A DNA stretch of 64,000 nucleotides from NCBI RefSeq assembly GCF_024398035.1, contig NZ_CP073748.1, positions 62,001 to 126,000 of the forward strand, given 5' to 3'. The translations under genes were made by a program, and so were the position numbers. The notes beneath the pieces were generated by a model, which saw only the letters and a program-made list of their open reading frames with translations, ran no database searches and had not been told where the DNA came from. This DNA is from Kordiimonas sp. SCSIO 12603 (GTDB lineage Bacteria > Pseudomonadota > Alphaproteobacteria > Sphingomonadales > Kordiimonadaceae). Every line of letters starts with the position of its first letter. Position 1 is the first letter of the stretch. Below are positions 1-64,000 of the stretch, piece by piece.

Positions 1-657
1 CATAATAATGGTCGGCACTGTGATGTTGCTGAGCTGGGGCCCCATGGCTTCCAGCTGTTTTGGCAAAGCCAGCAGTTCTCTATTAATAATCTTAAGCTCT
101 TTCGGCACGAACCATGAAATGACTGGTGCATTTCCTAATTTCTGAACAAACAGAGGGGTAGGTTCCAGTTCCGGATCAAATGAAGACGATGCCAAAAGCA
201 GCCCGCCTATCTTATTTCCGTGCCGAATAGCCACCATCGCTGCGATCGGGCCACCTGACGAATGGCCAACAATGATAGGCTTTTGACCGTTTTTCTCGAC
301 TAACAAAGGTATAATCGCATCAGCTTGCGTTTCAAGAGACGCAACAAGTTTATGGGGTTTTGTTTCACCATATCCTGGGCGATCAACGACAATATATTCG
401 ATATCGTGTGGGCTACTACGAATAAATCGGTAATAGTCATCTGCGGCACCCGGGGTTCCGTGCAAGATAATTACCCGGCGGCCAGTGCTACCGGATGTCA
501 AATACGATATGTTAAATGCACCCTCACTGGTCTTCGAAGTGACAACACCGCGTTTAACATATTCATTGCCCGCAAAATAAGTTTCATTACTAGAACCACA
601 TGCGGCAACAGCCAGAAAAACTAGTAGTGTAGAAAATGTTTTCAACAATATTTGCAT
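1..657 (-). CDS. Alpha/beta hydrolase lipoprotein (3' end outside window)
   Basis: Reading frame open from an ATG at 657 to the window edge (219 codons; C-terminus missing). The N-terminus has a hydrophobic stretch ending in a lipobox (VAAC, Cys20), so the mature protein should be a lipoprotein. An oxyanion-hole motif HGTPG, a DRPGYG motif and the nucleophile elbow GHSSGG are those of the alpha/beta-hydrolase fold (esterase/haloperoxidase-like, Abhydrolase_1). The acid and His of the triad would lie beyond the edge or close to it. A GGAGA ribosome site precedes the ATG. The gene starts 13 bases after the stop of the serine-hydrolase homologue on the same strand, so the two are probably cotranscribed. 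The substrate cannot be told from the sequence. Confidence 0.85.
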   Translation of the reverse strand, partial: MQILLKTFSTLLVFLAVAACGSSNETYFAGNEYVKRGVVTSKTSEGAFNISYLTSGSTGRRVIILHGTPGAADDYYRFIRSSPHDIEYIVVDRPGYGETKPHKLVASLETQADAIIPLLVEKNGQKPIIVGHSSGGPIAAMVAIRHGNKIGGLLLASSSFDPELEPTPLFVQKLGNAPVISWFVPKELKIINRELLALPKQLEAMGPQLSNITVPTIIM

Positions 658-670
658 TGCTCAATTCTCC

Positions 671-1888
671 TTACTGCTGGTTATCGGCACTAGTAAGAAC
701 CGGTTCATAATCAGGTTCTAAAAGTACACGAACAAGCGTGTTAATCTTGTCGGTGAATTCACGGTTAACTCCTCTATTGCTGCCATAAATGAGGACTATA
801 TTTTCATCCGGGAAATAGTGGTATTGGGCTTCAAAAGCGGGGATATTATTATTGCTCCTGCTGCCTGCACCCGGGTTCGATATCCACGGCGTGCCTATCC
901 AGGTTTCCAATATCTCAATACCGTATCCATAATCGATATCGGACTCATCAGTTGATGTGACACCAATATGACGAGTATGTAAAAGATCGAGCAAGTCCTT
1001 GCGCAGAACCTTCCCGGCATAAAGCGCCTTATGCCAAGCATAAAGGTCATCCACCGAAGACAAGAGCCCAACACTACCTTGTAAATAAAGTGGCAATTTA
1101 TCCTGAATCATAAGGCGGTCAGACAAATTACCCCAATTTTCACCATCCTCGCCAACATAGCTGTTAGCCAATTGTTCAGGCTTCCAATCAGGTATCTGAT
1201 AACCGGTATTTTTTATGCCTGCCGGCTTGAAAAGCTGATCGTTTAGAAAGGCTTCAAAAGGCTGACCAGAGCGCCGCTCAATAATAAGCGCCAACAGATT
1301 ATAGCCCTCGTCAAATCCGATCTGCCTATCCCCGGGCTGAAAGGTAAAAGTTGGTAAAAAAAAGGCCGGATTAAAACTGTTTTCTCTGGCAAAAACATCC
1401 TCCAAAAATTCGTTTTCACCCACCGCTTCCAGAACATCCAAGCCCTCTTCACCAAGTAAACCCGATGTATGTGTCAGCAAGTTATGAACAGTGATATCCT
1501 GTTTGGCTTTGGGAACATTATCAAAGAAATTAGAAAGCGTATCATCCAGCGAAAGCTTGTTTTGCTCTACCAGTTTCAAAACAGCGGTTGCTGTAAAATA
1601 TTGTGTAAGCGAGTTTGTTGCAAAAACTGTGTCCATCTTATTGGGGACACTTTGTTCTCGGTTCGCAAGGCCGTACCCTTGTGCATGAAGTACTTTGCCG
1701 TTTTGGGCAATCAGAAGCGTTCCAGAAAAATCGTTGGTGACATGGTCTGCTATAAAACGCTCCAGTTTTATAGCAGGAACTTCGTATGCCTGATTTTCAT
1801 TGGTAGGTGGAAGCGCATAAACAGGTACTGAACTTAATATAAGCCCTCCGGTCACCATTCGGTGAATAGCAGTTTTTAAGTTAATCAT
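671..1888 (-). CDS. Serine hydrolase homologue (beta-lactamase class C fold), catalytic motifs lost
   Basis: 405 aa with a signal peptide (about 1-25). The overall pattern is that of the class C beta-lactamase/penicillin-binding-like family (PF00144): 'LLTHTSGL' and 'GYNLLALIIERRSG' are clear. The active-site motifs have changed. The SxxK tetrad reads SLTQ (Ser93, Gln96 in place of Lys), the YxN motif at the matching place (after 'FQPG') reads GFD (191-193), and the C-terminal HxG motif is not recognisable ('ISNPGAGS'). A paralogue at 38304-39461 in this same window keeps SLTK and YRN, so the comparison is direct. The protein is likely a non-catalytic or strongly altered exported protein, perhaps a binding or regulatory partner of the lipoprotein hydrolase encoded 13 bp downstream. 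The reading frame is intact, so it is not an ordinary pseudogene. Confidence 0.85.
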   Translation of the reverse strand: MINLKTAIHRMVTGGLILSSVPVYALPPTNENQAYEVPAIKLERFIADHVTNDFSGTLLIAQNGKVLHAQGYGLANREQSVPNKMDTVFATNSLTQYFTATAVLKLVEQNKLSLDDTLSNFFDNVPKAKQDITVHNLLTHTSGLLGEEGLDVLEAVGENEFLEDVFARENSFNPAFFLPTFTFQPGDRQIGFDEGYNLLALIIERRSGQPFEAFLNDQLFKPAGIKNTGYQIPDWKPEQLANSYVGEDGENWGNLSDRLMIQDKLPLYLQGSVGLLSSVDDLYAWHKALYAGKVLRKDLLDLLHTRHIGVTSTDESDIDYGYGIEILETWIGTPWISNPGAGSRSNNNIPAFEAQYHYFPDENIVLIYGSNRGVNREFTDKINTLVRVLLEPDYEPVLTSADNQQ

Positions 1889-2036
1889 CTCTATTCCTCA
1901 TCACTGTCTTATTTGGCCTTTCATTGATGGCCTTGTTATTTTCTTAGCGATTTCTCACTAGTTCCTTATCGTGCATTTTTCCTTAGGCTTCTAATATTCC
2001 TTCTGATAACATAGCTCGTATATTAATCATTAATTA

Positions 2037-2068
2037 TCGTAATTCAATCATTAATGATCGAATTACGA
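2037..2068. promoter_or_regulatory. 32-bp near-perfect palindrome, probable operator of the DUF2975/Xre pair
   Basis: Outer arms TCGTAATTC and GAATTACGA flank an inner perfect palindrome ATCATTAATGAT; 30 of 32 positions are symmetric. A further ATTAATCATTAAT copy lies just upstream at about 2022-2034. The site ends about 10 bp before the first possible start codon of the DUF2975 gene and matches what an autoregulatory HTH protein (encoded at 2660) would bind. The link to that protein is inference. Confidence 0.6.
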
Positions 2069-2078
2069 TGTTTTGATA

Positions 2079-2657
2079 ATGAAATCACTGATTGTATGGA
2101 CAAGTAAGGGCAAGCGTGTGGTAACGGAAAATAGAGTTCGCATTCAAAAACTGAGTCGTCGTCTCAATATTGTTGCAGCGGCATTATTGTATGGCCTTCC
2201 GGTTTTAACATTATTGTATTGGATTTCTTTCAACTACCTGCCTGAAAACCTGAATGTGTGGGCCAGTGTGCCAAATCAACCGATTTCCATACAAATAGGT
2301 TTACAAGCATTTGCAGCTGCACTAGTTCCATTGTCACCGGTGCTCTATGGACTAATCAATTTACGACGCTGGTTAGGGTATTTAAAGGATGGGACTATCT
2401 TCATTGAACAAACCGCACAATGTTTACGTAGTCTCGGCTTTGCCTTGATGTTCCTGATCATCACCAACATTATATTCGATGTATTAATCAGTCTTATTTT
2501 AACGCAAGATAACGGCTCTCACCTAGGTCATTATATAGAATTGGATATCTATCTATCCGATTTTTTCCCGCTTTTTCTTGGCGGTGTTATCGTACTCATT
2601 TCCCGGGTAATTCATGAGGCTGTTGATTTACAACAAGAACAGTCATTAACGATTTAG
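2079..2657 (+). CDS. DUF2975 family membrane protein
   Basis: 192 aa from the ATG at 2079. Four hydrophobic segments are visible (about 32-54, 72-95, 117-145, 160-180), the layout of DUF2975 inner-membrane proteins, which are very often encoded with a small Xre-type regulator, as here. The start is uncertain. The ATG at 2079 and the TTG at 2073 have no good ribosome site, whereas an in-frame GTG at 2118 is preceded by AAGGG at a 7-base spacing and would give a 179-aa protein starting shortly before the first membrane segment. Function of the family is unknown; the pair may act like a membrane sensor plus DNA-binding protein, but that is inference. Confidence 0.75.
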   Translation: MKSLIVWTSKGKRVVTENRVRIQKLSRRLNIVAAALLYGLPVLTLLYWISFNYLPENLNVWASVPNQPISIQIGLQAFAAALVPLSPVLYGLINLRRWLGYLKDGTIFIEQTAQCLRSLGFALMFLIITNIIFDVLISLILTQDNGSHLGHYIELDIYLSDFFPLFLGGVIVLISRVIHEAVDLQQEQSLTI

Positions 2658-2659
2658 CT

Positions 2660-2875
2660 ATGACCATAATTATTAATTTAGATATCATGCTAGCAAAACG
2701 GAAGATGCAGTCAAAAGAACTGGCAAGCCGGATAGGTGTCACTGTGCAAAATCTTTCCATTCTAAAACGGGGGAAAGCCAGAGCTGTACGCCTTGAAACA
2801 CTGAATGCTATTTGCAAGGTTTTAGAGTGCCAACCAGGGGATATCCTGGAATTTCAAGATGAAGCACAAGATTAA
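2660..2875 (+). CDS. Small Xre/Cro-CI family DNA-binding protein (YozG-like)
   Basis: 71 aa, essentially one helix-turn-helix domain: 'SKELASRIGVTVQNLSILKRGKARAVRLETLNAICKVLECQPGDIL' is the standard HTH_26 pattern, with the recognition helix around residues 28-40. It begins 2 bp after the stop of the DUF2975 gene, so the two are translated from one message. Proteins of this size and context are known partners of DUF2975 proteins. It likely represses its own promoter through the palindrome at 2037-2068. Confidence 0.85.
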   Translation: MTIIINLDIMLAKRKMQSKELASRIGVTVQNLSILKRGKARAVRLETLNAICKVLECQPGDILEFQDEAQD

Positions 2876-3237
2876 GAATAATAGAAGCATGCGTTAAATA
2901 TCAAAGAAGCAAAGCGCTTTTGCGTTCCATAGAGTTTGACGGGGAAAAGTGAAGGGAGCTACAGCGTGTGTGTGGATAGGGCTGTGGATTGAAACACACT
3001 AGGTAATCCTGAAACACTTACGACCAATCTTTTAGCTCATATCAATCAGCAATCAGCAATCAGCATACCCGGTGACTTCTGTTTCATAGGATTACCGAAC
3101 TTTATGTGTCAAAAGCCGACAAAACATGAGAAATTCTGCGGAATCCAATCGCACCTATTGCTTCATCCAACAATACCCATAAGGGCATAATCGCACCGGA
3201 TTAGGCCCCTATGGAGGCTGATATCGTTAAACCAGCA
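2876..3237. other. Gene-free interval with a triple heptamer and a hairpin
   Basis: No credible reading frame. It holds three head-to-tail copies of CAATCAG (3043-3063) and, at 3177-3214, an imperfect inverted repeat (CCATAAGGGC / GCCCCTATGG). Transcribed from the minus strand, the inverted repeat pairs fully if one G-U pair is allowed. It lies just after the AhpD-like gene and may act as its terminator, although no T-run follows. Confidence 0.45.
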
Positions 3238-3810
3238 TTAAGCTTCACGAATAACTGGTTTTACCCAGCGCTTATGAGCAGCTTCTTGATCCAGCGGTGT
3301 ACCGGCAATTGAATTGGTGTAGTTACTAATAAGTTTAACTGCTAATGCTAAAATCACTTCAAGAGCCTGTTGCGAATTATAGCCCGCGTCGAAAAATTCC
3401 TGTAGCTGCATTTGCGAGACCTTCCCCCGGTTTGCAATCAACAACCGTGTAAATTGGCTCAGGGCATTTTGTTTGGAATCGGAAAGGCTTCCTCCACCTT
3501 TTAAAGCTTCAATATCTTTCTCCGATAGCCCACTTTGTTCTGCTAAAATACTATGCCACGGGACACAGTAGTTACATTCGTTCTCATAATTCGCAGTCAG
3601 ATATACGACCTGCCGCTCCTGTGCATCTAAACTGGCAGTATTGAAGCCATCCCACATGAATGTGTATCCAGCCAACAACTGCGGGCTGAGCGCCATAACT
3701 TTTTCAACATTTGGAATCATTCCAAAATTTTCTTCTGCTTTTTCAAGCCATTCTACTGAAGCCTCTGGCGCTGTATCTTTTTCAAGTAACGGGAATTTAT
3801 CTGTATTCAT
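3238..3810 (-). CDS. Carboxymuconolactone decarboxylase (AhpD-like) family protein
   Basis: 190 aa, all-helical AhpD/CMD family (PF02627). The redox motif is present in the form ENECNYCVPWHS: a CxxC pair with the Glu upstream and the His four residues after the second Cys, as in AhpD-like alkylhydroperoxidases. No signal peptide, so cytoplasmic. GAGG precedes the ATG. It is the last gene of a minus-strand run with a short-chain dehydrogenase and a tautomerase. Likely role: thiol-dependent peroxidase or redox enzyme acting on a reactive organic compound handled by this operon. The physiological substrate is not visible. Confidence 0.85.
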   Translation of the reverse strand: MNTDKFPLLEKDTAPEASVEWLEKAEENFGMIPNVEKVMALSPQLLAGYTFMWDGFNTASLDAQERQVVYLTANYENECNYCVPWHSILAEQSGLSEKDIEALKGGGSLSDSKQNALSQFTRLLIANRGKVSQMQLQEFFDAGYNSQQALEVILALAVKLISNYTNSIAGTPLDQEAAHKRWVKPVIREA

Positions 3811-3846
3811 GATCTGATCCTCAGGTATTTGTCTTGCTTTTGGTGT

Positions 3847-4677
3847 TTAATTTGGCTGGCGTCGCTCATAAGATTTCATCGCGTTTCCGATCAGAAAACC
3901 AAAGAGATGAACAGGCCACGAACGCGGGATAAGGCGATTTTCCCACGCATAAAATTTGTTAAGCAATCCAGACACAACGCTCATTTTACGTCCAAGATTA
4001 CGTAAGCCAGTACGTGCAACAGTTTCCGGGCGTTGTGGGATCATAGGCAAGAGCGCGGCATTCAACTTTAAACCAGCTGCAAATGGTGTGGAGGTAAGCC
4101 CAGGTGACAGTGTCAGAACATCAATACCGCTGCTTTTCATTTCAGCGGTAAGAGCCTCTCCCAAGGTCAGGATATAAGCTTTTGTCGCTGCATATGCGGC
4201 AAAATTAGGGATGCCCTGATAGGCAAACAAACTAGACACCAAAATGATACCAGACCGCTTGTTTCCGTGGGTATTATTCGCCGCCATATTTTTACCGAAT
4301 AAGTGAGCTAGCTCACTTGGAACATCGACATTCAGCCTCAACATCCTGCTAAGGTCTGCATAATCTTTTTCTAAAAACGGACCCATCTCGTCGATGCCAG
4401 CGCTGGCGATTAACAGGCTCACATTGAGATCATTAACACTGTTATAAAGCGCCTGAGCAGCACCAACCTGAACAAGATCCATCGCCACAACCCGGGTGTT
4501 GATCTGATATTCCGATACAAGGTCTTTTGATAACCGCTCAAGAGCAGCCTGATTTCTTGCCACGAGAATAAGATCAAACTTTTGTTTGGCGAGTTCACGG
4601 GCGAACTCTTCACCTATTCCTGATGATGCACCGGTAACTAACGCCCAGCCTTCATATGTTTTTTTCAAGTTTTTCAT
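3847..4677 (-). CDS. Short-chain dehydrogenase/reductase (SDR)
   Basis: 276 aa from the ATG at 4677. That start is preferred over an upstream one because AAAGGAA lies 7 bases before it and the protein then starts just before the Rossmann motif. TGASSGIG (15-22) binds the nucleotide, ASAG is the second SDR motif, and the catalytic residues are Ser149, Tyr162 and Lys166 (YAATK). This is a classical SDR of the kind annotated YqjQ/DltE-like; cofactor NAD(P)H. It sits between the AhpD-like gene (36 bp gap) and the tautomerase (27 bp gap) and is presumably cotranscribed with both. Substrate unknown, probably a carbonyl compound. Confidence 0.88.
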   Translation of the reverse strand: MKNLKKTYEGWALVTGASSGIGEEFARELAKQKFDLILVARNQAALERLSKDLVSEYQINTRVVAMDLVQVGAAQALYNSVNDLNVSLLIASAGIDEMGPFLEKDYADLSRMLRLNVDVPSELAHLFGKNMAANNTHGNKRSGIILVSSLFAYQGIPNFAAYAATKAYILTLGEALTAEMKSSGIDVLTLSPGLTSTPFAAGLKLNAALLPMIPQRPETVARTGLRNLGRKMSVVSGLLNKFYAWENRLIPRSWPVHLFGFLIGNAMKSYERRQPN

Positions 4678-4704
4678 TGGTTGTTTCCTTTGCTCAGCAC
4701 GCAA

Positions 4705-4920
4705 TCAATCAGCAATCATGGCTTTCACATCATCAAGACCAAGCGCATTACCTCCAACACCCCACTGGCCATCCTTTACTTCTTCAATCACCACCCAAGT
4801 GGCATCGCGCAGCTTTTCGCTGGTCACCTCCAAAACAGAGTCCGTTACTTTTTCGATTAATTCTTTTGACTGAGATTGACTGAGTTCATCTTTGAAAACT
4901 TTGACAGTTATAAGCGGCAT
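4705..4920 (-). CDS. 4-oxalocrotonate tautomerase family enzyme
   Basis: 71 aa starting MPLITVKVF. After loss of Met the N-terminal proline becomes the catalytic base of the 4-OT/tautomerase superfamily (PF01361), and this fixes the start at 4920; a longer upstream frame exists but would bury the proline. AAGGAA lies about 6 bases upstream. The monomer length of 60-75 aa fits hexameric 4-OT. First gene of the tautomerase-SDR-AhpD operon, divergent from a LysR gene 126 bp away, which is the likely regulator. Confidence 0.88.
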   Translation of the reverse strand: MPLITVKVFKDELSQSQSKELIEKVTDSVLEVTSEKLRDATWVVIEEVKDGQWGVGGNALGLDDVKAMIAD

Positions 4921-5046
4921 TTTATTTTTCCTTAGCTGCTGTTCATCCGTGAAATACGTTGGCCTTCGGCTTGGGATAAACATAATATTCGCCGCTCAGA
5001 GTATAAATGACTTGAAAAGCAAAGGATTGATGCGTTTAATGCACAA

Positions 5047-5937
5047 ATGAATCAGGTATCTAACATGCAATTGTTTGTAAAAGTGGTTGAGGAAGGCAGT
5101 TTCTCTGCGACAGCAAGGCTTTTAGGTGTCAGGCCATCATCGGTATCAAGACAAATATCGCATTTAGAGGATGAGCTGGGAACGCGGCTTTTTCACCGCA
5201 CTACACGCAGGCAAAGCCTCACTGAGGCAGGCCAGATTTACTATCAACACGCAATGCGGATAGTGAAAGATATTGAAGAAGCAAAACAGTCGGTCAGCCA
5301 GTTAGCCGCAACCCCTAAAGGGCATTTACATGTCACTGTAGAAACAGATTTTGCCGCCGCTTTTATTGCCCCCATTTTACCGGATTTTTTCGAAAAGTAT
5401 CCCGATGTCCAAATTCGGTTTTCCATGAACACTGATAATATAGACATTGTTGATAACGCCATTGACCTTGCGATACGCTTTGGGCACCTTGACGATTCCG
5501 GATTGATTGCCCGGAAAATTGCCACAAGCTCTTCCGTGATCTGTGCTAGCCCTGAATATCTTGCTAGACATGGGATCCCAACCCATCCAAGCCAGCTTAC
5601 CGAACACAACTGTTTGTCTTTTAGAACAGCGCCCGGGAAGAATTACTGGAAATTTAAAGAAAACCAGCAAATATTGGAAATCCCAATTTCCGGTAACCTG
5701 AACGCTAATAACCTGACATTCCTGAAAGAGCTTGCTCTCACGGGACAGGGGATCATCATGATCCCTTCCTGGATGGTGCAAGCTTCGATTAAAGATAAAC
5801 AGCTAATCCCACTGCTTGAACCCTTTGCTCTGATGCCGTCTTCAACCCCTATCAGTGCAGTCTTTGCAAATAATCGACATCTGGCTCCGAAAGTCCGAGC
5901 ATTTGTCGACTTTTTATCTGATAAACTGAAAAAATAG
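5047..5937 (+). CDS. LysR-family transcriptional regulator
   Basis: 296 aa. N-terminal winged HTH (about 1-60: 'MQLFVKVVEEGSFSATARLLGVRPSSVSRQISHLEDELGTRLFHRTTRR' in essence), then a periplasmic-binding-protein-like effector domain from about residue 90. Divergently placed to the tautomerase-SDR-AhpD operon, the usual arrangement for a LysR activator and its target, so it probably controls that operon in response to a small metabolite. The C-terminal part resembles the CrgA/DsdC-type group of regulators. Effector unknown. Confidence 0.9.
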   Translation: MNQVSNMQLFVKVVEEGSFSATARLLGVRPSSVSRQISHLEDELGTRLFHRTTRRQSLTEAGQIYYQHAMRIVKDIEEAKQSVSQLAATPKGHLHVTVETDFAAAFIAPILPDFFEKYPDVQIRFSMNTDNIDIVDNAIDLAIRFGHLDDSGLIARKIATSSSVICASPEYLARHGIPTHPSQLTEHNCLSFRTAPGKNYWKFKENQQILEIPISGNLNANNLTFLKELALTGQGIIMIPSWMVQASIKDKQLIPLLEPFALMPSSTPISAVFANNRHLAPKVRAFVDFLSDKLKK

Positions 5938-6187
5938 ACTCACCAACCACTCTATAACTCTATGGTTTCTACCTAACCCAACAAGGTATGTGCCCCTTAA
6001 GGGCACTACACGCCACACACCAAAGCATGTTTCAAAGCCATCAGATTATCGCATTTTATGTATCAAAAATTATGGATTATCTAGAGATATGCGGCATACT
6101 GTTGCAACTTATGTATCAACGGTTGATAAAAGATAGGGGCCTCCGTGAAACGCCATCATGCGTCTTACATCACCCACAAATTATGCG

Positions 6188-6736
6188 ATGAATAAAGACC
6201 AGCCAGTATTTGATGTACGAGTGCCTCTCAAACGTAGAAATATGAAACGTTTGATTATCACCCCGCTGTTTGCCAGTCTCTGGATTGTATTGGGCACATA
6301 CCTGCTGCCAGAGGATGCTTTAAATTTATCCAGAATTGATAGCCTCCCGGCATTTACAGTATGGGATTTTTTAGGCGTAATATTCATTGGCACAGGGGTG
6401 GTGACGCTCTTTAAAGCTGCTGCGTTTGCCCGCCGTTCCTTGAATACTGTAGGCGAATGGCATTTCAGGCTAGATAATGAATATTTGATCTGGGATGTCC
6501 CAAATCACGCGCACGGACAAGAGACAGGGTTTCGTTCTGCTCTCTCAGATATCACCGGGATTGAAGAACGATACATTCATAAGCACGAAGCCGTGGATGA
6601 GACCGAATATTGGGCTCACTTCCATGATAAACCATCTATTCAATTGCAGCGCTATTCTGGAATATCATTACCATGGTTAATATCTGAGATTTCCAAACAA
6701 GGCGTGACGTACAACAAAACAAACATACATCAATGA
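6188..6736 (+). CDS. Hypothetical two-helix membrane protein (STM3941-like architecture)
   Basis: 182 aa if started at the ATG at 6188; an in-frame ATG 10 codons upstream (6158) cannot be excluded, and neither has a clear ribosome site. Two hydrophobic segments (about 22-40 and 56-76) are followed by a soluble, probably cytoplasmic, domain of about 100 aa rich in aromatic residues ('NEYLIWDVPNH', 'SDITGIEERY'). That layout resembles PH-like membrane proteins of unknown function. It precedes a DUF3592 protein on the same strand. I do not recognise a function. Confidence 0.6.
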   Translation: MNKDQPVFDVRVPLKRRNMKRLIITPLFASLWIVLGTYLLPEDALNLSRIDSLPAFTVWDFLGVIFIGTGVVTLFKAAAFARRSLNTVGEWHFRLDNEYLIWDVPNHAHGQETGFRSALSDITGIEERYIHKHEAVDETEYWAHFHDKPSIQLQRYSGISLPWLISEISKQGVTYNKTNIHQ

Positions 6737-6818
6737 AACTTTCTAACTCAGGAATTCAGAGCCTTTTCCGCCCACTTACAGAGAAGCATTCACGGCAAGC
6801 TACATGAGGTAATTTTAT

Positions 6819-7310
6819 ATGGTGGAAGTGTTACATTCTTTCTTCGAGAACCTCCTTGATGGAGATAAGCAAGCGCTTTTCATAGCTTCGAGTGCCTATA
6901 TTATTTTAATGGGGGTTATGAGCCTCATTTATCAGTGGCGGGTTAAATCATGGCCAATGGCAATCGGCACCTTAGAGACAGCTGAAGTATCAGGGTGGGG
7001 AGTACCTCGCGCCGATGACGACCAAAAGTTTGCTGCAAAAGTTGAATATACCTACACGGTGGATGGAAAAAATTATTCAGGTAAACGCCTATCACCGTGG
7101 GCTGTTCTAGTTACATATAACCTGAAGTTTATTATTAAATGGCAGATGAACAGAATAACCAAAATTTCACCTGATAAAGTTGCGGTTTTTTATAATCCGA
7201 AATCACCAGAGAAGAGCTTCCTGATCAAACCAAACACAGCTTCAATAATTATAACTATACTTATGAGTGGTTTACTTCCAATCATCATATTTAAAGGCCT
7301 AGGGCTGTAA
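6819..7310 (+). CDS. DUF3592 family membrane protein
   Basis: 163 aa. One membrane helix near the N-terminus (about 20-38) and one at the C-terminus (about 141-160) bracket an extracytoplasmic beta domain. The phrases 'VEYTYTVDGKNYSGKRLSPW' and 'VFYNPKSPEKSFL' are characteristic of DUF3592 (PF12158). A TGAGG ribosome site precedes the ATG. Function of the family is unknown. It lies 82 bp after the other small membrane protein and may share its transcript. Confidence 0.75.
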   Translation: MVEVLHSFFENLLDGDKQALFIASSAYIILMGVMSLIYQWRVKSWPMAIGTLETAEVSGWGVPRADDDQKFAAKVEYTYTVDGKNYSGKRLSPWAVLVTYNLKFIIKWQMNRITKISPDKVAVFYNPKSPEKSFLIKPNTASIIITILMSGLLPIIIFKGLGL

Positions 7311-7334
7311 GCACACCTTAATGCGCGCACTCTC

Positions 7335-7351
7335 GCCCCTATCGAAGGGGC
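7335..7351. terminator. Hairpin between convergent genes
   Basis: GCCCCT-ATCGA-AGGGGC stem-loop at the point where the DUF3592 gene (+) and the deacylase gene (-) converge; it overlaps the stop region of the latter. There is no long T-run on either side, so it is a weak candidate for a bidirectional terminator. Confidence 0.35.
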
Positions 7352-8901
7352 AAAGGTTTACCCGCTCTCTTTTCTGTAAACTGCCCTTCAGTAATAGCTT
7401 CTTGCCCGTTTATGAAAAGGTACTCCACCCCTTCCGATAAAACATGAGGGTTTGAGTAGCTTGCTTGCCCTCTGTACCGGTCAGGGTGGAGAATAACAAT
7501 ATCAGCATAAAACCCGGATTTAAGATAACCGCGATTTTTAATACCGAAAGTATCAGCTGTAAGGCCTGTACTACGGTGAATAAATTCGCTCATAGTCAGC
7601 GTATTTTTGGCCTTTACATAGGTTTGGTATTTCTCTGGAAAACTCGCAGATTTCCTTGGGTGCCCATCTCCCGCGTCAGACCCTGTTAACACCCACGATT
7701 GGCTCATCAATCGTTCAACATCTTCGTCATGCATATTAAAGGACGCGATTCCAGCGTCACCTTTGAGGACAATATCAATAACAGCATCTACGAAAGTAAG
7801 TTTGTTTGCTTCCGCATAATCACGAAGCGTTTTTCCAATATAATCAGCTTGCTTACCTGTAATTAAAACTGCATCTGGTCCACCACGCTTTCTCAAATTT
7901 TCATGAATATCATCTTTGATTTGCTCAAGATTATTTTCAGCATTCTTCAGACGCGCAAAAAGCTTTTCCTTGCCGCCAGCCATTGCCCACCGCGGTACAA
8001 GTGCGTTACTGATACGGGTGCCTGACGCTTTCCACGGATATTGGTCTGCTGTAACACGCTGGCCATTCTTTTGCGCTTCTTCCACAAGGGCCACAATATC
8101 TTTACTTTGGCCCCATACATCCACACCAAGTGCTTTAATATGCGCAAAATGTACTGGAATGTTTGCTTTGCGCCCAATCTCCAGCGTTTCTTTCACAGCA
8201 CCGAGCAAGCCTATATTATAGGAGCTTTCATCCCTGATATGACTTTCGTAAACACCGCCATACCGAGCAGCTACCTTCGCTAATTCAATAACTTCATCGG
8301 TATCAGAAAACGATCCAGGTGCATAATAAAGCCCTGTGGATATACCAAGTGCACCGCCCTTCATTGCCTCTTCAACAAGCGCTTTCATAGCTTCCAGTTC
8401 GTCGGCAGTTGGAGCTCGATCAGCATCCCCCATTACCGCACGCCGAACCGTGCCGTGCCCCACAAAAAGTGCTATATTAGTTGTAACCCCACGTTCAACC
8501 AGATCACTAAATGCTGATTCTATATTAAAAGGGCCTCGACCATCATTTCCGCTAAAGATGGTCGTTACACCTTGTGTCAGAAAGTTCTCATGCAGCACAG
8601 GTCCTGTATCGGGCAATTCTTCAAGTGCATGGGTATGAATATCAATAAAACCCGGGCTAACAATCATTCCAGATGCATTGATCACCTCTCCGGCCGTCAC
8701 ATGTTGGTTTCCGTTTAAACCAACAAAAACGATTTTATCCCCCTTAATGGCGACATCCTGTAGCTTGGCTCGTGACATATCACCCACATACACCAAACCA
8801 TCTTTAATCAGGTAATCTGCGCTGATTTTTTCATTCGGCTTCTCTCCACATGCAGTGAAAAATAACAAACCAACCAATAAAAGGAGCTGTTTATTCATCA
8901 T
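7339..8901 (-). CDS. N-acyl-D-amino-acid deacylase (D-aminoacylase) lipoprotein
   Basis: 520 aa of the metal-dependent amidohydrolase superfamily (COG3653). Signal sequence with lipobox (FTAC), so exported and lipid-anchored. The metal motif DIHTH follows 'GMIVSPGF'. Later metal and substrate positions are seen in 'ESHIRDES', 'HFAHIKALG' and the Asp of 'TGSDAGDGHPR'. Family enzymes release D-amino acids from N-acyl-D-amino acids. ATGs at 8901 and 8898 both overlap the end of the carboxypeptidase gene (GATGAATAA), which implies translational coupling; AAAGG lies just upstream. Together with the M14 peptidase and the D-amino-acid dehydrogenase it points to use of D-amino-acid-containing peptides or acyl derivatives. 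Confidence 0.85.
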   Translation of the reverse strand: MMNKQLLLLVGLLFFTACGEKPNEKISADYLIKDGLVYVGDMSRAKLQDVAIKGDKIVFVGLNGNQHVTAGEVINASGMIVSPGFIDIHTHALEELPDTGPVLHENFLTQGVTTIFSGNDGRGPFNIESAFSDLVERGVTTNIALFVGHGTVRRAVMGDADRAPTADELEAMKALVEEAMKGGALGISTGLYYAPGSFSDTDEVIELAKVAARYGGVYESHIRDESSYNIGLLGAVKETLEIGRKANIPVHFAHIKALGVDVWGQSKDIVALVEEAQKNGQRVTADQYPWKASGTRISNALVPRWAMAGGKEKLFARLKNAENNLEQIKDDIHENLRKRGGPDAVLITGKQADYIGKTLRDYAEANKLTFVDAVIDIVLKGDAGIASFNMHDEDVERLMSQSWVLTGSDAGDGHPRKSASFPEKYQTYVKAKNTLTMSEFIHRSTGLTADTFGIKNRGYLKSGFYADIVILHPDRYRGQASYSNPHVLSEGVEYLFINGQEAITEGQFTEKRAGKPLPLR

Positions 8902-10117
8902 AAGGGGCCTTTGCACCATCGCGGTGCTGCTTCAGAAGTTCTTTCATCATTTCTTCCGCAAAAACGATGGCCGATCTATTGATTTCAGACCGATCTGTCT
9001 CGTCTCCAACCTCATAGGTAATCGCCGAAATACCATACTTTGTGTAAACATAATTTTTGGATGTCGGCAGCGATGAATTATGTCTAGGGTCGCGCGTGAA
9101 CGGGTATATATCCCCTAATTGTTCTTTCACATTTCCAATCCATGCCGCCGTAAAGCCTGGCATAAAATTTTCTGCATCATCATACTGGGTATAAAGCGTG
9201 TTTTTACGAGTAGAGTGAAAATCCAGGAAGAACCAAAGCGATTTTCCTTTATCAGCTTCCGTGTCAGAAAATTGAGCTAACTCATCTCGCATTAACTGAG
9301 TTTCAGCATGGTCAAATGGGCCCCAGTCACGGTTTAAGTCTTTACCCCGATTGTTATGACGCCAGTTGCCACTGGATACACCGTCAGGGTTCATATTAGG
9401 TACCGCAATTACATTAAAAATACTGCGAAACTCTCTCGCTAACGCACTGTCGCCAAAAACAGTATCCATAAAAGAAACCATCGCCAGCGCTCCCGTAAGT
9501 TCAGGTGGATGCTGTCTGCCTACCATCACAAAATAAGGGGTATCAGCATCCTTATTTTGTGCAGCTCCCAAACTTTCAAGTTTGAAAATCGAACGCCTAT
9601 CAGATGACACACCAAGGAGTTTCTTCTCAATTCCGGGCTCGGAAGCTAAACGGTCCAGCCAAAGTTCATAATCCGCATTACTGATAAACTCCTGTGCAGA
9701 AACAAACATAGGTTTGCTATCCGCTGGTAAGGTAATTTCAATTAGATTATCCGACAGTTTTTTAACGAATTTAGGCTTCAGCACAGCCCACTGTTTTCTG
9801 TTATAGCTTACTTTTGGATGATACCGGTGGTTCGCGTGCTCATACGCTATCTGCACTCGGATGGTCTTATCATGTGGAGAGACCCTGAACGCATACCATG
9901 GGCTTGGATTGATAGGTGGTTCATCTTCAGGTGTGATCGTGATTTTGAAACTGGTTTTATTCAGAACTTCACAATCATTCATACGCGCAATTGGGAAATC
10001 TGCGGAAAGCATAGCTGTGCTTGAGCTACAATTCAGATTATTCTCTTGTGCGTTAGCCGCCAGTGCCGAAAAGGCAAACAACCCTAAAGCCAAAATCTTC
10101 GCTGATTTAAACTGCAT
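8891..10117 (-). CDS. M14-family zinc carboxypeptidase, secreted
   Basis: 408 aa from the ATG at 10117, chosen because GGAGGAA lies 6 bases upstream and the next residues form a normal signal peptide ('ILALGLFAFSALAANAQ'). Zinc ligands: HPPE (HxxE) and His in 'LDFHSTR'. The substrate-binding NR is in 'GKDLNRDWGP', and the catalytic Glu is probably that of 'TYEVGDETD'. This is the M14 (carboxypeptidase A-like, cytosolic/AGBL-related subgroup) pattern. It overlaps the D-amino-acid dehydrogenase gene by 11 bp and the deacylase gene by about 11 bp. Likely trims peptides in the periplasm; whether it prefers D-residues or peptidoglycan peptides cannot be read. Confidence 0.85.
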   Translation of the reverse strand: MQFKSAKILALGLFAFSALAANAQENNLNCSSSTAMLSADFPIARMNDCEVLNKTSFKITITPEDEPPINPSPWYAFRVSPHDKTIRVQIAYEHANHRYHPKVSYNRKQWAVLKPKFVKKLSDNLIEITLPADSKPMFVSAQEFISNADYELWLDRLASEPGIEKKLLGVSSDRRSIFKLESLGAAQNKDADTPYFVMVGRQHPPELTGALAMVSFMDTVFGDSALAREFRSIFNVIAVPNMNPDGVSSGNWRHNNRGKDLNRDWGPFDHAETQLMRDELAQFSDTEADKGKSLWFFLDFHSTRKNTLYTQYDDAENFMPGFTAAWIGNVKEQLGDIYPFTRDPRHNSSLPTSKNYVYTKYGISAITYEVGDETDRSEINRSAIVFAEEMMKELLKQHRDGAKAPYDE

Positions 10118-11360
10118 GGTGCATTCCTCCATAAACCGGCACTGTGTTTTTTCTGTCTTGTTCGATATATCTCATAAGGCGCTCAGCACACCCCATTGCT
10201 AAAGTCCAACCAAGCATACCGTGCCCAATATTCATATAAAGCCCATCCAGCTTTGTTCGACCAAGCCGCGGTAAACCATTTGGCATTGTTGGCCTGAGGC
10301 CAGACCATTTATGGAAAACTTTTTCATAGTTTGCCGCAGTTGGCAAAGCTTCCCGAGCAATATTCCTGAGATAACTGGTGCGGGTTTTATCAATATCTCG
10401 GTCAAAGCCTACAAAATCATTCAGCCCTGCAACCCGAATAGCGTCACGAAGCGGAGCCATCACAAACTTTCGCTCTAGATCGGTAATACTGATATTTGGC
10501 GAAGTCTCTGTTTTAGGCATGGTCAAACTATACCCCTTAATCGGATATAGCCCACTATTGAGGCGATAACGCTTTAAAAAAGTATGAGCATATGGCCCCA
10601 AACACACGACAGACTTATCTGCAAAATATTCGCCTTTATTAGTTTCCACGCCCAAGACATTATTTTCTTCCAGAATAAGTCTGCGTACTTCTGTATTCAT
10701 ATGAAAACGCACACCTAATTCTTCATAACAGATACGCGCTAGTTCTTTTGTAAAACTACAAGTATCAAGAGTTTCATCTGATTGAGAAAAAAATCCGCCA
10801 GCAATAGGGAATTGCCAGTCCTTTAGAGATGGTTCAAGACGCAAACATTCATCAAGGTTCATACATTGATAATCAACACCAAGCCTTAATTTTTTCTCAG
10901 CTCTCGCTTCACCGGCGATGTAGCTTTTTTCTGTCTCAGCCAGCATCAACTTACCAAAACGCCTGTTGTGGATACGTGGGTTTCGTTCATCAAAAAAAGC
11001 GGTCATCGCGGAAGAAGATTCATGCGCAAGGGCAATCAGATTTTGCATATTTTCATGCATTTTCCGCTGTGTGCAATTTCGCATAAACCCTAAGCCCCAA
11101 CGGATCATATGTTCAGAAAATATATCCTTCACCTGAAAAGCTTTATCCTGCCCCAACAGGATTGAGGGTAACTTCCTAAGCATATTGGGTGTGGCCATCG
11201 GATCAGTATAGCTATAGGAAAGCTGGGCACCGTTAGCATAACTGGTTTCCGTGGCTACAGAGCAATTCTTTTCAATGACAGTGACTTGATAGCCTTTTCG
11301 GGCCAGCGCATATGCTGAGGTCACCCCCACAATGCCAGCGCCAAGCACTAGGATACGCAT
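10107..11360 (-). CDS. dadA: D-amino-acid dehydrogenase small subunit type (FAD-dependent)
   Basis: 417 aa starting at the ATG at 11360, directly in front of the dinucleotide-binding motif 'RILVLGAGIVGVTSAYALARKG' (GxGxxG, beginning at residue 2). DadA-like features: 'SYANGAQLSYSYTDPMATP', 'FSQSDETLDTCSFTKELA', and the C-terminal 'WSGLRPTMPNGLPRLGRT' and 'NIGHGMLGWTLAMG'. It oxidises D-amino acids to 2-oxo acids with transfer of electrons to the respiratory chain, acting at the inner membrane. It overlaps the carboxypeptidase gene by 11 bp. The symbol is by family; a proline or sarcosine oxidase of the same fold is less likely. Confidence 0.82.
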   Translation of the reverse strand: MRILVLGAGIVGVTSAYALARKGYQVTVIEKNCSVATETSYANGAQLSYSYTDPMATPNMLRKLPSILLGQDKAFQVKDIFSEHMIRWGLGFMRNCTQRKMHENMQNLIALAHESSSAMTAFFDERNPRIHNRRFGKLMLAETEKSYIAGEARAEKKLRLGVDYQCMNLDECLRLEPSLKDWQFPIAGGFFSQSDETLDTCSFTKELARICYEELGVRFHMNTEVRRLILEENNVLGVETNKGEYFADKSVVCLGPYAHTFLKRYRLNSGLYPIKGYSLTMPKTETSPNISITDLERKFVMAPLRDAIRVAGLNDFVGFDRDIDKTRTSYLRNIAREALPTAANYEKVFHKWSGLRPTMPNGLPRLGRTKLDGLYMNIGHGMLGWTLAMGCAERLMRYIEQDRKNTVPVYGGMHHAV

Positions 11361-11389
11361 GTGATTTCCCAATCGGTTTGTAAAAAGCA

Positions 11390-11411
11390 GGAGGGCAATC
11401 AATCGCCCTCC
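11390..11411 (-). terminator. Intrinsic terminator/attenuator after the TBDR gene
   Basis: Read on the minus strand: GGAGGGC, 8-base loop, GCCCTCC, then TGCTTTTTA. It lies between the stop of the large TBDR gene and the start of dadA on the same strand. It may therefore lower expression of the catabolic genes relative to the receptor rather than fully separate them. Confidence 0.7.
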
Positions 11412-11428
11412 TGAAGAACATCTGGCCT

Positions 11429-14400
11429 TTAGAACTTCTTCGTCAGATCGATATAGAAGAAACGTCCTACAGAGGAATGGATTGATCCGAAGAAACCAAA
11501 GTTTTCATCAGCCAGAGGGGGATCCTGATCAAACAGGTTGTTTACACCAACTCTGAGGCGTGTGCCTTTAAGCGCACCGTCTTCAAAGCGGTAATCGACG
11601 TTAGCGTTCATTGTAAACCAATCGTCAACACGGAAGAATACGCGCTCGCCATCAACAGTGATATCCGCACTAGTATCATTGAACGCACCAACATAGCGCC
11701 CAAAGAGCCCCGCACCCCATTGGCCTGATCTCCAGCGAAGGCTTGAGGAGAAACGCCATTCAGGACGACCGTTTTGCTCAATCAAATCGCCAAGTCCAGT
11801 TACTTCCACTGACGAAGGCAAAGCACCAGCTTCGATAGCATCGAGAAGTTGTTGCCCAAGAGCACCGGCTTCCTGATCGAAAGTTCCCAATTTCGCTGCA
11901 TTAAATTTGAACGTGAATTGTCCCAAATCATCTGTATCAAGGCGGTATTCAACACCGAAATCAAAACCTTCAACTTTACGGTCGCTCAGGTTGGTATATG
12001 GATCACGAACCTCAATGATTTCACCTGCTGCATCCAGACTGCTTGAAGCAAAGGTATCAATCAAATCCTGATCAGGTGCTGCACGCACCACGTTCGGATT
12101 TGAACTGCCTTGTGAACGAAGGAGCAAATCAAGCGCAATCTGGTTCTGGTCTCCAAAAATACCAACAATACCACTTTGATCCACACGCCAATAATCTACT
12201 GTGAAGGTTAATCCGGGTACAAATGTCGGTGTTAGAACAACACCAACATTATACTGGGTCGTATTTTCATTTTGCAGCTCACCGCTACCAGAACGAACAC
12301 TTTCAACACCGCTGCCTGCACAGTCATCCAGCGATGCAAGTTCACCAGCATCAACTTGGGCCTGACAAATCACGAGATCATCGCGTGTGTTAACGCGGCG
12401 AATACCGGTATCAAAAATTTGCACCAGATTAGGAGCCCGGAATCCTTCCGACCATGCTCCCCGGAACATGAGATTATCATCCACAACCCATGAAGCTGCT
12501 ACTTTCGGCTTCACAGTAGAACCAGAGATTTCGAAATCTTCATATCGGCCAGCAATCTGTAAATCAAAACTCTGTACGAGCGGAATATTCATATCAGGGC
12601 TAACAACCGGCACAGCCAGTTCTGCAAAACCAGATAATACCCAGCGGCTACCAGATGTATCTGGTGTTGGACTAGAACCCAGTACATCACTTGTGGTTAC
12701 AAACTCACCAGAAACCAGATCTGTGAAGGTTGTTGTACCGTCAAGGCGATCATCTCGGTCATCTTCAAAGCTCTCTCTGCGGGCTTCAACGCCGGCAGCA
12801 AAGCCTACATTCCCCGCAGGAAGCGAGAAGATATTGCCGTTTGATACTTTAAAGTCTGTCAGGAATAGCGTGGATTTATTATCCCTCGTTACATTGATAC
12901 GGAAGGAATCAATAGTTTCCTGACTATTAGGCGTATTGGTTCCCACACCCCCAAGGTCCGTTAAACTGCCACCGGCGAATGGGTTATATGCTGACGCATC
13001 AGTACGAGCAATTGCCTGTTGGAATAATGTAAGAGAAATACGATTTTCCGTGAAATCTTCAGTCGTCGCTTCGGAATATAGAATGGCTGTATCCCAATCC
13101 CAGTCACCCCATGTTCCTCTAAGGCCGCCAAGAATACGGAAGCTATTATCAGTTACCGTTGTCACACGCAGGCCTGCATCCACGGGGCGCAAGTTACGCA
13201 CCTGAATATCCACACCTTCATCAGGTACATTTGTAAGCCCCGCAATACGGTTCGGGTTTGGCGAACCATCAGGCAGTGTTGTAGCGCCGAAAGGATTATA
13301 AAATGCTGTTGCTGGAATAAGAAAACGCTGCGGCGAAAGTACAAGCCCCTGAGATCCATCAGCCTTGGCAACACCGCGGTAGTATCCCACCTCTCCGTAG
13401 AATTCGGTGCCAGATTCAAACTCATGTGTGATTGTACCAAAGAAATTATACCTGTCTCGCTCACTGTTCAGCGTACGGCGCACATCAAAATCATAACGAA
13501 GCGGGTCTTCCAAGCTCGTACCATTATCAAAACAAACACCATCACCACGGTCCAGAAGACAGCTTGAGGCGAAATCACCAGATGCTGGCTGCACATGGAA
13601 ATCATCATCGCCTAATTCATCAATTCTTATATCGGCGCGGAAACGACCAAACGGTGAGTTAATAGAGGTATTTCTAAACTGGCTATCGCCTTCAAATGCT
13701 GTTCCCTCAACAAGAGGTCGACGATCAGATGAAGCAGAAAAATCACGCTCTGTCGCAGCTACTGCATCCCGGTGATAATAGGAGCCAAATAGCGCGATAT
13801 TAGTGGCCCCTTCATTCAGATCAAAACCAGCATTCGCGCTGATTGTCAGTTCTTCTCGGCCAGTATTATCGGCGAAACCGTACCTGCCATGCACTTCGAG
13901 ACCTTCAAAATCATTTCTAAGAACTGTATTAACCACACCGGCTACAGCATCAGCACCATAAATCGCTGCGGCACCATCACGGAGCACTTCAACGCGGCTA
14001 ACCCCAAAAGTAGGGATAGTATTTGTATTTGCTGAAACAACAGGCACCAGATTTTCAGTTTGGAAACCTGGATGTAGCACCATACGGCGACCATTTAGGA
14101 GGGTAAGCGTATTACCGGTACCAAGCGCACGCAGGTTGATAGAGTTAACATCACCGCGTGCACTGTTAATACCGGGGCCAACGGCTGTTTCATTAAAAGC
14201 AATAAAACCTACTTGTGGAATGGAGCGAAACAACTCATCGCCAGATGCTGCGCCTGTAAGTGCAATATCACTCGCCGACAGAACAGAAACAGGAAGTGCA
14301 TCAGCAATAGATGCGCCCTTAATCTGTGTTCCGACAATTTGGATTTCTTCAACTTCCAGTTCTTTATCAGCATCATCTGATTGTGCATTCGCAGCATGTG

Positions 14401-14455
14401 CCATCATACAGGCACTCGAAAGCAAAGCTATCTTGTGTAAAGCTTTCATTTTCAT
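11429..14455 (-). CDS. TonB-dependent outer-membrane receptor
   Basis: 1008 aa. Signal peptide ending at 'MMAHAANA', a TonB-box-like 'EEIQIVG', a plug domain (about 45-170; 'RALGTGNTLTLLNGRRMVLHPG', 'VEVLRDGAAAIYGADAVAGVVNTVLRNDFEG'), then a beta-barrel ending in the typical terminal strand 'FFYIDLTKKF'. The ribosome site GGGAGGGAA precedes the ATG. The length and plug type are those of the large TBDRs of marine oligotrophs that take up organic substrates. Its place upstream of dadA, an M14 peptidase and a D-aminoacylase suggests a peptide or acylated amino-acid substrate (inference). A LysR gene directly upstream is the likely regulator. Confidence 0.9.
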   Translation of the reverse strand: MKMKALHKIALLSSACMMAHAANAQSDDADKELEVEEIQIVGTQIKGASIADALPVSVLSASDIALTGAASGDELFRSIPQVGFIAFNETAVGPGINSARGDVNSINLRALGTGNTLTLLNGRRMVLHPGFQTENLVPVVSANTNTIPTFGVSRVEVLRDGAAAIYGADAVAGVVNTVLRNDFEGLEVHGRYGFADNTGREELTISANAGFDLNEGATNIALFGSYYHRDAVAATERDFSASSDRRPLVEGTAFEGDSQFRNTSINSPFGRFRADIRIDELGDDDFHVQPASGDFASSCLLDRGDGVCFDNGTSLEDPLRYDFDVRRTLNSERDRYNFFGTITHEFESGTEFYGEVGYYRGVAKADGSQGLVLSPQRFLIPATAFYNPFGATTLPDGSPNPNRIAGLTNVPDEGVDIQVRNLRPVDAGLRVTTVTDNSFRILGGLRGTWGDWDWDTAILYSEATTEDFTENRISLTLFQQAIARTDASAYNPFAGGSLTDLGGVGTNTPNSQETIDSFRINVTRDNKSTLFLTDFKVSNGNIFSLPAGNVGFAAGVEARRESFEDDRDDRLDGTTTFTDLVSGEFVTTSDVLGSSPTPDTSGSRWVLSGFAELAVPVVSPDMNIPLVQSFDLQIAGRYEDFEISGSTVKPKVAASWVVDDNLMFRGAWSEGFRAPNLVQIFDTGIRRVNTRDDLVICQAQVDAGELASLDDCAGSGVESVRSGSGELQNENTTQYNVGVVLTPTFVPGLTFTVDYWRVDQSGIVGIFGDQNQIALDLLLRSQGSSNPNVVRAAPDQDLIDTFASSSLDAAGEIIEVRDPYTNLSDRKVEGFDFGVEYRLDTDDLGQFTFKFNAAKLGTFDQEAGALGQQLLDAIEAGALPSSVEVTGLGDLIEQNGRPEWRFSSSLRWRSGQWGAGLFGRYVGAFNDTSADITVDGERVFFRVDDWFTMNANVDYRFEDGALKGTRLRVGVNNLFDQDPPLADENFGFFGSIHSSVGRFFYIDLTKKF

Positions 14456-14555
14456 GACGGGTTCCCTCCCTTTACGTCATTCAAATTTTTTACAAACTTA
14501 CACGGCCTTCAAACTTTCAACCAATTCTCATACGTCACAAACCCATAACCTGAAG

Positions 14556-15464
14556 CTATACATTTAAGCCGTTCTCGCTCAAATACCTTTCCAGGCTATC
14601 ACTAAAGTGCCCAAGGAATTGCTGACAAACCATGGGAGCCAGCTCATTCTGAAGCGTAAGTGCCGCAATGTTAAATTTAAGCGCCGGCGCCATTTTCCGC
14701 ACCTGCACGGTCTCACCTTCATTGGAGCGGGCGGTAATCTCATCAACAATAGCACACCCTACACCTAAATTCGCGAGGGTCTTGGCAATATGATATGTCT
14801 CTACATTTGCAACATTGTTAAGCTGAATATTGCTGCCTTCAAGCTGGGACATCAGAAGGCGCCCCAAAGGCCCTTTACCATTCAGGCTGATAAAGTTTTT
14901 CCCCGCAAGGTCTTGCAGCGAGATTCTTGACTTGTCGGGGAGCCTCTCTCCTTCTGGCGCGAGGCATACGAACTCACATTTATGAAGAAATTGCTCCGCA
15001 ATATCTGGGTGAGAAGAAGGGTCAAAGGCAATACCAATATCGATTTTTTTCTCCAGAAGAGAACTGATAATTTCGCCGTGGTGTAGGGTTTCTATATCAA
15101 AGCGAATATTGGGATGAACTTCAATAAAAGAAGCCACTGCCCGCGGTACTATATCAAGCGCCAAGGCAGGTGTAACCGCCAGCCGGATTAACCCGTTATC
15201 CATTCGCCCCAGATTTTCAGATAAACGCCGAATAGAATCGAGATTCAGATATAGCTTAGAAACTTCCTGATAGAGCTGCCGTCCTTCACTAGTAGGAATA
15301 AGCTTACCCTTCACCCGTTCAAAGAGCTGATATCCAAGCTGATCTTCCGCATGTCTCAGAACTTTACTTACAGAAGGCTGAGATACATTCAAAAGCCTAG
15401 CGGCGTTACTGATTGAATTACATGAATAGACCGCATGAAATACTTCTATATGCCGTAACCGCAT
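14556..15464 (-). CDS. LysR-family transcriptional regulator
   Basis: 302 aa from the ATG at 15464, with GGAGAAG 5 bases upstream; a GTG four codons earlier is less likely since it overlaps that ribosome site. HTH at about 3-60 ('HIEVFHAVYSCNSISNAARLLNVSQPSVSKVLRHAEDQLGYQLFERVKGKL'), followed by a substrate-binding domain. It lies about 100 bp upstream of the TBDR gene on the same strand and 114 bp from a divergent CapA-like gene. The N-terminus resembles regulators of amino-acid and opine use (NocR/OccR/GcvA-like), which fits the D-amino-acid locus. Confidence 0.9.
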   Translation of the reverse strand: MRLRHIEVFHAVYSCNSISNAARLLNVSQPSVSKVLRHAEDQLGYQLFERVKGKLIPTSEGRQLYQEVSKLYLNLDSIRRLSENLGRMDNGLIRLAVTPALALDIVPRAVASFIEVHPNIRFDIETLHHGEIISSLLEKKIDIGIAFDPSSHPDIAEQFLHKCEFVCLAPEGERLPDKSRISLQDLAGKNFISLNGKGPLGRLLMSQLEGSNIQLNNVANVETYHIAKTLANLGVGCAIVDEITARSNEGETVQVRKMAPALKFNIAALTLQNELAPMVCQQFLGHFSDSLERYLSENGLNV

Positions 15465-15578
15465 AATCTTCTCCACAACCCCAATCTCATGAATTCAAGT
15501 TATAGGATTACTAAGTTTAAGCAATTGAAGCAAGAACCCTTGCCAAGGCATACTGAGAAGAATTCAGGGAGGCCTTTT

Positions 15579-17555
15579 ATGAAGCTATTTGCAAGCGTAC
15601 TTGCGATCATAACCATTTCAACCTTAGTTCAGGCAGAAACCATTAAAGGAACGATCGTTGATGAAAACGGCCGGCCGCTCATAGCCCAAATCGCAACTGG
15701 CGGTTCGACCACACAAACCAAAGCTGATGGCAGCTTCAGCATCGACACATCAGACAGCTCTATTCAACAGCTTGAGATTTCGGCGGATGGTCACTACAGC
15801 ATGCTCCAAACCTTCAGTTATTATGAGCTGGAACTAGCCAATTTCAAAATCCCTACCATCTCTATGGTGGCAAAAGCCTCTGGGCGTACATTAATGGTGT
15901 TTGCAGGTGACACAATGATGGGGCGTCGTTTCTACAAACCCCACGCAGGCGAACCGCAACTAATCCACCGGGGCCGTGAAGTTGCGGACATGAAGGCAAT
16001 TCTGGCGCATATGAAGCCCTATCTGGAGCTGGCCGATTTTGCTTCCACGAACCTGGAAACACAGATATTCGAAGAAGAACCAAATGAGAAAGCACCAAAA
16101 TCTGTCACCTTTTTTACCCGCCCAGCCGCTCTGGAAGCCCTGAACTGGGCAGGGATAGATTATGTAACGCTTGGCAACAACCATACCTATGACTATCTGG
16201 ATTATGGCCTTGAAGAAACCTTCAAAGCTCTCGAAAAACATAAAGTTCCCCACTCGGGTGCGGGCTTTAATGAACAGGAAGCACTAACATCATACAGTAC
16301 AGCACTCGCTGGCACTCAATATGCTTTTGAAGGTTATGTCGGCTGGGCTGGAACAGGTAAAATTTCACAGGCTGCTGGTCAAAACAAAGGTGGGCCCGCT
16401 CTCGGCACCTCAGAAAACATCCTGACTGCAGTAAAACGAGACAAAGCAAAAAACACCATTCCCATCGTGCAATATCACGGTAGCTTGGAATATGGGGAGG
16501 AACCCTCACTTGATACAGAAACACGGCTCAAACAAGCCGTTGACGCCGGAGCAGCACTTGCCATTGCTCATCATCCCCATGTGTATCAAGGGCTTGAACT
16601 CTATGAAGGTAGTTTGATCGCATGGTCTCTTGGTAACTTTGTATTTGATCAGTATTTTTATGCCGCACAAGAAACCGCGCTTCTGTACGTATGGATGGAT
16701 AACGGCAAGTTCCACCGAGCAGAAGTCGTACCAATTTACGTGAAAGGTTACAAACCAACGCCAGCAACAGGTGCTATGCGCCACAGCATAATGAAACGTA
16801 TCAGCACATTATCGGCAAAAAGGCATACCTACCTCAAGCAAACTGGTGGGCACGGCTATATCACCGCTGAAAATATACAACCAGATGCACTCAGTGCGCG
16901 GGTAATAGATACAGACAGCACTGTTCAGTCCCTTCAAACTCTCGAATGGTCATCCCTTCCTGACATTTCAGGTAAAGAAGGCCGCAAACTAAGATTAGGT
17001 GAAGATATCCTCGCGCGCGGCGATTTCGAAGCTTATGCGACATTTAATGCCCCAGATCGAAGCTGGCTTGATTTGCATCCACAAATCTCCATTTCGTCTG
17101 AAGAAAGCCTTTCTGGGAAAAATGCTTTGAAAATTTCTCAAAATGGCAGTGAGAAAATAACCACTGGCATGCGTAAATTTACCAGAGTTTTTGCTCCAGG
17201 AAATCCAATGACATTATCTTTCGCAGGCAAGGCTACAAAGTCAGTTGAAGTACGAATATATATGCAGCGCCGTAAAACTCGAGATAAACTTTTCACAGCT
17301 CTCAATGATAATCCACGTATCCTGCTTGGTAAGACAAGGATGAGTAATCATTGGCAACAACATACCATTAATTTTGACAGTCCACGTGTTGGTACCCGCA
17401 GTATTCGAATTTTAATAGAGGTGGAAAACCTATCCGCCAGCGCTGCTGATACCTTTCTGGATGATATTAACCTGATTGAATGGAAAACACCCTTTTTGAA
17501 ACATACAGCTCAAGTTTCAGCCAGCGAGGATATATCTCACGTGGGATGGCAATAA
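15579..17555 (+). CDS. CapA-family (poly-gamma-glutamate biosynthesis-like) secreted protein with extra domains
   Basis: 658 aa from the ATG at 15579 (AGGGAGG 6 bases upstream; signal peptide 'LFASVLAIITISTLVQA'). Domain order: a carboxypeptidase-regulatory-like Ig domain (about 22-95, 'GTIVDENGRPLIAQIA'), the CapA metallophosphatase-like fold (about 105-375; 'VFAGDTMMGRR', 'ASTNLETQ', 'LGNNHTYDY', 'VQYHGSLEY', 'AIAHHPHVYQG', 'SLGNFVFDQ'), and a C-terminal galactose-binding-like domain (about 490-640). The metal-binding Asp, Asn and His positions of the fold are all visible. CapA proteins act in export or anchoring of poly-gamma-D-glutamate in bacilli, but many homologues have unknown roles. 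Position beside a D-amino-acid locus is suggestive only. Confidence 0.8.
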   Translation: MKLFASVLAIITISTLVQAETIKGTIVDENGRPLIAQIATGGSTTQTKADGSFSIDTSDSSIQQLEISADGHYSMLQTFSYYELELANFKIPTISMVAKASGRTLMVFAGDTMMGRRFYKPHAGEPQLIHRGREVADMKAILAHMKPYLELADFASTNLETQIFEEEPNEKAPKSVTFFTRPAALEALNWAGIDYVTLGNNHTYDYLDYGLEETFKALEKHKVPHSGAGFNEQEALTSYSTALAGTQYAFEGYVGWAGTGKISQAAGQNKGGPALGTSENILTAVKRDKAKNTIPIVQYHGSLEYGEEPSLDTETRLKQAVDAGAALAIAHHPHVYQGLELYEGSLIAWSLGNFVFDQYFYAAQETALLYVWMDNGKFHRAEVVPIYVKGYKPTPATGAMRHSIMKRISTLSAKRHTYLKQTGGHGYITAENIQPDALSARVIDTDSTVQSLQTLEWSSLPDISGKEGRKLRLGEDILARGDFEAYATFNAPDRSWLDLHPQISISSEESLSGKNALKISQNGSEKITTGMRKFTRVFAPGNPMTLSFAGKATKSVEVRIYMQRRKTRDKLFTALNDNPRILLGKTRMSNHWQQHTINFDSPRVGTRSIRILIEVENLSASAADTFLDDINLIEWKTPFLKHTAQVSASEDISHVGWQ

Positions 17556-17563
17556 ACACCATA

Positions 17564-17581
17564 CTTTCCATCATTGGAAAG
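17564..17581. terminator. Small hairpin between convergent genes
   Basis: CTTTCCA-TCAT-TGGAAAG between the CapA-like gene (+) and the ABC permease/M1 gene (-). Seven-base stem, no T-run; weak candidate. Confidence 0.3.
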
Positions 17582-17596
17582 GCTGAGACCATTCAT

Positions 17597-20500
17597 CTAC
17601 TCCATGCTTATGCGGTTATTATCTCTATTCAGATCAATAATGGTTAAGTATGGATCGAGAATAACTTCAACTGGCTTCTCGTCGAGCTTCACTGTCAACT
17701 GAGATCCTAACTGCAAGATGTTATGCTCTGCTTCATATATCATTTCACCGTTAGCATTATAGACAACAATATTGATGTCTTGTGCAAATTGCCCAGCATC
17801 TGAGTTGCCAACTTCATCAACAATGGTTTTTATAGCCGCAACGGTTAAATCAAGCTCATATTTACCATTTTCTAACTCTGTCGCTTGTGCTGCTTTGATA
17901 CTAATTTCATTGATCGCGACAGATTTAAACCATTCATCGATCAAACTATGCGTTTGGATGGGGGCATATTTTTTGAGCACAGCGATCAAATCAACGGAAA
18001 CAGGCGACCTTCTTGGATAGCTATGTTTATCCAAAATTTCTCGTAGAGCACCGTTTACCGCACCTTCTCCGAGGGCTTCCTTCAGTGCATGCAACGCCAT
18101 AACACCCTTATAATGGGAAAGGTAATTTTGATGGTCCTGAACTCGGTATAGAGGCACTTCTGGAGAAGAAAGTCCTGACCGTCCTGAAAGATACCGATCA
18201 TGTTCAACTCCTAGCCAGCCAAGCATAATATCCCTACCCTGATGCTTCTCAAGCGAGAGTAACTCGGCATAACGAGCCACAGTTTCAAGGAATAAACCAC
18301 CCCCTTCATATTTATCTGTATTCGCGGGTGCTAAACTATGTCCCCACCACTGCCGGGCAATTTCACGAGCAACCACGCGAGACACATGATCAATGAAAAT
18401 CTTATCGTCCTGCAGGTTACGTATATCCAAACTGAAAATCGATTGTTCCCCGAAAAGCAGCATCCCGGGTGCAGCAAAGCCTCTTATTGTGATGCCCGCA
18501 AAAGCCGGTGCTTCAACAATCTTCAACTCTTCATAAGGATACGGTCCGAATATCTCGGAAAAATATGCAATCGCGTTCGCTGCAGCTTCATGTATACGGT
18601 CCACATTCCTTAAAGAATTAGGAGATGAATATACCGTTGTTTTAACGCCGCTATGTATTTGCTCTGTACCAATATACCGACCCGCAGCAACAGGCAGAAT
18701 ATTGCGAATAGGCTGCCGCGCGGTGAAACGATGTATTGTTCCCTTTGAAGACTTTTCCAAACCTACAAGTTTGCCAGGTGCTACAACCGTGAAATCATCT
18801 GGTGCTGCTACTGTAAGATCAAGTGTGACCCAGTTACCCTGCCTTTCAAGATCACTACCATCAACAGCCACAGCAGCTTCTGGTTTCACCATAGCAGGCA
18901 TAGCCGGAAGATTATGTTCTTTTCGTAAACGGGACCTGACTATAGTCCGCTTTTTTTGATACCCAATGGTTGGCAAAACATACCGATCCAAGAAAATAAA
19001 AGCATGCGATTGGGTAATTGTATTCACAGGCCGGCTGTTACTAAAACCTGACTGCTGATGGTTCACCAAGAAATTCAGTGTAGTCCTTTCATTTGGTTTT
19101 AAAGGAGTGTTTAGTTCGAAAATAGCCGTGTTATGTTGAATATTGTCATCTACAATTTCTGCATCAATGATTTCAAATTCACTTTCCGCAAATGAAGCGC
19201 CACCAACTAAAATCCGGGATATATCAGCACTTGTTTGATTGACGAGTTCCATCTGTCCGGCGAGACGGTAAGCACGCCCTTTTGGCATCAACTCCAATTC
19301 AGCAGTAACTGCTGTAACTGCGGGCTGAGGCACATCTTGAAAGGCCGCAAACGTACGCTCATAGGCAATCTTATTAGCAACGATACGACTTGGCGGTTGA
19401 TAGGTTGCTGCGATGTTCGTTTGGTAAAAAATCCAACTGCCGGAAATTAAAGCAATACAGGTTGCAACAACGGGGATAGGAGAGATGTTTTTAAAATCTG
19501 TCAACTTTACCAAAGTTAAGTTCTTATAGGGCGTACGGTTGCCTCTTGCCCATATCTTACTTGCCCCTACCAACAGCAGCGTTACACATGCCAGCCAATA
19601 TAGTTGGTAGGCACTAAAAGCCTCAAAGCTTGTCTCATACCCACTGAATTTTGTGTAAGGAGCAGGTAGAAATTGCTCGAAGTGAAACAGGGGATGTTCC
19701 ATACCTAACGGGATGGCAAGGTCAGCGGAAAAAACGGCAAAAAACAAACATGAAAATGACAAGCCAACATATCTATTATTGCCAATAATCTGAAAAAATC
19801 CGCAAATCGCACCATTGATAGCAAGTGGAATTAGCCCGAAATAATACAGTGATGCATATACTCCAAGGTCAAATTCATAAAACCCATTGAGCAGTTGCAG
19901 CACCATACTTGCCATTATAGCAAGTGTGATCATCGCAACAGGGATAACGCTAAGAGCAACAACTTTCGCAAACAGAAACCCTAAAGACTTAATCGGCAAA
20001 GCATGCAAAATGTAGTTGATGCCTATATTCTTTTCTCTGGAGAAAACTTCCCCGCTGAAGAAAATCAGCATCAACAACCCAAATGTTGGCAAATGATCAG
20101 GCTGGAAGCGTTTGATAAGCGCTGCTGTAGTGGGGAGTGCCGGGCTGCTGAAAGGAAACTTGGCGATAACAGTGAGCATTTCAGCACTCACGAAAGCAAC
20201 CCAAATGGTCATCGCTATCCAGAATACTTTACTTTTAATCAGAAGATTTGATTCAATCTTTATTAAAGAAAGCACACTTTTGAGATCATTAACCTTGCAA
20301 GCAACCGAAGGGATTATGCCCTTCAATTGAATACTATCTACCACTACCTCTTTATCAGCTGATTTTTCATGAACATATGCCTTCTGCATATTAAACTTTT
20401 TGAAGGCGAGCCAGAGCAATGCGCCCCCGCTAACTGTCCATAACAATCTGTTAATAAGAAAATTACCGCTTAACCCCACCAGCAAAGCGTTTTGCTCCTG

Positions 20501-21199
20501 AATGCTCCAATATTCTGTTTGTTGTAAAAAGGCTGAAACGGCATATGGATCAACAAGGGCGGCTAATTGCTGAATTCCCGAACTTGCTACTACTGATCCT
20601 GTTCCTGAAAGCAATGGGGAACCAATGAATGTGGATGAAAACATATACATCCCGAAAAGCATGACAGCCGCCAAATATGTCGCAATATGGCTTTTCGTCA
20701 CCACACTAATAAAAAACAAAAAGCTACTGATGAAAAACACAGTCGGCATTATCATGACCAGGAAGGGCCAGATGTAATCAAAAAGCTTAAAACTAGCCGC
20801 TGATGCTGCGGCATTTGATGTTAGAATAAAATCAAGCATCATACCAAGCGGTACAGCTAGCATCACCAATATTGAAGACAGTAAAACCCCAGCAAAGCGT
20901 GAAATGATTAACTGCTTCTTGGTAATGGAAGTCGACAACACCAACTCAGACATATTGCTATCTAAATCACGCAACACGGCGCGATTACAAAAAGCTGCAA
21001 TAACGAAGGTTACAAGCCAGGAAATCAGCCCAAATTTAAAGGTGATAAGATATGGTGAATTTGTATGAACACCCCCATCACCACTACTGAAATTAAAAGT
21101 AAGAATAAGTCCAAGAAATAGAAATACGGCGAAGGTAATAACAAACGCTAATTGTTTGGTATGATATTGCCATTCAAAATTACAATATGTGCCAATCAT
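17597..21199 (-). CDS. ABC-2 type permease fused to an M1-aminopeptidase-like domain
   Basis: 1200 aa. The first ~580 residues hold about 12 membrane helices in two ABC-2-like halves ('CNRAVLRDLDSNMSELVLSTSITKKQLIISRF', 'FFSGEVFSREKNIGINYILHALPIKS'). The remaining ~600 residues are extracytoplasmic and follow the M1 metallopeptidase plan, including 'QWWGH' and 'LETVARYAELL'. The zinc motif HExxH reads R945-E-I-A-R949, so both histidine ligands are replaced by arginine, and the GxMEN substrate motif is not recognisable. The peptidase domain should therefore be non-catalytic. It starts 3 bp after the stop of the ATPase gene and forms one transporter with it. Substrate unknown; the domain may bind a peptide or surface factor. 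Confidence 0.85.
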   Translation of the reverse strand: MIGTYCNFEWQYHTKQLAFVITFAVFLFLGLILTFNFSSGDGGVHTNSPYLITFKFGLISWLVTFVIAAFCNRAVLRDLDSNMSELVLSTSITKKQLIISRFAGVLLSSILVMLAVPLGMMLDFILTSNAAASAASFKLFDYIWPFLVMIMPTVFFISSFLFFISVVTKSHIATYLAAVMLFGMYMFSSTFIGSPLLSGTGSVVASSGIQQLAALVDPYAVSAFLQQTEYWSIQEQNALLVGLSGNFLINRLLWTVSGGALLWLAFKKFNMQKAYVHEKSADKEVVVDSIQLKGIIPSVACKVNDLKSVLSLIKIESNLLIKSKVFWIAMTIWVAFVSAEMLTVIAKFPFSSPALPTTAALIKRFQPDHLPTFGLLMLIFFSGEVFSREKNIGINYILHALPIKSLGFLFAKVVALSVIPVAMITLAIMASMVLQLLNGFYEFDLGVYASLYYFGLIPLAINGAICGFFQIIGNNRYVGLSFSCLFFAVFSADLAIPLGMEHPLFHFEQFLPAPYTKFSGYETSFEAFSAYQLYWLACVTLLLVGASKIWARGNRTPYKNLTLVKLTDFKNISPIPVVATCIALISGSWIFYQTNIAATYQPPSRIVANKIAYERTFAAFQDVPQPAVTAVTAELELMPKGRAYRLAGQMELVNQTSADISRILVGGASFAESEFEIIDAEIVDDNIQHNTAIFELNTPLKPNERTTLNFLVNHQQSGFSNSRPVNTITQSHAFIFLDRYVLPTIGYQKKRTIVRSRLRKEHNLPAMPAMVKPEAAVAVDGSDLERQGNWVTLDLTVAAPDDFTVVAPGKLVGLEKSSKGTIHRFTARQPIRNILPVAAGRYIGTEQIHSGVKTTVYSSPNSLRNVDRIHEAAANAIAYFSEIFGPYPYEELKIVEAPAFAGITIRGFAAPGMLLFGEQSIFSLDIRNLQDDKIFIDHVSRVVAREIARQWWGHSLAPANTDKYEGGGLFLETVARYAELLSLEKHQGRDIMLGWLGVEHDRYLSGRSGLSSPEVPLYRVQDHQNYLSHYKGVMALHALKEALGEGAVNGALREILDKHSYPRRSPVSVDLIAVLKKYAPIQTHSLIDEWFKSVAINEISIKAAQATELENGKYELDLTVAAIKTIVDEVGNSDAGQFAQDINIVVYNANGEMIYEAEHNILQLGSQLTVKLDEKPVEVILDPYLTIIDLNRDNNRISME

Positions 21200-21202
21200 A
21201 GC

Positions 21203-22069
21203 CTAACCCTGCTGCAATGTATTAAAATAAACATCTTCAAGTGTTGGTGTTACACACTTGAAGCCATCTTCAGGGCAAACTTCTGACAATATCCGGGCCT
21301 GTATCTTGCCCAGGTGAAGCTGCCGCGACAGCACTTGATAATCCCGTTCAAAAGGCTCTATTTCCGCCTTTCCAATAGCCTTCATCCATACACGGCCTGT
21401 TAATCGGTTAATCAACTCCGTCGGGTGGCCGCATTCGCGAATTTTTCCGCCTGACAAGATCGCCATACGCGTACATAAATCTTCAACATCAGAAACAATG
21501 TGCGTGGAAAGCAGCACAATAATATTTTCACTAATCTCGCTAAGAAGGTTGTGAAAACGGTTACGTTCTTCCGGGTCCAACCCTGCAGTGGGCTCATCAA
21601 CAATGATAAGTTTAGGGTCCCCAAGTAGCGCTTGGGCAATACCAAATCGCTGTTTCATACCACCTGAAAAATTTGCTACTGCGCGCCTGCGGGCATCGAA
21701 CAGATTTGTCTGATGCAGAAGAGCATTAATCTGCTCATGTCTCTGCTTTTTATCAGAAATACCTTTTAACGTTGCCATATGGTCCAACAGGTCAAATGCC
21801 GAAAATTTTGGATAGACCCCGAACTCCTGAGGCAGATATCCTAACTGTAAGCGTAATTCCCGAGGGGATTTGCTGATATCAATATTGTTAAAAGTAATGT
21901 TGCCAGCATCTGCATCTTGAAGTGTTGCGATGGTTCTCATCAGAGAAGATTTACCAGCTCCGTTCGGTCCCAGTAAGCCAAACATACCTTTCCCTATCTC
22001 AAGGCTCACATTATCGAGTGCCTGTACACCATTCGAATATTTTTTTGATAGGTTATGAATTTCCAGCAT
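21203..22069 (-). CDS. ABC transporter ATP-binding protein
   Basis: 288 aa from the ATG at 22069 (GAGG 6 bases upstream), which puts 'MLEIHNLSKKYSNG' at the N-terminus. Walker A GPNGAGKSS, Q-loop 'YLPQEFGVYP', signature 'FSGGMKQR', Walker B 'LIIVDEP' and switch His in 'LLSTHIVSD' are all intact. The C-terminal ~80 residues match the tail of exporter ATPases of the CcmA/NatA type. Pairs with the 1200-aa permease fusion. The start lies 186 bp from a divergent LysR gene. Confidence 0.92.
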   Translation of the reverse strand: MLEIHNLSKKYSNGVQALDNVSLEIGKGMFGLLGPNGAGKSSLMRTIATLQDADAGNITFNNIDISKSPRELRLQLGYLPQEFGVYPKFSAFDLLDHMATLKGISDKKQRHEQINALLHQTNLFDARRRAVANFSGGMKQRFGIAQALLGDPKLIIVDEPTAGLDPEERNRFHNLLSEISENIIVLLSTHIVSDVEDLCTRMAILSGGKIRECGHPTELINRLTGRVWMKAIGKAEIEPFERDYQVLSRQLHLGKIQARILSEVCPEDGFKCVTPTLEDVYFNTLQQG

Positions 22070-22172
22070 AGCAAACCTCATCTGATAATTTCAGTACTAA
22101 GGTAGTGAAAATCAGGTAGCCCTGCCATTAAGCAGCTCTTATTGTTCAATTAACAGCGGCAGGGATTACACA

Positions 22173-22203
22173 GGTTTTCTATATGCGGTAGTTATAGAAA
22201 ACC
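22173..22203. promoter_or_regulatory. LysR-type binding site (T-N11-A, 10-bp perfect arms)
   Basis: GGTTTTCTAT and ATAGAAAACC form perfect inverted arms separated by 11 bases; the T at 22182 and A at 22194 satisfy the classical LysR T-N11-A rule. It lies in the short region between the divergent ABC-transporter operon and the LysR gene at 22255, 52 bp from the latter's start. Confidence 0.75.
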
Positions 22204-22254
22204 ACGGTTTAACATTGGTCCGACAATGAAGCGTAACTATAGAGAGAGGTTGTG

Positions 22255-23172
22255 ATGATATCTGTTGCAGATATGGAATTTATTGTCGCTTTGGCAAAAA
22301 ACACATCTCTCGCCGCTGCGGCAAGGGATTTGAACATATCCCCACCAGCGGTCAGCCAACGCCTTTCCTCTTTAGAAACAAAAATGGGTTTACGCTTAAT
22401 TGAGCGGTCAGGCCGCGGAGGCGTACTGCTCACATCTGACGGCGAGCTTTTAGCTGAAAGAGCGATCAATATTCTTGCTGATATAGATAGCATGACCTCA
22501 GAGCTGGCTGATCGTCAAAAAAAGATTGTTGGCAGGCTAAGAGTTATGGCTCCCCTCGGGTTTGGAAGACATTATATTGCACCAGTTATTGCTGATTTCA
22601 GGCAAAAACATAGCGATGTATCTATTGACCTAACTCTTTCCGATAATCTTGCGCAACTCCCTGATCAAAGCTGGGACATTATAATTCAGGTAGCACCTCT
22701 CGCTGATAGTGGCCTAATTGCTATCAAGTTAGCTGAGAACGAGCGTTTTGTTTGCGCCTCCCCCGAATATCTTGAAACCCACCCTTCGGTGGAAACACCA
22801 CAAGACTTGATAAATCACGTATGTCTAACTTTGCGAGAGAATGAGGAAGATGACACATATTGGTCATTTAAATCTGCGGATGACGATATCCAGCAACAGG
22901 TCAATGTAAGAGTTAAATCTCAAATGTCTGCAAATGATGGTGAGACGCTTCAAAAATGGGCGCATCAGGGGTTGGGGATCATCCAGCGTTCTGAATGGGC
23001 CGTTCAGCAGGATATACGTGACGGAAAGCTTGTAAGACTACTTGGTGATTTTCATCTACCCGCTGCACCAGTTGTCGCTCTCGTAACAAGCAGAACCAAC
23101 CGGGCTACACGAGTACAAACCTTCATTGATTTCCTTAAAGACGCATTTGCACAGCCCAAGTGGCACAGCTAG
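22255..23172 (+). CDS. LysR-family transcriptional regulator
   Basis: 305 aa (ATG at 22255, with GAGAGAGG upstream; a GTG one codon earlier is also possible). HTH at about 5-60 ('FIVALAKNTSLAAAARDLNISPPAVSQRLSSLETKMGLRLIER') and an effector domain. The divergent ABC exporter operon and the perfect T-N11-A palindrome between them make autoregulation and control of the exporter likely. It is convergent with the TBDR gene downstream. Confidence 0.9.
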   Translation: MISVADMEFIVALAKNTSLAAAARDLNISPPAVSQRLSSLETKMGLRLIERSGRGGVLLTSDGELLAERAINILADIDSMTSELADRQKKIVGRLRVMAPLGFGRHYIAPVIADFRQKHSDVSIDLTLSDNLAQLPDQSWDIIIQVAPLADSGLIAIKLAENERFVCASPEYLETHPSVETPQDLINHVCLTLRENEEDDTYWSFKSADDDIQQQVNVRVKSQMSANDGETLQKWAHQGLGIIQRSEWAVQQDIRDGKLVRLLGDFHLPAAPVVALVTSRTNRATRVQTFIDFLKDAFAQPKWHS

Positions 23173-23215
23173 TCGCCAAACTCCAATCACTCAAAATTTC
23201 CCTTACTGGTTTGAA

Positions 23216-23239
23216 CAAAAAAGGGGGCCGTAGCCCCCT
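23216..23239 (-). terminator. Intrinsic terminator of the TBDR gene
   Basis: On the minus strand: AGGGGGC-TACG-GCCCCCT followed by six or more T. A strong GC stem with U-tail 28 bases after the TBDR stop codon. Confidence 0.85.
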
Positions 23240-23266
23240 GATCTTTAACTGACCAACAAAGATCAA

Positions 23267-26176
23267 TTAGAATGTTGCGCGAACACCGAAGTAGTAGAAA
23301 CGGCCGATGTTATCAAAGATAGCAGAACCTGTACCTGCACCAGAAAGACCAACTGGTGGCACTTTCTGAGTTAGGTTGTTCACACCACCAAACAGATCAA
23401 CATTGTCTGTAAGCTTATAACCTACGCGAACATCGTGGTACCAAGCAGAACCTGTGCTGAATGGGAACTGTAGATCCGGATCAGCTTCAAGGTCGTCTTG
23501 TTCAACCAGTAGCTGGCTGTCAATGAAACGAATTTCATAGTTCAGGTTAAAGCGACCGATATTCCAGTTTACGCTTGTGTTAACAGACCATTCTGGATCA
23601 CCTAGCTCACCAGCTTCCTCGTCGATTTCATCAGGTGCAGTCTGGAATGGGAAATCGTCGCGGTTGATCAGGTATGTACCAAGGGTGCGGATTTGGATAT
23701 CACCATAATCACCAAGGCCTAGTGATTCTACTGGGAACTGATAGTTAACTTCGAAGTCAATACCAGATGCTTTCAGTCCAGCAATGTTGTTGTTAATACG
23801 AACAGCTTCAACAACCTGACCAGATGCATCACGTGTAATTGCCGCACAGAATGCGTTGTTGATGTTTGGAGCATCCACACAGTTATCCAGAATATTCTGG
23901 AATGATGCTGTATCAATCGCATCGGTGATATCAATATTCCAATAGTCAACAGTTAGTGTCAGACCTGGTACGAAGCTTGGTGTGAACACGCCACCGATTG
24001 TGTATGTATCTGCACTTTCCTCACCAAGATTAGGGTTACCACCTTGTAGACCAGGCTGTGTACCACGTGTCTCGTCTTCTTGGAATGTTGTTGGGTCAAT
24101 ACCAAGTGCACGACAGTTTGCAGCGCGGTTTTCGTTACCTTGGTCAACAAAATCAACATCACATGGATCATCAAAGCCGAAGAAAGTTTGGCTTTGTGGG
24201 CCGAATAGCTCAGAGATGTTTGGCGCACGTACTGAACGGCTGTAAGTACCGCGGAAACGCAGATCATCAATTGGCTGCCAGTTCAGACCAACGTTATAAG
24301 TCGTTGTGTTCCCAACTGTTGAATAATCAGACAAACGAAGCGCTGCATCAATGGAAAGGTCTTGAGCAAATGTAACACCTGACAGAAGCGGAACAGAAAC
24401 CTCTGCATATGCTTCTTTCACGTCAAATCCGCCGCGAGTAACCGGAATAACGTTCAAGAAAGTTACGCCAAGACGGTCAATACCTGTTGGTGTTGAATCG
24501 GCATCTTCTTCACGGTACTCACCACCGATCGCCCATGAAATTGGGCCAGCTGGTAGTTCAAAACCAAATACTGTTGAATCGCCAGCAACGTTAAGAGCCA
24601 CCACTTTCTGCTCTAGATTTTCTACAAGAGTATCTGTGAACAAGAAGTAGTCAGCAGCTTCTTGGCTGATGTTGCCTTCGCCTAGAATGTTGATCGGAAC
24701 ACAGCCATTTACTGCAAAGTCTGGTAGTGCAGCAGCTGCTTCTGGATCAATATCTGAACGACACACAACATTACCAGTTGCTGGATCAATTACTGAATCC
24801 ACACCAGCTGTGAAACGGTCGTTAATACGGTTGTTACCTTGAGCAACGGTTACGTTCGAACGACCGTATACAAACGATGTATCATAGCTAATGCCATTTT
24901 CGAACTGACCTTCAAAACCGATCACGCCGCGGAATAGTGTACGCTCAGTATCACTTGTACGTGGGAACAGGTTATCAATACGGCTTACACCTAGAGAATC
25001 AATACCTTGATCTACGAAGAACTGGCGCTGTTCATCATTTAGGAAACCATTGTCTGCACTGATATTCAGACCACGGCCAAATGTGTCAAAACTACCTGTA
25101 CCTTCAGAGAAAGCTTGAGAGTTTACATACTTACTTTCGATGAAGAGATTTAGTTCTTCACGGAAAGAATAATTGATAGATGCAGTTACAATCGCACGCT
25201 GGCTGTCACCCTGAAGAGAACCACCGATTACATCAAGAGGAACACCCTCGCCAGTACCGTTGATAGAACGGCCACCGCCGATGCTTTCACCAATATCAAA
25301 CGGGCGGAAACCTGTTGGTGTAATTGTAAAATCTTCGCCCGTTGTACGGTTACGGAAAATACCAGGGCCGTTGATGAAGTTCAGGCTCACACCTTCGAAA
25401 AGGATTTCATCCGGAATACCATCATTTGTGTTTGTTGGCGTATCACCATTTGCTGGATTCGGACGGAACGACAGATTACGACGAGATTCTGAACGATCTG
25501 TCGCCAGGAAACCATCGGTCTCAGACCATTCAACAGATAGTACCGCATTACCGCGGCCATCACCGAAGTTATCACCAGCTACGATACGTGTTGTATAGCT
25601 GAATGCGTCGCCTTCATCAGCCTGGCCAGCCTGGCCATAAATGGAAACACCCTCAAAATCTTTCTTAGTGATGAAGTTAACAACACCTGTTACCGCATCT
25701 GCACCGTAAACCGCAGAAGCACCACCAGTTAGTACCTCAACACGCTCAACAAGTTCCTGCGGAATTGAGTTAATATCAACCGCAGCGGAACCAGCCTGTG
25801 TACCAACATGGCGACGGCCGTTTTGCAGAACAAGTGTACGCGCAGTACCAAGACGGCGCAGGTCAAGGAAGCTCGTTCCTGTTGTACCAATAAAGCCTGT
25901 TGAAGCTGCTGCACTACGTGTTGAACCAAGTGCTGGAAGCTGGTTCAAGAAGTTTGCAATGTTTACCTCACCCTGTAGTGCAATGCTTTCAGCACCAATT
26001 ACAGTTACCGGGCTCGGTGCAGTTGCGCCAGAACGCTTGATACGCGTACCTGTTACAACAACTTCCTCTAGAGTGTCGTCGTCAATTTCCTGAGCGGCAG
26101 CGCCAGTGCTTAGGCTTGCAATAACAGCAACCGAGCACAAAAACGCGTTCTTAGTCTTTTTATTTAATCCAAACAT
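23267..26176 (-). CDS. TonB-dependent outer-membrane receptor
   Basis: 969 aa from the ATG at 26176 (AGGGAA 6 bases upstream), which gives a clean signal peptide ending 'STGAAAQ'. The TonB box region is 'TLEEVVVTGTRIKR'. The plug has 'LRRLGTARTLVLQNGRRHVG' and 'VEVLTGGASAVYGADAVTGVVNFITKKDFEG'; the barrel closes with 'IGRFYYFGVRATF'. This is the large organic-substrate type common in Caulobacter/Kordiimonas and Alteromonas relatives. Codon use is more strongly biased and regular than in the neighbours, which suggests high expression. No enzyme gene is attached, so the substrate cannot be proposed. The message starts with a structured leader. Confidence 0.9.
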   Translation of the reverse strand: MFGLNKKTKNAFLCSVAVIASLSTGAAAQEIDDDTLEEVVVTGTRIKRSGATAPSPVTVIGAESIALQGEVNIANFLNQLPALGSTRSAAASTGFIGTTGTSFLDLRRLGTARTLVLQNGRRHVGTQAGSAAVDINSIPQELVERVEVLTGGASAVYGADAVTGVVNFITKKDFEGVSIYGQAGQADEGDAFSYTTRIVAGDNFGDGRGNAVLSVEWSETDGFLATDRSESRRNLSFRPNPANGDTPTNTNDGIPDEILFEGVSLNFINGPGIFRNRTTGEDFTITPTGFRPFDIGESIGGGRSINGTGEGVPLDVIGGSLQGDSQRAIVTASINYSFREELNLFIESKYVNSQAFSEGTGSFDTFGRGLNISADNGFLNDEQRQFFVDQGIDSLGVSRIDNLFPRTSDTERTLFRGVIGFEGQFENGISYDTSFVYGRSNVTVAQGNNRINDRFTAGVDSVIDPATGNVVCRSDIDPEAAAALPDFAVNGCVPINILGEGNISQEAADYFLFTDTLVENLEQKVVALNVAGDSTVFGFELPAGPISWAIGGEYREEDADSTPTGIDRLGVTFLNVIPVTRGGFDVKEAYAEVSVPLLSGVTFAQDLSIDAALRLSDYSTVGNTTTYNVGLNWQPIDDLRFRGTYSRSVRAPNISELFGPQSQTFFGFDDPCDVDFVDQGNENRAANCRALGIDPTTFQEDETRGTQPGLQGGNPNLGEESADTYTIGGVFTPSFVPGLTLTVDYWNIDITDAIDTASFQNILDNCVDAPNINNAFCAAITRDASGQVVEAVRINNNIAGLKASGIDFEVNYQFPVESLGLGDYGDIQIRTLGTYLINRDDFPFQTAPDEIDEEAGELGDPEWSVNTSVNWNIGRFNLNYEIRFIDSQLLVEQDDLEADPDLQFPFSTGSAWYHDVRVGYKLTDNVDLFGGVNNLTQKVPPVGLSGAGTGSAIFDNIGRFYYFGVRATF

Positions 26177-26339
26177 ACTTTTCCCTTTAGCTACCTTCAA
26201 TCCCTATGATGAAGAAGAAGAAGTGGCGACTTAAAACCAGAACGGCATGAAAAGTCTTCGAAAAAACAGCATCGCTTTTCTAGTATAAATTGAATTAACT
26301 TAAGATTGTGCTTTTTATGCCACAGGTAGAATACATTGA

Positions 26340-26453
26340 GGGGGAATCTAAAACTCCCCCCCCGGATAGTCATTTTAAACAGGGAGAAAAATAACTATTC
26401 CGCAAGCACGGTAGGGACCCGCACTGTGCGCTTCCGTCATGAGGGAACATGAC
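26340..26453 (-). promoter_or_regulatory. Structured 5' leader of the TBDR message
   Basis: Three inverted repeats in 115 bases upstream of the TBDR start: GTCATG/CATGAC (26436-26453, 6-base loop), GCACGGT/ACTGTGC (26406-26429, one G-T pair), and GGGGGA/TCCCCC (26340-26360, 9-base loop). None matches a riboswitch consensus I can recall by eye (no cobalamin-box, THI-box or FMN core seen). Confidence 0.4.
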
Positions 26454-26628
26454 AGTTGGGTATGTAGGTATTACCCCTCAGAAAGTCTAGTCACTAAATC
26501 GTTAACATTACCAAAGTTATAGTTATAAACTATTGTTTTCTAACAATTTTATATAAATTCTGGTGCCGATATAATATCTAGAATGCCGATCACAGATGAC
26601 TAAATGTCGCATATAGAAAAAAGCATTA

Positions 26629-26682
26629 TTTTTCTGATTTTAGTATTTGAATGGCGGTTCAAATACTAAAAAATCAGAAAAA
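26629..26682. repeat. Long inverted repeat (23/25-base arms, 6-base loop)
   Basis: The left arm runs TTTTTCTGATTTTAGTATTT onward to 26651, the loop is TGGCGG, and the right arm is its complement with two extra bases. The arms begin with T-runs and end with A-runs on both strands, the reverse of a bidirectional terminator, so it is not a standard rho-independent terminator. No flanking target duplication was recognised. Confidence 0.65.
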
Positions 26683-27428
26683 AGACTCATAATTTTATCG
26701 AAATCTTCCATTATTCATATCTGAAACTGAATCTAAAAATTGCATATTATTACCGTTTTACGTTTATTATATTTGTATAACAAAACTTACTTTAGTGTAG
26801 ATCTTGATACAAAATACCAACCTTAGGTTTAATTTTTGACTCAACGAAAAATATAGTTAACACCCCAAGCAATCGCTCAGAGCCGAACATAAAATCGTGA
26901 CCCCAGAAACAAATTAAAATGCTCTGGTAAATCATCAGAATTTAAAATCATGTCTCTTGGGTATTAAGGGGTAGGTAAGACTGAAGCGCAGAACGCTATA
27001 TGGAAAACCGAATTAGGCCACATAAAAGAAATTACGATAAAGGAGAAACATACAGCCCAGCATAACCCAAACATGGAGGTTTTTGATTGCTAGACGCCTC
27101 AGGCCGCCCCTAATAATAAAAGAGCTGCATCATATATAAAAAGACATACCACCAACCGAAAGATTAACTAACCGATAGACCGATTGCTGTAGACCGCTAG
27201 TTATATTCCAATTGCACCCTTAGTTTTTGAGGCTTAAAGACCAGCCTTCTTGCAACGATTCGCCCCAGCAGACTTTAAATGCCTAATAAGCCGCAAAATA
27301 AAATCTCTGGCTTTTCAAATGAGCATAACCTCGGCACAGAGAAGCGCTCTTGACACTATTAGGCAACACCAAAATCACTCTGAACAAATATCTCCCTTCC
27401 ATATTTAACAAAATCAACATTTTATATT

Positions 27429-27443
27429 TGATAATCATTCTCA
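27429..27443 (+). promoter_or_regulatory. Fur box
   Basis: TGATAATCATTCTCA matches the 7-1-7 Fur consensus (TGATAAT-N-ATTATCA) at 14 of 15 positions. It lies 47 bp before the start of the DUF4198 gene, the first gene of the ExbB/ExbD/ApbE cluster, so that cluster is probably iron-repressed. Confidence 0.8.
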
Positions 27444-27489
27444 ATTTCATTATTAACTGATTCATTCAGTTTTAATTGAGGCTAGGCAC

Positions 27490-28287
27490 ATGAAACTTCG
27501 CAAACTTCTCTTTACTTCCATTGGGGCAGCAGCACTGCTCGCGAGCACAGCATCGGCACACACGCCCTATATTGTTCCAATCAGCTTTGATCCGGCCTTT
27601 GGCAAAATGGTTACATTGGATGCCTCATTTGCTGAGAAGTTCTTCTTGCCTGAAGCTGCTTTCACTGGAAGCGAGTTTTACATCGTCACTCCAAACGGCG
27701 AGCAGGTTTCCCCAGATACACGAAGTGATCTGAAAACCCGTGTGGTGATCGAGCATTCTCTTGAAGACAAAGGCACATATAAATTCTCCACCGGTATGCG
27801 CTATGGCCGCATCTTCCGTATGTATGAGCTAAACGGCAAGCCAGGCCGTATGGAAGACCCAAGCGAACCTCTGCCCGAAGGCGCAAAAGAAACTGCACAT
27901 TTTCAGGCCGTAACACGCGCAGAAACATATGTATCCAAAGGTGCGCCAACAGAAGCGGCTCTCAAACCATCAGGCAAAGGACTTGAAATTACGCCTATCA
28001 CTCATCCCAACGATGTTTATGCAGGTGAACCAGTTGAATTAACTGTGCTGTTTGAAGGCAAGCCAGCGGTTGGCCTTGAAATCCCTGTATATGACGCAAG
28101 CGGTGCCTTCAGCGCAAAAGAGCCAGTAGCCAAGTTGAAAACTGATGCCGAAGGTAAAATCGAATTCACACCTGAAAAACCAGGGAATTATCTAGCCCGC
28201 GCTCGTCACAGAGTAAAAGCTCCCGAAGGCGCTAAAGCCCCTGTTTACAGCTATACATACACACTCACTTTCGAAGCGGCGCGTTAA
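27490..28287 (+). CDS. DUF4198 domain periplasmic protein
   Basis: 265 aa with a signal peptide ('LLFTSIGAAALLASTASAH'; mature protein starts with His-Thr-Pro). DUF4198 (PF10670) signs: 'AHTPYIVP' at the mature N-terminus and the C-terminal Ig-like part 'PNDVYAGEPVELTVLFEGKPAVGLEIPVYD' with 'TDAEGKIEFTPEKPGNYLARARH'. Family members sit next to metal-uptake TBDRs and are thought to be periplasmic metal-handling proteins. First gene of a Fur-box-headed operon with ExbB, two ExbD and ApbE-DUF2271. GAGG precedes the ATG. Confidence 0.85.
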   Translation: MKLRKLLFTSIGAAALLASTASAHTPYIVPISFDPAFGKMVTLDASFAEKFFLPEAAFTGSEFYIVTPNGEQVSPDTRSDLKTRVVIEHSLEDKGTYKFSTGMRYGRIFRMYELNGKPGRMEDPSEPLPEGAKETAHFQAVTRAETYVSKGAPTEAALKPSGKGLEITPITHPNDVYAGEPVELTVLFEGKPAVGLEIPVYDASGAFSAKEPVAKLKTDAEGKIEFTPEKPGNYLARARHRVKAPEGAKAPVYSYTYTLTFEAAR

Positions 28288-28309
28288 TCCGGCCCGAAGG
28301 AAAAGACCC

Positions 28310-29137
28310 ATGAAAAAGATTGTTTCAACACTGGCAATTGCTGCAAGCGTTCTTGCTGTTACATTCCCGGCTCTACCAGCATCGCACTTCAAAGCAGGCA
28401 TGATCCGCGACTATGACCTGAATGGCGATAACAAAGTATCCAAAGAGGAATTTGCGCAGGTGCGCCGTGCCCGCTTCGCAAACACCGATACAAATGGTGA
28501 TGGCACTATCAGCCCAGCTGAATATCTTACTGAATTTGAAGTACGCTATGAAAGCATGCTGAAAGAACGCCAACTTAAAAGCACGCAGCACGCTTTCGAT
28601 AACTTCCGCAAAACGGATACGAACAAAGACTATGTACTGACGGCAGCAGAATATAAAGTAGCGTCAGACGAACATTTTTATAAGCATGATCCGAACCATG
28701 ATGGCCGTGTTGACCAAAAGGAATCAAACGGCAAGCATAAAGGGCTTTATAAAAAGTACGACACCAACGGTGATAACATCGTTCTCATCGGTGAGCATCA
28801 CGCAGTACGCGACACCATGTTCAAGAACATGGATAAAAGTGGCAACGGTGTATTAAGCCGCATTGAATATGTTGGCGCTGCTGAAGCAGCAGCGGTTGCT
28901 GCAATCCCTGCTTCGGTAAAAGCTTCAGAAAAGCAAACAAAAATCCGCTTTAAAGCCATTGATAAAGATGAAAACGGCGCTATGAGCTGGGAAGAATTTG
29001 AAGCTTCCGGCATTCGCATGTTTGATCGTCTTGATACCAATAAAGATGGTTTCATTGCCGATGATGACCCTGCGCCAAAGCGGGAGCAGCAGGAAACTCA
29101 GAAGCCGAAGAAAGCAAAAGCTTCAGCAGCTCACTAA
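28310..29137 (+). CDS. Secreted calmodulin-like protein with eight EF-hands
   Basis: 275 aa with a signal peptide ('AIAASVLAVTFPALPA'). Eight DxDxDG-type loops start near residues 36, 60, 103, 127, 151, 175, 218 and 242; the third (DTNKDYVL), fifth (DTNGDNIVL) and seventh (DKDENGAM) are imperfect. The rest is basic and Lys-rich at the C-terminus. It should bind several Ca2+ in the periplasm. It lies 22 bp after the DUF4198 gene and about 17 bp before ExbB, so it belongs to the iron-type operon. Its exact task there is unknown. Confidence 0.88.
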   Translation: MKKIVSTLAIAASVLAVTFPALPASHFKAGMIRDYDLNGDNKVSKEEFAQVRRARFANTDTNGDGTISPAEYLTEFEVRYESMLKERQLKSTQHAFDNFRKTDTNKDYVLTAAEYKVASDEHFYKHDPNHDGRVDQKESNGKHKGLYKKYDTNGDNIVLIGEHHAVRDTMFKNMDKSGNGVLSRIEYVGAAEAAAVAAIPASVKASEKQTKIRFKAIDKDENGAMSWEEFEASGIRMFDRLDTNKDGFIADDDPAPKREQQETQKPKKAKASAAH

Positions 29138-29154
29138 CCTGATTGGAAGAACCA

Positions 29155-29853
29155 ATGGATTTGCTTTCTCTCATTCTCTCTGGCGGTGCTATCACCATAC
29201 TCCTGAGCGCTATGTCTATTATTGTGCTGACGATCACTGTTTTTAAGTTGATTGAACAGTGGCGTGCAGGCCGGTGGCACAAAGAACAATCTGCGCAGGT
29301 CATTAATTTTGTTGCCGAAAAAAACATCAAAGCAGCAAAAGCAATTACCTCAGCAAGCAACCATGCTGTTGCAAAAGTTCTGAATGCAGCGCTTGAAGAA
29401 ATGCATACGAGCGAGCAAACCAACACACTTCCAAGACAACAGGGGGAGCGCATGGCAAATGCCGCGCTCTTCCAAATGAATGCATACCTGCGCGGACTTG
29501 ATGTAATTGCTTCCCTCGCACCGCTCATTGGCTTGCTTGGAACCGTAATCGGGATGATTGAAGCGTTTCAGGGACTTCAAGGTGCCGGTATGCGTGCTGA
29601 CCCAGCGGCGCTCGCTGGCGGTATCTGGGGCGCTCTTCTTACCACCGCTGCAGGGCTTGTAGTTGCTATTCCAGCATCTGCCCTTCTCAGTTTCTTTGAT
29701 GGCCGGGTGCAAAAAACACAAGCCGATATCATTGATGCTTTTGAAGGTATGCTTGCCGCATGGCAGGGTTCCAGAGCATCGATCGCTACAGAAGAGAACA
29801 GACTGGAAGCTATCACCCCAACACCGATTCCACAGGCTGAAGCAGTGGCATGA
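29155..29853 (+). CDS. exbB: ExbB-type proton channel (MotA/TolQ/ExbB family)
   Basis: 232 aa from the ATG at 29155 (GGAAGA just upstream; an ATG four codons earlier overlaps this ribosome site). Three membrane helices: about 8-30, 117-140 and 157-180. The conserved 'LDVIASLAPLIGLLGTVIGMIEAFQGL' and 'GIWGALLTTAAGLVVAIPASALLSFFDGRV' segments are those of ExbB/TolQ. It forms the inner-membrane proton channel that energises TonB. Its stop overlaps the next gene's ATG (ATGATAA). Confidence 0.93.
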   Translation: MDLLSLILSGGAITILLSAMSIIVLTITVFKLIEQWRAGRWHKEQSAQVINFVAEKNIKAAKAITSASNHAVAKVLNAALEEMHTSEQTNTLPRQQGERMANAALFQMNAYLRGLDVIASLAPLIGLLGTVIGMIEAFQGLQGAGMRADPAALAGGIWGALLTTAAGLVVAIPASALLSFFDGRVQKTQADIIDAFEGMLAAWQGSRASIATEENRLEAITPTPIPQAEAVA

Positions 29854-30251
29854 TAAAGGTGATGGAAACAAAACGGAAACGCCCTTCGCTCACACCGCTG
29901 ATTGACGTGGTATTTCTGCTTTTGATCTTTTTCATGATTGTCTCCCGCCTGAGCCTTGAGCAAATGCAGGAACTTTCGCTGCCTACTACAGGCACAGCAA
30001 ACATTCCTGTTTCAGATAAAAAAATTGAGCGCGTGAAAATCACGCTTCAGGCGGATGGTCTGATAAGCCACCAGGATCAAACACTCCACCTTACTGAATT
30101 CCAAGCTTTGATGCAAAACGACTTGGCGCAACCAATTGATGTCAGCCTTGGTGAAGAAGTAACGCTCCAACAAACGCTTGAGCTGATCGAAGCGCTGGGC
30201 ATAGCTGGCTTCACGGAAGTAAAGCTACAAATGCGGGAGCAGGGCAAATGA
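29850..30251 (+). CDS. exbD: ExbD-type protein (first copy, catalytic Asp present)
   Basis: 133 aa: a short cytoplasmic N-terminus, one membrane helix 'TPLIDVVFLLLIFFMIVSRL' (about 15-34) carrying the essential Asp19, and a periplasmic domain. The Asp corresponds to Asp25 of E. coli ExbD, which carries protons. It overlaps ExbB by 4 bp and the second ExbD by 4 bp, so all three are tightly coupled. Confidence 0.93.
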   Translation: MIKVMETKRKRPSLTPLIDVVFLLLIFFMIVSRLSLEQMQELSLPTTGTANIPVSDKKIERVKITLQADGLISHQDQTLHLTEFQALMQNDLAQPIDVSLGEEVTLQQTLELIEALGIAGFTEVKLQMREQGK

Positions 30252-30631
30252 TTATGAAACCGCAAGTCCGCCCTGAAAGAGAAAATGTTATTCCCCTCAT
30301 CAATGTGGTGTTTCTGCTTTTGATCTTTTTCATGATCGCAGGCCAGATATCTCGCCCAGAGATGCTGGATGTTATGGCGCCGTCCGTTCAGGCAGAAGCT
30401 GATATCGCAGGCATGGAAGATCGCTTGCTTGTTAACGCGGACGGCAAGGTCGCCCTCAGCGATAAAGAAATTCCTCTTGAAAACATCACCACCGCGCTCA
30501 TAGCCAAAGACGGCAAAACTCTGTTGGTGAAAATTGATAAAAACTGCACCCGCAACTGTTTCCTCCCCGTGTTGCGAGCGCTCCAAAAAGCCGGACACAA
30601 AAGTGTGCGGCTTATAACAGTCCAGACCTGA
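30248..30631 (+). CDS. ExbD-type protein (second copy, membrane Asp replaced by Asn)
   Basis: 127 aa with the same plan as its neighbour, but the helix reads 'IPLINVVFLLLIFFMIAG': Asn19 (codon AAT) where ExbD has the proton-carrying Asp. The periplasmic part has a CTRNC pair ('KNCTRNCFLPVLRAL') that the first copy lacks. Tandem exbD genes are known from Xanthomonas and others, where the second copy is not always needed. Here it may form a mixed ExbD dimer with only one proton-active subunit, or a specialised sensor of TonB. That is inference. Confidence 0.9.
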   Translation: MIMKPQVRPERENVIPLINVVFLLLIFFMIAGQISRPEMLDVMAPSVQAEADIAGMEDRLLVNADGKVALSDKEIPLENITTALIAKDGKTLLVKIDKNCTRNCFLPVLRALQKAGHKSVRLITVQT

Positions 30632-30643
30632 TTTCCGAGATCT

Positions 30644-32110
30644 ATGATGAACCGTTTTAAAACCACTACTTTTCTTACAAGCCTCAGCCTGCTAGCAGGT
30701 GCATTTGCTCCAGCGACTGCAAGCACAGAAGAACACCGCGAAAATATTCTCGGCACCTCCTTTGATATGGCTGTGCACGGTGTAAGCGACAAAAAAGCTA
30801 AAGAAGCAATCGACGCTGCCCTTCAGGAAATTAGCCGTCTTGAAAATATCTTCAGCCCAACCAAAGCAGATAGTGAACTCGCAGCCCTAAACGGCGGCGC
30901 GAACACAGTTTCCAAAGATATGGCAGCTGTCTTAAAAGCTTGCGAGGAATGGCGCGTTAAAACCGCAGGCAGCCTTAGCTGCAGACTTGGCGAGATCAAA
31001 GCCATCTGGAAGGACGCTACACGCAACAACAGCACACCAAACACAGAACGGATGAAACGGCTCGCGGGCGCTTCTGGGGAAGCGACATTCACGCTAACTG
31101 GCAATTCAATTGAAACAAATTCCTTGAAGCTGGATCCCACGTCACTCGCGAAAGGCTACATCCTCGACAAGGCCCTAAAGGCGGCAAAAGCACAGGTACC
31201 AGACGCAACCGGCATTAAACTGGATATAGGCGGTGATGCCTTATATTGGAGGAACGCCAGCAGTGGTGCTAACTGGAATGTAGGCGTTGCCAATCCATTT
31301 GGCACGGCAGATAACGCAAATTACCTGACAACGCTCTCGCTATCATCCAAAGCCGTTGCATCCAGCGGGCACAATACTCGCACCTATACCGTTGATGGCA
31401 CAGATTATAGCCAGATCATTGATCCGAAAACCGGCTGGCCAGTTAACGAAGCGCCTGCCGCTACCGTTGTTGCCAACGATGCCATGACAGCCGACGCGTT
31501 AGCCACCGCACTTTCTGTTATGCCTATCAAAGAAGGCCTTAAGCTCATCAACACCATGACAGATGTCGAAGCATTGATTATTGCGCCAGACGGTCGCCAG
31601 TTCCCAACAAACGGCTGGCACAAACTACAGGCCAAAGGTGCCGGAACAGAAGAGACTCTCTGGAATAATGATTTCACCTTCAATATTGATTTCGCCATTC
31701 CTGAAGTAGATGAAGGTAATTATCGCCGCCCTTACGTTGGTATCTGGGTTACAACACCTCGTAAGAAACTTGTACGCAGCCTTATGTTGCTGGGCGAAAG
31801 CCGCCGATGGATGGAGGAAAATTATGTTTGGTGGCGCCGTTATGGTCGCAAGTTTGATTCTGTTGTAGACGGTGTAAGCCGTCCAACCCGTATGCCGGGG
31901 CGTTATAATGCCACATGGGACGGCCGTGATGATTTTGGTAACTCTATCGAAAATGGTGACTATATCCTGCATGTAGAAATGGCCCGCGAACACGGCGGCC
32001 ACACCTACAAGCAGATCGCCATCAAAATTGACGAAAATGGCTTTAAGCTACAACAGCCTGCAGAAGGCGAAATTGGTGACTTAACTGTCGTTTTTGGCAA
32101 GAAAAGCTAA
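30644..32110 (+). CDS. ApbE-type FAD:protein FMN transferase fused to DUF2271
   Basis: 488 aa with a signal peptide (about 1-27, 'LTSLSLLAGAFAPATA'). Residues about 32-325 are ApbE-like: 'GTSFDMAVHG', 'DPTSLAKGYILDKAL', 'KLDIGGDALYW', 'AVASSGHNTRTYTVDGTDYSQIIDPKTGWP' (the usual HIIDP His is Gln here). Residues about 345-480 are DUF2271 ('YRRPYVGIWVTTP', 'WDGRDDFGNSIENGDYILHVE'). ApbE attaches FMN covalently to extracytoplasmic proteins. Together with the PepSY membrane protein downstream it suggests flavin-based electron transfer to ferric iron at the membrane. It lies 12 bp after the second ExbD. Confidence 0.87.
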   Translation: MMNRFKTTTFLTSLSLLAGAFAPATASTEEHRENILGTSFDMAVHGVSDKKAKEAIDAALQEISRLENIFSPTKADSELAALNGGANTVSKDMAAVLKACEEWRVKTAGSLSCRLGEIKAIWKDATRNNSTPNTERMKRLAGASGEATFTLTGNSIETNSLKLDPTSLAKGYILDKALKAAKAQVPDATGIKLDIGGDALYWRNASSGANWNVGVANPFGTADNANYLTTLSLSSKAVASSGHNTRTYTVDGTDYSQIIDPKTGWPVNEAPAATVVANDAMTADALATALSVMPIKEGLKLINTMTDVEALIIAPDGRQFPTNGWHKLQAKGAGTEETLWNNDFTFNIDFAIPEVDEGNYRRPYVGIWVTTPRKKLVRSLMLLGESRRWMEENYVWWRRYGRKFDSVVDGVSRPTRMPGRYNATWDGRDDFGNSIENGDYILHVEMAREHGGHTYKQIAIKIDENGFKLQQPAEGEIGDLTVVFGKKS

Positions 32111-32119
32111 GGATGGACC

Positions 32120-32830
32120 ATGCCTTCTGCTGTTAAACAAAGTGATATGAATCTACAGCGTTCCGGCGCTGCGGCAGGTGATATTGAGAACGGGTTTACT
32201 GCCAAATTCCGTTCGCCTGAGTTCAAAAAGAAGATCAAGAAGAAAAAGAATGAAATGTACCGGCAAAGCCGGATGCTGCATACATACGTATCGGCACTCG
32301 CTTTCATTCTGCTTTTGTTTTTTGCCCTCAGTGGCTTGATGCTCAACCACCCTGAATGGTTCCAGAGCGACCGCGTTAAAACCGACGACATTCTAACACT
32401 CAGAGAAGTCGATCTAAAAGCAGCATCCGCTGCAGATAACCCTGTTCAAGCCCTATCTGATCTGGTTTCCAACCAGATCTATATTCCAGGTGAACTGAAG
32501 AACCACGAAGATTTAGGCGACGGCTATCAGCTTGAGTATCGAGGTCTTGGCGGTAGTGCCAGTGTGTTTGTTGATTTGCTTACAGGCGAAGCTGAAGTAA
32601 CCGTCCGCCGCGCGACAATTGCCGATAAAATGCATAATCTTCACAAAGGCAAATATACCGGCACGGTGTGGCCGTGGATCATTGATATCACCGCTTATCT
32701 CACCCTCGCGCTGTCCCTCTTCGGGTTTATCATTTTATTCACAGTAAAAATGCGGCTGAAGAACAGCCTGCGCGTCATCGGGGGTTCTACGGTATTCCTC
32801 GGTGCCCTGATTTATTTCCTTGTACCTTAA
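32120..32830 (+). CDS. PepSY-associated membrane protein
   Basis: 236 aa (AAGGA 6 bases before the ATG). A Lys-rich cytoplasmic N-terminus (about 30-50), a membrane helix (about 55-75) in 'LHTYVSALAFILLLFFALSGLMLNHPEWF', a periplasmic PepSY-like stretch (about 105-165), and 'HNLHKGKYTGTVWPWIIDITAYLTLALSLFGFIILF' as second helix. The His in 'RMLHTYVS' and in 'HNLHKGKY' could ligate haem b, as proposed for PepSY_TM reductases. Last gene of the Fur-controlled operon. Probable membrane part of a ferric or flavin reductase system. Confidence 0.8.
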   Translation: MPSAVKQSDMNLQRSGAAAGDIENGFTAKFRSPEFKKKIKKKKNEMYRQSRMLHTYVSALAFILLLFFALSGLMLNHPEWFQSDRVKTDDILTLREVDLKAASAADNPVQALSDLVSNQIYIPGELKNHEDLGDGYQLEYRGLGGSASVFVDLLTGEAEVTVRRATIADKMHNLHKGKYTGTVWPWIIDITAYLTLALSLFGFIILFTVKMRLKNSLRVIGGSTVFLGALIYFLVP

Positions 32831-32860
32831 TCTGCTTAATAAGGTACATCTCCAGAACTT

Positions 32861-32891
32861 GCCCTTCGGCTCCCCCCGAAGGGCTTTTTTT
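32861..32891 (+). terminator. Intrinsic terminator of the iron operon
   Basis: GCCCTTCGG-loop-CCGAAGGGC followed by seven T; 30 bases after the PepSY gene stop. It also abuts the convergent tonB gene. Confidence 0.9.
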
Positions 32892-33816
32892 ATTGAACTC
32901 CAAACTCTATTGGAAGCACAAAAACACGTTCCTTCATACCTGCCATTTCATCAGGAAATACAGGAAAAGGACTAGCGCGTTTTATGGTTTTCAAAGCAGA
33001 TTTATTGAGGATACGGTAATCACTTTCTTCAAGGATTTCAGCATTCAAGAGACCACCTACAGGATCAAGTGTGAACCGTACGGTCACGATACCCATCAAA
33101 CGGCGCTTACGGGCCATACGCGGATATATTAAATTCTTTTGCACCCATACCCGTACAAGATCTTCATAGGTACGGATAACACCGCCCATCCCGCCTGACT
33201 GTGCCGCATTACCATCCCCTTCATTCCCTTTTGCTTCTGAGTTCCTACCGCCAGCCCCACCTACACTGTTAGTAACAGCGGGTGCAGCACTTCCTTCTTC
33301 TTCACCAACCGTATTGTTTATAGCGTCTGCCGGCTGCGGTGAAGGTGTTATTGTTTTTTGTGCTGATGTAGTTTTGGGTTCAACGATATCCGGATCTTCT
33401 ACTTTTTCCTCTTCCTCCGAAGGCATTTCTTCTGCCTCTACCGGTACTTCCGCTTGTTCTGGTTCTTTAGGCACCTCTTCCGCACGCTCAGGTTCTTGAG
33501 GGGTTTCTATTGGCGGTTCTGGCAGCGGCTCCAAAGGTTCTGGCTGTCTTTCTTCCCGGGGTTTCTGAGCAGTTGTCTTTTTCGGTGCAGCCTGGTCCAG
33601 CATCTGCTGGTGCTCTGAAATTTCCTGTGTGTTACCCGCCTGAGAAATACCGCCTGCCGCAGCCCCTTCAAAAGCCAGTTCAACAAGCACGCCTTTTTGA
33701 CCGACAGGTGGCGAGGAGGGGGCATCCAAAGATGTGTTTGCATAATAAACAATCGCGCCCGCATGAACTGCAAGCGCGATTGTCGCTGATAATGACCATA
33801 GCAACCGATTGTTCAT
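32890..33816 (-). CDS. tonB: TonB energy-transducing protein
   Basis: 308 aa from the ATG at 33816 (AGAGG 5 bases upstream); longer upstream frames run into the TBDR gene region and lack a ribosome site. One N-terminal membrane helix ('LLWSLSATIALAVHAGAIVYY'), a long Pro/Glu-rich spacer (about 75-200) crossing the periplasm, a Gly-rich linker, and the C-terminal TonB domain ('IYPRMARKRRLMGIVTVRFTLDPVGGLL', 'ALKTIKRASPFPVFPDEM'). It couples ExbB/ExbD to TBDRs. It follows the haem-type TBDR gene on the same strand and is convergent with the ExbB/ExbD operon. Confidence 0.9.
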   Translation of the reverse strand: MNNRLLWSLSATIALAVHAGAIVYYANTSLDAPSSPPVGQKGVLVELAFEGAAAGGISQAGNTQEISEHQQMLDQAAPKKTTAQKPREERQPEPLEPLPEPPIETPQEPERAEEVPKEPEQAEVPVEAEEMPSEEEEKVEDPDIVEPKTTSAQKTITPSPQPADAINNTVGEEEGSAAPAVTNSVGGAGGRNSEAKGNEGDGNAAQSGGMGGVIRTYEDLVRVWVQKNLIYPRMARKRRLMGIVTVRFTLDPVGGLLNAEILEESDYRILNKSALKTIKRASPFPVFPDEMAGMKERVFVLPIEFGVQ

Positions 33817-33842
33817 TATAGCCTCTTTTAAATGGTTTGTGC

Positions 33843-33889
33843 CGCAGCGTCCCCCAAACGCTGCGACACTGCCCAAGTACATACTTGGG
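33843..33889 (-). terminator. Two tandem hairpins between TBDR and tonB genes
   Basis: CGCAGCGT/ACGCTGCG (33843-33865) and CCCAAGT/ACTTGGG (33872-33889) lie in the 85-bp gap. No long T-run, so possibly an attenuator or mRNA-stabilising element rather than a full terminator. Confidence 0.45.
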
Positions 33890-33901
33890 GGGTATCTGTT
33901 T

Positions 33902-36028
33902 TTAGAACTGGTAAGAAACCGATACGCGAACGTCGCGGCCAAAGCTTCTTGTGCCTGCTCTGTGACGACGGTAATCCTTATCAAACAGGTTGTTTACCGC
34001 GAGACGGATTTCCGCACCTTCAACCGCTTCCGGGCGATATGTGAAGTATAGATTATGAATGTTGTAACCAGGGTTACCATCCACTTCATTTTCTGTGTGA
34101 TGACGCCACACAAACTGTGATTGGAAACCACCCTCAAGACCAGTGTCCCCGAAGCGGGTACCGCCAGAGATAGAAAGCTGATCGGCGGGTGTTGCTGTAA
34201 GATCAATATTCCGGGAAAGGTTTTCACCGCGAATGCTTGAAAAGCTCGTACGGATATAGGTTACACCGTTATCGTAAAGGCCTTCAAATTCCCAGCCCTT
34301 GAGACGATCTTCACCATCATTGATATAACTTACCGGATTGATAAGCGCAGATGTGCTGCGGATGCTAACGATCTTATCTTCAATATTATTGCGGAAATAC
34401 ACAAGCTTGGTACGCAGGATATCCCCCTTGGAGATTACGTCTTCAAACGCCAGCTTTATACCACCTTCCCATGTTTGGGCTGTTTCTTCCCGGAGCTGGA
34501 GACTTGTTGTTTTATCAGCTGTTCCCGCAGGGAATGGAGCGCCGAAGAAGAGCGAGTGAGCATAAATTTCGTCGATTGCTGGAGCACGGAAACCTTCATA
34601 GTATCCTCCAATAACACTTGCCCAATCAGTTAGCTTTATTTCGGCTGTTACACTTGGTGTCCAGGCTGAATAGCGGTCTGCCTGACGGAATTGATCCGCT
34701 GTAAGGAAATCATCAGGATCAGCAATACGGTCTTCAAGGCCAACCGTTGAACCTTCTGTTGTGTATGTCGCATAGCGGATAGCCGGTGTAAGGATCACAC
34801 GGTCAGCGAAATTAATTTCATCCTGAATAAACGCACCAAACACATCCTGTTCACCGCTTGGCTGGCTGCGGATAGGGCCACCACTTTGCTCGCCGAAACG
34901 GTCTTGGGTGTAGAAATCAGCGCCAAATGTCATCACATGTTTCACACTACCTGTGCTGAAACGAGATGTATTGATCGCAGAAAGTTGCCAGCTTTTATAA
35001 TCGAAAATACGCGTCTCACCCGGATCAAGCGATGTAGACACCGGGCCAGCAACAATGCTTGAATCAAGCCCGGTTTCCATATTGTGGGTTTTGGAATACC
35101 CAAAGCTCAGGGTGAAATCGACCCACGGGTTATCATCATTCTGGTAAGCATATTCAAGCGCTACCGATGTATCTTCAAGCTCACGGTCAATCAGACCTTC
35201 AGAAAAACCATTGTCCGTTGTGCCTCGGTCATTCTGGCGGAATTCAACGATTCCGCTGTCTTCACCGTATTGGTAGGAAGCGCTTAATTTATGGTAATCA
35301 GCCAATACTATTGAGGCCTTCAATAGAAGGTTTTTTACATTAACTGCCGACCCCTCAAATGTATCACCAGATGCAAACTCAAAATCATCAGAATCACGGA
35401 ATGTAACGGCACCAAGAAGATCAATATTTTCTTCCGGACGTGCATAAAGGAAAGCGGAACCGTTCCATTCATCGTTGTTTGAATTAAAACCGGCCTTAAC
35501 TTTGGCACCAAAAGTCTGACCAGCTTTTAGGAAATCAGATGCATCTTTCGTGGTCATGTTCACCACGCCGCCAATCGCGCCACTCCCGTACAATGTCGAA
35601 ACCGGACCACGGACAACGTCCACCTGTTTCAAAAGTTCCGGATCGCCGAAAAAAGAACCAAGGCGGTATCCCTCAAAATATTTGGTTACACCGTCTACCC
35701 GCACAATATTCTGTTCAGGGCGAGTAACACCACGAATACTGAACTCAGCACCTTGGCGGTTAGGGCCACCATTAATGTCCACACCTGGGAGGTCTGCAAC
35801 AAGTTCCATCACATTGTTTGCCTGGCGGCGGCTGATATCTTCAGAACCAACGATAGAAACCGATTTAACTGTCTCAAGCTCTTTCTTCTCCGTGAAAGTT
35901 GCCGAAACCGTTACCTTTTCAAGGCGGCTTTCTTCGTCTTTTTTCTTTTTATCTTCAGTATCTTGTGCGTGGGCAGCGGCAGTGCAGACAAGCACCATCG
36001 CTGAAGAAAGTAGCAGTTGTTTTTTCAT
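33902..36028 (-). CDS. TonB-dependent receptor, haem/haemoglobin type
   Basis: 708 aa, smaller than the other receptors in the window. Signal peptide ending 'CTAAAHAQ', TonB-box-like 'LEKVTVSATFT', a plug with 'FSIRGVTRPEQNIVRVDGVTKYFEGYRLGSFF' and 'VDVVRGPVSTLYGSGAIGGVVNMTTKDASDF'. The barrel carries the FRAP motif ('GFRAPAIDEIYA') found in haem receptors and ends 'FGRDVRVSVSYQF'. The length and plug match the haemoglobin/transferrin/lactoferrin receptor family. A Fur-like palindrome lies 60 bp upstream and tonB follows. Probable ligand: haem or an iron complex. Confidence 0.87.
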   Translation of the reverse strand: MKKQLLLSSAMVLVCTAAAHAQDTEDKKKKDEESRLEKVTVSATFTEKKELETVKSVSIVGSEDISRRQANNVMELVADLPGVDINGGPNRQGAEFSIRGVTRPEQNIVRVDGVTKYFEGYRLGSFFGDPELLKQVDVVRGPVSTLYGSGAIGGVVNMTTKDASDFLKAGQTFGAKVKAGFNSNNDEWNGSAFLYARPEENIDLLGAVTFRDSDDFEFASGDTFEGSAVNVKNLLLKASIVLADYHKLSASYQYGEDSGIVEFRQNDRGTTDNGFSEGLIDRELEDTSVALEYAYQNDDNPWVDFTLSFGYSKTHNMETGLDSSIVAGPVSTSLDPGETRIFDYKSWQLSAINTSRFSTGSVKHVMTFGADFYTQDRFGEQSGGPIRSQPSGEQDVFGAFIQDEINFADRVILTPAIRYATYTTEGSTVGLEDRIADPDDFLTADQFRQADRYSAWTPSVTAEIKLTDWASVIGGYYEGFRAPAIDEIYAHSLFFGAPFPAGTADKTTSLQLREETAQTWEGGIKLAFEDVISKGDILRTKLVYFRNNIEDKIVSIRSTSALINPVSYINDGEDRLKGWEFEGLYDNGVTYIRTSFSSIRGENLSRNIDLTATPADQLSISGGTRFGDTGLEGGFQSQFVWRHHTENEVDGNPGYNIHNLYFTYRPEAVEGAEIRLAVNNLFDKDYRRHRAGTRSFGRDVRVSVSYQF

Positions 36029-36087
36029 CGTTTCCTCACATCTCTCTCGGGTTGAATGGGGAGGAGAGAGTTATTTGCAATTAATAA

Positions 36088-36102
36088 TGCGAATGATTCG
36101 CA
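36088..36102 (-). promoter_or_regulatory. Fur-like perfect palindrome
   Basis: TGCGAATGATTCGCA is a perfect 7-1-7 palindrome with the core AATGATT of Fur boxes, 60 bp before the haem-type TBDR start. It differs from the TGATAAT half-site at two positions, so Fur binding is likely but not certain; an Irr/RirA-type or other iron regulator is the alternative. Confidence 0.6.
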
Positions 36103-36166
36103 TTTGCGATGAAAGAGGTATGAAATAATCACAAAAGTGTCAACTGAAAAAGAAACACCCTAGCGG

Positions 36167-37570
36167 TTAGGCATCACACCGCGGAAGTTCCATGCGAAAG
36201 CCAAGGCCGCCACCTTCAGGTAAAAAAGCGTCAATTTCCCCACCGTGAGCACGGATAATTTTATCAACAATACTTAACCCTAAACCGGAACCACCAGTGG
36301 CTTGCGTGCGGCTGGCATCAACCCGGTAAAGCCTATCAAACAGCATAGGCAAGGCTGCTTCCGGCACACCTGGACCATTATCTGTGAAGACGATAAGGAC
36401 TCTTTTTTCAGATACAGAACACTCGATATCTAACCGCAATCCCTCTGCCCTTGCAGTTACCGAATTTTGTACCAAATTATCAAACACCTGGGTCATCCGT
36501 ATGGGGTCAATTTCACAAATAACCTCAGGGCAGGATAATGACCATTCGTAAGGGCTACTCACCCTGCCCGCCTGCAGTTTTTCCTGTAGGAATCCTTGCA
36601 GATCAATGGCCTGTTTTTCCAGATGCAAATCAGCACTGTCTAGAGCACTGAGTAAATCCAGATCATTGACTAAATTAACCAACTGCTGTGTTTGATCGAG
36701 AGCATACTTTACCGTTTTATCATCGCCTTCAATAATACCTTCCGAGGCTAATTCCAGCCGCCCTCGCATGTTATGAAGCGGTGTCCGCAGTTCGTGAGAT
36801 ATCTCGGCAAGCAGTTCATTTCTTCTGTCTTTTTCCTGTTCCAATCGGTCGCGTGCCTTATTGAAAGCCGAAACCAAACTATTCACTTCATCCTTAAATC
36901 CAGAAGCTGGCATGGGGGCTGGTAACTTTTCAGAAGAAAGCTTCTGAGAGAAGTTTTCAAGCATGCGCAGCGGTGCTAGTCGAAATCTGACGAGCAGAAT
37001 AATAAACATCCCAACAAGCGCATAATAAATACCAAGCTCTCGCACATGTTTGCCCAGATTTTTTGTGATGATGGTAAAAGTGCTTGGCTCAGATTTAAAC
37101 GTAGGGTCCGGCACTATGAAAATAAGATATTCAGTGCCCCAATGGAATGCCGGAACCCGGTTATAGATTTGAATAATCTCTTGCTTGTTATAGAGACTGC
37201 TGAGCACCACAGAATAGCCTTGGCCATCTGGTTCTGCTCTCACCAGCTCCGTAAACACGAACTCACTATTACTAAATCCCTGAATTTCAAACCGCTGATT
37301 TGTAACAATAATAACATTATCACCACCACCGCTCAGCTGTTCAAAATCAGTAATCAAACCTGCGATTTGTTGTTTGGTATTTTGAGGTTCCGAAAGCGAC
37401 CCTAAATATTGTTTATAATCGGGCTTGTTGACGCCAGAGTTTGCCTCAAGCGGTGTCAGGAATATGCCAACGGTGGTTTGATTCAAAAGCCCCGTAAAGG
37501 TGATAGTAAGCCCAAGAGCTATAATAATTGCAAAAGCAAGTTGCCATTCAAGTCTGTGATAAAATTTCAT
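36167..37570 (-). CDS. Membrane sensor histidine kinase (HisKA/HATPase_c)
   Basis: 467 aa. Two membrane helices (about 8-36 and 178-196) enclose a periplasmic sensor domain of about 140 aa. A HAMP-like linker (about 197-245) and the H-box 'LLAEISHELRTPLHNMRG' with His259 follow. N-box 'FDNLVQNSVTA', G1 'FTDNGPGVP', F-box 'LFDRLYRVD' and G2 'GGSGLGLSIV' are intact. BaeS-like cytoplasmic half. It is the last gene of the serine hydrolase-response regulator-kinase operon, 17 bp after the regulator. Its signal is probably an envelope state. Confidence 0.9.
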   Translation of the reverse strand: MKFYHRLEWQLAFAIIIALGLTITFTGLLNQTTVGIFLTPLEANSGVNKPDYKQYLGSLSEPQNTKQQIAGLITDFEQLSGGGDNVIIVTNQRFEIQGFSNSEFVFTELVRAEPDGQGYSVVLSSLYNKQEIIQIYNRVPAFHWGTEYLIFIVPDPTFKSEPSTFTIITKNLGKHVRELGIYYALVGMFIILLVRFRLAPLRMLENFSQKLSSEKLPAPMPASGFKDEVNSLVSAFNKARDRLEQEKDRRNELLAEISHELRTPLHNMRGRLELASEGIIEGDDKTVKYALDQTQQLVNLVNDLDLLSALDSADLHLEKQAIDLQGFLQEKLQAGRVSSPYEWSLSCPEVICEIDPIRMTQVFDNLVQNSVTARAEGLRLDIECSVSEKRVLIVFTDNGPGVPEAALPMLFDRLYRVDASRTQATGGSGLGLSIVDKIIRAHGGEIDAFLPEGGGLGFRMELPRCDA

Positions 37571-37587
37571 GATACCGGGCCTTTGAG

Positions 37588-38307
37588 CTACTTGCGGGGC
37601 TGATCAGGTATGAGTTTCATTTTATACCCCACCCCGTAGACAGACGAAATTCCGTGCTGCTCTCGGTCAATCTGATTAAGCTTTTTCCGGGCGTTATGCA
37701 GATGCACATCCACCGTACGGTCACTGCTCTCAGAATCGTAACCAAAAACAGCCACGAACAACTGTTCCCGTGTGAAAATCCTTTCCGGTGACTTCAGCAA
37801 AATCATAAGCAATTGATATTCGGTTTTAGTAAGAGCAAGCTCCTGATCACAGTAGAAGATTTGCTTGTTGAGCTCATGCCACCGCCAAGGGCCTAAAGCA
37901 CCTGTTTCATCAGATACGGGTTTAAAATGCTGCCGCCTGAGGTGCGCTTTTATTCTGGCGATCAACTCCTTATGCTCAAACGGTTTTTTAACATATTCAT
38001 CAGCACCGGCCTCTAGGCCAACAACCAGATCGTCAGGGGTAATACGCGCCGTTACCATAATGATAGGAATCTGGCTTTTTCGCCTTATATGAGCGCATAC
38101 TTCAACACCGTCCCGTTCTGGCATCATCCAGTCGAGAATAACCAAACCTGGTTTCTGCTGCTCAAACAGTCGAATGGCGTCAGTGCCATTCCGCGCCGTA
38201 ATACACCGCATATTATGGTGCTCTAGATACAGCCGCAGGTTTTCGGCTGTATCCCAGTTATCTTCCGCCACTAAAACAAGCGGCTTATCGTCAAGTTGAT
38301 CATTCAA
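37588..38307 (-). CDS. OmpR-family response regulator
   Basis: 239 aa. Receiver domain with acidic pocket 'VAEDN', phospho-acceptor Asp59 ('VILDWMMPERDG') and Lys108 ('VKKPF'), then a winged-helix Trans_reg_C domain ('LALTKTEYQLLMILLKSPERIFTREQLFVAVFG', 'DRTVDVHLHNARKKL'). BaeR-like. The start is a TTG whose bases overlap the stop of the serine-hydrolase gene (TTGA), so translation is coupled. An ATG at 38303 is out of frame. Cognate kinase is the next gene. Confidence 0.9.
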   Translation of the reverse strand: MNDQLDDKPLVLVAEDNWDTAENLRLYLEHHNMRCITARNGTDAIRLFEQQKPGLVILDWMMPERDGVEVCAHIRRKSQIPIIMVTARITPDDLVVGLEAGADEYVKKPFEHKELIARIKAHLRRQHFKPVSDETGALGPWRWHELNKQIFYCDQELALTKTEYQLLMILLKSPERIFTREQLFVAVFGYDSESSDRTVDVHLHNARKKLNQIDREQHGISSVYGVGYKMKLIPDQPRK

Positions 38308-39461
38308 TATTCAACAACCTTGGTCACCAACTGCGCGCTCAAATACTCTGCCAAATGACGTTCTGTTCGCCAAGCGAGTTCCATCATATCTCTCGAAAAA
38401 CTATTACTCAGCATAACAATCCATGCGTCTTCATCCTTGAGCCAGAGGACATCAGCGAAAAAGAAGCGATTGCTCCCATTATGAGCCACTAAATCTCTGC
38501 CTTTGTCTGTTTTAAAAATCGCCCAACCATAACCATAATGGCTATTGCCAGATGGATCTTCCGCAATATGTCGGGTTGTTAAAAGTTCTATAGAGTTCTC
38601 TGTTAGAATTTCTGCATTGCTAAGAGATTTAAGCCAGACATGCATATCCCCAAGTGTTGAATGAATGCCGCCATTGCCTTTTAGCAGCCAGGAAATTTCA
38701 CCCATATCCTGATAACGGGCAATACCAGAGCCAAACTTTTTACCGCGTGCATATCCTTCTGCTACCAGAGTTTCTGTCCAGTCAGGCGCTAAATATCCAG
38801 TGTTAAACATCCCAAGTGGTTTGAAGAAAGTCTGCTGGAGATAAGCCTCATATGCCATATTGGTTACAAGCTCGATAATCCGAGTTAGTGCGCTATAACC
38901 AACATTCCTATATTCATGCTCAGATCCCGGTGTAAAACGGAGAGACTGTTTGAAAACAGTATCAAAAAACACATCGGTTTCAACCAGGTCATAATCTCCT
39001 TTATCAGGAAAACCACGAAGGCCGGAACTGTGGGTCAACAGTTGATGGATAGTTATACTGGCTTTATCTGCTGGTATATTGGGGAAATACTTTTGCAGAC
39101 CATCACTTAAGGCTAATCGTTTTTCCTCGACCAGTTTCATTATCGCCGCACCAGTAAATTGCTTTGTAAGCGAACCCACATCATAAATAGTATGCACGTT
39201 GGTTTTTTGCTGGCTATCCCGCGCCATTACACCAAATTCATCGGTTAAAACAACCTGCCCTTTGTGGGCAACAAGCAAGGAACCTGAAAAGTTTTTACGT
39301 TCATATTTATCCAAAAGCTGCCTGACATCAGCTTTCAACTTTTCTGTATGATCAAGGGATGAAGCAGCTTGCACCGGAAAACCGAACCCGGCTGTGACTG
39401 CAAACAAAACTACGCCGATAATACCCCCTAGAAATAAGGGTTTTGCGAAAAAATTAGACAC
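38304..39461 (-). CDS. Serine hydrolase, beta-lactamase class C family (catalytic motifs intact)
   Basis: 385 aa, GTG start with GAGGA upstream, signal sequence 'GIIGVVLFAVTAGFGFPVQA'. SxxK is S97-L-T-K100, YxN is Y184-R-N186, and the third motif is in 'LVAHNGSN'. PF00144 family covers D-alanyl-D-alanine carboxypeptidases, esterases and beta-lactamases, acting in the periplasm. First gene of an operon with an OmpR-type regulator and a BaeS-like kinase. It may be a cell-wall enzyme whose expression or product is tied to envelope sensing. Paralogue of the degenerate protein at 671-1888. Confidence 0.88.
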   Translation of the reverse strand: MSNFFAKPLFLGGIIGVVLFAVTAGFGFPVQAASSLDHTEKLKADVRQLLDKYERKNFSGSLLVAHKGQVVLTDEFGVMARDSQQKTNVHTIYDVGSLTKQFTGAAIMKLVEEKRLALSDGLQKYFPNIPADKASITIHQLLTHSSGLRGFPDKGDYDLVETDVFFDTVFKQSLRFTPGSEHEYRNVGYSALTRIIELVTNMAYEAYLQQTFFKPLGMFNTGYLAPDWTETLVAEGYARGKKFGSGIARYQDMGEISWLLKGNGGIHSTLGDMHVWLKSLSNAEILTENSIELLTTRHIAEDPSGNSHYGYGWAIFKTDKGRDLVAHNGSNRFFFADVLWLKDEDAWIVMLSNSFSRDMMELAWRTERHLAEYLSAQLVTKVVEY

Positions 39462-39589
39462 GAAAATATCCTCATTGGTAATTCACATTACCGGGGCATA
39501 TAAAAAACAAAAATCATGAAATAATTAAGATTTCCCGCGCGCCACGAATGCACGGTATGGAGCCAGCGTTAGTATCAATATTTTCCTGG

Positions 39590-39607
39590 CCTAAGACCAT
39601 AGTCTGG
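39590..39607. promoter_or_regulatory. NarL/LuxR-type operator candidate before the kinase gene
   Basis: CCTAAGACCATAGTCTGG, an imperfect inverted repeat with arms AGAC/GTCT, centred about 43 bp before the kinase start. Its core TAAGACCAT(A/G)GTCT recurs in the perfect palindrome at 45253-45270. Confidence 0.5.
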
Positions 39608-39641
39608 TTCGCGCATCTATACGGTATGCTACTACTTAATC

Positions 39642-41075
39642 ATGATGATGAATTTTAAACGATATATTTCTCAGTTTCGTCGCCGTTTCTGGTGGCGTAT
39701 CAGTATTTATGCAGGCCTGAGCTGTTTTGTGGTTATCAGCGGAGCAATCAGTCTAATTCTTGTTTTAAATGACTATTCAGATTTTCTCGATACTACAGAA
39801 AAAGACAGTTTGGAGATGATCGCTGAAGAAATTGTCGAAGAGCACTCTACAGCCATTCAGCAATCCATCGAAAGCCCGGTATTTGAAAATTTAATTGAGA
39901 ATACCACGGCAATGCTTGAAAGCCTGAAAATGTATCAGGAGCCATTTCTTGTTCCTGACACTGAAGATATCGATTATTTCTTCACACTCAACAATGTGGC
40001 AGACGTAGCTTACCGTATCACGATTTATAACGCAGAAGAGAAAGAGCTTATCACCATGAGCTCTGATAAAATTCCGCTTAACCTGAAGGAAAACACCCGT
40101 TTTCATGTGGCAAATGTGAACGTGCCCATGGAAGCTCCTCACACAGGCAGGGTGAAAGTTGAAATATACGCCACATTCAACCTATGGAAAACGCTTTCAA
40201 ATAACTTTGGTTTTGCTGATGGCCCTTGGATCGTGTTCATTCTGCTTGCCACCTTTGTTGGCATTCTTAGCGGTTTTGTAAGCGGCTGGCATATGACCAA
40301 ACGGCTAGACCGGATATCAGCAGTTACCAGAGAATGGTCCGCAGGACATCTGGGGGAACGCATTGATGATAGTCACAGTGATGAGCTTGGCGACCACGTA
40401 AGGCAATTGAACCGGGTAGCAGACGATTTGAACGAGCTTGTACTTTTAAGGCAGGAACTGTCCGCCCATAACGAACGCGAACACCTCTCCAAAGAACTAC
40501 ATGATACTGTCAAGCAGCAGGTTTTTGCGCTGGCTCTACAGATAAAAGCCTTATCAAAACACCCAGAAATGCCGGATGTACTGAAAGCACGAGTAGAAGA
40601 AACAGAAAAAACCGTTTCAGCTATCAACAGTGAAATCGTAAAACTCCTCTCTGAAGCCCGGCCATCTTCCCAGACCAGTACGAACTTTATTCAGGGGTTG
40701 GTAGATCTCATCCCCAGCTACACAAAGCACATATCTGTGGTTCTTTATTATGATGAAGAGGTACTGATGATGAGCCAAATGCAAGAACATCATCTTTTAC
40801 GGATCACACAGGAAGCACTGAACAACTGTGTAAAGCACTCAAAAGCTTCCGATGTTGTCGTGCGCCTGAAAAGGGAAGATAATATATGGTCACTGGCAAT
40901 AAGGGATAACGGCGTGGGTTTTGATACCGGCAACCCTAAAAGCGGCTTTGGCCTGAATAACATGCAGGAACGTGCCACAAGTTTTTATGGGGATATCATT
41001 ATTGAAAGTACCCCTAAAAAGGGCACATCTGTGTGCATTACCTGGAAAGCAACAGTACAAACGAGCAAAGCATGA
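39642..41075 (+). CDS. NarL-type sensor histidine kinase (HisKA_3)
   Basis: 477 aa. Membrane helices at about 20-43 and 194-215 flank a periplasmic domain of about 150 aa. HAMP (about 216-270, 'RLDRISAVTREWSAGHLGERI'), then the HisKA_3 box 'LSKELHDTVKQQVFALALQIKAL' with His287, and an HATPase_c domain ('ITQEALNNCVKHS', 'RDNGVGFD', 'GFGLNNMQERA'). Three ATGs in a row at the start; no clear ribosome site. Overlaps the response regulator gene by 4 bp. The family senses nitrate, cell-envelope or other small signals; the sensor domain is not one I recognise. Confidence 0.9.
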   Translation: MMMNFKRYISQFRRRFWWRISIYAGLSCFVVISGAISLILVLNDYSDFLDTTEKDSLEMIAEEIVEEHSTAIQQSIESPVFENLIENTTAMLESLKMYQEPFLVPDTEDIDYFFTLNNVADVAYRITIYNAEEKELITMSSDKIPLNLKENTRFHVANVNVPMEAPHTGRVKVEIYATFNLWKTLSNNFGFADGPWIVFILLATFVGILSGFVSGWHMTKRLDRISAVTREWSAGHLGERIDDSHSDELGDHVRQLNRVADDLNELVLLRQELSAHNEREHLSKELHDTVKQQVFALALQIKALSKHPEMPDVLKARVEETEKTVSAINSEIVKLLSEARPSSQTSTNFIQGLVDLIPSYTKHISVVLYYDEEVLMMSQMQEHHLLRITQEALNNCVKHSKASDVVVRLKREDNIWSLAIRDNGVGFDTGNPKSGFGLNNMQERATSFYGDIIIESTPKKGTSVCITWKATVQTSKA

Positions 41076-41734
41076 CAGAAGAAACGGAAATCTCACTTAT
41101 CATCGTTGATGACCATGCACTTGTAAGGCGTGGTCTATCACTGCTGCTGGAAAACAGCCCAGGCATCAACATTATTGGTGAAGCTGAAAACGGCGAAGAC
41201 GCTGTGAAACTAGCCGCCGAAACCGCGCCCGATGTTATACTTCTTGATCTGTTTCTGCCCGACATCTCTGGGGTAGAGGCCGCCCGCCGCATTAAAGAAC
41301 TAACACCCAGAAGCCAGATATTGATGCTTACAAGCCATGAAGGGGATGAATATCTCACCGATGCCATGCAAGCAGGCGTGCTTTCATATCTTATCAAGGA
41401 AAGCGATCCTGACGATTTAATAGCTGCGATCCATAAAGCGAACAAAGGTGAAGCAACCCTTAGCCCAAGGCTGGCACGCGCATTGATGAAACATCTGAGC
41501 CGCGCAGGCAACCATGACAATCCGCTCCATGAAAGCCTGACACAGCGTGAGCATGAAGTATTGCGCGCTATCGCCAACGGTGATTCAAATCAAACGATTG
41601 CAAGCAATTTTGGTATCAGCGAAAAAACCGTAAAATCTCATGTAACAAATATTCTCAGCAAACTTTATCTGAATGACCGCACTCAAGCGGCCGTCTATGC
41701 ATGGCGGAATGATCTGGTTTCCAATAATTCATAA
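41072..41734 (+). CDS. NarL/LuxR-family response regulator
   Basis: 220 aa from the ATG at 41072, which overlaps the kinase stop (ATGA). Receiver domain with 'IIVDDHALVRRGL', Asp59 ('VILLDLFLPD') and Lys109 ('LIKESDPDD'); a LuxR-type HTH at about 155-215 ('LTQREHEVLRAIANGDSNQTIASNFGISEKTVKSHVTNILSKL'). Partner of the kinase upstream. Candidate binding sites are the related palindromes at 39590-39607 and 45253-45270. Confidence 0.92.
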   Translation: MTEETEISLIIVDDHALVRRGLSLLLENSPGINIIGEAENGEDAVKLAAETAPDVILLDLFLPDISGVEAARRIKELTPRSQILMLTSHEGDEYLTDAMQAGVLSYLIKESDPDDLIAAIHKANKGEATLSPRLARALMKHLSRAGNHDNPLHESLTQREHEVLRAIANGDSNQTIASNFGISEKTVKSHVTNILSKLYLNDRTQAAVYAWRNDLVSNNS

Positions 41735-41737
41735 AAA

Positions 41738-41763
41738 AAAGCGAGGCCAGACAGCCTCGCTTT
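41738..41763. terminator. Bidirectional intrinsic terminator
   Basis: AAAGCGAGGC-CAGACA-GCCTCGCTTT, with an A-run before and T-rich stretch after, between the response regulator (+) and the EF-hand/ClpP-like gene (-). Confidence 0.85.
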
Positions 41764-41788
41764 CTCACTCGTTACAATACTCGGAACA

Positions 41789-42877
41789 TTATTTTTGCGA
41801 GGTAGCAAACTTATATTTTTTGAATTCGGCAGAGGTCATCCAGTGCACGCCTTCAACGGGCGCTGCCTCTAATGTGAACCAGTAAAATTTCGCAGGAATG
41901 CCCATCTCACGGTAATATTCCAGATAGGGCTGATGCTGTTCATCATCTCTCGGCACATCCTTGCCTTCATAGCCAGGCCCACCCCAGGAATGCACGCCAG
42001 CCATCGCACCCGGGCTTACCGAACGCTCAACACCCGCGAGAAAGAAATCTGTACCGCCAGAGGCAACCACACTATTTGAAGCCAGTTTAGTATTAAGGCC
42101 AAACTGGCGTACATAAGATGCAGCCCGAAGATTTGCTTCATCATCTACGGAACCCGGAACACGACCAAGAAGGATTGTTGTTACCTCAGGGTGCTCAATA
42201 ACCAGTTCCAAAACACGTGCTGGCGTAGATGCACTGATAGTACCTGTCATCACTGCGGTACTACCCTGCACATCAAACTCAGCCAGTTTATTATCTTGTT
42301 TCGCTGCCGTAATTAGCTCTTTTCTGGTAATGGAACCATCGCGGTTCAAATCTTTATCCTTAAGATCATCCCAGATTTCTGCCTCAGGCATCTCTTGCTT
42401 GGTAAGCGCACCATTGCCGTTTTCATCCAACGCTTCCATAATATAGGCAACTTCATCGCGGATTTCGCTATCAGATACCACAATGGCATTAGCGAGATCA
42501 AAGGCCTGAAGCTCCTGAAGGCTCACAGTCTTATCTCCATTACGGTCCACACCACGCGCCAAGTCTCCTACAGCTTTTTTAAGCTCTTTCACCGTAAGTT
42601 TGCCATTACCATTTGCATCAAGAGACGCCATCATCTCTTTCAACTCTACCTCTTCATCTGCTTTCAAGTTAGCTAGATGTTTTTTAAAATCGGCTATGCT
42701 CAGCTGTTTCTTACCGGTTTCCTTCTGCAACCTTAGGAGCTGGTCCATTGCTTCATAAGCGCTGATAGTACCATCACGGTCTCCATCCAGAAACTTCAAC
42801 ACATCATCCGCGGCTACAGTTTGCGCAGCAAAACCAAAAGCCAGGCTTGCCAATAATAAGTCTCTTACCAATTTCAT
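41789..42877 (-). CDS. Exported protein with EF-hands and a ClpP/crotonase-fold domain
   Basis: 362 aa with a signal peptide (about 1-22). Five EF-hand loops begin near residues 31, 87, 111, 151 and 176. The C-terminal ~155 residues fit the periplasmic ClpP/crotonase-like group (COG3904-type): 'TGTISASTPARVLELVIEHPEVTTILLGRVPGSVDDE', 'YVRQFGLNTKL', 'VASGGTDFFLAGVERSV' and 'GAMAGVHSWGG', where Ser273 and His296 stand at the places of the catalytic Ser and His. It may be a calcium-dependent periplasmic serine peptidase. It follows the RTX metalloprotease gene by 21 bp, so both should be cotranscribed. Confidence 0.75.
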   Translation of the reverse strand: MKLVRDLLLASLAFGFAAQTVAADDVLKFLDGDRDGTISAYEAMDQLLRLQKETGKKQLSIADFKKHLANLKADEEVELKEMMASLDANGNGKLTVKELKKAVGDLARGVDRNGDKTVSLQELQAFDLANAIVVSDSEIRDEVAYIMEALDENGNGALTKQEMPEAEIWDDLKDKDLNRDGSITRKELITAAKQDNKLAEFDVQGSTAVMTGTISASTPARVLELVIEHPEVTTILLGRVPGSVDDEANLRAASYVRQFGLNTKLASNSVVASGGTDFFLAGVERSVSPGAMAGVHSWGGPGYEGKDVPRDDEQHQPYLEYYREMGIPAKFYWFTLEAAPVEGVHWMTSAEFKKYKFATSQK

Positions 42878-42898
42878 GAGTATGCTCCCTGTTACCTT

Positions 42899-44488
42899 TT
42901 AGAATTGCACCGTAAGGCTAGCCAGATCTGCCAGCGCTATATCTTCAACAAACAAGCTATTGCCGCCACCCAGATCGAAGCTCACACCGCCCGATTGCTC
43001 GGTCGCAGCATTTTGAAGTGATGCAACATCTGTGAAATCAGTCTCCGTGAAACGGAGATCAAGGCTATCTTCCGCGGTGTTGAAATCAGTAATTCGGTCC
43101 GCACCGCTGTTTTCACGGAAAACAAACACATCGCTGCCATCACCGCCAGTGAGAGTATCGTTACCTGTGCCACCGTTCAGTCGGTCAGTGCCTTCACCAC
43201 CACTAAGTACATCATCACCAGCGCCGCCAAAAAGGGTATCATCACCCACTGCACCTGTTAGCTCATCAGCACCAGTGCTACCATATAGAATATCATCGCT
43301 TGCGCCGCCGTTCAGCGTGTCGTTGCCAGCCCCACCACCCAGTGTATCGGAACCTTCACCACCGGAAAACGTATCAGCTCCCGTGTCAGAAGCACCGGCA
43401 TATACAGCGTCATTCCCTGCGCCGCCAGCGACCGTATCGGCACCGTTGCCAGCACGGATAAAATTATCTGCGTCATTCCCGGTGATTTCGTCATCACCTC
43501 CGGAAGCAAGCACACGTTCAATCACTGTTTCAGGGGTCAGGTAAACTGTTTCATTATCTGTACCGACAACGTTACCTGTTGCATCATCCGTATAAGTGAT
43601 GGTGGTACCAACATTCACCCAAGTGCCTGGGGTCAGATCTAATTTCAGATCACTATTGCCGCCAGTAAATGAAAGCGTATCTGTACCACCCAAATCATAG
43701 ATGGTTTGGTAATGACGTTCAGACAGATCGAACGTGTAAGTATCATTGCCAACTGCTGCTGTTTCGTTTTTGCCGTAAAGTGCCTGCAAAGCTAGAATAT
43801 CCAGATACATAAATGTGGTTGGCCACAAATCTGCATCATCGGCATTAGCCACTTTGGCAGAAATACTGCCATCCCCTACTTGTGAAGCAACTGAATATTC
43901 ATGCCCTAGGAATTCAGCAGGAAGTGGTGTTGCACCGCGATCAGGCGCTTCTTCAGGATGTTCAATACCAAGCGCATGTAGCAGCTCATGCAGTACATTT
44001 ACTTCGTACCCCGGGTCTGATGCCGGAATACCTCCATTGATGATAAATACATTGCCTGAAAGTGGCCCGGAACCGGGGAAAAGAGCGATGCCTGCAGCAT
44101 CATTTCCGTTTATGTCTGCGCTACCAAGGCGGATGGTACCAGCCTCATCACCGCCGTCAGGAACTTCCACAAACCGAAGGTTAGAAAATTGTTCAATCTG
44201 CTTCAACGCATCCCGAGCAACTTCAGCCAAACGTTCAGGCAATGGGCCATAGTTCCTAAGGCCAATATCTGACAGCTCTGCAAGCTCCCCTGTTGCCGTA
44301 CTTAAATCCAGCGTACTGGTCTCTGTCACCAGACTAAAGGTCAGTGTCGTAAGGCCGGAACCATCTTCATCTGCCGCATAGCGAATATTGGAAAGCAAAC
44401 CATCAATGCGGTTGTCGCCAGTGGGGCTGAAAGATGATGTAGCACGTACATCTGTTACTGTTCTGTTGTTATCAACGGATGGTCCCAT
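42899..44488 (-). CDS. Metzincin (M10 serralysin-like) metalloprotease with RTX repeats
   Basis: 529 aa, no N-terminal signal peptide. The zinc motif HELLHALGIEH (His167, Glu168, His171, His177) is perfect. The Met-turn region, normally SVMSY in serralysins, reads 'YSVASQVG', so the Met is Ala. From about residue 335 to 470 there are GGxGxD nonapeptide repeats ('GGAGDDVLSGGEG', 'GGTGNDTLTGGDGSD') that bind Ca2+, followed by a C-terminal region suited to type I secretion ('SLFVEDIALADLASLTVQF'). Probably secreted by an ABC/HlyD/TolC system not seen next to it. It lies in the same run as the outer-membrane barrel gene, separated by a terminator hairpin. Confidence 0.88.
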   Translation of the reverse strand: MGPSVDNNRTVTDVRATSSFSPTGDNRIDGLLSNIRYAADEDGSGLTTLTFSLVTETSTLDLSTATGELAELSDIGLRNYGPLPERLAEVARDALKQIEQFSNLRFVEVPDGGDEAGTIRLGSADINGNDAAGIALFPGSGPLSGNVFIINGGIPASDPGYEVNVLHELLHALGIEHPEEAPDRGATPLPAEFLGHEYSVASQVGDGSISAKVANADDADLWPTTFMYLDILALQALYGKNETAAVGNDTYTFDLSERHYQTIYDLGGTDTLSFTGGNSDLKLDLTPGTWVNVGTTITYTDDATGNVVGTDNETVYLTPETVIERVLASGGDDEITGNDADNFIRAGNGADTVAGGAGNDAVYAGASDTGADTFSGGEGSDTLGGGAGNDTLNGGASDDILYGSTGADELTGAVGDDTLFGGAGDDVLSGGEGTDRLNGGTGNDTLTGGDGSDVFVFRENSGADRITDFNTAEDSLDLRFTETDFTDVASLQNAATEQSGGVSFDLGGGNSLFVEDIALADLASLTVQF

Positions 44489-44513
44489 TTTATTATCCTT
44501 TCACTGCCTAAAA

Positions 44514-44537
44514 GAAAAAGGGCAGCCGAAGCTGCCC
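44514..44537 (-). terminator. Intrinsic terminator/attenuator between the barrel and the protease genes
   Basis: On the minus strand: GGGCAGC-TTCG-GCTGCCC followed by TTTTTCTTTT. It sits between the stop of the outer-membrane protein gene and the start of the RTX protease gene, so transcripts that read through would be attenuated. Confidence 0.85.
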
Positions 44538-44547
44538 CCATGCGAGA

Positions 44548-45090
44548 TTAGAATTTAAAGAGAACGCCGCCTAAGCCTTGGAATTCTTTATCTTCTGAAT
44601 ACATACCGGAAAAACGGATACTTACTTTTTCGCTCACGGCATATTCGTAACCACCACCGAAACGGAAAGAATCTACTTTTGTGCTGCCAATGTTTACATC
44701 AGCTACGTCTGCGCCAACGCGGATATTATCATAACCCACAAGCGCATAAAGAAGCCCTCTATCACTTACAGTGTAACCAAGATGCAGATCACCACCGATA
44801 TGGCGGCCAACTTCTGCTTCAACGTTTGTACCGTTGACATTCAAACCACGGTCTACGGAAGACCCACCAAAACGGCCTTCAATACCAAATACAAAACCAC
44901 TGTCTGTTTGCTTACGAAGGCCAAGAACGCCGCCATAATAAAGACCAGAGTTACCGTTAACGCCGCCGAAATTATTGAAACCTGCTTCAACACCGATATA
45001 GCCGCCGTCGAAAAGTTTATCGTCTGCTTGTGCTGCACCAGATACTGCAACCACCGCTGCTACTGCTGCCGTTTTAATGATTTTTTTCAT
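44548..45090 (-). CDS. Outer-membrane beta-barrel protein (OmpA-like small barrel)
   Basis: 180 aa from the ATG at 45090; the ATG three codons earlier directly abuts the AGGG ribosome site and is less likely. Signal peptide 'TAAVAAVVAVSGAAQA', then eight-stranded-barrel-like alternation ('GYIGVEAGFNNFGG', 'LYYGGVLGLRKQ', 'FVFGIEGRFGG', 'HIGGDLHLGYTVSDRGLLYALVGYDNI', 'SFRFGGGYEYAVSEKVSIRFSGMYS') ending 'GVLFKF'. A small porin-like or surface protein (OMP_b-brl family). It heads the minus-strand run with the RTX protease. Confidence 0.82.
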   Translation of the reverse strand: MKKIIKTAAVAAVVAVSGAAQADDKLFDGGYIGVEAGFNNFGGVNGNSGLYYGGVLGLRKQTDSGFVFGIEGRFGGSSVDRGLNVNGTNVEAEVGRHIGGDLHLGYTVSDRGLLYALVGYDNIRVGADVADVNIGSTKVDSFRFGGGYEYAVSEKVSIRFSGMYSEDKEFQGLGGVLFKF

Positions 45091-45395
45091 TGTTTTCATC
45101 CCTGTAAAATCATGTGTCTTTTTCAGTGATCTGTCCTCAAAGCGTGCTCTGAGTGGGAAGAATCACTTATGGGTTCATTTTGTACAGAGATTGCCAAAGC
45201 GGCACATCGGATCAGGGTTTCAGTGCATATAAGCCAATGGTCGCCCTTCGCTCTAAGACCATGGTCTTAGAAGGGAAGCTAATGGCTTGTTTTCTATCAC
45301 TTTGAATTATTGATATCGGTTTTATCTGTTTTTAATACACTGATAAATCGCCATACTGAGTAAATGAATAGCGCTTACAGCAAGGAGAAAAACAT
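45091..45395. other. Divergent promoter region
   Basis: 305 bases between the barrel gene (-) and the cytochrome c peroxidase gene (+). Besides the palindrome at 45253-45270 I see no further gene or repeat. Confidence 0.5.
45253..45270. promoter_or_regulatory. Perfect 18-bp palindrome, candidate NarL-type operator
   Basis: CTAAGACCATGGTCTTAG, perfectly symmetric, with CCCTTC and GAAGGG as loosely symmetric flanks. It shares TAAGACCAT(A/G)GTCT with the site before the NarL-type kinase gene. No T-run, so not a terminator. It could serve either of the divergent genes. Confidence 0.6.
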
Positions 45396-46370
45396 ATGTG
45401 GATCAAAAAAAGCATCGTTTTTATTTTGCTGTTTACAGGTCTTTCAAGCCAATTAAACGCGGCGGAAGATCTTCGTTCCCTTGCCCGCCGCTTATTTGGC
45501 CCCTTGCCAGCAACCATGCCGGGCAGCCAAAATGATACCCCAGAAAGAATAGCACTTGGCCGAGCGCTCTATTTCGAAACAGCACTATCAGCCAACCGTA
45601 CTCAATCCTGTGAAAGTTGCCACGCCCTTAAACACGGCGGTCCTGGCACTGATAATCTACCAACTTCCTTTGGCGCTCTCGGGGAATTTGGCAGAAGAAA
45701 CAGTCCAACCGTATGGAACGCTGGGTTTCAATCTTCTCAATTCTGGGACGGGAGGGCCCGTAACCTGAAAGACCAAGCTAAAAGCCCACTTCTCAACCCG
45801 CTTGAAATGGCTCTTTCATCGGAAGAAGAGGCGGTGGAGCGTTTATCGGAACTTGGGTATGGCCCTCAATTTGCGGAAGCCTACCCCAACAGCGATACGG
45901 CTCTGACCTTTGAGAATATTCTTGAATCTCTTGCAGCTTTTCAGCGCACCCTTATCACAACCGACAGGTTTGATGCCTTTATGAAAGGTGACGATACCGC
46001 CATGACAGATACGGAAAAACAGGGTTTACGCACCTTTATCAAAATTGGCTGTAGTCGGTGCCACACAGGGCCCCTTATGGGCGGAAAATTATTTGCGAAG
46101 ATGGGATTAAGAAACCCATACCCCAATAAGGAAGATAGAGGCCGTGCCGAGATCACTGGTAAAAAGTTCCATGAATTTGTGTTCAAAGTGCCTACGCTCA
46201 GAAACGTAAGCCAAACCGCCCCTTATTTTCATGATGGTGCCGTTGCTTCCCTTGATAGGGCAGTGAAAGATACAGCATGGCACCAGGTTGGGTTAAAAAT
46301 CAGTGATCAACAAACCGCAGAGGTTGTTGCTTTCCTGAAAACACTCGATAACCAGACAGAGTTTAAGTGA
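45396..46370 (+). CDS. Di-haem cytochrome c peroxidase (CcpA/MauG family)
   Basis: 324 aa with a signal peptide (about 1-22) and an AAGGAG ribosome site. Two haem c motifs: C72-E-S-C-H76 and C219-S-R-C-H223. 'GRALYFETALSANRTQSCESCHAL', 'FWDGRARNLKDQA', 'HEFVFKVPTLRNVSQTAPYFHDGAV' are typical of bacterial di-haem peroxidases. It acts in the periplasm, reducing H2O2 with electrons from cytochrome c, or in the MauG manner oxidising a protein. It ends 11 bp from a convergent MarR gene. Confidence 0.92.
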   Translation: MWIKKSIVFILLFTGLSSQLNAAEDLRSLARRLFGPLPATMPGSQNDTPERIALGRALYFETALSANRTQSCESCHALKHGGPGTDNLPTSFGALGEFGRRNSPTVWNAGFQSSQFWDGRARNLKDQAKSPLLNPLEMALSSEEEAVERLSELGYGPQFAEAYPNSDTALTFENILESLAAFQRTLITTDRFDAFMKGDDTAMTDTEKQGLRTFIKIGCSRCHTGPLMGGKLFAKMGLRNPYPNKEDRGRAEITGKKFHEFVFKVPTLRNVSQTAPYFHDGAVASLDRAVKDTAWHQVGLKISDQQTAEVVAFLKTLDNQTEFK

Positions 46371-46381
46371 AAACCGAAGCG

Positions 46382-46876
46382 TTAGCTATCATGGTTTTGG
46401 CTAACAACAACCAACTTATTCAGGATTTCAATAAGCGTTTGCTTTTCCTCAGCGGAAATAACTTCTTCAAGCTTTTCACTAAAGCTCTCGAACACAGTAA
46501 TAAGCTCATTACAAAGCGCTGAACCTTTTTCCGTGATATAAAGTGCTTTACTGCGCTGATCCTTATCCATGGCTTTCGTATAAATAAGGCCCTTTTTAAC
46601 CAGCGTGCTGATAGCACGTGTAACCAAAGCCCGATCAAAGCCCATCGTATCTGCGATTTGAGAGGGGATAATTCCCTGCCGGGTCGCAACCAGCATAATC
46701 ACCCGCACTTCCGTTTTGGAGACAGAGGCAATGGCCTTCACATTTGGCAGGCTTTCATAGTTGATAGCCCGGTGCATCCAGAGCTGAGTCCTTACGACAC
46801 AATAGGGAATATACGCTTCAAAATCGAATGAAGAGTCAAAATCCACATATTTTTGTTCTTTTTTTTCTTCCGCCAA
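46382..46876 (-). CDS. MarR-family transcriptional regulator
   Basis: 164 aa, TTG start with GGAGAAGG upstream. Winged HTH at about 60-130: 'ASVSKTEVRVIMLVATRQGIIPSQIADTMGFDRALVTRAISTLVKKGLIYTKAMDKDQRSKALYITEKG', with the wing Asp-x-Arg (DQRS). Divergent from the TBDR-peptidase locus; the intergenic region holds three copies of a palindrome suited to a MarR dimer. It probably represses that locus until a small ligand binds. Confidence 0.9.
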   Translation of the reverse strand: MAEEKKEQKYVDFDSSFDFEAYIPYCVVRTQLWMHRAINYESLPNVKAIASVSKTEVRVIMLVATRQGIIPSQIADTMGFDRALVTRAISTLVKKGLIYTKAMDKDQRSKALYITEKGSALCNELITVFESFSEKLEEVISAEEKQTLIEILNKLVVVSQNHDS

Positions 46877-47036
46877 AACCTTCTCCAGACTGTCTTTAAA
46901 TTATCTCGTTCCACCCAGAAACAATGAAGCCCAATCCCTTTAATTTCATAGCGTTGCAGATTTTCACGCAACGCAAATCAACTTCTGGAAACTTTTACAA
47001 ACGATACATCCATCCATCACAGCCAACAAGGAAAAT

Positions 47037-47094
47037 GATTGATCTTGTCAATTAGTAATTGACTTTATCAATTTTATAATTGACTTTATCAATT
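47037..47094. promoter_or_regulatory. Three tandem MarR-type operators
   Basis: ATTGA-N5-TCAAT at 47038-47052 (spacer TCTTG), 47058-47072 and 47079-47093 (spacer CTTTA in both, with AATTGA/TCAATT arms). Starts are 20 and 21 bp apart, so all three lie on the same face of the helix. They are placed between the divergent MarR gene and the TBDR gene. Confidence 0.75.
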
Positions 47095-47174
47095 ACATCA
47101 TCACTCGTATGCTACGATCGACCCAAACGAAATGCAGGAGAGATGATTAAACCGGGAAGTCCAGGGAGGAAGCA

Positions 47175-49382
47175 GTGTTTAAAATTAAAGGTAGGAATTT
47201 CTCTGCATCAAAGAAACAGCTCTTGAGCGGCATATGTTTATCAACATTAGCGATGTCCCCTCAGCCGCTGTATGCTCAAGATCAAGATGATACCGCCACA
47301 TCTGATTCAGGTCTTGTTATCGAAAATATTGTGATTTCTGCGCGGAAACGTCAGGAAAGCCTGCAAGAAGTACCACTCTCGGTGCAGGCAATCACCGGCG
47401 ACAAGCTTGAGAATGAACGTATTGATAACGTCGAAAACCTGATCGGCAGAGTGCCCAACTTATCATTAAGCTCAAACCTGCTTTCTCCCGGCAACGATTT
47501 CCTGAATATCGTTATCCGGGGTGTTGGCTCCCAAAGTGCCGGTGCGCCTGCTGTAGGCACCTTTGTTGACGGCGCTTTTGTACCAGCCCTTTCTTTTGAT
47601 ATTGGCTTCCTTGACGTGGAGCGAATTGAGGTACTCCGAGGACCGCAAAGCACATTGTTCGGCCGGAACACACAAGGTGGTGCGCTTAATATCGTGCTCA
47701 AACGCCCAGATGAAGAAACAACAGGTAAGGTAGCTTTTACGGTAGATGAATTTGAAACCGTACGTGCTCAGGGTGCTATCTCTGGTCAGATCAGCGAAAA
47801 CTGGTTTGGTAGCGCGGCTATTGATGTGTCCCGCACAGACGGTTACCTGGAAAACCCGGTGCTCGCAAACCAGAATGGCGCCAACGGCAACGGCAGATCA
47901 GTTTCTGCAAACGATGGCAGCAAATTCTCGGGCCGGGGGGCGCTACGCTACAAGCCAAATTCAAGGCTTGATGTAAATCTTGCTGTAGATGGTTCATACA
48001 GAAAAGGCCTTGATGGTCACCCTGGCGTGCCGCGCGGTACCGAAGAATTTATTGTGCGCAGTGATTTTCAGATCGATGCTGAATATGAAAATTATGGCGG
48101 CGCATTAAATATTGATTATGGGTTCGAAAATGTGGATCTCACGCTTATTTCCGCATACCGCCATGTATCCAGTGAACTGCCTTTCGATTTTGACGGGTCC
48201 CCGGAACGCGGCCCCAATTTTCAAGATCTTCAAAGTTCACAAGAAATCATCTCACAGGAAATTCGCCTATCTGGCACCTTTGATGATCAGGTGAACTGGA
48301 TTATCGGTGGATATGCATTTTCTGAAAATTCAGAGACACGCCGCCGTATTCAGTTTCAGGACCTTATCTTTGGCTCCCTGCTTGTTGACGCGCAAGATCA
48401 AAAGCTGGACCGCAAGGGCTTTGCCTTGTTCGCCGATGCGGTATGGGAAATCACCGACAGGCTGGAACTGCAAGCGGGTGTTCGCTATGCCGATGAAAGC
48501 GTAGATTCTGAAATCACTCTCGATTTTACGGCCCCCCTTATTGGCCTGGCTGTGGATGAAGTAGGCACTGGTACAGTAAGCGATAGCAATTTCTCCCCTG
48601 CTGCGTCGCTTCGCTATAATATCAGTGACGATTTATCAGCATACGTTCGGTATGCTCGTGGCTTCCGTGCCGGTGGTTTTCCCGCAGCACCGGCCACCGC
48701 AGTTACTAATTTTTCTTTCCAGTCAGAAACATCAGACAACTATGAATTTGGCTTAAAAGGTAAACTTGCAGATGGGCTTGTAAACTTTGATCTGTCTCTG
48801 TTCCAGATTGATATTACAGACCAACAGGTAACAACGTTGGTATTCATCAATAATGATCCAAACCTTCCGGTAGCTTCTGTGGATAACGCAGGCCGCAGCC
48901 GCTCTCGCGGGTTTGAAGCCAATATCACAGCACGCCCAACATCCAATTTTGAATTCGGGGTAAGCGCCGGGTATGTAAACGCGGAATTCCGTGAATATAT
49001 TGATACTGTTGGTGCGGATCGTTCTGGCGAAAAACTACCTTTCGTCCCTGAATGGACCCTGCAAGCTTACGGTACCTATACCATCCCACTCGGGACTTGG
49101 GGTGAACTCGATCTATCCGCAAAATACCGCTATGTGGATGATATTCTTTCAGGCAGTGGAGTAGATATCGACCTACAGTTCCCTGTGGAATCTTATGACG
49201 TGATCGACCTAAGCGCTGCAATCGTGGCTGATGATTGGCGGTTTGAACTGTTTGTTGATAACGTTACCAACGACTTTATTGAAACCCGCGTCTTCAACGC
49301 ATTCTTCTTCGAGGAACCAAGACCATTTTCAGTTGTCTTACCACCTCGCAAAGCCGGTTTCAGAGTAAGTTATCAGTTTTAG
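47175..49382 (+). CDS. TonB-dependent outer-membrane receptor
   Basis: 735 aa, GTG start with GGAGGA 6 bases upstream. Signal peptide ending 'PQPLYAQ', TonB-box region 'IENIVISARKRQESLQEVPLSVQAIT', plug with 'NIVIRGVGSQSAGAPAVGTFVDGAF' and 'VERIEVLRGPQSTLFGRNTQGGALNIVLKRP', barrel closing with 'PPRKAGFRVSYQF'. This is the FecA/CirA-like type widespread in sphingomonads and Kordiimonas. The two hydrolase genes downstream suggest a peptide or amide-like substrate rather than iron (inference). Likely controlled by the MarR protein encoded divergently. Confidence 0.9.
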   Translation: MFKIKGRNFSASKKQLLSGICLSTLAMSPQPLYAQDQDDTATSDSGLVIENIVISARKRQESLQEVPLSVQAITGDKLENERIDNVENLIGRVPNLSLSSNLLSPGNDFLNIVIRGVGSQSAGAPAVGTFVDGAFVPALSFDIGFLDVERIEVLRGPQSTLFGRNTQGGALNIVLKRPDEETTGKVAFTVDEFETVRAQGAISGQISENWFGSAAIDVSRTDGYLENPVLANQNGANGNGRSVSANDGSKFSGRGALRYKPNSRLDVNLAVDGSYRKGLDGHPGVPRGTEEFIVRSDFQIDAEYENYGGALNIDYGFENVDLTLISAYRHVSSELPFDFDGSPERGPNFQDLQSSQEIISQEIRLSGTFDDQVNWIIGGYAFSENSETRRRIQFQDLIFGSLLVDAQDQKLDRKGFALFADAVWEITDRLELQAGVRYADESVDSEITLDFTAPLIGLAVDEVGTGTVSDSNFSPAASLRYNISDDLSAYVRYARGFRAGGFPAAPATAVTNFSFQSETSDNYEFGLKGKLADGLVNFDLSLFQIDITDQQVTTLVFINNDPNLPVASVDNAGRSRSRGFEANITARPTSNFEFGVSAGYVNAEFREYIDTVGADRSGEKLPFVPEWTLQAYGTYTIPLGTWGELDLSAKYRYVDDILSGSGVDIDLQFPVESYDVIDLSAAIVADDWRFELFVDNVTNDFIETRVFNAFFFEEPRPFSVVLPPRKAGFRVSYQF

Positions 49383-49410
49383 TCATTGGTAACGTTAAGG
49401 GAGTAGAGTG

Positions 49411-50277
49411 ATGTATATTCAGGTCAACGGTGTGAAACTGTTTGTAGAAACTGTTGGGGCAAAACTTGGTTTCCGTGGTGATGAAACTATAGAACGTCCA
49501 ACAATTCTGCTGCTGCATGGTGGCCCCGGATTGGATCACTCTGTCTTCCGCCCTGCTTTCGAACCCCTTTCTGAGCATGCTCAACTAGTGATGTATGATC
49601 ACAGAGGTTCCGGCAGAAGCGAAGATGGCCCAAAATCACACTGGCATATGGACCAGTGGGCCGATGATGTGGCTGGCGTTATTGAAACGCTTGATCTTCA
49701 GAAACCCATTGTACTCGGTACGTCCTTTGGCGGTTTTGTAGCACAGCGCTTTGCCGCAAAATATCCAGACTTATTGAGTGGGTTGGTTTTGATGGCTACC
49801 ACCTACAAACCACAAATTGAAGCTACACTTGAGCAAATCCTGCTTGCAGGCGGCATGCACGCTTCAGCAGCAGCCAGCGATTTTTTCACGGACGCCGAAC
49901 GTCCCGGCGTGGTTGAAAAATACTTTGAAACCTGCCTGCAATATTATGCCTATAAAGGCATAGACGCTGAAGCGATGGCTCGTATCCCCCCCAGACCTGA
50001 AGTGATGATGCATTTCTTCCGAAAGAGTGGTGAGATGTACCAATGTGATTTCTCGGAAGACTTAAAGAAAATCAATGTACCCACCCTGCTCCTTCACGGC
50101 GAAAAGGATGTGATTTTCCCACCAGCACTTGCGGAAGAAACACTTAATCTATTGGCAGCAGAGCGAAAACACCTGGCGCTATTTAAAGAAGGTGGCCATC
50201 TGCTTGAGCAAGATGTCCCCGATGATCTTGTTCAGACAATCACAAGATTTTTCGAGCTTAAGCTGCCTTCAGGTTAA
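49411..50277 (+). CDS. Alpha/beta hydrolase, proline iminopeptidase-like
   Basis: 288 aa, ATG at 49411 (AAGGGAG upstream; a GTG one codon earlier is possible), no signal peptide. HGGPG (oxyanion hole, typical of the prolyl aminopeptidase S33 group), 'YDHRGSGRSE', nucleophile elbow GTSFGG, Asp in 'HGEKDVIFP' and His in 'EGGHLL'. It lies 28 bp after the TBDR gene. Releases N-terminal residues (Pro in the best-known members) from peptides in the cytoplasm; other amide or ester substrates are possible. Confidence 0.85.
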   Translation: MYIQVNGVKLFVETVGAKLGFRGDETIERPTILLLHGGPGLDHSVFRPAFEPLSEHAQLVMYDHRGSGRSEDGPKSHWHMDQWADDVAGVIETLDLQKPIVLGTSFGGFVAQRFAAKYPDLLSGLVLMATTYKPQIEATLEQILLAGGMHASAAASDFFTDAERPGVVEKYFETCLQYYAYKGIDAEAMARIPPRPEVMMHFFRKSGEMYQCDFSEDLKKINVPTLLLHGEKDVIFPPALAEETLNLLAAERKHLALFKEGGHLLEQDVPDDLVQTITRFFELKLPSG

Positions 50278-50338
50278 AGCTCCAACTTCTTTCTATTTCG
50301 TTTTCTTGGTTTCAGGATGTTTCTGAAAGGCTTTTGTT

Positions 50339-51451
50339 ATGGCTTATCCACATGAACAGTATTTTTCGCAGGACTATTTTTCAGCCCGTAAAAAGTTCTT
50401 AAAGGCCGCTTCACAGCAAAATCTTCAAATCAAAAGCTTCCTCCATCCAGAAAGTGTAAAATCAGATCGTGATTTTGCAATAGATGTCGCTATCGCTGGC
50501 GATTTAAATGCTTCCAGATTGATGGTTATAAACTCTGGTACACACGGCCTTGAAGGGCTTGCAGGTTCGGGCATTCAAACGGGCATTATAGATCAGCTTG
50601 AGAACTATAATATCAGCGATATTGCCCTTTGCTTTATTCATGCCCTTAACCCTTGGGGAATGGTTCATGCCCGACGCCAAAATGAAGATAATATCGACCT
50701 AAACCGCAACTTTATAGACTTTGCAGCAACATCCCCCGGCAATCTTTATTACGACCTGCTGCATGATAAGGTATGCATCCCCAACCTGTTTATAGACGGT
50801 ACCGAAAACCCTACTGTACCGAAGCGCATCACCCGCTTCATTGATGCCCATGGCCTGCAGGCCTATCACGTTGCGCTCTTTCAAGGCCAATACACCCATG
50901 CAAACGGTATTGGCTTTGGCGGCTGGAAACCAAGTTGGTCACGCCGGATGTTTTATAAGATTTTGGAGGATTTTCAGAGAACTGCGGAACTGGTAACAGC
51001 TATAGATATCCACACTGGCCTTGGTGAATACGGTGAAGATATTATTATTAACAACAGCCCGCAAAATTCCACCGCTCTTCACCTTGCCCAACAGATATAT
51101 AGAGAGAAGCTGGTTTCAATTTCTGAAGAAGGCGCACTTCCTTACAAAACAAAGGGAGACACCTTTTACGCGTTCGAACAAGCATTCCCGAACGCACTCA
51201 ATATCCCTGTAGCACTGGAGTTTGGCACATCCTCGGTAGAGGACCTTATGCGTCTGCAAATTGAAGATAACTGGCTTATTCATCACGGGGACCTTCGTTC
51301 AGCCACAGGCCGGAGGATCAAAGATGAACTAAAAGACTTCTTCTATCCAAATGATCCTAAGTGGCGACAAAATATCTTCAGCAAAGCCAAGCAGCATATT
51401 GATGCTACCATATCTTTTATAAAAGATTTTGGGTCGCGTTCCTCTATTTAG
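50339..51451 (+). CDS. DUF2817 family (M14-like) metallopeptidase
   Basis: 370 aa, no signal peptide. Motifs parallel to M14 carboxypeptidases: HxxE in 'NSGTHGLEGLAGSG', NR in 'NIDLNRNFIDF', His in 'TAIDIHTGLGEYGED' and a candidate catalytic Glu in 'VALEFGTSS'. These define DUF2817 (PF10994). It lies 61 bp after the iminopeptidase-like gene and its end overlaps the convergent LacI gene by 8 bp. Probably splits dipeptides or acylated amino acids in the cytoplasm. Confidence 0.82.
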   Translation: MAYPHEQYFSQDYFSARKKFLKAASQQNLQIKSFLHPESVKSDRDFAIDVAIAGDLNASRLMVINSGTHGLEGLAGSGIQTGIIDQLENYNISDIALCFIHALNPWGMVHARRQNEDNIDLNRNFIDFAATSPGNLYYDLLHDKVCIPNLFIDGTENPTVPKRITRFIDAHGLQAYHVALFQGQYTHANGIGFGGWKPSWSRRMFYKILEDFQRTAELVTAIDIHTGLGEYGEDIIINNSPQNSTALHLAQQIYREKLVSISEEGALPYKTKGDTFYAFEQAFPNALNIPVALEFGTSSVEDLMRLQIEDNWLIHHGDLRSATGRRIKDELKDFFYPNDPKWRQNIFSKAKQHIDATISFIKDFGSRSSI

Positions 51452-52466
51452 ACCCTATTACCGGCGCATTTGTTGTTGAACGCCGCATAACAAATTCAGA
51501 TTCTAGAATTTGCGGCTCGTAAAACTCTTCATCATCTGAATTTCTGAGATCGAGAATACGCTCCACCGCAAGTTCAGCCATTTTCTCTACGGGCTGATGA
51601 ATAGTAGTGAGGCTTGGAGATATAAGTGTCGCAATTGCAAGATCATCAAACCCTACGATTGATAGATCTTCCGGCACTCTGATCCCGAACTTATTGGCTA
51701 TGGTAATAACGCTCGCGGCCATTTCATCATTTGATGCAAAGATAGCAGTAGGCCTATCAGGGTTGCTTAAAATACCGATGGCACAGTTAAGGCCGCTTTC
51801 AAATGTATAATTCCCAACCCGCGTCCATTCCGGGTTAATGGTTAAGCTATGTTTTTTCATACTATCTGTGAAAGCCTGATGCCGCTCAATAGCATCAGCG
51901 TGGTCAGGATCACCTTTGATAAACCCAATCTTGCTGTGCCCCAGAGAAATCAGATAATTCACAAGAATAGAGGCTGCCTTATAGTTATCGATACCAATTG
52001 AGGCTGTACCTTCATAATCTTCACTAGGTGAAATACGAACCACAGGGATATTACGTTTAGCCAGCGCATCCAGCACTTGCGGATTGTCACACACAGGTGG
52101 CGCCAGGATAACGCCCTGCAGGCTCAAAGTATCGAGGAAACGGTCTATCCCCTCTTTATTATCCTGATTAAACAGTTCCACCACCAAGTGGTATCCGGCA
52201 CGCTGGCAAGCCTTCATTGCACCGCGCTGCATATCAGACAGATACCCACCACTTGGATCATCAAACAAAAGGCCTATCAAAAAAGATTTTTCACCACCCA
52301 GCGACCGCGCATAAAGATTAGGTTTATAATTGAGCGCAGCCACTGCCTGAAGCACAGCATCCTTCTTTTCCGCTTTGACGTATTTTTCATCGTTCAAAAC
52401 ACGGGAAACCGTTGAAACTGATACACCAGCTTTACGCGCTACATCTGTGATGGTGATTTTTGACAA
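51444..52466 (-). CDS. LacI-family transcriptional regulator
   Basis: 340 aa, TTG start with GGAAAG upstream. N-terminal LacI HTH 'ITITDVARKAGVSVSTVSRVLNDEKYVK' (about 3-30), hinge helix 'PNLYARSLGG', then a periplasmic-binding-protein-like sugar domain. Divergent from the GPH symporter gene, with a TGAAAACGCTTTCA operator between them. Probable repressor of the glucan locus, released by an oligosaccharide or sugar. Confidence 0.92.
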   Translation of the reverse strand: MSKITITDVARKAGVSVSTVSRVLNDEKYVKAEKKDAVLQAVAALNYKPNLYARSLGGEKSFLIGLLFDDPSGGYLSDMQRGAMKACQRAGYHLVVELFNQDNKEGIDRFLDTLSLQGVILAPPVCDNPQVLDALAKRNIPVVRISPSEDYEGTASIGIDNYKAASILVNYLISLGHSKIGFIKGDPDHADAIERHQAFTDSMKKHSLTINPEWTRVGNYTFESGLNCAIGILSNPDRPTAIFASNDEMAASVITIANKFGIRVPEDLSIVGFDDLAIATLISPSLTTIHQPVEKMAELAVERILDLRNSDDEEFYEPQILESEFVMRRSTTNAPVIGSK

Positions 52467-52501
52467 TATACTTTCCAGCCAAACTATGGATCAAAACTCT
52501 A

Positions 52502-52515
52502 TGAAAACGCTTTCA
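52502..52515. promoter_or_regulatory. LacI-type operator
   Basis: TGAAAACGCTTTCA, matching the LacI/CcpA-type consensus TGAAA-N-CG-N-TTTCA with central CG. It lies 36 bp before the TTG of the LacI gene and 60 bp before the symporter gene. Confidence 0.8.
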
Positions 52516-52575
52516 TTTATGCTTAGCTTAGAGGTGTAGTTTAGAGGAAAGTCAATAAAAATCAGTATTTTCTAC

Positions 52576-53916
52576 ATGGGAAAAATTTTGCAGAACTCAA
52601 ATAAACTCCCCTGGAAAACGCGGCTTGGATATGGCCTCGGTGACTATTCCCTCAATATCTTTTGGCAAGGCACAGCCTTGTTTTTATTTTACTTTTTAAC
52701 GGAAATCAGCGGTTTCAGCCCTTATGATGCAGGGCTTCTTATCAGCCTTAGTATTCTATGGGATTTAATCACTGACCCTCTAACCGGATATTTTGCTGAA
52801 CGCCTTAAAACTGATAACCCCTATCTGAAAATCATCAAATACACGGCTCTGCCGCTTTGCCTGAGTTTTACATTACTCTTCAGTGCTCCACAGCTACTAG
52901 ATCCAGAATATAGTAGCTTTATAACATGTCTCCTTGTGCTGCTCTTATTCAGGACACTATATACGCTCATATCAATTCCTTATTCTTCACTCACTATCCA
53001 GCTAACAAGCGATACACGCGAAAGAAATAAACTTGCGGGAATCCGAATGTATTTTGGCTTTCTGGGAGGTATGAGCGTTATTGTTATTCTAACTGCTGCA
53101 CAAGATTTAGGGGTAAACGCTAAAAGCTTTTCCAGCGCGGTCGGCATATGCTCAGCCATTGCATTTCTGGGATTTCTCCTGTTTTACCACACTACAAAGC
53201 AAGCGATTAAGGTTACTGCCCCTATAAGCGCTCGACAGACGATTCCACTGAAACACACATTTACTGCATTTCGAAAAAACCGAGCTGCACTCATCCTGAT
53301 TTCTATGATTGCAGGCGTTACCTTTGGCCTGAGCTTTATAATGGCAACTATTATTCACTATTTTGAATATGCTCTGGAGATGCCTCAATATGCTGGGTAC
53401 GCACAAGCAGGATTTATTGGCATTGCGCTGATCGCTATCCCGCTTTGGTCCTGGGCCAACAACTACTTGGGTAAGAAATATACCTGGGTACTTGGTACAT
53501 TTATCACTTGCTTGGGATTGTTCACACTAGCTTCTATGCCATCCTCACCCGTGCTTGCTGTCACGGCCTATACAGTTACCGGATTTGGTAGCAGTCTCTA
53601 CGGCATTTCAATCTGGACTATGATTCCAGATACGGTGGAATTCGGAGAGCACCGAACAGGTGTACGACTCGAATCGAGTATTATCGGCATTGTCTCAGCA
53701 TTCCAAAAACTCACGATAGCTGCTGCATCCTTTGCTTTGGGTATCTTGATGGAATGGGCGTCACCTTCTGTAGAATCCGCTCTAAACCTTGAGAAAATCG
53801 CGCTTATCGTAGCAATCATTCCAGCAGCCACAATCATTCTATCAGCTATTATGGCGCAATTTTACCCTGCTTACGAAACTGAGCATCAAAAAATAGCGCA
53901 ACAACTCACAACCTAA
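52576..53916 (+). CDS. GPH-type sugar:cation symporter (MFS)
   Basis: 446 aa with about 12 membrane helices. N-terminal 'KTRLGYGLGDYSLNIFWQGTALFLFYFLTEISGFSP', 'LSILWDLITDPLTGYFAERLKT', 'SLTIQLTSDTRERNKLAGIRMYFGF' and 'GSSLYGISIWTMIPDTVEFGEHRTGVRLESSI' are the conserved features of the glycoside-pentoside-hexuronide:cation symporter family (MelB/XynB-like). Imports a glycoside or oligosaccharide across the inner membrane. It lies behind a LacI operator and is followed by a TBDR and a GH3 glucosidase. Confidence 0.9.
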   Translation: MGKILQNSNKLPWKTRLGYGLGDYSLNIFWQGTALFLFYFLTEISGFSPYDAGLLISLSILWDLITDPLTGYFAERLKTDNPYLKIIKYTALPLCLSFTLLFSAPQLLDPEYSSFITCLLVLLLFRTLYTLISIPYSSLTIQLTSDTRERNKLAGIRMYFGFLGGMSVIVILTAAQDLGVNAKSFSSAVGICSAIAFLGFLLFYHTTKQAIKVTAPISARQTIPLKHTFTAFRKNRAALILISMIAGVTFGLSFIMATIIHYFEYALEMPQYAGYAQAGFIGIALIAIPLWSWANNYLGKKYTWVLGTFITCLGLFTLASMPSSPVLAVTAYTVTGFGSSLYGISIWTMIPDTVEFGEHRTGVRLESSIIGIVSAFQKLTIAAASFALGILMEWASPSVESALNLEKIALIVAIIPAATIILSAIMAQFYPAYETEHQKIAQQLTT

Positions 53917-53957
53917 TTTTCACACTCAAAACTGATGCATTTTTGCACATTATTTTC

Positions 53958-53971
53958 TGAAAATATTTTCA
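53958..53971. promoter_or_regulatory. Possible auxiliary LacI-type operator in a 20-bp palindrome
   Basis: TGAAAATATTTTCA has the same TGAAA/TTTCA arms and spacing as the two operators in this locus, but an AT centre instead of CG. It is the core of a perfect 20-bp palindrome (53955-53974) 66 bp upstream of the main site. It may instead be a weak terminator of the symporter gene. Confidence 0.4.
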
Positions 53972-54023
53972 GAAACACTTATGTATAATATTTTATCTAT
54001 AAATTTCAATTACTTAATATTTA

Positions 54024-54037
54024 TGAAATCGCTTTCA
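54024..54037 (+). promoter_or_regulatory. LacI-type operator of the TBDR gene
   Basis: TGAAATCGCTTTCA, identical to the operator at 52502 except at the sixth position. It lies 113 bp before the TBDR start, upstream of a likely promoter. Confidence 0.8.
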
Positions 54038-54136
54038 GATAATATTTGACAAGTCTATCCCCACTACCTACCGTTTAGACACTTCGCCACCGTATGCCTG
54101 AAACAGATATGCGGATGCGAGGAACGGGAGGAAATT

Positions 54137-56743
54137 ATGAAAACAACAAACCTACTGGCTGCAGCAGCGATTGCTACAGCTGGCATCGCGACCCCGTCCC
54201 ACGGGGTGCAACAGGCTTCAACTGACGCCCCAGAGGAACTCGAAGAGATCATCATTACCGTTGATCGTAGAGCGCAGTCCCTTCAGGATGTGGCCAGCTT
54301 GGCACAAGCGTTCAGCCAGGAAGACCTGAAGAAACTAGGGATCGGATCAGAACTAAGAAACCTGACCGTTGCCATTCCGGGAGTTAACATCTCCAACCAG
54401 GAAGGTAACATTGAAATCTTTATCCGTGGTGTTGGTACATCCAACAACACTGAGCTTGGTGATCCATCTGCCGCAACACATATCAACGGTGTATATATCC
54501 CTCGACCACGCGGGCTTGGCGCTATGTTCTATGATCTGGAACGCGTTGAAGTAAACAAAGGCCCGCAGGGTACAACACGCGGCCGTAACGCCGTAGCAGG
54601 CTCGATCAACCTTATCACAAAACGCCCGGTTCTGGGTGAAGTGGAAGGCTATATCGAAGGTGCACTCGGCAATTTCGATTCTCGCGAATTCCAGGGTGCT
54701 ATCAACCTACCAGTTGGTGATACTTTCGCGGTAAGAGCATCTGCATTCACCGAGTATCACGATTCATACTTCAACAATGCTGGCCTTGATCAGAACCTGA
54801 CACCAGCCGGTGTTGAAGATGAGGTTGCTTTCCGTCTCTCTGGCCTTTGGGAACCAAATGATCGCCTATCCGTATTCCTGATGGCTGATTATGGTAAAGA
54901 AGGTGGTACAGGTTATCCTGGCGCAAACCTATTCACCGCTTTCCAAGCCGGGTTTGATTTCGATGATCTGGATGCTCGCGACACAGTTAACCGCGGCTGG
55001 CAAGGTGAACTTGATAGCCAAAACTACGGTTTTCAGGCACAGATCTCATACGAATTTGATGGTGTAACTGTTACTTATTCTGGCAGCCGCCGCATCGTTG
55101 ATTTTGAACAAATCAACGCACAAACAGATGGTATCGCCTTCCCTGGCCGCGATCTGGCAGCTGTTGATTACGATAACTTCGGTAACGTTTTCTGGGATAC
55201 AAATTCCAAATCAAGCGTACATGAACTGTTCTTCTCATCTAACGATGAAGATTCTCGCTTACAATTCTCTGGTGGCCTTTTCTACTTCAACGAAGATCAG
55301 GATACAGGCTTCTTCTCAACAGCGGACAACGGCTTCTGTTGTTTCTCTGGCGTAGAGTTTACAACAGTAACAGACAGTAATTCTAAAGCTGCTTTTGCAG
55401 ATATTACATACGCCCTCACTGATAACTTCCGCATCAAGGGTGGCCTGCGCTACACTGATGAAGAGAAATCACGTGTTGGTGTTGGCGGTAACTATGCTCT
55501 TATCGCTGGTGGTGATGGCTTCGCTTGTTGCTTTAGTGCACGTTTCTCAACACCTGGTTTTGTACCAGCATTCCTTGATCGCCCGTCGCTTACACCACCG
55601 ACCAACGGTAACCCTGTTGATCAGGCGCAGTTCCTTCTGGATGGTGTAACAAGCTTTGGCTTCCGCGATACTCTTGATGATCAGCTTCAGGCAATCATCA
55701 ACGCTGGCGGCAACAATGCAGGTGCATGTCTAGACAGCCCAGTGAACGATGAACGTATCGATAACGGGTTCGTTGTGTGTGGGCCAGATAATACATTCAG
55801 CTTCCTTACTGTAACCACTCCTGGCCGCCAGGAAGGTACATTTGAGGCTGATTTCCTCGATTGGCGTGTTGGCTTCGAATATGACTATGGTGAAGATGGC
55901 CTTCTATATGGTTCCGTAACTACAGCTCATAAATCTGGTGGCTTTAACGATAGCCTTCCGGGCCCTGATGGCGGTGTTCTAAACGGTATTACTTTCGATA
56001 ATGAAAAAGTAACATCGTTCGAACTTGGTACGAAGAATGTGTTTGATCTGAACGGTCACCGCGCAATCTTGAATGCTTCCGCTTTCTACTATCTCTATGA
56101 TGATCTAGTGCTTCCTACGCAGGTATCACTCGGCGGTGAAGGTTCAAACGTTGGCCTTTCACAGCAGAATGTGAACATCTCTGACAGTACAGTTCTTGGT
56201 ATCGAAGTAGAATCAGCGATTGAACTGGGTAATGGCTTCAACTTTGGTGCAAATCTTCTGTATCTGGATACAGAGATTAAAGACGGTGTTGTTTCTGATT
56301 TCCGTGCTCAGGATTTCGGCAACTTCGCTAATACACCAGAAGCTGACCTGTCTGGTAACCGTCTTGCGCTTGCATCGAAGTTCACAGCAATTCTTCGCCT
56401 CGGACAAACAATTGATCTTGGCGCTGACAGCTTCGACTGGCTCGTTCTGGCAAACTACCGCTCTAGCTATCACCTAACTCCGTTTAACCAGCAGGACATT
56501 CAGTTCCGCGACGGTACAGTAGGTGATGCAGCGAGCCTTGGTTTTGCTGACGAACAAGATGGCTATGTTCAGGTTAACGTAAACGCTGGTTACAGCTTTG
56601 AAAACGGCGTTCGTGTTGAAGGTTATATCACTAACCTCTTCAATATTGATGCTTCAACAAAGTCTATCCAGGGTCCGAACCTGAACCTTAGGTTCCTTAA
56701 CCTTCCAAGAACTGCGGGCGTACGCATCCGCACTTCTTTCTAA
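54137..56743 (+). CDS. TonB-dependent outer-membrane receptor (probable oligosaccharide)
   Basis: 868 aa, GGGAGGAA ribosome site. Signal peptide (about 1-24), TonB-box-like 'LEEIIITVDRRAQSLQDV', plug with 'IFIRGVGTSNNTELGDPSAATHINGVYIPRPRG' and 'VEVNKGPQGTTRGRNAVAGSINLITKRP', barrel closing 'TAGVRIRTSF'. Cys-Cys pairs in 'GFCCFSG' and 'GFACCFSAR' and a further Cys pair ('ACLDS...VVCGPD') suggest disulphide-held outer loops. Placed between a sugar symporter and a GH3 glucosidase behind LacI operators, so a glucan oligosaccharide is the best guess for its cargo. Confidence 0.9.
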   Translation: MKTTNLLAAAAIATAGIATPSHGVQQASTDAPEELEEIIITVDRRAQSLQDVASLAQAFSQEDLKKLGIGSELRNLTVAIPGVNISNQEGNIEIFIRGVGTSNNTELGDPSAATHINGVYIPRPRGLGAMFYDLERVEVNKGPQGTTRGRNAVAGSINLITKRPVLGEVEGYIEGALGNFDSREFQGAINLPVGDTFAVRASAFTEYHDSYFNNAGLDQNLTPAGVEDEVAFRLSGLWEPNDRLSVFLMADYGKEGGTGYPGANLFTAFQAGFDFDDLDARDTVNRGWQGELDSQNYGFQAQISYEFDGVTVTYSGSRRIVDFEQINAQTDGIAFPGRDLAAVDYDNFGNVFWDTNSKSSVHELFFSSNDEDSRLQFSGGLFYFNEDQDTGFFSTADNGFCCFSGVEFTTVTDSNSKAAFADITYALTDNFRIKGGLRYTDEEKSRVGVGGNYALIAGGDGFACCFSARFSTPGFVPAFLDRPSLTPPTNGNPVDQAQFLLDGVTSFGFRDTLDDQLQAIINAGGNNAGACLDSPVNDERIDNGFVVCGPDNTFSFLTVTTPGRQEGTFEADFLDWRVGFEYDYGEDGLLYGSVTTAHKSGGFNDSLPGPDGGVLNGITFDNEKVTSFELGTKNVFDLNGHRAILNASAFYYLYDDLVLPTQVSLGGEGSNVGLSQQNVNISDSTVLGIEVESAIELGNGFNFGANLLYLDTEIKDGVVSDFRAQDFGNFANTPEADLSGNRLALASKFTAILRLGQTIDLGADSFDWLVLANYRSSYHLTPFNQQDIQFRDGTVGDAASLGFADEQDGYVQVNVNAGYSFENGVRVEGYITNLFNIDASTKSIQGPNLNLRFLNLPRTAGVRIRTSF

Positions 56744-56826
56744 AAACTCAGAGACGTGGGCCACTGTATCGAGCGGGGCCGGCCCACCCCCTTAACATCC
56801 TCCTCTCACGGATTTAAGGGTTTCCT

Positions 56827-56856
56827 AGGGAGAGATTTTTATCTCTCCCTTTTTTT
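56827..56856 (+). terminator. Intrinsic terminator after the TBDR gene
   Basis: AGGGAGAGAT-TTTT-ATCTCTCCCT followed by T6. Perfect 10-bp stem between the TBDR and GH3 genes; the GH3 gene may therefore have its own promoter or depend on read-through. Confidence 0.9.
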
Positions 56857-56912
56857 ATCCGCTTAACAACGACTATCTCAGTGATAGAGTTAAATTTTCA
56901 GGGATTAAAAGC

Positions 56913-59483
56913 ATGTTGCAAACACACACACTCTTTAAAGCAGCATCCATCTTGGCACTCAGCGTAGCAGCTTCGGCACACTTGAGTAAAGCAGATGCCA
57001 CAGTTGATCAAATGCAAGAAATACACCCTGAAGTCTGGCCTAAACTCACTTCGCCAATCAAACATGATCAAGCACTTGAAGACCGTATCAGTGTAATCAT
57101 GGCGAAAATGTCTATTGAAGATAAAGTAGGCCAAACCATTCAGGGTGAACTTAGGCACCTAACCCCTGAAGACGTAAGAAAATACAGGCTCGGTTCAGTA
57201 CTAAATGGCGGCGGCTCTCAACCATATGGAAAGAAGATTGCCACACCAGAAGACTGGCTACGCCTTGCAGATGAATTCTACGATGCGTCCATGGACACAT
57301 CAGAAGGCGGCATTGCCATTCCTATTTTGTGGGGAACAGATGCAGTGCACGGCCATAATAATGTTAAAGGCGCTACTATTTTCCCGCACAATATTGGGTT
57401 GGGAGCAGCGCGGAACCCAAATCTTATTCGCCAGATTGGCCATGCTACAGCACGTGAAGTGCGTGTAACAGGGCAGGAATGGTCCTTCGCGCCCACCCTT
57501 GCGGTCGTGCGGGATGATCGGTGGGGTCGCACCTATGAAAGCTACTCCGAGCACCCCCAAATTGTTGCAGACTATGCGAAAGCCATGGTGGAAGGCATTC
57601 AGGGTGCGGCCAACACTGATACATTCCTTACCGGCGATCATGTGATTGCATCTGCTAAGCATTTCCTTGGAGATGGCGGCACTGATGGCGGCAAAGACCA
57701 GGGCGATAATATTGACAATGAAGAAACCCTCCGGGATATCCATGCTGCCGGCTATGTGACAGCACTTGATGCTGGGGTTCAGACTGTAATGGCATCCTTC
57801 AGCGGCTGGAACGGCAGGAAAATGCATGGCAGGAAAATGCTGCTTACTGATGTACTGAAGGGCCAAATGGATTTTGACGGTTTCATTGTTGGGGATTGGA
57901 ACGGCCACGGACAAGTACAGGGCTGCACTAACGAAAACTGCCCTGAGACCTATAACGCTGGCCTTGATATGGTGATGGTGCCGGAAGACTGGAAAGCGCT
58001 TTATCATAACACCGTTGCACAAGTGAAAGATGGTACTATTCCGCTGGAACGCCTTGATGATGCAGTGCGCCGTATCCTCAGAGTAAAAATTCGCGCAGGC
58101 CTTTTTGATGGTGGCAAACCTTCAAGTCGGGCACTCGCCGCAAAAACCGAAGTTCTTGGGCATGCAGACCACCGCGCCTTAGCACGACAAGCAGTAAGAG
58201 AAAGCCTTGTTCTTCTGAAAAATAACGATGGTCTTCTACCTATCAAGCCAAACAGTACAATTCTTGTAACTGGCGACGGAGCAGATAACATCGGTAAGCA
58301 ATCCGGCGGCTGGACCCTTTCCTGGCAGGGTAACGATAACCAGAACAGCGATTTCCCGGGCGGCACATCCATCTGGGACGGCATTAAAGAAGCAGCTGAC
58401 AATAACGGTAGTAAAGCTACCTTGAGTGCCGACGGTTCTTATGCCGAAAAGCCTGACGTCGCTATCATAATATTTGGCGAAAACCCTTATGCCGAATTTC
58501 AGGGCGACCGGGATTATCTGGCATATGGTTCCAGTAAAAACAACGAGGTTGAGCTGCTCAGGAAATATCAGGCAGCGGGTATTAAAACTGTTGCCGTGTT
58601 CCTGAGCGGTCGACCTCTTTATACAACGCCTGAGCTGAATGCTTCAGATGCCTTCGTAGCGGCATGGCTGCCGGGCTCACAAGGCGCAGGCGTTGGTGAC
58701 GTTATTCTTTCAGGCCAAGACGGAAATCCTTCCCATGATTTCAAGGGAAAACTAAGCTTCTCCTGGCCTGAAAGAGCTGATCAAGGCCCTCTGAACGTGG
58801 GTGATGAACACTATGCGCCGCTCTTTGTTTATGGATACGGTCTCTCATATACAGACAGCAAAAACCTCCCTATCCTGGAAGAATTTGCAGTGCCGGAAAC
58901 GGCTAACAGCGATTACTTCTTCAATGATGGCGTCGTGTCACCGTACAAGCTTTTTGTAACAGCAGAACCAGCTTGGAGCCTGGAGATTGCGAACAATGGT
59001 GGTGAGCTTAAAGCTGCGGAACAGATCGCGGTAGAATTGGTAGACCGCAATGTGCAGGAAGATGCACGCCGTATCAGCTTCTCAGGCCAAGCCCAAGCCG
59101 CAGCAATGCTCAAAATCTTTGATACACTTGACTTAAGTCGCGAAACCAATGGCGATATGCAGCTTGGCATGACTATTCGGGTAGACAGCAAACCAGAGGG
59201 CCCCGTTTATCTGGGCATGGGCTGCGGCAACGAATGTTTTGGCGGCGTTGATATCGCGGAGCGCCTATCAAACTTCACTACTGGAGAATGGGTCAACATC
59301 AACGTACCTCTCAAATGTTTCCGCGCTGCAGGTGCTAATATGGAAAAGCTGGAAACACTATGGCGTGTTGGTACCGATAAACCCTTTGCTTTCACTATCA
59401 ACAAAATAGGGCTTGTACCGCCGCAAGCAGACTTAAGTTGCCCACCTATAATCAAAAAAATAGACGGGATAAAACAAGACTAA
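56913..59483 (+). CDS. GH3 beta-glucosidase / exo-beta-glucanase, secreted
   Basis: 856 aa with a signal peptide (about 1-28). Glycoside hydrolase family 3 N-domain ('GSVLNGGGSQPYG', 'IPILWGTDAVHGHNNVKGATIFPHNIGLGA', 'RWGRTYESYSEHP', 'ASAKHFLGDGGTDGGKDQGDN') with the catalytic nucleophile Asp328 in 'FIVGDWNGH', and the GH3 C-domain ('ARQAVRESLVLLKNNDGLLPIK', 'SGGWTLSWQG', 'YAEFQGDRDYLAY'). An extra ~170 residues at the end form a beta-sandwich-like domain often present in ExoP-type 1,3/1,4-beta-glucanases. Cleaves beta-linked glucose ends in the periplasm, feeding the symporter at 52576. Confidence 0.93.
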   Translation: MLQTHTLFKAASILALSVAASAHLSKADATVDQMQEIHPEVWPKLTSPIKHDQALEDRISVIMAKMSIEDKVGQTIQGELRHLTPEDVRKYRLGSVLNGGGSQPYGKKIATPEDWLRLADEFYDASMDTSEGGIAIPILWGTDAVHGHNNVKGATIFPHNIGLGAARNPNLIRQIGHATAREVRVTGQEWSFAPTLAVVRDDRWGRTYESYSEHPQIVADYAKAMVEGIQGAANTDTFLTGDHVIASAKHFLGDGGTDGGKDQGDNIDNEETLRDIHAAGYVTALDAGVQTVMASFSGWNGRKMHGRKMLLTDVLKGQMDFDGFIVGDWNGHGQVQGCTNENCPETYNAGLDMVMVPEDWKALYHNTVAQVKDGTIPLERLDDAVRRILRVKIRAGLFDGGKPSSRALAAKTEVLGHADHRALARQAVRESLVLLKNNDGLLPIKPNSTILVTGDGADNIGKQSGGWTLSWQGNDNQNSDFPGGTSIWDGIKEAADNNGSKATLSADGSYAEKPDVAIIIFGENPYAEFQGDRDYLAYGSSKNNEVELLRKYQAAGIKTVAVFLSGRPLYTTPELNASDAFVAAWLPGSQGAGVGDVILSGQDGNPSHDFKGKLSFSWPERADQGPLNVGDEHYAPLFVYGYGLSYTDSKNLPILEEFAVPETANSDYFFNDGVVSPYKLFVTAEPAWSLEIANNGGELKAAEQIAVELVDRNVQEDARRISFSGQAQAAAMLKIFDTLDLSRETNGDMQLGMTIRVDSKPEGPVYLGMGCGNECFGGVDIAERLSNFTTGEWVNINVPLKCFRAAGANMEKLETLWRVGTDKPFAFTINKIGLVPPQADLSCPPIIKKIDGIKQD

Positions 59484-59531
59484 AGCACCATAACGGTCAA
59501 TCGGTCGGGCTGGTTTGCCGGAATTCTCATA

Positions 59532-59560
59532 GTGTGCGATACTCTATCGGTGTCGCACAC
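59532..59560. promoter_or_regulatory. 8-bp inverted repeat before a membrane protein gene
   Basis: GTGTGCGA / TCGCACAC with a 13-base spacer, 20 bp before the start codon of the next gene. It could be an operator or an mRNA hairpin next to the ribosome site. Confidence 0.4.
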
Positions 59561-59579
59561 AGGGATTAAAGGCCATCAG

Positions 59580-60107
59580 ATGAAACACCGTTCAGCTGCT
59601 CAACGTATTTTCGTGATAACGATGATATTGCTTTCCGTGCCACTTGTAGCCATGCAGTTCACAACTGAAGTAAACTGGAATGCGGGTGATTTTATGGTAG
59701 CCGCTATTCTCATTGCTGGTGCTCTCTGCACCTATGAATTTATGATCTTGAAATCCAGACAATATTACTACCGTATTGCCGCAGGTTTATCAGCCCTCAG
59801 TTTTTTGCTCTTGGTTTGGGTAAACCTTGCTGTTGGGATTATTGGCAATGAAGGTAATCCGGCCAATCTGGTATATTTTGGTATACCTATCGCTGCAGTG
59901 GTTGGTGCCTTGATTAGCCGTTTCAAACCTACGGGGATGAGCTACACACTTATTGCCACCGCTCTCTTACAAGCAGCGATAGCTCTTACAGTATATCTGG
60001 CAGGCTTGGGGCAGATATTCATTTTATCAGCCGGGTTCATAGCTATTTGGCTGGTAGCCGCATGGTTCTTCAGAAAAGCGGCCACACCAACACCGTCACT
60101 CCCCTAA
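59580..60107 (+). CDS. Hypothetical multi-spanning membrane protein
   Basis: 175 aa from the ATG at 59580 (AAAGG 7 bases upstream). About six hydrophobic segments: 'IFVITMILLSVPLVAMQF', 'DFMVAAILIAGALCTYEFMIL', 'YYYRIAAGLSALSFLLLVWVNLAVGIIG', 'VYFGIPIAAVVGALIS', 'LIATALLQAAIALTVYLAGL', 'FILSAGFIAIWLVAAWFF'. No domain I recognise with certainty, and no catalytic motif. Convergent with the GlxA-type regulator 3 bp away, without a visible terminator. Confidence 0.75.
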   Translation: MKHRSAAQRIFVITMILLSVPLVAMQFTTEVNWNAGDFMVAAILIAGALCTYEFMILKSRQYYYRIAAGLSALSFLLLVWVNLAVGIIGNEGNPANLVYFGIPIAAVVGALISRFKPTGMSYTLIATALLQAAIALTVYLAGLGQIFILSAGFIAIWLVAAWFFRKAATPTPSLP

Positions 60108-60110
60108 TAC

Positions 60111-61067
60111 TCACGCCCCCGAAGAGATGGCAAAACGTGCCCGGTAATCTCTCGGCGTTAATCCCATTACCTTATGGAATATCCGGCGAAATGCGCCCGG
60201 GTCCTGGTAACCCACCTGCCACGCGATCTGATCTACACTTTGGCTCGTAAGTTCCATCAATTCTCTCGCTTTCCCGATTCTAAGGTGCTGCAAATACTCA
60301 GATGGACTAAAGCCTGTGGCCTGCTGAAAACGGCGTATGAAGGTGCGACCAGACAAGCCGGAAAACTCTGTCATTTCCTTCACTGTAACTGCCTCCGCAA
60401 ACCCAGACTGGAGCCACTGCTGTACTTTTAGAACTGCACTATCGCCGTGAGACAGAGAAGGCGAAAAAACACTATAAAAACGTTGTTCTCTTTCACCGGG
60501 ATCAACCAATAAAAATTTCGCCGTTTTGAGCATAATGGCTGGTCCTAAAAACCTATCTACCAGCTTAAGCCCCAAATCAATCCATGCCATAACGCCGCCA
60601 GCGGTGATAAGGTCGCCGTCATCCACCAGCATGCGCTCAACATTCAGTTCAACATCAGGGTAGCTGCTTTCAAATTGGTTTGCCAAATCCCAATGGGTGG
60701 TAGCTGTACGCCCATCAAGCAAACCTGCTTCAGCAAGCAGGAAAGCACCAGCACATACCGAACACATTAAAACACCGTCGCCATATAACTTCTGAAGATC
60801 AGCTTTGAATATACCAGCGGTACTGAGAATATCTCCATGCAAACTTGGCGGCAGGATAAGGGCAGACAAAGGGGCACACTTTTGGGCACACAGTTCGGTC
60901 AAAACCTCTATTTTCAGGGGTCTGTGCCCATTAGTGTGCCCAGCCTCGCTATGAAGTCTCTCAGCCGTTTCAAACAGATCCAAAAGCCCATAAACCGCCG
61001 CATTTTGTGCCCCGGGATATTTAAAAATACCAATATGAATGTCAGATGATGCCACCATATGGCACAT
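60111..61067 (-). CDS. GlxA-type transcriptional regulator (DJ-1/PfpI + AraC HTH)
   Basis: 318 aa (ATG at 61067; an ATG three codons later is possible). N-terminal DJ-1/PfpI-like amidotransferase fold (about 8-185) with the elbow 'VLMCSVCAGAFLLAEAGLLDGRTATTHW', then an AraC double HTH (about 220-315; 'VKEMTEFSGLSGRTFIRRFQQATGFSPSEYLQHLRI', 'SVDQIAWQVGYQDPGAFRRIFHKVMGLTPRDYR'). Divergent from the isochorismatase and GST genes, a common pairing, so these are its likely targets. Confidence 0.92.
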   Translation of the reverse strand: MCHMVASSDIHIGIFKYPGAQNAAVYGLLDLFETAERLHSEAGHTNGHRPLKIEVLTELCAQKCAPLSALILPPSLHGDILSTAGIFKADLQKLYGDGVLMCSVCAGAFLLAEAGLLDGRTATTHWDLANQFESSYPDVELNVERMLVDDGDLITAGGVMAWIDLGLKLVDRFLGPAIMLKTAKFLLVDPGEREQRFYSVFSPSLSHGDSAVLKVQQWLQSGFAEAVTVKEMTEFSGLSGRTFIRRFQQATGFSPSEYLQHLRIGKARELMELTSQSVDQIAWQVGYQDPGAFRRIFHKVMGLTPRDYRARFAISSGA

Positions 61068-61088
61068 TTAGCATGAAATATGTCACAT
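61057..61088. promoter_or_regulatory. Direct repeat suited to an AraC/GlxA-type regulator
   Basis: ATATGGCACAT at 61057-61067 and ATATGTCACAT at 61078-61088, 10 of 11 bases equal, starts exactly 21 bp apart (two helical turns), as AraC-type proteins prefer. The first copy covers the regulator's own start codon. Confidence 0.6.
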
Positions 61089-61152
61089 ATGCCAATCCTC
61101 AAATCATCTCAGGCTTCTTATTTTAGCTTTCAAGCAATAAGGAGACCCTGAA

Positions 61153-61698
61153 ATGAGCAATCAAGCCCTCATCATTATCGATCTGCAAAATGATTATTAT
61201 CCCGGCGGAAAATGGGAACTACACGGTATCGAACAAGCTTCTGAAAACGCTGTAAAAATTCTTTCTAATGCTCGGGAAAAGAACCTCCCTGTTTTCCATG
61301 TGCATCATGAATTTCTGATGGAAAACCCACCTTTCTTTGCTCCTGGAAGCGAAGGTGCCAACATTCATGAAACGCTGAAGCCAATGGACGGAGAGACAAC
61401 AGTTCTCAAGCATCAGGTAAATGCTTTCCGCGACACCAATCTTAAAGAACTCCTTGATGAAAAAGGTATTGAAGAAATAACCATTATCGGTGCCATGAGC
61501 CACATGTGCATTGATGCCGCCACACGTGCAGCCGCAGATTACGGCTATCAGGTAACAGTGGTTGAAGATGCCTGCGCCTCCCGCGATTTGGAGTTTGAAA
61601 ACAAGACCGTGAAAGCGGAAGATGTTCACGCAGCCTATATGTCAGCTCTCGGTTTTGCATACGCGAATGTGATCTCCACCAAAACTTATTTAGGTTAA
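61153..61698 (+). CDS. Isochorismatase-like cysteine hydrolase
   Basis: 181 aa. Catalytic triad of the cysteine hydrolase family: Asp in 'IIDLQNDYYPGG', Lys in 'VLKHQVNAF', Cys in 'GAMSHMCIDAATRAAADYGYQVTVVEDAC'. AAGGAG lies upstream. Relatives hydrolyse amides such as nicotinamide, N-carbamoyl compounds or isochorismate; the substrate here is unknown. Cytoplasmic. Precedes a glutathione transferase gene by 23 bp and is probably cotranscribed with it. Confidence 0.9.
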   Translation: MSNQALIIIDLQNDYYPGGKWELHGIEQASENAVKILSNAREKNLPVFHVHHEFLMENPPFFAPGSEGANIHETLKPMDGETTVLKHQVNAFRDTNLKELLDEKGIEEITIIGAMSHMCIDAATRAAADYGYQVTVVEDACASRDLEFENKTVKAEDVHAAYMSALGFAYANVISTKTYLG

Positions 61699-61721
61699 TG
61701 AGTTAGAGGAAAGGAAACCCC

Positions 61722-62369
61722 ATGCCTGCAACACTTTACCATGCGCCTCTCGCCTGCTCACTAGCTGCTCGTTTCGCAGCCGCTGAAGGTGGCGTACCGC
61801 TTGATATTGAATACCTGAACTTGCGCACCAAAGAGCTGGAAACAGGTGGTTCATTTCTTGATATAAACCCGCTTGGGCAAGTTTCTGTGCTCAAGCCAGA
61901 AAACAGTGCAATCATCACTGAAACTGCAGCTACGATTTTGTGGATTCAGTCTCAATCAGAAAACACTTCTTTTCGTATAGACCCGTCCCATCCAGACTAT
62001 TTCCAGATGATACGCTGGCTTGGTTTCTGCGCCACAGAGCTGCACAAACAAATCTTCCGTATCGTTTTTTATGGCGAAGCAACGGATGACGTGAAAGACC
62101 GAATCCGAGGTCTGGCCCCGCAGCGATTTGAATTTCTCGACAGGCATCTGGCAGACAAGCCATATTTGCTCGGCGACCATTTCACGGCAGCAGATGCTTA
62201 TCTTACATGGTTTTTCGTTTTATCGGACCGTGCTCAACTTGACGCTTCAGGCTATAAAAACCTAAGCGCATACAGTGAACGTACATTAAGCCGTCCGCTT
62301 ATTGCAGAGCTTATCATGAGCGATACTGCAAAAGACGAAGCAATGAATCAGCAAATTCTACCCAAATAG
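61722..62369 (+). CDS. Glutathione S-transferase family protein
   Basis: 215 aa. N-terminal thioredoxin-like domain (about 1-80; 'TLYHAPLACSLAARFAAAEGGVPLDIEYLNLR', 'INPLGQVSVLK', 'ITETAATILWI') and helical C-domain ('ADKPYLLGDHFTAADAYLTWFFV'). The 'LACS' near the N-terminus gives a Cys/Ser at the usual catalytic place (beta-class-like). AGAGGAAAGG precedes the ATG. Second gene of the GlxA-controlled unit; probably a detoxification step. Confidence 0.9.
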   Translation: MPATLYHAPLACSLAARFAAAEGGVPLDIEYLNLRTKELETGGSFLDINPLGQVSVLKPENSAIITETAATILWIQSQSENTSFRIDPSHPDYFQMIRWLGFCATELHKQIFRIVFYGEATDDVKDRIRGLAPQRFEFLDRHLADKPYLLGDHFTAADAYLTWFFVLSDRAQLDASGYKNLSAYSERTLSRPLIAELIMSDTAKDEAMNQQILPK

Positions 62370-62373
62370 CCAA

Positions 62374-62407
62374 AAGCAATAACATCTACTTTATGGTGTT
62401 ATTGCTT
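62374..62407 (+). terminator. Hairpin after the GST gene
   Basis: AAGCAATAACA / TGTTATTGCTT, a perfect 11-bp stem with a 12-base loop, five bases after the GST stop. It lacks a T-run but is well placed as a terminator. Confidence 0.5.
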
Positions 62408-62452
62408 ATCTCATTGATATTTTAGTTAAAACAAATTTAAATCAATTGCTTC

Positions 62453-62592
62453 AACAACTTATATAAGTTGTTCCAAAAACTTCCCACATTTTTGCCACAA
62501 TCTAGGCAAGCACTAAATAATCAATTAGTTGTGATCACATCCTTGTTGACAACTTATTGTTTTATTCGACTAAATCTATCCAAAGTTTAGTC
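62453..62592. promoter_or_regulatory. Palindrome cluster before the export operon
   Basis: A perfect 20-bp palindrome AACAACTTATATAAGTTGTT (62453-62472), a TGTGATCACA palindrome (62530-62539), a half-copy GACAACTTATTGTT (about 62547-62560), and GACTAAA/TTTAGTC arms (62568-62592, 11-base spacer) lie within 140 bases upstream of the HlyD-type gene. The first two may be operators; the last could be an mRNA hairpin near the ribosome site. Confidence 0.5.
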
Positions 62593-62626
62593 AGTAATAA
62601 GTCAAATTCAATCGTGGGGGTTGAGT

Positions 62627-63868
62627 GTGTTTCGTAGTGAAGCTCTAAATGCACAAAAACAGAAGGTACACGGAGATGTGTTTCTAACGCAGCCCATACC
62701 TATCACCACAATTACACTTTTGATTGCTGCTATCGTTACAGTGTTAATGATTTTGTTGTTTACAGGCTCATATGCACGAAGCGAAAGAGTTGCTGGTTAT
62801 CTCGTCCCTTCAAAAGGCCTTGTTAAAATACAGGCAAGCCAATTTGGTGTTCTCCAAAATCTCTATGTGAAAGAAGGCAATCTAGTTGAAGAAGGGCAAG
62901 CCCTTGTAGATATTTTAATTGCCCCTAATGCTGCGGATGGAAGTAGTTTTATTGATCGAGGTCTCGCGGCTGTTCAGCATCAATACACCTTGATTGATAC
63001 CCAAATCACACTTGAAGAAAACCAGCTGGAATCTGAACTGGCAAAACTGTCATCAGATCAAAAAGAGCTTACGCTCCGCATTCAATCTTTAAACCAGCAA
63101 TTAGGTATCCAAAGAAAAATCACAGCGTCCGCTGAAGCAGCCTACAAGGATGTTCAGGAAATTCTCGGCAAAGGATACATCAGCAAGGTTGAATCTGAGC
63201 GCCGCCATCAAACATGGTTGGCACAACAAGCACAGGAACAGTTACGGGAGCAAGAACTTGTTGAAGCAAATGCCCGCAATGAGCAGCTACAAATCCGTTT
63301 AAATCAGGTTTCCACAGAAAGCCAACAACGTATTACCCGTCTGGCAAATCAAAAATCTGAACTCGATAGCCGTAAAGCGGAACTGGAAGGCAGACAAGCC
63401 TATACCATCACATCCCCTGTAAAGGGGAAAGTTGTAAGCCTCTCTATTAGGAACGCAGGCAGATCTGTACAGGGTGGCCAACCTCTTCTAGCGATATTAC
63501 CGGAAGGCAGCACCCTTGAAGCTGAATTGTTCGTGCCCAGCCGCGCAGCAGGCTTTGTAAAAGAAGGGCAGGAAGTTCAGTTACTCTATGATGCCTTCCC
63601 CTACCAACGCTTTGGCAGCCATGCTGCAACATTAAAAAGTGTCACGGAAACAATTCTTTCCCCAACGGAAACACTCGCTCCCTTTGAGATTCAAGAACCT
63701 GTGTACCGGGTGGTTGCCAATCTGAAATCTGATCAAATTGTAACAGGTGAACAGTCAATCAATTTGCAGGGCGGCATGACCTTACAAGCGAACATCATTC
63801 TTGAACGACGAAGTTTCCTTGAATGGCTTCTGGAACCTTTGAAATCAATAGGAACTTCAAACAAGTAA
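62627..63868 (+). CDS. HlyD/CvaA-type membrane-fusion protein for peptide export
   Basis: 413 aa from the GTG at 62627 (GGGGG 6 bases upstream; a TTG two codons earlier is less well spaced). N-terminal 'FRSEALNAQKQKVHGDVFLTQPIP', one membrane helix (about 31-54), 'GSYARSERVAGYLVPSKGLVKIQAS', a lipoyl-like domain, long coiled coils (about 115-255, Gln/Glu-rich), 'YTITSPVKGKVVSLSIRNAGRSVQGGQPLLAILPEG' and a beta-barrel end. This plan is that of adaptors of bacteriocin/microcin exporters that work with a peptidase-containing ABC protein. Partner genes are expected beyond the window edge. Confidence 0.88.
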   Translation: MFRSEALNAQKQKVHGDVFLTQPIPITTITLLIAAIVTVLMILLFTGSYARSERVAGYLVPSKGLVKIQASQFGVLQNLYVKEGNLVEEGQALVDILIAPNAADGSSFIDRGLAAVQHQYTLIDTQITLEENQLESELAKLSSDQKELTLRIQSLNQQLGIQRKITASAEAAYKDVQEILGKGYISKVESERRHQTWLAQQAQEQLREQELVEANARNEQLQIRLNQVSTESQQRITRLANQKSELDSRKAELEGRQAYTITSPVKGKVVSLSIRNAGRSVQGGQPLLAILPEGSTLEAELFVPSRAAGFVKEGQEVQLLYDAFPYQRFGSHAATLKSVTETILSPTETLAPFEIQEPVYRVVANLKSDQIVTGEQSINLQGGMTLQANIILERRSFLEWLLEPLKSIGTSNK

Positions 63869-63874
63869 GGAATT

Positions 63875-63909
63875 TGGTTTCTCTGAAACCAGATAGAGGC
63901 GTCAGCCTC
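63875..63909. other. Two adjacent small hairpins
   Basis: TGGTTTC-TCT-GAAACCA (63875-63891) and GAGGC-GTCA-GCCTC (63896-63909) between the HlyD-type gene and the following small gene. No T-run; they may stabilise the message or reduce read-through so that the small gene is expressed differently. Confidence 0.4.
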
Positions 63910-63957
63910 ATATAACAAAGGCAAAACTGCCTAGTATCAATATTAAGGAGCATAAAA

Positions 63958-64000
63958 ATGAAAATAGAAGAAATGAAAATTGATGAAATGAGCAAAGTAG
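63958..64000 (+). CDS. Start of a small gene, possible double-glycine-leader peptide precursor (truncated)
   Basis: ATG with TAAGGAG 7 bases upstream. The 14 codons before the window edge read MKIEEMKIDEMSKV. A short Met/Lys/Glu-rich run ending in an EMxxV pattern is what the N-terminus of double-glycine leader peptides looks like (typical form ...E(L/M)xxVxGG), and it directly follows a CvaA-type adaptor gene. The GG itself is not reached, so this is a proposal. A start of an unrelated small protein is the alternative. Confidence 0.5.
   Translation, partial: MKIEEMKIDEMSKV

Follow-up and report, generated by a model that had tools for sequence, protein, structure and literature searches.

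Class II microcins follow a five-part plan consisting of a precursor with a GG or GA leader, a C39-peptidase ABC exporter, an adaptor, TolC and an immunity protein, according to an account that counts only 10 of them as validated by 2022, mostly from E. coli (PMC9746304). According to a 2013 review, marine Proteobacteria had not yet yielded a characterised bacteriocin (PMC3826127). For the mcb locus of Moraxella catarrhalis pLQ510, deletion is reported to have abolished killing and mcbI to have protected, and purified His-tagged McbC to have shown no killing in vitro (PMC2761928). Here we describe a locus of Kordiimonas sp. SCSIO 12603 that, judged from its sequence, probably serves the type-I secretion of double-glycine-type peptides and most likely represents a class II microcin or bacteriocin locus. 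Loci combining GG peptides, a C39 exporter and an adaptor are a known kind; the arrangement of a DUF2059 protein lacking a signal peptide with a TraB/PrgY protein, together with a difference in payload, makes this locus a variant.

The window, meaning the whole 64,000-nucleotide stretch of DNA that was analysed (G000:C1:62001-126000), lies in a genome that forms a single contig of 3,850,845 bases. The locus runs past the window end, and features there are given on the stretch L004 (C1:124001-142000), for which the window position equals the L004 position plus 62000. An AraC-like regulator gene is located upstream of the locus on the opposite strand (60111-61067). On the plus strand, positions 62621-63868 encode the exporter adaptor, a 415-aa HlyD/CvaA/McbA-type membrane-fusion protein that matches PF13437 (62 bits) and PF16576 (44 bits) over cut-off, and TIGR01843 (142 bits) under its cut-off of 208.65. 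Positions 63958-64000 read ATGAAAATAGAAGAAATGAAAATTGATGAAATGAGCAAAGTAG, with the in-frame translation MKIEEMKIDEMSKV. This is the start of peptide gene A on the plus strand, which is cut by the window end and as a whole occupies L004:1958-2188.

The sequence-only reading had proposed a leader-peptide gene at this position, and the details on which it relied were all recovered: the strong ribosome site (AAGGAG at 63945-63950, plus strand, 7 nt ahead of the ATG at 63958), the 89-bp gap after the end of the HlyD-family gene at 63868, and the near-repeat MKIEE/MKIDE in the start of peptide A (86% DNA match). We think that this near-repeat is incidental because its second half provides the leader residues E(-8) and M(-7). 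That reading had further predicted a GG within about 25 codons, additional small genes with the same leader and a downstream C39-peptidase ABC gene, as opposed to a long protein without a GG site or such an exporter. The frame in fact closes at 76 aa, with its GG at codons 16-17; three further small genes carry a leader of the same type, ending in GA; and a C39-peptidase ABC gene starts 0.96 kb past the start of peptide A (PF03412, 123 bits). The leaders, the exporter and the short frame support its suggestion of a bacteriocin-type peptide locus.

Peptides A-D are encoded by four ORFs, 60-83 aa long, whose leaders span 17-27 aa and end in GG or GA, as in class II microcin precursors; all four ORFs are open and preceded by ribosome-site motifs. 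In peptide A, the leader MKIEEMKIDEMSKVVGG precedes a 59-aa core that contains two Cys; peptides B (L004:2419-2601; leader ...ELDLVNGA; 42-aa core) and C (L004:2702-2896; leader ending as in peptide B; 46-aa core) have a single Cys each, and peptide D (L004:5698-5949; leader ...EIDFVMGA) has a Gly-rich hydrophobic core of 56 aa. Set against the double-glycine leader consensus, 4/4 leaders fit: positions -12 and -7 are hydrophobic, -8 is E, -4 is V, -2 is G and -1 is G or A. A strict scan, requiring an ATG, a ribosome-site motif and [EQD][LIMV]xx[VILM]xG[GA] near the N-terminus, matched 4 times within the 4.4 kb of the locus and not once in 91.3 kb taken from elsewhere in the genome (62.6 kb of window sequence and downstream stretches of 10.7 and 18.0 kb), a background in which this narrow pattern missed one GG-leader ORF, the 37-aa ORF of a second peptide locus. 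None of the four peptides passed a family model in Pfam or NCBIfam, and none was among the NCBIfam matches to TIGR03949 (Lactobin A/cerein 7B class IIb bacteriocin). Searching 109 loci (some covering the same stretch twice) with tblastn gave no match for A, D or the 63-aa ORF behind peptide D, and matched B and C only in Kordiimonas laminariae. The core net charges are -7 for A, -3 for B and -6 for C, and none of these three is hydrophobic. Such acidic, non-hydrophobic cores are unlike the usual membrane-active class II peptides. This acidic, less typical character makes the role of peptides A-C less certain. Peptide D, the only one of the four with a hydrophobic core (GRAVY 1.12, net charge -2, hence not cationic), looks like a membrane-active class II core.

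The 728-aa exporter (L004:2922-5108; PF03412, PF00664, PF00005) has an intact peptidase triad (C24/H97/D113), as microcin exporters do, and its spacings of 73 and 16 are the same as those of CvaB, numbered C32/H105/D121 in PMC9746304. Its best solved relative is 4ry2, labelled as an ABC-type bacteriocin transporter, and ComA structures are also among its solved relatives. HlyB/RTX exporters carry a C39-like domain without the peptidase triad. C39-like domains are described as lacking peptidase activity (PMC9746304). The intact triad and scores under cut-off led us to reject both an HlyB/RTX type-I secretion exporter (TIGR01846, 442 versus 725.55) and an NHLM export system (TIGR03796, 507.9 versus an equivalog cut-off of 853.3). 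Strong constraint acts on both the adaptor and the exporter, which are intact; for the adaptor, dN is 0.005 and dS 0.105 relative to K. laminariae. Matches to TolC-type outer-membrane proteins (OEP) numbered 9, spread over 5 sites that all lie outside the locus.

By analogy with studied relatives, the leaders would bring precursors A-D to the C39 domain, which would cut after the GG or GA. The core would then exit via the exporter, the adaptor and a TolC-like protein encoded elsewhere, and most likely act against competing relatives. Immunity proteins of class II microcins are usually 51-216 aa long, have a membrane helix and are encoded close by. The likeliest candidate immunity gene is the 63-aa ORF behind peptide D (L004:6109-6300). 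In a simple hydropathy scan it has one clear hydrophobic stretch, versus two in the small ORFs behind the peptide in two related cassettes. Homology among the small ORFs of the three cassettes was considered and is unsupported, as they are not significantly alike (z 2.0, 0.0 and 0.9).

The payload was compared with that of a close relative. The exporter is 98% identical over residues 1-699 to the copy of K. laminariae 5E331, the same match being found in a genome listed as the same genus (G016), and DNA identity to the K. laminariae locus (L039) is 96% on the adaptor side and 97% on the exporter side. Peptide C is kept in K. laminariae, and peptides A, B and D are absent there. Specifically, L004:1941-2629, which holds peptide A, a truncated C39 stub and peptide B, is missing, and L004:4998-7449, comprising the exporter end, the DUF2059 gene, peptide D, the 63-aa ORF and the TraB gene, has L039:8077-9829 as its counterpart, after which synteny resumes at L004:7450. 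That K. laminariae segment encodes a different exporter end, an Rce1/CPBP-type protein and three other leader peptides, one of which ends in AG rather than GG or GA; our leader pattern overlooks two of these three. Peptide C itself looks to be under purifying selection (dN 0.046, dS 0.161 for the one pair compared). At the sequence level, payload genes differ among close relatives while the pump is kept, and we infer that recombination caused the difference.

Possible traces of such exchange lie in the DNA around peptides A-C. A repeated element upstream of the first peptide gene (63896-63932, plus strand) contains two small predicted hairpins, GAGGC-GTCA-GCCTC at 63896-63909 and AGGCA-AAAC-TGCCT at 63919-63932, and recurs before peptides B and C. 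In 29 genomes of the family, a 75-base query for this element found three copies at this locus, one in the K. laminariae-like G016 and none elsewhere, and Rfam gave no match across 7.4 kb of the locus. The 55-bp upstream elements are located at the edges of the first K. laminariae difference and may have served as crossover sites. The C39 stub between peptides A and B (about L004:2202-2347, past the window) corresponds to an exporter start, covers PF03412 positions 2-32 including the Cys motif, and is 75% identical to the start of the resident exporter. Compared with the exporter starts of four related loci, it is 69-74% identical to three, with no value listed for the fourth (L047). Because the stub is hardly closer to the resident exporter than to these loci, its sequence suggests that it arrived with an imported cassette.

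For a wider comparison we used the 80 best of 484 exporter loci found in named genomes; these 80 are not independent (several strains of one species, one contig twice), and many are cut by contig ends. At least one same-strand leader ORF was present in 35/80, with none found by the pattern in the other 45/80, and the leader ORFs numbered 72 on the same strand versus 21 on the opposite strand, which represents background. When 9 of these same-type peptides were scanned with NCBIfam, one (from Veronia, L102) passed TIGR03949 (37.7 versus a cut-off of 21.5). Two Pseudoalteromonas exporter loci (L048:9139-9652 and L051:9134-9646) each hold, in addition to other GG peptides, four similar tandem GA-leader peptides, with the cores GGSVYGKVTKDGWEIGF... 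and GGTIYGKVTKDGWEIGF...

The exporter is followed by two genes that set the locus apart. The first, at L004:5124-5564, encodes a DUF2059 protein (PF09832, 52.3 bits versus a cut-off of 23.6) that matches the DUF2059 proteins of PDB 3oao and 2x3o by sequence. Among 396 genomes drawn from the order, the 5 closest copies (E <= 2e-20) are all located beside a C39 exporter, in 4 genomes of one family (G000, G013, G019, and G027 twice), and these 5 copies have no hydrophobic N-terminus. Two weaker matches do have one, with no exporter within the 3.3 kb examined. With the Pfam model, the 29 family genomes yield 18 DUF2059 matches, 5 of them exporter-linked. G027 has two copies of the gene, each with a peptide gene of its own behind it.

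The second gene, at L004:6484-7341, encodes a TraB/PrgY/GumN protein (PF01963, 238.5 bits versus a cut-off of 26.8). H39, E65, E165 and H263 are invariant in 18/18 rows of the family alignment, and we presume that they correspond to the 2His/2Glu set described for TIKI enzymes (PMC6254334). The protein shares the PF01963 family with TraB/PrgY of enterococcal pheromone plasmids; it differs from these and from TIKI in being Gram-negative, in having, by eye, a hydrophobic N-terminus and in being encoded beside a C39 exporter. The order peptide, small ORF, TraB occurs at three loci, namely in this genome, in G027, where an additional 75-aa ORF intervenes, and on the MAG contig L043, where DUF2059 is lacking. 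The linked TraB proteins of G027 and L043 are 59-63% identical to the linked copy described here, those of G036, G024, G019 and the second G027 copy 44-53%, and the other TraB of the window genome 32%. The associated peptides (D and those of L043 and G027) are alike beyond shuffled sequences (z 5.0-7.0, 0/300 each), to which their Gly/Ala-rich make-up and shared leader contribute. On the L043 contig (Dive100_bin4.62), an exporter, a Gly-rich GG peptide, a small ORF that encodes two hydrophobic stretches, and TraB directly follow one another (L043:157-3983), forming a compact version of the Kordiimonas cassette; single-sequence structure prediction of its TraB reached a mean pLDDT of 36 and was set aside.

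This linkage is recurrent, not obligatory, because in the 29 family genomes, with 43 TraB and 22 C39 matches (stub excluded), only 2 TraB genes lie within 6 kb of a C39 gene, and because the related copies in G019 and G024, like the second one of G027, are unlinked. The G036 copy lies at a contig edge. In a first TraB tree (18 rows), the three linked copies fell to the same side of a branch with support 77/53. After addition of G036 and G024 (20 rows) they no longer formed one group, and a wider clade (99/96) contained three linked, one contig-edge and two unlinked copies. The idea of TraB as an exclusive cassette gene is weakened by this tree and by the unlinked copies. A TraB search of 385 genomes drawn from the class, among which close relatives may be thin, found only this genome at 1e-70.

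We infer accessory roles for both proteins, with the DUF2059 protein handling the precursor or protecting in the cytoplasm, and TraB clearing peptide in the periplasm. A more elaborate version, which we put forward tentatively and with low confidence, is a two-layer self-control undescribed for Gram-negative peptide exporters. The signal-peptide-less DUF2059 protein would be a cytoplasmic chaperone or antidote for the exported peptide, and the TraB/PrgY/TIKI-type hydrolase would destroy leaked-back mature peptide in the periplasm, much as proposed for PrgY acting on pheromone.

An alternative is that the locus exports pheromone-like signals, in the manner of ComA/BlpA-type exporters, and that a PrgY-like TraB removes the cell's own signal. 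PrgY/TraB is described as thought to degrade endogenous pheromone (PMC7117660), both His and both Glu are invariant here, and C39 exporters also export signals, the ComA relatives included. We consider this unlikely: by eye, neither a sensor kinase or response regulator nor a peptide-receptor regulator lies beside the locus, which has an AraC-like gene upstream, the payloads differ among close relatives in an arms-race-like manner, and the core of peptide D is hydrophobic and Gly-rich.

More doubtful still is a payload of modified RiPPs, with the Cys of A, B and C as modification sites and the modifying enzymes encoded elsewhere. The genome does contain a separate radical SAM/SPASM and HExxH locus about 14 kb downstream, and peptide B has weak lantibiotic matches. 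Those matches (E 0.06 and 0.048), however, score well short of the cut-off and fall for the most part within the leader; no modifying enzyme is present among the nine locus proteins scanned; the exporter stays under the NHLM cut-off (508 versus 853); and the downstream locus has its own precursor, next to its own C39 exporter.

That downstream locus (L008:3023-10509, i.e. G000:C1:145023-152509, minus strand) looks like a cyclophane RiPP locus. It encodes a 37-aa GG peptide (leader ...LKAVAGG, core AGHSSWNRTGRG), a radical SAM/SPASM protein that is closest to XyeB (270 bits, under the cut-off of 450), an aKG-HExxH hydroxylase (60 versus a cut-off of 40), a C39-ABC protein and an FtsX/MacB-type permease. 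Between the HExxH and C39 genes, a 51-aa ORF (L008:7614-7769, minus strand; SNSFFRAEAL...) by eye resembles only the N-terminal membrane part of an HlyD adaptor, and no frame continues the rest; it may be a mini-adaptor or a remnant.

Decay of the locus, with peptides A-C as relics and only the pump mattering, is highly improbable, as the truncated stub and the lack of A and B in K. laminariae are outweighed by four open ORFs with ribosome-site motifs, a conserved peptide C with dN < dS, and a constrained adaptor and exporter.

Read as a probable class II microcin or bacteriocin locus, this region supplies four candidate peptides and their pump in Kordiimonas, together with a closely related strain that has a different payload, and it gives the little-understood DUF2059 and TraB/PrgY/GumN families a concrete peptide context. 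Among the literature matches listed (titles and abstract starts of open-licence papers), none connected a GG-peptide locus of a Gram-negative bacterium with DUF2059 or TraB/PrgY/GumN, and none concerned a Kordiimonas bacteriocin.

Two known systems come closest to the locus as a whole. Moraxella catarrhalis mcbABCI (pLQ510) likewise combines a C39-ABC exporter with an HlyD-type adaptor and a GG-leader peptide, and its small immunity ORF has a candidate counterpart here. The two exporters share 45.7% identity across 95% of the query, so that the Moraxella one is nearer than the genome's own second C39 exporter (only 32%). The HlyD-family adaptor of pLQ510 is only 31% identical to the Kordiimonas one; its single peptide gene lies behind the exporter, whereas three precede and one follows the exporter here; its McbC core is cationic (+5), whereas the Kordiimonas cores are acidic; and the Kordiimonas locus adds the DUF2059 and TraB/PrgY genes. 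With the Enterobacterales class II microcins (CvaC/CvaAB) the locus shares the GG/GA precursor, the Cys/His/Asp triad of the C39-ABC exporter, the adaptor and TolC, and their small immunity protein has a candidate counterpart in the 63-aa ORF. It differs from them in cores that match no family model, in several payloads per pump, and in its place in the Kordiimonadaceae with extra partners.
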